A DNA stretch of 15,403 nucleotides from Longimicrobium sp. (GTDB taxonomy: Bacteria > Gemmatimonadota > Gemmatimonadetes > Longimicrobiales > Longimicrobiaceae), in the NCBI GenBank assembly GCA_030446945.1, contig JAUJMI010000029.1, positions 1 through 15,403 on the forward strand. Direction: 5' to 3'. Shown here piece by piece: positions 1 through 15,403 of this stretch. A model generated the notes under the pieces. It did no database searches, was not told the DNA's origin, and saw only the letters and a list, made by a program, of their open reading frames with translations. The translations under genes and the position numbers were made by a program. Numbering within the stretch: the stretch's first letter is position 1; the number at the start of each line of letters is the position of its first letter.

Positions 1-43
1 GGTTCGTTACCGGGCCCGGATTACCTCCACGATGTCCCTGGAC

Positions 44-316
44 TCACAGGAGACGGAGGAGCCGGTCATACTCAGAGTGTGAGCCGATCCAGAACCACAC
101 CACCGTATCGTCGCGGTGGCGGTCCCCGAGTGCGCGGTAGTGTAGCCCAACGCGCGCCGAGTAGATCGGAAGCGTAGCGTGAACCTGTTTGAAACGCAGT
201 CCCGGGTGCCACGGGTCCTGCAGGAACTGCTGATATGCCGCGCGTGCTTGCTCCCGAACGGGACCAGGCAGACCCGAAAGCGCTTTCCGGAAAGGCGCGG
301 TGGTCCGCGAGTTCAC
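44..316 (-). CDS. RelE/ParE-superfamily toxin of a type II toxin-antitoxin pair
   Basis: A 90-residue protein resembling small RelE/ParE toxins, which are ribosome-dependent mRNA nucleases or gyrase inhibitors. The sequence does not say which target applies. Seen: an N-terminal helical part (residues ~8-33), a central basic strand region, and a C-terminal 'WFWIGSHSEYDRLL' segment (residues 74-87), a pattern I know from this superfamily. The start is GTG at 316. It overlaps the stop of the upstream antitoxin gene by 4 nt (GTGA, 313-316), the usual translational coupling of such pairs. The gene ends close to the window edge but its TGA stop (44-46) is inside. Family assignment is by eye; toxicity is inferred from the pairing. 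Confidence 0.75.
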   Translation of the reverse strand: MNSRTTAPFRKALSGLPGPVREQARAAYQQFLQDPWHPGLRFKQVHATLPIYSARVGLHYRALGDRHRDDTVVWFWIGSHSEYDRLLRLL

Positions 317-531
317 ATGTGTTCCGGGTCGAGCGGCACGGTGCGACCGGAGCGGTACTCCGCCCGGGCTTCCGCCGCTAGCTGTGCGAGCAGATCCTGC
401 GAGTTCGAGAACGCCTCACTCCATCGGCGATCATCTTCCAGATCGGCCAGGATCAGAGCAGCGAGTGCGTCTTGCTCAGATTCCGAAAGAGCGCTGGCCT
501 TCTGGAACGCTTGCTCAAGGAGACGGGTCAT
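313..531 (-). CDS. Antitoxin partner of the RelE/ParE-like toxin
   Basis: A 72-residue acidic, helical protein. It has a 'SESEQDALAALILADLEDD' stretch (residues 16-34), a Trp/Phe helix and a basic tail ending 'RSGRTVPLDPEHM'. I have seen this pattern in short antitoxins encoded directly before ParE-type toxins. The residue 45-72 tail would be expected to wrap the toxin, which is family knowledge and not visible here. Its stop overlaps the toxin start by 4 nt. No strong Shine-Dalgarno precedes ATG 531. No clear DNA-binding fold can be named from the sequence, so autoregulation is uncertain. Confidence 0.72.
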   Translation of the reverse strand: MTRLLEQAFQKASALSESEQDALAALILADLEDDRRWSEAFSNSQDLLAQLAAEARAEYRSGRTVPLDPEHM

Positions 532-564
532 GGATCACATCGCTCGTTCGGGTGGGCCACCAGC

Positions 565-594
565 ATGATAGGCAATGCCGCGCAAGCGTGTCGC
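565..594 (-). promoter_or_regulatory. Possible sigma-70 promoter of the toxin-antitoxin pair
   Basis: On the minus strand a GCGACA (-35-like, 589-594), an 18-nt spacer and TATCAT (-10-like, 565-570) lie about 35 nt before the antitoxin ATG. The -10 is a 5/6 match and the -35 a 4/6 match. Placement is sensible but hexamers of this quality occur by chance. Confidence 0.3.
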
Positions 595-953
595 AGGCTG
601 CATCACCCGCCTCTGACTCCGGGACTTGCCTCAGGAGATCCAGTACTCCGAGCTACACGTTAGCAAAGTGCGGCCTTGAGAGGAAGTCCGTAATGGCATA
701 CACGGGCGAACCCAGCCAACCCGCAGACGGAGCGGTTCAGGCGATGGCCGCCATGGACCCGCACTCCGCGCCTTCGACACCCGGACAGCACCCCGAGAAG
801 CACACCGGACATCGCCATCTTCCGCCACCCGAAGGCCGCGATGCGTACTAAGCCTCGCAAGGTGGAAGCGTTCGGCCCGATTCAACTGGACATGGCGCAC
901 CCCATCCGCGTCCTCCCGCGCCGCAGCGAGTTCCGCCCACGCCCCCCTTCGGG
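595..953. other. Gene-poor stretch between the toxin-antitoxin pair and the paa promoter
   Basis: No convincing gene on either strand. Candidate frames lack coding-type codon bias and show no homology I recognise. One minus-strand frame (660-860) carries a lipobox-like 'VLSGC' after a hydrophobic run, but what follows is Arg/His/Cys-rich and unlike a protein. It may be a decayed lipoprotein gene. A 38-codon plus-strand frame at 841-957 has no good ribosome site. Confidence 0.5.
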
Positions 954-982
954 TTGACTCCCGCAGTTGATCTGCGTAGCTT
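954..982 (+). promoter_or_regulatory. Likely sigma-70 promoter of the paa operon
   Basis: TTGACT (954-959, 5/6 match to the -35 consensus), a 17-nt spacer, and TAGCTT (977-982, weak 3/6 -10). Transcription would begin near 989-991, immediately before the palindromic operator at 992-1005. That is the classic position for a repressor to block initiation. The -10 is poor, so the main support is the spacing and the operator beside it. It implies a 5' leader of about 140 nt. Confidence 0.45.
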
Positions 983-991
983 TAGCGCTCC

Positions 992-1005
992 CGAACGATC
1001 GTTCG
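992..1005. promoter_or_regulatory. Perfect 14-bp palindrome, probable PaaR (TetR-family) operator for the paa operon
   Basis: CGAACGATCGTTCG is its own reverse complement. It fits CNAACGNNCGTTNG, the consensus I recall for the Thermus thermophilus TetR-family repressor PaaR, which is released by phenylacetyl-CoA. It lies just downstream of the predicted start of transcription and ahead of paaA. A second overlapping palindrome, CGTTCGAACG, occupies 1000-1009. The cognate regulator gene is not in the window. The match is seen; identity of the binding protein is inferred. Confidence 0.7.
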
Positions 1006-1130
1006 AACGAGCGGCGCACGGGACCGAAACCTTCCCTTGGCGCAGGCACGCGGCCGCCCCCCGCGCGGGACGGCCGCCCGAACGAAACCAAGAGAACTCC
1101 ACGTCCCAACCCGCAGAGGGAGAGGATCGG

Positions 1131-2072
1131 ATGGCCCGATATACTGACGAAGAGCTAAAGGAAAAGGTCCACAACGGCTTCATCGTCGAGTATCCCGACG
1201 AGATGACGGAGGGGTACCGGAACGCGCTGATCGTGCAGCTGCTGGTGCAGGCGGACACGGAGCTGATCTCCGCGCCGGCGTACTTCGGGGCGGCCAAGGA
1301 TGCGCCGTCCACCAACACGATGGTGAGCGCCACGGCCATCATCCAGGACGAGCTGGCGCACGCCAACATCGCGTACCGCCTCCTCGAAGACCTGGGCATG
1401 GATAAGGAGCAGCTCGTGTACGGCCGCCAGGCGCACGAGTTCAAGCACCCGTACGGCTTCGACCACCCGCTGGAGAACTGGGCGGAGCTGGTGGTGGCCA
1501 ACGGCCTCTACGACCGCGCGGGGATCACGCTGCTGGGCGACGTCTTCAAGAACACGTCGTACGGCCCGCTCAAGCGCGCGCTGGTCAAGGTGGACCAGGA
1601 GGAGACCTTTCATCTGCGCCACGGCGAGATGTGGATGAAGCGCCTCTCGGCCGCCGGCGGCGAGGCGAAGGAGTCGATCCAGCGTGCCGTCGACTGGATG
1701 TTCCCGATGGCGGTGGAGTGGTTCGGGCTTCCGGACGACATGAAGCGCCATTCCGGACAGCTCGACTACAAGCTCAAGGGGATGACCAACGACGAGCTCC
1801 GGCAGACGTGGATGCAGTCCACCGTGCCGCTCTGCGAGTCGATCGGGATCGAGGTGCCGGCGCACTGGGACGAGGGTCGTGAGCGCTTCGTGCTGGACTA
1901 CGCCTTCCCCTGCGAGTACGACGAGGACGAGAAGCGCTGGCTCATGGACGAGGGCGAGATCTCGTGGAGCCAGGTGTTCGAGCGGTGGAAGGGGCGCGGG
2001 CCCGCGAACAAGCGCTTCGTGGAGTCGATCCAGGAGGGGCGGGCGTTCCGGGGCATGCTGGAGGCGGCATGA
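1131..2072 (+). CDS. paaA: 1,2-phenylacetyl-CoA epoxidase, catalytic subunit PaaA
   Basis: A 313-residue diiron subunit of the multicomponent monooxygenase that converts phenylacetyl-CoA plus O2 to the ring 1,2-epoxide, the committing step of aerobic phenylacetate breakdown in the cytoplasm. It has the expected carboxylate-bridged diiron ligands: E44 in the first helix, E74-x2-H77 ('DELAH'), E119 ('WAE') and E158-x2-H161 ('EETFH'). Length matches the family. ATG 1131 is chosen because a strong GAGGGAGAGGA lies at 1116-1126 and homology begins at 'MARYTDEEL'; the frame extends 59 codons further upstream but those read through the leader. It is first in the operon and overlaps paaD by 4 nt (ATGA). 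Regulation is probably by the palindrome at 992-1005. Confidence 0.97.
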   Translation: MARYTDEELKEKVHNGFIVEYPDEMTEGYRNALIVQLLVQADTELISAPAYFGAAKDAPSTNTMVSATAIIQDELAHANIAYRLLEDLGMDKEQLVYGRQAHEFKHPYGFDHPLENWAELVVANGLYDRAGITLLGDVFKNTSYGPLKRALVKVDQEETFHLRHGEMWMKRLSAAGGEAKESIQRAVDWMFPMAVEWFGLPDDMKRHSGQLDYKLKGMTNDELRQTWMQSTVPLCESIGIEVPAHWDEGRERFVLDYAFPCEYDEDEKRWLMDEGEISWSQVFERWKGRGPANKRFVESIQEGRAFRGMLEAA

Positions 2073-2497
2073 CGGGAACCGCGGTGCGTGAGTGCGGGAG
2101 TGCGTCAGTGCGTTTGTACGGCGACGAGCTCAGCGCACTCACGCAGTCACGCGCTGACGCACTTCCGTCCTACCCGGTGCCGGCGGAGGAGCGCACGGGG
2201 CCGCTGTGGGATGCGCTGCGCGAGGTGATGGACCCCGAGATCCCCATCTCGCTCGTGGACCTGGGGCTGATCTATGGCGTGCGGCAGGAGGGGACGACGG
2301 TGGAGGTGGACCTAACCTTCACGGCGACCGCCTGCCCGTGCATGGCCTTCATCCACTTCGACATCCAGGACCGCCTGCGGCGCGAGTGCGGCGTGGCCGA
2401 GGTCAAGGTCAACGAGGTGTGGACCCCCGCGTGGACCAAGGCCCGCATCTCGCACGAGGGCCGGGAGATGCTGAAGACGATGGGTGTCTCGATGTAA
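2069..2497 (+). CDS. paaD: PaaD-type epoxidase maturation factor, DUF59 (MIP18) part only
   Basis: 142 residues from ATG 2069, which overlaps the paaA stop and has GGAGG at 2060-2064. Residues ~43-142 form the DUF59/MIP18 domain: 'DPEIP' (55-59), 'DLGLIYGV' (64-71), 'CPCM' (89-92) and the PaaD-like 'WTPAWTKARIS'. PaaD is needed for function of the epoxidase and is thought to act in Fe-S or metal-centre assembly. The family's usual C-terminal CxxC zinc ribbon is absent; a separate gene at 3744-3935 carries it. Residues 6-32 are read from an inverted 8-nt word array (2084-2165) and look like low-complexity filler. A later start at GTG 2177 would remove them but has no ribosome site. Confidence 0.9.
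   Translation: MTGTAVRECGSASVRLYGDELSALTQSRADALPSYPVPAEERTGPLWDALREVMDPEIPISLVDLGLIYGVRQEGTTVEVDLTFTATACPCMAFIHFDIQDRLRRECGVAEVKVNEVWTPAWTKARISHEGREMLKTMGVSM
2084..2165. repeat. Inverted 8-nt word array (hairpin) inside the 5' part of paaD
   Basis: Left arm 2084-2115 is four 8-nt units of consensus GTGCGNNA. Right arm 2134-2165 is four 8-nt units of consensus CGCANTNA. The arms are imperfect reverse complements around an 18-nt loop, sharing the core AGTGCG followed by two variable bases. The array begins 11 nt after the paaA stop and is read in frame as PaaD residues 6-32. Same architecture as 2503-2568, 6747-6848 and 8632-8708. Confidence 0.85.
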
Positions 2498-2502
2498 CAG
2501 CG

Positions 2503-2568
2503 AGTGCTAAGTGCTTAGTGCCAAGTGAACTCCACCCAGGACTTAGCACTTAGGACTCAGCACTTTTG
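2503..2568. repeat. Inverted 7-nt word array between paaD and paaB
   Basis: Left arm 2503-2530 has three 7-nt units of consensus AGTGCNN plus a degenerate fourth. Right arm 2541-2568 has units of consensus ACTNAGN. Arms fold into an imperfect ~25-bp stem with a ~13-nt loop. It starts 5 nt after the paaD stop and ends 26 nt before paaB. The stem ends in TTTT (2564-2567), so partial transcription termination or mRNA end protection is conceivable, but paaB and paaC follow in the same operon. Confidence 0.85.
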
Positions 2569-2594
2569 CCCCCATCCTTCCTTACCGACGGCCC

Positions 2595-2891
2595 ATGAAA
2601 GAACCCGTATACGAAGTCTTCGCGCGCAAGGCGCGGGAGGAGCCGCTGCGGCACATCGGCTTCATCAACGCGACGGACGACGACCTGGCGCGCGTGTACG
2701 CCTGGAAGACGTACGACGAGCAGAACTGGGCGGAGATGTGCGTCATCCCGCGCAGCGCCATCATTCCGGTGGATCCGGGGGAGAGCCAGTTCGTGACGGC
2801 CAACGCCCCCGCCACCGAGGACTCGATCGTCCACGCGCGCGCCACGGGGGCGTACGGCGGGAGCGACGTGGCCATCAAGGGGGACGCATGA
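2595..2891 (+). CDS. paaB: 1,2-phenylacetyl-CoA epoxidase subunit PaaB
   Basis: A 98-residue protein of typical PaaB length. It starts 'MKEPVYEVFARKAREEPLRH' and has the central 'ATDDDLARVYAWKTYDEQNW' type region, recognisable as PaaB. In the E. coli complex PaaB bridges the PaaA/PaaC heterodimers and is thought to help couple electron delivery from PaaE. No metal site is expected. ATG 2595 has no visible Shine-Dalgarno; the preceding 26 nt are C-rich and follow the word array at 2503-2568. This is odd for a middle gene of an operon. The stop overlaps the paaC start by 4 nt (ATGA). Confidence 0.93.
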   Translation: MKEPVYEVFARKAREEPLRHIGFINATDDDLARVYAWKTYDEQNWAEMCVIPRSAIIPVDPGESQFVTANAPATEDSIVHARATGAYGGSDVAIKGDA

Positions 2892-3742
2892 GCATCGCCG
2901 AGGGCGCCGCGCGGGTGGAGAAGGCGGAGGAGCTGGGCGAGGGCGTCCGGGCCGCTCTCCGCGACCTGATCCTGACGCTGGCCGACTGCAAGCGGGTGCT
3001 GGGCCTCCGCTATTCGGACAAGATGCTGGGCGCGCCCACGCTGGAGGCGGGGATCGCCGCGTCGTCGATGGCGCAGGACGAGTGGGGGCACGGCCGCCTG
3101 ACCTATGCCCTCCTCTCCGAGTTCGGCGACGACCCCAAGGGCGAGCTGGAGCACGGCCGCCCCGCCACCGAGTACCGCAGCATGGGGCCGCTCGACCGCG
3201 GCTTCCGCTCGTGGAGCGAGACGGTGGCCGCCGGGCTCCTGCTGGACACCGCGCTCACGGTGCAGTACGGCGCGCTGCTGGACAGCCGCTACGTCCCCGT
3301 GCACAACCGCGTGCAGAAGCTGCTGGACGAGGAGCGCTTCCACTTCCAGTACGCCGCCGGGTGGGCGCGCCGCATCGCCGGGGTGTCGGTGGTGCGCGGG
3401 GAGTTCGCGGCGGCGCTGGCCGGCTACCTTCCCGAAGCTCTCCGCTGGCTCGGGCGCGACGATGCGGAGTCCACCCAGCTCCTCCTCTCCGAGGGAATCG
3501 TGACGCAGGGGCCGTCCGCGCTGCGCGCCCGCTTCCTGCGCCGCGTGGGTCCGGTGCTCGCCGAGACGGACCTGGCCGAGTCGCTGGGAGTCACCCAGGT
3601 CGATGGCGGTGAGTGGCGCTGCGACGCCACGCTGCGCTGGGAAGGCTGGAACGACGCCACCCGCCGCGCCAGCGGTGTGCTGGACGAGGAGACGGCCGCC
3701 CGCGCCCGCGGCGACAAGAACCGCGCGATGCTCCTGGACTGA
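2888..3742 (+). CDS. paaC: 1,2-phenylacetyl-CoA epoxidase structural subunit PaaC
   Basis: 284 residues, a ferritin-like helical paralogue of PaaA that supports the catalytic subunit. It keeps two ExxH motifs, E65-W-G-H68 ('DEWGH') and E-R-F-H in 'DEERFHF' near residue 156. By eye, the first-helix glutamate of PaaA (E44) aligns with K35 here ('ADCKRV' against 'ADTELI'), consistent with a non-catalytic site. It is somewhat longer than the ~250 residues I recall for E. coli PaaC; the extra part is at the C-terminus (after residue ~225). ATG 2888 overlaps the paaB stop and follows a GGGGGA ribosome site. The zinc-ribbon gene begins 1 nt after its stop. Confidence 0.95.
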   Translation: MSIAEGAARVEKAEELGEGVRAALRDLILTLADCKRVLGLRYSDKMLGAPTLEAGIAASSMAQDEWGHGRLTYALLSEFGDDPKGELEHGRPATEYRSMGPLDRGFRSWSETVAAGLLLDTALTVQYGALLDSRYVPVHNRVQKLLDEERFHFQYAAGWARRIAGVSVVRGEFAAALAGYLPEALRWLGRDDAESTQLLLSEGIVTQGPSALRARFLRRVGPVLAETDLAESLGVTQVDGGEWRCDATLRWEGWNDATRRASGVLDEETAARARGDKNRAMLLD

Positions 3743-3743
3743 C

Positions 3744-3935
3744 GTGGCCGAGCCGCACGCCGAGCGCCGCCCGGACGAGGTGGAGGAGAGCACCCTCCCC
3801 GACGCCGCGCCCTGCCCCTTCTGCGACGGGCGCGACACCCGGCTGATCAACCCGTTCGGCGGACAGCTATCGGTGGCGCAGTACTGGTGCAACCGCTGCC
3901 GCACGGGCTTCGAGTACATCAAGTGGGAAGACTGA
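3744..3935 (+). CDS. Stand-alone zinc-ribbon protein matching the C-terminal domain of PaaD
   Basis: 63 residues from GTG 3744, one base after the paaC stop. Two Cys pairs, C24-P-F-C27 and C49-N-R-C52, with 'FGGQLSVAQYWC' between them and 'FEYIKW' at the end. This closely parallels the last ~45 residues of E. coli PaaD as I remember it (CPxC ... FGSTACKALYRCDSCREPFDYFK). I therefore read it as the missing half of PaaD encoded as a separate gene. It probably binds Zn or Fe-S and works with the DUF59 protein on epoxidase maturation. No good ribosome site is seen, so translation may rely on coupling to paaC. GTG 3780 is an alternative start. Confidence 0.8.
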   Translation: MAEPHAERRPDEVEESTLPDAAPCPFCDGRDTRLINPFGGQLSVAQYWCNRCRTGFEYIKWED

Positions 3936-3997
3936 GCCCGGGTACATCGGGTGATGGTCGGCCCTGAACGAGGGGGGGGCCGAGGCGGGGAGAGGGC

Positions 3998-4092
3998 GGG
4001 CAGACACGTGGGTTCGCCCTTGCGATGCATCGGTGTGCGCGATGGGCGTCGACGCGGCGGCGGGCACGGGCGTGATGAATCACGCCCCTACG
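3998..4092. repeat. Copy 1 of a ~95-bp two-hairpin dispersed element
   Basis: Begins GGGCAG and ends CCCTACG, with the perfect hairpin GGGCGTGATGAATCACGCCC at 4068-4087 (8-bp stem, TGAA loop). A second copy with the same spacing lies at 11814-11910. The first hairpin is less conserved (GGGCG ... CGCCC here). It lies between the convergent 3' ends of the zinc-ribbon gene and the FAD-subunit gene, whose stop codon (4080-4082) falls in the distal arm right beside the loop. A bidirectional terminator role is plausible, although no T-run follows. Confidence 0.75.
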
Positions 4093-5099
4093 GCCATCTC
4101 CTCCAGGGCGCGGCGCACGTAGACGGGGACCATGGCGTGGCGCCAGTCGGGGTCCACGATCAGGTTCTCGAGGGGGTGGCACTGTTTGAAGGCAAGTGCG
4201 GCGGCGGCGTCCACCACCTCGTGCAAGGGCGCGCCCGCGAGCTTGTCCAGGCCCGAGACCATGCGCGGCTTCGCTCCCAGCGCGGACACGACCAGCGACA
4301 GCGACTCGACCCCGCTGCCGGGCGTGAGGCGCGCGGCGGCGGCGATGGAGAGGAGCGGGTAGTCGACCGAGTTGCGCTGCCTCACCTTGCGGTACGCGGT
4401 GCGCAGGCCCGGAGCAGGCAGCGGGATGCGGATGCGGTGGACGAGCTCGTCGCGGCGGCGCACGGTGTTCGCTTTGCCATCGGCGATGAAGAAGTCGGCG
4501 ACCGGCAGCGTGCGCGTGCCGTTGGCGGAGGCGAGGTCAATCGAGGCGCCCAGCGTCATCAGGACGGGGGGCGTGTCGGCGGAGTGGGCGGCGACGCACT
4601 TCCTGCCGACCTTGGTGACGTGGCAGACCTCGCCATCCTTTTTGAGGCAGAAGCCCAGCGCCTCGCGCCAGAAGTAGGACTGGTTGTAGTAGGTGCAGCG
4701 CGTATCCAGGCAGAGGTTGCCGCCCATCGTGCCCGAGTTGCGGATCTGCGGGGCGGCCACCTTGCCCGCGGCTGCGGCGAGGGAGGGGAAGACTCGGCGC
4801 ACCAGCGGGTTGCGCGAGACCTCGGTGAGCGTGGCCCCGGCGCCGATCACCAGCTCCCGTGCGTGGGGTGAATCGTCCGCCACCGGGTTCCCCGCGCCGT
4901 CCGCCAGGCCGATGCCGCGCAGCTCCGCGATCCCCTTGAGCGCCACCAGGTGGCGCGGGGTGAAGAGGCGGTGCTTCATGTTCGGCATCAGGTCCGTGCC
5001 GCCGGCGATCGCGAGCGCGTCCTCGTGCTCGCGCAGCAGCGCGAGGGCGTCGGCCAGGCGCGCGGGGCGGTGGTAGCGGTACTCGTGAAGACGCAGCAT
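4080..5099 (-). CDS. FAD-binding subunit of a xanthine dehydrogenase-family enzyme, 4-hydroxybenzoyl-CoA reductase beta (HcrB) type
   Basis: 339 residues. Shows the CO dehydrogenase/xanthine oxidase medium-subunit flavin motifs 'AGGTDLMP' (32-39) and 'TMGGN' (124-128). A cysteine-rich insert carries C135, C151, C159 and C168. The spacing 16/8/9 equals that which I recall for the extra [4Fe-4S] ligands of Thauera HcrB, a feature setting HcrB apart from ordinary medium subunits. The enzyme removes the phenolic hydroxyl of 4-hydroxybenzoyl-CoA; substrate here is inferred. The Mo-binding alpha and [2Fe-2S] gamma genes are not adjacent, so partners must be elsewhere. No clear ribosome site precedes ATG 5099. 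The last residues and stop are read from the dispersed repeat. It lies downstream of the histidine kinase on the same strand. Confidence 0.85.
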   Translation of the reverse strand: MLRLHEYRYHRPARLADALALLREHEDALAIAGGTDLMPNMKHRLFTPRHLVALKGIAELRGIGLADGAGNPVADDSPHARELVIGAGATLTEVSRNPLVRRVFPSLAAAAGKVAAPQIRNSGTMGGNLCLDTRCTYYNQSYFWREALGFCLKKDGEVCHVTKVGRKCVAAHSADTPPVLMTLGASIDLASANGTRTLPVADFFIADGKANTVRRRDELVHRIRIPLPAPGLRTAYRKVRQRNSVDYPLLSIAAAARLTPGSGVESLSLVVSALGAKPRMVSGLDKLAGAPLHEVVDAAAALAFKQCHPLENLIVDPDWRHAMVPVYVRRALEEMAVGA

Positions 5100-5198
5100 G
5101 GGGCGGATCGTGAGATGCGGAACGCGTGCAAGTGCTGGCGCAACATAGCGAGACCGCCCGCGTCCCGGAAAGGGCGCGGGCCGCCGTACATCGCGGGG

Positions 5199-6647
5199 TC
5201 AGCCCTGCGACGGGAAGTCTACCGGGACCCGCAGGCGGAAGACGGCGCCCGCGGCCGCTTCGCCGTCCTCAACGTCGAGCGTGCCGTGGAGGCGGCGGGC
5301 GAGCTGCCGAGCGACCGTGAGTCCCAGACCTGTCCCGCGGGTGGCGGAATCGGTGCGGGATGGATCGCACAGCTGCTCGAACGGCTGGAAGATCCGCTCG
5401 CGGTCGTCGGCGGGGATGCCGGGGCCGGTGTCGGCGATGCGGAACTCCATGGTGCCGGGGTCGGCCGCGGTGCGCGCCTCCACGCGGACGCCGCCGCGCG
5501 GCGTGAACTTGAGGGCGTTCCCCACCACCGCCTGTAGGACCTGGCGGAGCCGATCCGGGTCGCTCTCCACCGGGGGGAGGGACTCGGGAGCGGCGATGGT
5601 GAACGAGAGGCCCTTCGCTTCGGCCTGCACGCGGAGCGGCTCCATGGCGGCTTGCAGGAACTCCGCCGGGGCGAGCCTCACCGGCACCACGCGCAGGCGG
5701 TCGATCTCGGTGGTGGAGAGTAGGAGGACGTCGTCCACCAGCCGCGACAGGTGCTCGGCGCACATGCTGGAGCGCTCGGCGGCGCGCTGAGCCTCGCGCG
5801 GCAACGGGCCAAAGGTGGCGGTGGCCAGGAGGTGCGAGTAGCCGACGATGGCGTGCAGCGGCGTGCGCAGCTCGTGGCTCGCGGCGGCGAAGAAGCGGGC
5901 GCGGGCGCGGCTCGCCTCCTCGGCCTCGGCGGCGTAGCGGGCCAGGTCCTTGTCGCGCTCGATGCGGGCGGTCACGTCCTCGAACAGGATCGACGCGCCG
6001 CCGTCCGCCAGCGGCCTCGTCCACACGTCAAAGAAGCGGCCGCGGAAGGGCTCCGCCTCGACCTCGATCGAGTGGAGCCGGTGCGGCTTCCCATCGGCCA
6101 GCGCGGCGCGAAGGGTGTCGCGGAGGACCGCCGGCACCTCGGGGAGGAGCGACCAGATCTCGGCGCCCGGAACGGCATGGCGCCAGGCGCCGAGGACGCC
6201 GAGGACGCCGCGGGCGGCGCGGTTGGCGTACGTGATCCGCCCCGCCGCGTCCACCGCCACGCACCCGTGCCGGAGCGACTCCAAAAGGCCGCGCGAGCGC
6301 CCCGCACCTGGCTCCACGGCGCGCAGCTGGAGCGCCACGCCGTCCTCGGCGGGTGTGGCGATCACGCAGAAGGGGTGCGGCGCGTCGGGGAAGATCTCCT
6401 CGCCCGGCATTCGCACCGGCGCGTCCGCGTCGCGCGCCCGCGACAGACGCTCGCGCACGGAAGCCTCGTCCGCCCTCGGGAACGCAGCGGACACGGTGAG
6501 GCCGAGTACCTCCGCGCGGGGGGCGCCCAGCATGCGCTCGGCGGCGGCGTTGCAGTAGGTGAGGCGCCACTCCGGGCCCACCATGCAGAAGCCGTCCGAA
6601 AGGGCTTCGAGGGCCGGAATGCGCTCGGGTACGACGGACACGGTCAC
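5199..6647 (-). CDS. Soluble PAS-PAS sensor histidine kinase
   Basis: 482 residues from GTG 6647, preceded by GGAG at 6654-6657 (6-nt spacing). Order: PAS 1 (~15-112), PAS 2 (~122-229), HisKA with the phospho-acceptor H258 in 'SHELRTPLHAIVGYSHLL', and HATPase_c with N box around N377 ('GNALKFTP'), G1 'DTGPGIP' (406-412) and G2 'GTGLGL' (438-443). It ends soon after the ATPase domain, with no receiver or HPt. No transmembrane segment or signal peptide, so it is cytoplasmic and senses an internal ligand, redox state or partner. No response regulator gene is in the window. The frame is open to ATG 6806, but those 53 residues would be read through the word array at 6747-6848 and lack domain content. 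Confidence 0.9.
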   Translation of the reverse strand: MTVSVVPERIPALEALSDGFCMVGPEWRLTYCNAAAERMLGAPRAEVLGLTVSAAFPRADEASVRERLSRARDADAPVRMPGEEIFPDAPHPFCVIATPAEDGVALQLRAVEPGAGRSRGLLESLRHGCVAVDAAGRITYANRAARGVLGVLGAWRHAVPGAEIWSLLPEVPAVLRDTLRAALADGKPHRLHSIEVEAEPFRGRFFDVWTRPLADGGASILFEDVTARIERDKDLARYAAEAEEASRARARFFAAASHELRTPLHAIVGYSHLLATATFGPLPREAQRAAERSSMCAEHLSRLVDDVLLLSTTEIDRLRVVPVRLAPAEFLQAAMEPLRVQAEAKGLSFTIAAPESLPPVESDPDRLRQVLQAVVGNALKFTPRGGVRVEARTAADPGTMEFRIADTGPGIPADDRERIFQPFEQLCDPSRTDSATRGTGLGLTVARQLARRLHGTLDVEDGEAAAGAVFRLRVPVDFPSQG

Positions 6648-6746
6648 ACGAGACTCCGGGGTGCTGCTCCTGCGCGGGCCAGGACGCCCGCCGCGGCCTA
6701 CTGGATGGTTGGACCCCCGGGTGGCGTCATCTGTTCCCGGTGAACA

Positions 6747-6848
6747 GGGATGCGGGATGGGGGATGAGGAAGAAGCTGTCCCCGTGAGTTGTTCCTCATC
6801 CCTCATCCCTTCATCCCCAATCCCTATCCCCTATTCCCTATTCCCTCA
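6747..6848. repeat. Inverted 7-nt word array between the binding-lipoprotein and kinase genes
   Basis: Left arm 6747-6774 holds 7-nt units of consensus GGGATGN, the last one degenerate. Right arm 6792-6848 holds eight units of consensus TCCCTNN, one of them 8 nt long. The arms can pair imperfectly (e.g. GGGATGAGGAA with TTCCTCATCCC) around a ~17-nt loop. The last unit, TCCCTCA, contains the stop codon of the binding-protein gene on the minus strand (6846-6848). The right arm carries twice as many units as the left, as expected if copy number drifts by slippage. Confidence 0.85.
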
Positions 6849-8549
6849 TTTCGCCTGCGCCCCCATCCGGTCCCGCCCCGTGCGCTTGTTGGGCGGCACG
6901 CTCCAGTAGATCACGTCCTCCCACCACTCCGGGCCGCGGAACTTCACGTTGGAAAAGCGCGCGCTGACGCCGTAGAACTCCGGGTCCAGGAAGATGGGCG
7001 CGTACACGGCGTCGTCGATCGCCGTCTGCTCCAGGGTGCGCCACATCGCGCGGGCTCGCGCCGTGTCCGCCTCCACGAGGAGGGAGTCGATCAGGGCGTC
7101 GACCTTTGGGTTCTTGTAGCCGGCGAAGTTGGCGCCGCCCGGCGGAATGGAGCGCGAGTGCCAGATGGCTTCCGCGTTGGGCGCCATCACCCCCGGGCCC
7201 CATCCCCACCCCCAGAACGAGCCGGTGAACTGGCGCGCGCGTAGACGCGACACCCAGGTGGTGCTCTCCATCGGCTTGAGGACCAGGTTGATGCCGGCCC
7301 GCTTGGCCTGGCTCTGCATCCCCACCAGCATGTCGGGGCGAATGGGGTCGCTGGAGCTGAACTCGATCTCCAGGTTCAGCGGCCGGCCGCCCTTGTCGCG
7401 GATCCCGTCGCCGTTGGTGTCGCGCCAGCCGGCGGCGTCCAGCAGCCGCCCCGCGCCCGCCACGTCGTGCGGGATCGGACGCACCTCGCGCGAGTGCTCG
7501 CGGAGCGCGGGAGGGATCGGCGAGAGCGCCGGCTCGCCCGCCTCGCCCAGGAGGCCCCGCACGAGCGCGGGACGGTCGATGGACATCAGGAACGCCTGCC
7601 GGACGCGGATGTCGTTGACCGGCTCCTTGTCCACGTTCCACGCGATCCATCCGGGCCGCACGCGCGGGGTGTGGTGCAGCTCCACCGCCTGCGCGCTCTC
7701 CACGCGCCCCTTCTGGTCCGCCGAGACCTTGGTGAGGTCGCCCTCGCCGTTGAGGAGCGAGGTGAGGCGGGCGCTCGGCTCGGGGACGTTGCGCACGACG
7801 ATGCGGTCGAGCGAAGGACGCCCGCCCAGCGCCTCGGTGTTGGCGTTGACCGTCACCTGCCGCCCCTGCTCCCAGCTCCCGAACCGGTACAGCCCGTTCC
7901 CCACCGGCGCGCGGCCAAAGGAGTGGAAGCGCATCTGCGCCGGGGCCACGTCTTTGAGGATGTGCTTGGGGACGGGGATCACCTCCAGGAGCGCGTTGAC
8001 CGCCGCGGGGCTCATCCGCGAAAGCTTCGCCTCCACCGTCATCGAGTCCACCATGCGGACCGACTCGACGCCCTCCACGTCCGGCTTTCGGGGGGAGCCG
8101 ACGTTCTCATCCTTTTGGCGCTCGATGGTGAACACCACGTCCTCGGCGGTCACCGGCTTGCCGTCGTGCCACTTGAGGCCGGGGCGCACCTTCATCATCA
8201 CCGTGTTCCCGTTGACCTGCCACGACTCCAGGAGGTCGGGAACGTAGTTGCTCAGCGTGCTGTCGCGCCGCGCCAGCGCCCTGAACATCAGGTGGACGAG
8301 GTTGTATGACGGCGACGCGTCGAAGGTGAGCGGATTGAGGTTGTCCGGCTCGCGGTCCCAGAGGACGATCAGCGTCCCCCCGGGAGGTCCGCCGCCAAAG
8401 GTCTTGTAGCCGCCCGGAGGCGTCTTCTCCGCCGCCCCGCCGCCGCCGCCGGCATCATCGCCGCCGCCCCCGCACGCCGCGGCACCCAGCGCCGCGCAGA
8501 CCGCCAGCGCGCCGGCTCCGCGCGCCGCCCACCGATGCAGAAGCCTCAT
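6846..8549 (-). CDS. ABC transporter substrate-binding lipoprotein, family 5 (peptide/nickel type)
   Basis: 567 residues. An N-terminal signal 'MRLLHRWAARGAGALAVCAA' leads to a lipobox 'GAAAC' with C26 as lipidation site, followed by a Gly-rich linker (27-48). The body has the family-5 pattern, e.g. 'LKWHDGKPVTAEDVVFTIER' (125-144) and 'AFLMSIDRPALVRGLLGE'. Such proteins capture oligopeptides or other ligands at the outer face of the inner membrane for an ABC importer. No permease or ATPase gene is next to it, so it is either an orphan or serves a transporter elsewhere. ATG 8549 has a GGAAAGG site and is the start of the signal; the open frame extends to 8822 but that part overlaps the word array at 8632-8708 and the acetyltransferase gene. 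The ligand cannot be named. Confidence 0.92.
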   Translation of the reverse strand: MRLLHRWAARGAGALAVCAALGAAACGGGGDDAGGGGGAAEKTPPGGYKTFGGGPPGGTLIVLWDREPDNLNPLTFDASPSYNLVHLMFRALARRDSTLSNYVPDLLESWQVNGNTVMMKVRPGLKWHDGKPVTAEDVVFTIERQKDENVGSPRKPDVEGVESVRMVDSMTVEAKLSRMSPAAVNALLEVIPVPKHILKDVAPAQMRFHSFGRAPVGNGLYRFGSWEQGRQVTVNANTEALGGRPSLDRIVVRNVPEPSARLTSLLNGEGDLTKVSADQKGRVESAQAVELHHTPRVRPGWIAWNVDKEPVNDIRVRQAFLMSIDRPALVRGLLGEAGEPALSPIPPALREHSREVRPIPHDVAGAGRLLDAAGWRDTNGDGIRDKGGRPLNLEIEFSSSDPIRPDMLVGMQSQAKRAGINLVLKPMESTTWVSRLRARQFTGSFWGWGWGPGVMAPNAEAIWHSRSIPPGGANFAGYKNPKVDALIDSLLVEADTARARAMWRTLEQTAIDDAVYAPIFLDPEFYGVSARFSNVKFRGPEWWEDVIYWSVPPNKRTGRDRMGAQAK

Positions 8550-8631
8550 CTGCCCGCCTTTCCGAAGGGGTTGTTCGTCGCACGCCCGGATGGGTGCGGC
8601 GCAGGAAGTTTGCCAGGACGGCAAGCGCGCC

Positions 8632-8708
8632 GTGCTCAGTGCCTGGTGACCAGGGGCTTCGGGTGCGACACTCCCGCTGGGCACCAGGCACTTGGCACTC
8701 GGCCACTG
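8632..8708. repeat. Inverted 7-nt word array between the acetyltransferase and binding-lipoprotein genes
   Basis: Left arm 8632-8652 has three 7-nt units of consensus GTGCNNN. Right arm 8681-8708 has units of consensus GCACNNG, the last degenerate. Arms pair well in the middle (AGTGCCTGGTG with CACCAGGCACT). Loop is ~28 nt. The array ends 5 nt from the acetyltransferase stop (8714-8716, minus strand). Words share the AGTGC core with the arrays at 2084 and 2503. Confidence 0.8.
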
Positions 8709-8713
8709 TCGTA

Positions 8714-9964
8714 CTAAAACTTGTCGAACGTCCAAGGCTTCGGCACGCCCCAGGCGTGGTCGAGCGCCTTGGTCAGCTCCGGCCGGTCGATGGTGGCCAG
8801 GCCGCCGGCGATCGCCTGCCACGGAGCGAGCGCGCCGATGAAGATGCGCGACAGCGTGTCCATGGGAAGCGAAAAGGTGGCGTCGACGGCGCCGCCGCGG
8901 TACGGCTCAACGTCCATGCGGCCGCCCTCCATGCGCACGCGCCACGGGCCGCGGTTCTCCGCCACCTGGCCGTCGTTCACCTCCAGCCGCAGCGTCATCT
9001 CCTCCTCGCCGTGAAGCGAGCGCATCCCCAGCGCCTCGGGGACGTCCAGGACGCGGAACATGGGGCCGCGGAGCAGGGTGGCAGAGGGAAACCAGAGGCC
9101 CCACCCCGGGTTGCTCAGGAGCGGGAGGCGCGGCTCGCTGATGCGATCGCCGAACCCCTCTTCCGGGTGCGCGCGGTACACGATCTCGCGCCACTGGTCG
9201 CCCAGCGACGACATCCAGGCGTAGAGGCCACGCTGCGCGCCCAGGGTAAGCCAGACGCGCTCCTCCACTTCCAGGAAGCGCTTGTCGATGGGGAGGTCGG
9301 CGCGGTAGCGGACGGTGGCGTACCCCTCCGCCTCGCCGCTCTCGCCCCAGTAGACGACGGCCGCCTGGTCCTCGCCGCCCCAGGAGTTGCGCCAGGATCG
9401 AACGGTGCGGTCCAGCTGGCCGCTCTGGAGGCGCTGCGCGGCCTGGGCGTAGACGGCGCGCATGGCCGTCAGGTCCTCGGGCGAGTCCACCAGCCGGACC
9501 TTCATCCGCTCCGCCTTGTCGTCGGGAAGAAGGCCGGGGGCGAGCTGGTACTGGTGCGCCTCGCCAGCCAGCCCGTAGCCGAGCTGCTCGTAGAACGACG
9601 CGCGAAAGGGGTAGAGGGCCGAGCCCACGTCGCCGCGCTCGCGGGCGTGGTCGAAGCCGGCGGTCAGCATGCGCCCCGCCAGCCCGCGCCGCCGGTGGGT
9701 GGGGGCGATGGCGACCGAGGCGAGCCCCATCACCGGAATGGCCACCCCGGCGATCCACTGCCGCAGCCAGAGGAGCTGGCAGGCGCCGATCAGCCGGCCG
9801 TGCTCCTGGGCAACCCACAGCGATTCCAGCCCCCCGTGGGGCCCGTTGACCAGCCATTCCTCCCACCAGTGGTGGGTGCGGGTGGTCGACGGAAAGCTGT
9901 GTGCCTCCAGCCGGGCCACCTCGGGCACCTCGTCCGGCAGTGCCGGGCGGAACGTCTCGCTCAC
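8714..9964 (-). CDS. Eis-like GNAT N-acetyltransferase with SCP2-like C-terminal domain
   Basis: 416 residues from GTG 9964, placed behind a GGGGAGG-type site; length matches the Eis family (~400). An N-terminal GNAT fold with acetyl-CoA motif 'VAIAPTHRRRGLAGRML' (84-100) and the 'FYEQLGYG' tyrosines (Y125, Y130), a second degenerate GNAT region (~160-290), and a C-terminal sterol-carrier-like domain (~300-410, 'GGRMDVEPYRGGAVDATFS'). The protein ends in Phe. In mycobacterial Eis, as I recall, the C-terminal Phe carboxylate is the catalytic base, so this end is meaningful. Eis acetylates lysines and aminoglycosides; the substrate here is unknown. First gene of the minus-strand run, divergent from namZ. 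Confidence 0.88.
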   Translation of the reverse strand: MSETFRPALPDEVPEVARLEAHSFPSTTRTHHWWEEWLVNGPHGGLESLWVAQEHGRLIGACQLLWLRQWIAGVAIPVMGLASVAIAPTHRRRGLAGRMLTAGFDHARERGDVGSALYPFRASFYEQLGYGLAGEAHQYQLAPGLLPDDKAERMKVRLVDSPEDLTAMRAVYAQAAQRLQSGQLDRTVRSWRNSWGGEDQAAVVYWGESGEAEGYATVRYRADLPIDKRFLEVEERVWLTLGAQRGLYAWMSSLGDQWREIVYRAHPEEGFGDRISEPRLPLLSNPGWGLWFPSATLLRGPMFRVLDVPEALGMRSLHGEEEMTLRLEVNDGQVAENRGPWRVRMEGGRMDVEPYRGGAVDATFSLPMDTLSRIFIGALAPWQAIAGGLATIDRPELTKALDHAWGVPKPWTFDKF

Positions 9965-10116
9965 CCCTCCCCCTCCCCTTTCGGTGCTGGCCCGCGCCGG
10001 TGTGGCGCGCCTTTCGCAGCGATGGGTCCTCAACTCGCCGCGCCCGCGGGTGCGGCAATGCGGGTACCGTGCCGCGCGCCCGGACGGGCGGCGGATCGCT
10101 CAACTTACGGACTGCC
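9965..10116. promoter_or_regulatory. Divergent promoter region between the acetyltransferase and namZ genes
   Basis: 152 bp between two divergent genes must hold promoters for both. I see the acetyltransferase ribosome site (purine-rich on the minus strand, 9965-9980) but no convincing -35/-10 pair on either strand and no clear operator. Confidence 0.35.
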
Positions 10117-11478
10117 ATGACGCATCGCCAAGCCCCGATCTCCATCCGCTCCGCCGCCCTCGTCGCCACCCTGCTGGCCACGGGCGCATGCCGAACCGGC
10201 TCTCCTCCGGAGACCGCCGCCGGCTCCGCGGACTCCGTCGCGCGCCCCACCGCCACCGCCTCGGCCGGGAGCCGCGCGCAGCAGCCACAGACCGGGGGCG
10301 CCGTGATCCCCGGGATCGAGATCCTGCTGCGCGACTCCATGCACCTGATTCGCGGCAAGCGGGTGGGCCTCATCACCAACCAGAGCGCCGTCACCCGCTC
10401 GGGCGAGCTGGGCGCCGACGTGCTGGCCCGCACCCCGGGGGTGCAGCTGGTGGCCCTCTTCGGCCCGGAGCACGGCATCCGCGGCAACCTGGAGGCCGGC
10501 GCCACCTTTGTGGGCGGGCGCGACACCAAGACGGGCGTCGTGGTGCACTCGCTCTACGACCGCACGCAGCGCCCCACCGCCGAGGAGCTGGCGAACGTGG
10601 ACGTGCTGGTCTTCGACATCCAGGACATCGGCGCGCGCGTCTACACCTTTGTGTGGACGATGGCGATGGCGATGGAAGAGGCCGCCAAGAAGGGGATCCC
10701 CTTCGTCGTCCTCGACCGGCCCAACCCGATCACCGACATGCAGGACGGCCCGGTGATGGACCTGGAGGTGAAGACGGTGACGCAGGTGATCACCGGCTAC
10801 TACAGCGTGCCGCTCCGCCACGGAATGACGGTGGGCGAGATCGCGCGCTACTACAACCAGGAGGCCAACATCGGCGCCGACCTGCACGTGGTGCCGGTGG
10901 AGAACTGGAACCCGAGCACCTGGTTCGAGCAGACGGGGCTCCGCTTCATCCCGCCCAGCCCCAATATCCGCTCGGTGACTTCGGCGCTGAACTTCACAGG
11001 GCTGGTGCTGGGCGAGGCGACCAACGTGCACGTGGGCCGCGGAACGGACGCACCCTTCAACTACGTGGGCGCCCCCTGGCTGGACGCCAACCGCCTGCGC
11101 GATGCCGTCGCCAAGTACAACCTCCCCGGCGTGCGGTTCACTCCGACGCAGATCACCCCCACCACGAATCCCGCGGTGGACACGGACTACAAGGGGCAGA
11201 CCTTCACGACGCTGCGCCTCGAGGTGACCGACCGGAACACCTACCGTCCGGCGTACACGGCGCTGGTGCTGCTGAGCGAGGCGAAGAAGCAGAACCCGGC
11301 GCAGTTCAAGATCAAGAACGCGGGCTTCACGCAGATGCTCGGCTCGCACTGGGCGCGCGCCGCCTTCGACCGCGGCGAGGACCCGCGCGTGATCGACGAG
11401 CGCTGGCGCCGAGAGCTCGCCGAATGGAACCGCACCCAACGCGAGCGCTACCGCATCTATCCGCACACGGGGCGGTAG
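10117..11478 (+). CDS. namZ: NamZ/DUF1343-family exo-beta-N-acetylmuramidase, lipoprotein
   Basis: 453 residues. A signal peptide leads to a lipobox 'ATGAC' (C25), then a Ser/Thr/Ala-rich linker to ~residue 60, then the DUF1343 domain. Its hallmarks include 'GLITNQSAV' (84-92), 'LFGPEHGIRG', 'VFDIQDIGARVYTFVWTM', 'VLDRPNPI' and 'PPSPNIRS'. Members (B. subtilis YbbC/NamZ, GH171) remove terminal MurNAc from peptidoglycan fragments, a cell-wall recycling step; that knowledge is from the family. Lipid anchoring implies action in the periplasm. ATG 10117 begins the signal; its ribosome site is weak. The in-frame extension to 9901 has no signal-like content. No other recycling genes are adjacent. 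Confidence 0.92.
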   Translation: MTHRQAPISIRSAALVATLLATGACRTGSPPETAAGSADSVARPTATASAGSRAQQPQTGGAVIPGIEILLRDSMHLIRGKRVGLITNQSAVTRSGELGADVLARTPGVQLVALFGPEHGIRGNLEAGATFVGGRDTKTGVVVHSLYDRTQRPTAEELANVDVLVFDIQDIGARVYTFVWTMAMAMEEAAKKGIPFVVLDRPNPITDMQDGPVMDLEVKTVTQVITGYYSVPLRHGMTVGEIARYYNQEANIGADLHVVPVENWNPSTWFEQTGLRFIPPSPNIRSVTSALNFTGLVLGEATNVHVGRGTDAPFNYVGAPWLDANRLRDAVAKYNLPGVRFTPTQITPTTNPAVDTDYKGQTFTTLRLEVTDRNTYRPAYTALVLLSEAKKQNPAQFKIKNAGFTQMLGSHWARAAFDRGEDPRVIDERWRRELAEWNRTQRERYRIYPHTGR

Positions 11479-11510
11479 GGGCTGGGCTTACCCGCGGGCT
11501 GGGAGACTCG

Positions 11511-11542
11511 GAGGCACGGGGAGAAATCTCCGTGCCTCGTTT
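11511..11542 (+). terminator. Hairpin terminator after namZ
   Basis: GAGGCACGG (11511-11519) pairs perfectly with CCGTGCCTC (11530-11538), extended inward by GAGA/TCTC with a 2-nt bulge, then only TTT (11540-11542). It begins 32 nt past the namZ stop. Stem is strong, U-tract is weak. Confidence 0.6.
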
Positions 11543-11559
11543 CGGTGGTGGCTTGCCCG

Positions 11560-11754
11560 GCGGTTGAAACCGCTGCAACAACCGCGGGAAGCCTGCCTTC
11601 GCAGGCTCCGGGGGCGGGGGCTGGTGCGGGGTGGCTGGGCCGGTCCCGTCCCCGCCGGGGGGCTGAAGCCCCCGGCTGGAAACACGGGAAGGCGGCTGAA
11701 GCCGGCTCGAGAACCGCGGCATTCGGCCCGGAGCTCGCGAAGGCGGACTTCGCG
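11560..11754. repeat. Cluster of short hairpins with varied stems and similar loops
   Basis: At least five perfect small hairpins in 195 bp: 11560-11573 (GCGGTT/AACCGC), 11590-11607 (AGCCTGC/GCAGGCT), 11658-11673 (GGGGGCT/AGCCCCC), 11693-11704 (CGGCT/AGCCG) and 11736-11754 (CGCGAAG/CTTCGCG). Several share the loop neighbourhood TGAA. Linkers carry related words such as GGCTGGAAACACGGGAA and GGCTCGAGAACCGCGG. No gene is credible here: frames that cross it have no domain content. I recall similar tracts in Gemmatimonadota-like genomes but have not checked. Confidence 0.65.
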
Positions 11755-11813
11755 TGGTTCCAGCGCCCTTCATGCGCTCGTAAAAGGCGAGCCTCGGCCC
11801 AGCCGGAGGACGC

Positions 11814-11910
11814 GGGCAGCCACGTGGGGCCTGCCCCTACGAGATCGTGCGTGCGCGAGAGGGTTCGGAGCGGCGTCGGACACGGGCGTGATGAATCACG
11901 CCCCCTACGA
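11814..11910. repeat. Copy 2 of the ~95-bp two-hairpin dispersed element
   Basis: Starts GGGCAG (11814-11819), contains GTGCGCGA (11851-11858) and ends with GGGCGTGATGAATCACGCCC (11884-11903) plus CCTACGA. Same order and nearly the same spacing as copy 1 (3998-4092). The first hairpin differs (GGGCAG/CTGCCC). It also lies between convergent genes (namZ and the SDR gene). Confidence 0.75.
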
Positions 11911-12024
11911 GACCGGTGCGCCCGGCAGGGACCGATGCGTACGCCCCTCCCCCAGGTTGTTTTGGGGAGCGAGGAACGAGCGGGGCTTCGCCCCGAGGCG
12001 ACGAGCGGGGTGGAGGCCCGCCCC
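11911..12024. other. Repeat-like tail running into the stop of the SDR gene
   Basis: No gene. Holds a further hairpin, CGGGGC/GCCCCG around TTC (11981-11995), and ends in a GCCCGCCCCCTA tail whose CTA (12025-12027) is the stop codon of the SDR gene on the minus strand. It appears to continue the repeat-filled gap that begins at 11479. Confidence 0.5.
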
Positions 12025-13536
12025 CTAGGCGCCGTCGCCCAGCGCCGGGGCCTCGGCGCGGCGCAGGCCCACGACCAGCTCGTCCACCCACTTCTCCACG
12101 CCGCGCGCGTCCTCCTCCTCCAGGAAGCCGGTTTCGTCGTTCACCCCGTCAACCGGTTCGCCGCCGCTGCGCTCCACGACCTTGGCGACGACGGCGCGCC
12201 AGTTCGCCTTCTGCGCCAGGTAGCCGGCGGTGCGCATCCCCACCAGGTCCATCAGGTTGGAGGCCCGGGTGAAGGAGCGGATCTCGAAGCGGATGATCCC
12301 CCCCTCGCGCTCCTCCACCATGAGGCGGATGGCGCCGGAGAGCGGGTGGCCCTCCACCGTGAGCAGCGTGACGACGCGGTTGCGCGCCTCGGCCACCCTC
12401 ACCTGGATGTGGCCGCGCATGGGGAGCGCCAGCGTCAGCGTCTCCCCCTCGTCCAGAATCAGGGGCGAGCCCGGCTCCACCCCCACCTTCGCCAGCCCTT
12501 CGGGGGGGAGGGTGTAGAACTCGCGGCGCAGCATGTCGAAGATCTCGTCCGCGCTCATGCGCGAGCCGCGGATGTCCGCCCAGTAGCTCTGCCGCTCCAG
12601 CTTCCCCGTTCCGTCAGACGGAAGGGCCTCCGGGAGCGCGTCCACCAGCTTCCGCAGGCCGGCGTCCAGGCTCAGCGGCTCGACGCCGAACACGTCCGTC
12701 AGCGCGTTGGGCTTGCCGGGGGGGATCAGGTTCCCCTCCACCAGCATCGTGACCTGGTCTTCCTTGATGGGGAGGTCGAGCCCTACCGTCTCCGCCGCGC
12801 GCGCGCCGAGCTTCGTCAGGAGCTCGGGGACGGGGAGGTGCACCGGGTGCATGTCGGTGAGCGCCTCCAGCCGCTCCAGGATCTCGCGGGTGCTGGTGAC
12901 CTCGGGGCCGGCCAGCTCCAGCGCCTGGCGCACCGGCTCGGGGTTGATTACGGCGCGGGCCAGCGCCTCGCCCAGGTCCTCGTGCCACACCGGCTGGAAG
13001 GGCTGGTCGCCCAACCCCACCAGCGGGATCGCGGGCATGGTGCGCACCATCTTGAGGAGGGTGGAGATCACCTCGTCGCCCGGGCCGTACACGTTGCCCG
13101 GGCGCACGATCAGCCACCCCGGCGGGTCCTCCTCCCGCACCGCCGCCTCGCCCGCGAATTTGGAGCGGTGGTAGTCCGACTCTCCCCCGTCCACGCCCAG
13201 CGACGACACGTAGACGAAGCGCCGCGCGCCGGCCCGCTTCGCCTCGCGCGCCATGCGCCGCGTTCCGTCCACGTTTACGGCCTGGAAGGTGACGGCGGGC
13301 GGGCTCTCGGCCACGATCCCCACCACGTGCAGCACCGCGTCGCACCCTTCGGCGGCGCCGCGCACCCCGTCGTCGCTGGTGACGTCGCCGGTGTGCGGCT
13401 CCACGCCCTCGGGCCACTGGCGCGCGTCGTCTTCCGCGTGGCGCGACAGGAGCCGCACCCGGTGCCCGGCGGCCAGCAGCCGGTCCACCGAAGCCTTCCC
13501 CACCACACCCGTTCCCCCCGTAACCAGCACTTTCAT
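12025..13536 (-). CDS. Atypical SDR (NAD(P)-binding, NmrA/NDUFA9-like) fused to a DUF1990-like domain
   Basis: 503 residues from ATG 13536, with a GGGAGGG site 6 nt upstream and the Rossmann start 'MKVLVTGGTGVVG' (glycine motif 6-13). Residues 1-~290 are an atypical short-chain dehydrogenase: 'VYVSSLGV' (108-115), Y122-x3-K126, 'VRPGNVYGPGD'. Residues ~320-500 are a separate domain; 'VEGHPLSGAIRLMVEE ... IRFEIRSFTRAS' reminds me of DUF1990. Plain NDUFA9-like proteins are ~300 residues, so this is a fusion. Function unknown; such proteins often act on quinones, sugars or lipids or sense NAD(P). Soluble, with no membrane segment evident. It faces namZ convergently, and diverges from the TPR gene. 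Confidence 0.82.
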   Translation of the reverse strand: MKVLVTGGTGVVGKASVDRLLAAGHRVRLLSRHAEDDARQWPEGVEPHTGDVTSDDGVRGAAEGCDAVLHVVGIVAESPPAVTFQAVNVDGTRRMAREAKRAGARRFVYVSSLGVDGGESDYHRSKFAGEAAVREEDPPGWLIVRPGNVYGPGDEVISTLLKMVRTMPAIPLVGLGDQPFQPVWHEDLGEALARAVINPEPVRQALELAGPEVTSTREILERLEALTDMHPVHLPVPELLTKLGARAAETVGLDLPIKEDQVTMLVEGNLIPPGKPNALTDVFGVEPLSLDAGLRKLVDALPEALPSDGTGKLERQSYWADIRGSRMSADEIFDMLRREFYTLPPEGLAKVGVEPGSPLILDEGETLTLALPMRGHIQVRVAEARNRVVTLLTVEGHPLSGAIRLMVEEREGGIIRFEIRSFTRASNLMDLVGMRTAGYLAQKANWRAVVAKVVERSGGEPVDGVNDETGFLEEEDARGVEKWVDELVVGLRRAEAPALGDGA

Positions 13537-13792
13537 CCGGCGCCCTCCCGCTGTGTAAGGTTGGGGGCCGCGCTCGCATTTCAGATGCCACCAAACGTTC
13601 CGGCACTGGCACTCGGGCGCGCGAGAGTGCATACTGTACGGACTCTGTGCTAAAAAAGCTGCCATCCGCCGGGCGATCGCCGGCGCTCAACGGGAGCCCG
13701 CGCGCTCCCCCGGCGCCACCGCGCGGGCGTGATACCGCGGCCTGATCCTTCTGGCACCACCCCCACCCTCCTGGCACGCGGAGCCCCAGTCG
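13537..13792. promoter_or_regulatory. Divergent promoter region between the SDR and TPR genes
   Basis: 256 bp. Contains the SDR ribosome site and an inverted repeat GCACTC/GAGTGC (13609-13630) with neighbouring words CGGCACTGGCACTCGG that echo the right arm of the array at 8681-8708; this may be a half array or an operator. A weak CATACT (-10-like) lies at 13630-13635 on the plus strand without a good -35. No gene seen. Confidence 0.35.
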
Positions 13793-15133
13793 ATGACCGA
13801 TTCCTCCCCTCATCCCCGCCCCGTTCGCAAGCCGAGGCGCCGCTGGCGCTGGCACGTTCCCCCCGCGCTCATGCACGGCCCGGAGCAGCTGGAAGGCGGT
13901 GAGATCCTGGCGGAGATGGAGGGCCCGCAGGCGATGGTGATGTTCCAGCTGGCGCGCGACGTGTCGCTGTGGGGGAGTGCCGACCCGGACGAGCGCCGCC
14001 CCGATCCGGACGCCGCGGGCCCGGAGGTCCACAGCGCGGACCGCGCGCACTTCTTCACCGGCGACGCGCACCCCCGCCTGATCGCGCAGATGGAGGCCGC
14101 CGCCTTCGACGCCGGGCTGGAGGCGCCGCTGCGGGCCGCCGCCGAGGTGCTGCGGGCGCCGGGCGAGGTGACACGGGCCCAGCTTACCGCCGCCTGCCTG
14201 GACGTTTCGAAGTGGGCGGACGAGCGGGACATGCTGGGCACCGCGCTGGCATTCGCGCAGGCGGGCGCCATCGCGTCGCCGCGCGACCCGGCGATGGGGT
14301 ACCGCGTGGGGCTCCTCGCCCGGCGGCGGGCGGAGTATCCCCGTGCGGAGAGCTGGTTCCGGCGCGTGATCGGCCTGGGGCGGCAGGCCAAGGACTGGGA
14401 ATCGTACGCGCAGGCCTTCCTCGGCCTGGCCAATCTTTACATGCAGCGTGGAAACTACCCCGCCGCGCGGCGCTTCCTGATCCGCTGCCTCCGCGCCGCT
14501 CGCAGGCACGGCTTCCGCGAGCTGCAGGCGAAGGCGTACCACGACCTCTTCGCCATCGCGATACAGACCGACCAGTTCGCCGAGGCCAACGACCTGGCGC
14601 GCCTCGCGTTCCGCGCGTACGGACCCAGGCACCCCCGCCTGCCCGTCCTGGCCAGCGACGTGGGCGTTCTCTGGGTGGTGCGCGGCGAGTTCGCGCCGGC
14701 GCTGGAGGTGCTGCGCGCCGCCCACCCGCACATCTCCCACCCATGCGAGCAGCTGCTGAGCTGGGGGAACATCGCGCGCGCGGCGGGGGGCGCGGGCGAC
14801 CGCGCCACCTACGACGAGGCGTGGGACAACATCTGGAGCTACGCGGGGGAATGGCACAACCGCGAGAACGCCCCGTGGGCGCTCATGGACGCCGCTCGCG
14901 GGGCCACGAGCCTGGGTGACTGGCCCCGCGCGGAGCGTGCCGCATCGACCGCGCGTGAGATCGCGGTGCGGCGCGCGGAGGCGCACGTGCTGGCGGAGGC
15001 GGAGTCGGTGCTCGACTCGGTCACCCGCAGGCTCCAGTTCCAGGCCGTCGCGCCGGCGTCGAACGACGCGGTGGTGCAGGGGCTGGCCTCGGACCTCACC
15101 CGGTACCTGCGCCGTAAAACGGCCGCGGAGTAA
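13793..15133 (+). CDS. TPR-repeat protein of unknown function
   Basis: 446 residues from ATG 13793, with GGAG at 13780-13783. A basic start ('RKPRRRWRW', 12-20), a region of unknown fold (~25-125), then helical pairs of TPR type from ~145 to ~400, for example 'SYAQAFLGLANLYMQRGNYPAARRFLIRCL' (204-233) and 'AKAYHDLFAIAIQTDQFAEANDLARLAFRAY' (246-276). No signal peptide, membrane segment, helix-turn-helix or enzyme motif that I can point to. TPR arrays bind other proteins, so a scaffold or adaptor role is likely. The last codons and stop form the hairpin at 15119-15146. Confidence 0.8.
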   Translation: MTDSSPHPRPVRKPRRRWRWHVPPALMHGPEQLEGGEILAEMEGPQAMVMFQLARDVSLWGSADPDERRPDPDAAGPEVHSADRAHFFTGDAHPRLIAQMEAAAFDAGLEAPLRAAAEVLRAPGEVTRAQLTAACLDVSKWADERDMLGTALAFAQAGAIASPRDPAMGYRVGLLARRRAEYPRAESWFRRVIGLGRQAKDWESYAQAFLGLANLYMQRGNYPAARRFLIRCLRAARRHGFRELQAKAYHDLFAIAIQTDQFAEANDLARLAFRAYGPRHPRLPVLASDVGVLWVVRGEFAPALEVLRAAHPHISHPCEQLLSWGNIARAAGGAGDRATYDEAWDNIWSYAGEWHNRENAPWALMDAARGATSLGDWPRAERAASTAREIAVRRAEAHVLAEAESVLDSVTRRLQFQAVAPASNDAVVQGLASDLTRYLRRKTAAE

Positions 15134-15146
15134 TCTCCGCGGCCGT
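15119..15146 (-). terminator. Intrinsic terminator with the opposing gene's stop codon in its loop
   Basis: Perfect 12-bp stem ACGGCCGCGGAG/CTCCGCGGCCGT with a 4-nt loop TAAT (15131-15134). On the minus strand the stem is followed by TTTT, as expected for an intrinsic terminator of the small lipoprotein gene. On the plus strand no T-run follows. The TAA stop of the TPR gene is the first three loop bases, so the stem encodes that protein's last four residues. Confidence 0.75.
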
Positions 15147-15162
15147 CCCAATCCGGTACGGC

Positions 15163-15348
15163 TCAGCCGCCGCTCCCCTTCACTCCTCCCCCCAGAGACG
15201 TGCTGTCCTCGGGCGGGGGGGGTGGCGGGCTTTCTTCGTGGCGGCCCACCGCGGGGGGCGCAATCCCGCCGGTGGTGGGGGTCCCTTCGCACGCCGCCAG
15301 GAGCAGCGAGAGCGAAGCGAGGGCGGGGATGATGCGGGCGAACCTCAT
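15163..15348 (-). CDS. Small proline-rich lipoprotein
   Basis: 61 residues. Signal 'MRFARIIPALASLSLLLAAC' with lipobox LAAC and C20 as lipidation site, then a 41-residue tail rich in Pro, Gly and Ser with a run of six Pro (41-46). Start ATG 15348 has GGAG at 6-nt spacing. No known domain; after processing it would be a short lipid-anchored peptide. Its transcript probably ends at the hairpin 15119-15146. Real gene status rests on signal, ribosome site and terminator. Confidence 0.7.
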   Translation of the reverse strand: MRFARIIPALASLSLLLAACEGTPTTGGIAPPAVGRHEESPPPPPPEDSTSLGGGVKGSGG

Positions 15349-15403
15349 CTGAAGCTCCGTAGAAGCTGGTTTTGGTTGTTGTCCGTTGTGGACGCCTCAA
15401 CGT

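Follow-up and report, generated by a model that had tools for sequence, protein, structure and literature searches.

The window, by which we mean the whole 15,403-nt stretch analysed, carries four loci at which a tandem array of 7- or 8-nt words faces an array of its reverse complement (Table 1). Two of them lie among paaA, paaD and paaB of one apparent operon, and one of these two is within the paaD frame. At locus 3 the right arm abuts the stop codon (6848-6846) of a minus-strand gene for an ABC substrate-binding protein. All four loci are present where the original prediction had placed them, with RNA fold z-scores from -3.3 to -5.1: locus 1 folds at -52.5 kcal/mol (z -4.21), locus 2 at -29.9 kcal/mol (z -4.33) and locus 3 at -47.7 kcal/mol (z -5.09), with 0 of 200 shuffles as good in each case, and locus 4 at -49.2 kcal/mol (z -3.34), with 1 of 200 shuffles as good or better. 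Locus 4 (8632-8708) is weak, its intact units being too few for the tolerant detector described below; the orthologous site holds clear arrays in the relatives G005 and G006.

Table 1 Coordinates of the paaD frame and of the array arms in the window.
Feature	Position	Strand	Description
paaD frame	2069..2497	+	ATG at 2069 overlaps the paaA stop; open frame runs through locus 1
Locus 1, left arm	2083..2112	+	About four 8-nt units (AGTGCGNN); TRF 2084-2113, period 8; tolerant pair 2084-2163
Locus 1, right arm	2133..2164	-	Reverse-complement 8-nt units, two cores mutated
Locus 2, left arm	2503..2527	+	AGTGCNN; begins 5 nt past the paaD stop (TAA 2495-2497); TRF, tolerant detector
Locus 2, right arm	2538..2565	-	AGTGC and AGTCC units mixed; TRF; orthologous spaces in nine relatives
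Locus 3, left arm	6747..6770	+	GGGATGN, about 3 units; TRF, tolerant detector
Locus 3, right arm	6793..6845	-	About seven units, GGGATGA drifting to GGGAATA; TRF
Locus 4, left arm	8637..8654	+	Degenerate AGTGCCT/GGTGACC units; fold; orthologous arrays in G005, G006
Locus 4, right arm	8679..8708	-	Begins about 5 nt past the stop (8716-8714) of a minus-strand GNAT-like gene

A tolerant detector, which asked for 3+3 units or more, allowed one mismatch per core and accepted arms no more than 60 nt apart, was relied on inside the window only. It returned loci 1-3 as the sole pairs of period 7 or 8 there, and zero pairs at periods 5, 6 and 9-12. Sixty dinucleotide shuffles of the window gave a mean of 0.1 pairs and a maximum of 1, a result favourable to the expectation that such pairs are commoner than in shuffled DNA. 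An ungapped hairpin search (+1/-2, score of at least 16) overlooked the window's own arrays. Rfam 15 returned 8 matches in the window at E up to 1, all far under gathering scores; seven of the eight are microRNA hairpin models positioned on the arrays.

Locus 1 does not lie between genes: its 8-mer array is in frame in the 5' end of paaD, within the first ~36 codons. NCBIfam PaaD-type models match 2177-2494, under their curated cut-offs. The gene caller used reproduced the expected genes of the window but placed the paaD start at 2177, past locus 1.

Paired arrays were then counted in a census covering nine genomes of the genus, 1.06 Mb in all, using exact copies (3+2). It yielded 21 pairs at period 7 and 26 at period 8 (47 without overlap), against 7 at period 9, 11 at period 14, a harmonic, and 0-2 at periods 4-6 and 10-13. 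The complement control gave 2 and 5 pairs at periods 7 and 8, and the reversed control 7 and 11, the latter being a poor control since words like TGAGT are mirror-symmetric and TAGGG recurs within GGGATTA arrays. Detectors using 2+2 copies or tolerant matching are swamped by GC-rich coding background (tolerant counts against complement control, 30 vs 14 at period 7 and 38 vs 36 at period 8), and the counts given here rest on exact 3+2 and 3+3 copies. The stretches from G001, and all but two of those from G003, are contig starts taken by ascending contig number. Matches were already known in the first contig of G003, and ten of the twenty G000 stretches, which had been picked for holding matches, are excluded from the census. 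Many sampled contigs were taken from match lists, a mild bias toward arrays, and the counts of polarity, anchoring and arm sharing below come from draft genomes, in which orthologous copies within syntenic blocks were counted as well.

At least seven words of two periods occur in the genus, and each genome has a small lexicon of words that is used genome-wide and across the genus. The same paired design was found elsewhere with CGTGA, AGTTA and GGGAT (AGTTA was not a blind choice, as cyanobacterial loci had already shown it), and about 12 phyla have AGTGC pairs. In the bait-selected loci behind that last figure, period 7 gave 114 against 41 in the complement control; as this control is high, we draw no strength from the count. 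A collection of 2.9 million viral contigs contained 12 AGTGC stretches, several of identical sequence, and 3 stretches of the arbitrary word GAAAC. CGTGA, which is AGTGC backwards, had been chosen to serve as a negative control but did not behave as one, with 13 stretches in the viral contigs against 12 for AGTGC. Because G272, of the same phylum, has 80 four-unit matches of the reversed word and none of AGTGC, we take CGTGA as a further word; that it forms the same design bears out the idea of a design common beyond a single word.

Among 249 arms of three or more copies, 39 consist of GGGAT, GGGAA or GGGGA, and the remainder of AGTGC, AGTCC, AGTAC, CAGAG, GCGGA or GCAGA. These words bear on the idea, put forward for GGGAATC heptamers, that the G-rich arm acts as a G-quadruplex. 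The arrays share the position and polarity of those heptamers, and the usual arm has 3-4 exact units (arms of 16 and 30 units exist), but the commonest words, AGTGC, AGTCC, AGTAC and CACAGAG, are without a run of three G. Quadruplexes are possible for GGGAT-type arms; as a reading of the whole class, the proposal is disfavoured by the words themselves and has, in our view, a negligible probability.

The two arms of a locus had been noted to share their word, and for most pairs they do: 34 of 45 have a common word, against 17.6 +- 2.9 when right arms are shuffled within genomes, and 41 of 45 have a common period, against 27.9. The rule has exceptions, with discordant words in 11 of the 45 pairs, mostly AGTGC with AGTCC or 7-mers with 8-mers; AGTGC and AGTCC are also intermingled in the arms of locus 2. 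Orientation is uniform, all 45 pairs with three or more copies per arm being convergent and 0 divergent, with the word strand inward. G exceeds C in the left arm by 51:9 among the 72 pairs of the genus, and by 22:2 among those 29 pairs of the bait-selected loci that lack the bait word. In viral contigs, reversed polarity was seen 0 times against 12 for AGTGC and once against 25 for GGGAT. The single reversed-polarity pair with fewer copies is L104:12680.

The order of the variable spacers served as a test of fold-back copying of one arm. At period 7, 27 of 54 left spacers recur in their own right arm, against 0.25 in other same-core loci. Within the genus, however, the two arms do not keep their spacers in complementary order (inner register: 10/39 vs 10.6 at period 7; 11/47 vs 11.6 at period 8). 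In the best register, mirroring in the genus is slightly above chance (7.6 vs 6.7 +- 0.6; 9.3 vs 8.1 +- 1.0), and in the bait-selected loci, with arms counted from both sides, it is above chance (95/237 vs 73.3 +- 6.6). The unit numbers of the two arms show no clear correlation (rho 0.25, p 0.10).

Several of these features would be expected of telomere-like break healing, in which one templated activity would add 7-8-nt words to both 3' ends of a break located behind a gene, and the ends would then be joined head to head. Such a process would account for arms that share word and period, for G-rich strands that run to the junction, and for spacer orders and unit numbers that are not clearly matched; junctions of AGT-type pairs are unique, single-arm sites exist, and word and period differ between kept flanks. 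Against this, we know of no bacterial enzyme that adds telomere-like words to breaks, the array-rich, 98% complete G001 has no RVT_1 match, and word-internal variation would require a sloppy template. We consider this process improbable. Its most general form, an activity present in many phyla that writes arbitrary 7- or 8-nt words on both 3' ends of such a break and joins the ends head to head, leaving the hairpins as its scar, seems to us very improbable; if true, it would represent a bacterial version of telomere addition and fusion, with a genome's word as the trace of the template.

The arrays are anchored to gene ends. The 103 arms that face a stop codon do so at a median distance of 6 nt, 17 of them at exactly 5; 66 begin 0-20 nt past the stop and 14 overlap the called gene end. 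For the 84 arms that face a start codon, the median distance is 73 nt. The 72 pairs comprise 58 in codirectional, 12 in convergent and 1 in divergent context and 1 at a contig edge, and intergenic spaces of at least 60 nt divide as 550/108/124 codirectional, convergent and divergent.

This context, with arms beginning just past stops, would suit hairpins that are under selection as bidirectional terminators of transcription or as mRNA 3' ends, for which any pairing word would serve and slippage would supply the arms. With purines first and pyrimidines second, transcripts could be released more readily on both strands, and the 6 nt ahead of AGT-type arms are richer in A (0.34 vs 0.16 further out), which places T after the opposite arm. 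As intrinsic terminators, however, the arrays combine a strong hairpin with weak T enrichment, and the T-rich tails are partly word register. The two window copies inside the apparent paaA/paaD/paaB operon, one of them in the paaD frame, also speak against a terminator, as do the lack of complementary order in the variable bases and the array missing in a relative at many sites (see below). A terminator scan found none at arrays (6 sites vs 4.4 expected), a weak test restricted to loops of 3-8. Overall, we regard selection for termination or for mRNA 3'-end hairpins as an unlikely origin of the design.

Comparison of orthologous sites, made between species, shows how quickly the arrays change. 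Among 25 alignable sites, inspection by eye shows an orthologue lacking the array at no fewer than 10; an automatic rule gave 21, but it scores decayed or other-word arrays as absent. Nine of the 25 carry pairs in more than one species; at three of these nine by inspection (four by the automatic rule) word or period has changed on both arms. The co-variation of arms looked for between relatives is seen at these three sites, in comparisons of species, and fails in the G005 copy of locus 3, where the left arm alone changed and the arms are mismatched. A further claim, that the word is not shared between loci, was put too strongly, given the small lexicon in use over each genome and across the genus and the presence of AGTGC in about 12 phyla. 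At L257|18794, an AGTCC left arm and an AGTGC right arm are retained in two species, and some sites are single-armed. In a search for local seeds of the arrays, the word of the occupied site turned up 18 times in 44 empty orthologous segments against 7.6 expected, several of these being decayed arrays or coding.

Clean gains also occur, as in G008, where ~130 bp lie between a stop and the next gene with none in nine relatives. Such gains would be expected of REPIN/MITE-like transposition by a RAYT (Y1 transposase), with the arrays as its REP sequences. Y1_Tnp is found in 9 of 10 genomes of the genus, with 2-6 matches each, and an edge motif, AACNG[AC], is strong in the genus; it is not seen in the bait-selected loci taken as a whole, and is therefore no general part of the design. 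Composite 8-mers, in which ACGCGGAG arrays enclose CACAGAG arrays, have related loops and interiors and dozens of partial copies at 81-96%, and this part of the class disperses as a unit. The loops of AGT-type pairs, in contrast, are essentially unique in our samples, so that whole-unit movement is not seen for them, and each genome holds several words of two periods. Y1_Tnp is also present in G002 and G009, both poor in AGTGC 7-mers, and went undetected in G000 and G018, two drafts with arrays. Only 2 of 30 Y1_Tnp loci (23 of the genus) have a paired array, and 3 of 30 an array of three or more copies. Neither the Y1 transposase nor the reverse transcriptase family follows array number, and we think transposition by a RAYT quite unlikely.

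The arrays are abundant, of period 7 or 8, with a common arm word and a fixed polarity; they are anchored at stops, gained and lost between species, and at some sites re-worded on both arms. The reading we prefer, at about an even chance, is that they are a dispersed, non-autonomous repeat class defined by its design and renewed by slippage and both-arm replacement. In this reading the design is two head-to-head tandem arrays of one 7- or 8-nt word, G-rich strand inward, forming a hairpin just past a stop. Each arm would lengthen and shorten by slippage of 7-8 nt, in keeping with the arms of 16 and 30 units. Both arms may be replaced together, as the species comparisons suggest, either because the cassette is rebuilt or because it recombines with another copy via shared edges, and this joint replacement would spread the words current in that genome. 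Copies would persist past stops because a hairpin in that position may do no harm, or may bring a slight benefit at the mRNA 3' end or in the control of read-through. The words do carry history, yet at some sites the design is repeated with greater fidelity than the sequence.

Known repeat systems share parts of this design. REP/REPIN elements with their RAYT are extragenic inverted pairs behind genes, dispersed and with species-specific differences; they are not known to use tandem words, and each RAYT goes with a single sequence family. The arrays described here are likewise extragenic inverted pairs behind genes, but use at least seven words, and we found no RAYT link. The STRR heptanucleotide repeats of cyanobacteria are, like ours, heptamer arrays in intergenic DNA. 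They differ in pairing: for Nostoc, Rehm et al. (PMC4692102) report just a few paired repeats. The TAACTGA repeats of Beggiatoaceae are also intergenic tandem heptamers found in distant phyla, but they are direct and mostly toward start codons, with 1 inverted case among the 170 tabulated sets (MacGregor 2015, PMC4679880).

The nearest published case is that of the one-word GGGAATC inverted pairs of Xanthomonas (Rehm 2015, PMC4692102). These GGGAATC/GGGANTN arrays have period 7, form convergent pairs (70 and 75 cases), mostly of four units, and lie on average 28 nt from the 5' ORF; they are under-represented in divergent spaces, 83% of the repeats are at the same place in a second species, one word is described, and the function is given as unknown. 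The likeness lies in the period-7 tandem units, the convergent arms and the position near the end of the preceding ORF. Here, in contrast, several words and two periods occur in one genome, most without a run of three G, and at some sites the word of both arms differs between species, with frequent gain and loss where the Xanthomonas arrays are mostly kept in place.

Heptamer arrays have so far been described one word at a time. The present data point to a rule above the word (period 7 or 8, one-word arms, G-rich strand inward, start just past a stop), which holds in one genus for several words, while the paired period-7 design and its polarity are found again in unrelated sequences, where the words are different. 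The old question of why bacteria favour heptamers as their long repeats can now be tested directly, since arrays are seen to be gained, lost and re-worded among related species. Annotators and population geneticists should beware of these rapidly changing hairpins behind genes, which are able to enter reading frames; one does so in paaD, where the lengths of the locus 1 site are congruent modulo 3 in all ten genomes of the genus.

The window is a complete contig of a 3.73-Mb draft genome in 526 contigs. Gene calls and family matches, all under curated cut-offs, identify a phenylacetyl-CoA epoxidase-like operon (paaA, paaD, paaB, paaC and a small paaD/paaE-like gene), together with genes for a molybdenum-hydroxylase FAD subunit, a sensor kinase, an ABC substrate-binding protein and a GNAT/Eis-like protein. 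The four paired arrays originally described here, each with two head-to-head arms of tandem 7- or 8-nt words around a loop, are all present, with predicted RNA folding far above that of shuffled sequences, and a stop codon lies near every one. Loci 1-3 pass a tolerant array detector. Run on the window, that detector had no hits at periods 5, 6 and 9-12 and averaged 0.1 per shuffle; it does not pick up locus 4.

Paired arrays of the window and composite elements in sampled sequence stretches (L numbers), with RNA fold z-scores against shuffles
Feature	Coordinates	Position or composition	RNA fold z
Locus 1	2084-2165	~11 nt past paaA stop; inside paaD frame; paaD ATG overlaps paaA stop	-4.21
Locus 2	2503-2568	begins 5 nt past paaD stop	-4.33
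Locus 3	6747-6848	adjoins stop of ABC substrate-binding protein gene	-5.09
Locus 4	8632-8708	begins ~5 nt past GNAT stop	-3.34
Composite	L051:10234-10387	ACGCGGAG/CGCAGAG outside, CACAGAG inside	
Composite	L113:9538-9703	as above	
Composite	L251:11790-12022	as above	
Composite	L336:10226-10400	as above	

Three AGTGCNN units in a row occur 39 times in the source genome (reversed control, 0) and as many as 730 times in one relative, and were found in 12 of 61 searched genomes, ten of which belong to the genus itself. For the GGGAT pattern, the 50 matches compare with 39 for the reversed control, a poor one because TAGGG recurs within GGGATTA arrays. Across the phylum, four-unit AGTGC arrays (15/298 genomes, 10/119 genera) and three-unit CACAGAG arrays (15/298 genomes, 9/119 genera) are patchily distributed, with rich genomes isolated.

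Along the lines of the scan proposed with the original prediction, a census regardless of word, covering 1.06 Mb from nine genus genomes, gave 21 at period 7 and 26 at period 8 (47 without overlap), against 2 and 5 in a complement control and 7 and 11 in a mirror control. Period 9 yielded 7 (controls 3 and 4, respectively), period 14, a harmonic, 11, and periods 4-6 and 10-13 between 0 and 2. The density of 44 per Mb extrapolates to ~290 per 6.5-Mb genome. Words used in the genus include AGTGCNN, AGTCCNN, AGTGCGNN, AGTACGNN, GGGATNN/GGGAANN, ACGCGGAG and ACACAGAG, in proportions that vary among the eight genomes with pairs in their samples. One contig of genome G001 starts inside an 11-unit array (L348:6-91); arrays may therefore break short-read assemblies and be undercounted.

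The two arms of a locus do tend to share their word, as had been claimed. When arrays from a preset word list were paired solely on position and polarity, the word matched between arms in 34 of 45 pairs, compared with 17.6 ± 2.9 (maximum 29 in 2000) after right arms were exchanged among loci within one genome; the same period was shared by 41 of 45 (shuffled, 27.9 ± 2.7). The 11 discordant pairs comprise AGTGC/AGTCC (5), 7-/8-mers of AGTGC (4), GGGAT/GGGAA (1) and GGGGA/AGTGC (1). The two arms have free spacers of similar kind: at period 7, left spacers recur in their own right arm in 27 of 54 cases, as opposed to a fraction of 0.25 when other loci with that core are compared. Within the genus, spacer order is not mirrored between arms (10/39 vs 10.6 expected) and unit numbers of the two arms show no clear correlation (rho 0.25, p 0.10); the data therefore do not support an origin of one entire arm by simple fold-back copying of the other.

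With both polarities sought, at three or more copies per arm and within 260 nt, 45 pairs were convergent (word strand inward) and none divergent; a single reversed pair with fewer copies lies at L104:12680. G exceeds C in the left arm of 51 of 72 genus pairs (opposite in 9), and of 22 of 29 pairs lacking the bait word at loci selected by AGTGC-pair matches in named species genomes (opposite in 2). Two array-flanked loci of G001, L104:12680-12909 and L349:1543-1741, have a common 143-nt body at 91%, and one of them is polarity-reversed.

Positions were likewise compared with gene ends, as originally suggested. Of the 199 arms considered, which represent eight words, 187 fall between genes, 11 lie at sequence edges and one is in a called gene. 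The 103 that face a stop do so at a median distance of 6 nt: 66 begin 0-20 nt past it, 17 at exactly 5 nt, and 14 overlap the called gene end by up to 25 nt. The 84 start-facing arms have a median of 73 nt, with 13 within 20 nt. Genes around 72 pairs are codirectional in 58 cases, convergent in 12 and divergent in one, with one at an edge. A role at mRNA ends fits these data in part, since it agrees with array position and polarity, but the copies within the paa operon do not fit, T tails are weak and the arrays are poorly conserved.

The motif AACNG[AC] (AACTGC, AACGGC) lies at arm edges, outer as well as inner, for several words across the genus. For 123 genus arms it is found 28 times within the 20 nt that precede the arm, 4 times at 40-20 nt and never at 80-40 nt, and the first 10 nt past the arm contain it 21 times; this enrichment is absent in the bait-selected loci taken as a whole.

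When 82 flanked paired regions were grouped by orthology, 25 sites proved alignable by both flanks in 2-10 genus genomes each. Presence varies at 21 of the 25 by an automatic rule that scores decayed or other-word arrays as absent, and on visual inspection an orthologue lacking any array trace exists for at least 10. Nine sites are paired in at least two genomes, and word or period differs at three of these; the automatic rule gave four, from which L330|1768 (stretch|position) was dropped as a word change, the same nested structure being present in both species. Arms co-vary at these three of nine sites, where both differ. Counter-examples are locus 3, whose orthologue in G005 has only the left arm changed, and L257|18794, where G005 and G006 alike pair an AGTCC arm with an AGTGC arm.

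In the paaD-paaB space, both arms carry AGTGC, with some AGTCC units mixed in, in G000, G004, G005, G006 and G009, AGTCC in G003 and G008, and mainly the 8-mer AGTGCGA in G002; the array is decayed in G007 and a single arm in G001. At L335|1312, with flanks kept, each arm carries AGTGCGTT (8) in G005 and 7-mers in G006 (left AGTCC/AGTGC, right AGTGC). Both arms at L257|7452 are 8-mers in G005 and 7-mers in G006, which also has an 8-mer stretch. A ~130-bp gain in G008 separates a stop from the gene that follows, at a site devoid of arrays in nine relatives, and arm expansions to 16 and 30 exact units were seen. The design turns over fast, and its arms usually carry the same word.

Left arms at L330:1768-1870, L257:7453-7552 and in L337 consist of a 7-mer array, AACGGC and an 8-mer array in series, which we read as nested or successive events. 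At L107:15251 in G005 only the outer right edge, GTGAGCCATGCAGTTAC, is left, which looks like a deletion remnant; its G000 orthologue (L111:4537-4688) is a composite array.

Aligned lengths at the locus-1 site are 218-269 in ten genus genomes, all equal modulo 3; those of the adjacent paaD-paaB space are not all equal modulo 3 in the ten. The 5' end of the paaD frame, which spans window 2069-2497, holds an in-frame 8-mer array pair in G000, G005 and G006, single 8-mer arrays in G001 and G007, and a decayed one in G004.

The simplest account combines slippage within each arm, which would change unit number, with joint replacement of both arms, which would spread the words that a given genome uses. 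The boldest reading, by analogy with fused telomeres, is that words might be added to both ends of a break and the ends then joined; this would be compatible with the polarity, the unmirrored arms and the shared word. Y1 transposases occur in 9 of 10 genus genomes, rarely near arrays, and their presence does not match array number; RVT_1 gave no match in one array-rich, 98% complete genome.

Beyond the genus, AGTGC pairs with loops of 8-38 occur in at least 118 stretches of named species genomes, 80 of them listed. Titles among the matches listed, many of them metagenome bins and some possibly misbinned, cover about 12 phyla as read: Gemmatimonadetes, Planctomycetes, Alphaproteobacteria, Thiohalocapsa, Chloroflexi, Cyanobacteria, Acidobacteria, Verrucomicrobia, Nitrospirae, Bacteroidetes, Abditibacteriaceae, NPL-UPA2 and Oscillospiraceae. 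In a viral contig collection, where the stretch counts include many duplicates among contigs, AGTGC gave 12 stretches in inward polarity and none reversed, GGGAT 25 and 1, CGTGA (AGTGC backwards, chosen as a negative control) 13, AGTTA (previously seen in cyanobacterial loci) 12 and the arbitrary word GAAAC 3; GGGAT at period 9 gave 3. G272, from the same phylum, has 80 four-unit matches of CGTGANN and zero AGTGC arrays, apparently another dialect. It is therefore the design that is special, not AGTGC, in line with the initial claim of a shared architecture.

In Xanthomonas, Rehm et al. (2015, PMC4692102) report 70 and 75 convergent inverted pairs of GGGAATC heptamers, mostly near the end of the preceding gene and with no function assigned, 83% of the repeats recurring at the corresponding site in another species. 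TAACTGA direct repeats have been described (MacGregor 2015, PMC4679880), and heptamers are cited there as the commonest long-repeat class in most genomes (Mrazek 2007). A general, multi-word account of such arrays was not found in the papers searched, which were mainly open-access ones.

In the samples, AGT-type pairs have loops that are essentially unique to each. Composite elements, with ACGCGGAG outside and CACAGAG inside, are dispersed and related in their interiors, and dozens of partial copies occur in G005 and G006. A separate dispersed repeat of ~240 bp at L032:13800-14090 matches itself on both strands and has copies in G003. Another, of 140-230 bp (L039:1-184; 85-100% identity), has many G003 copies, several at contig ends, and is perhaps an insertion-sequence end.
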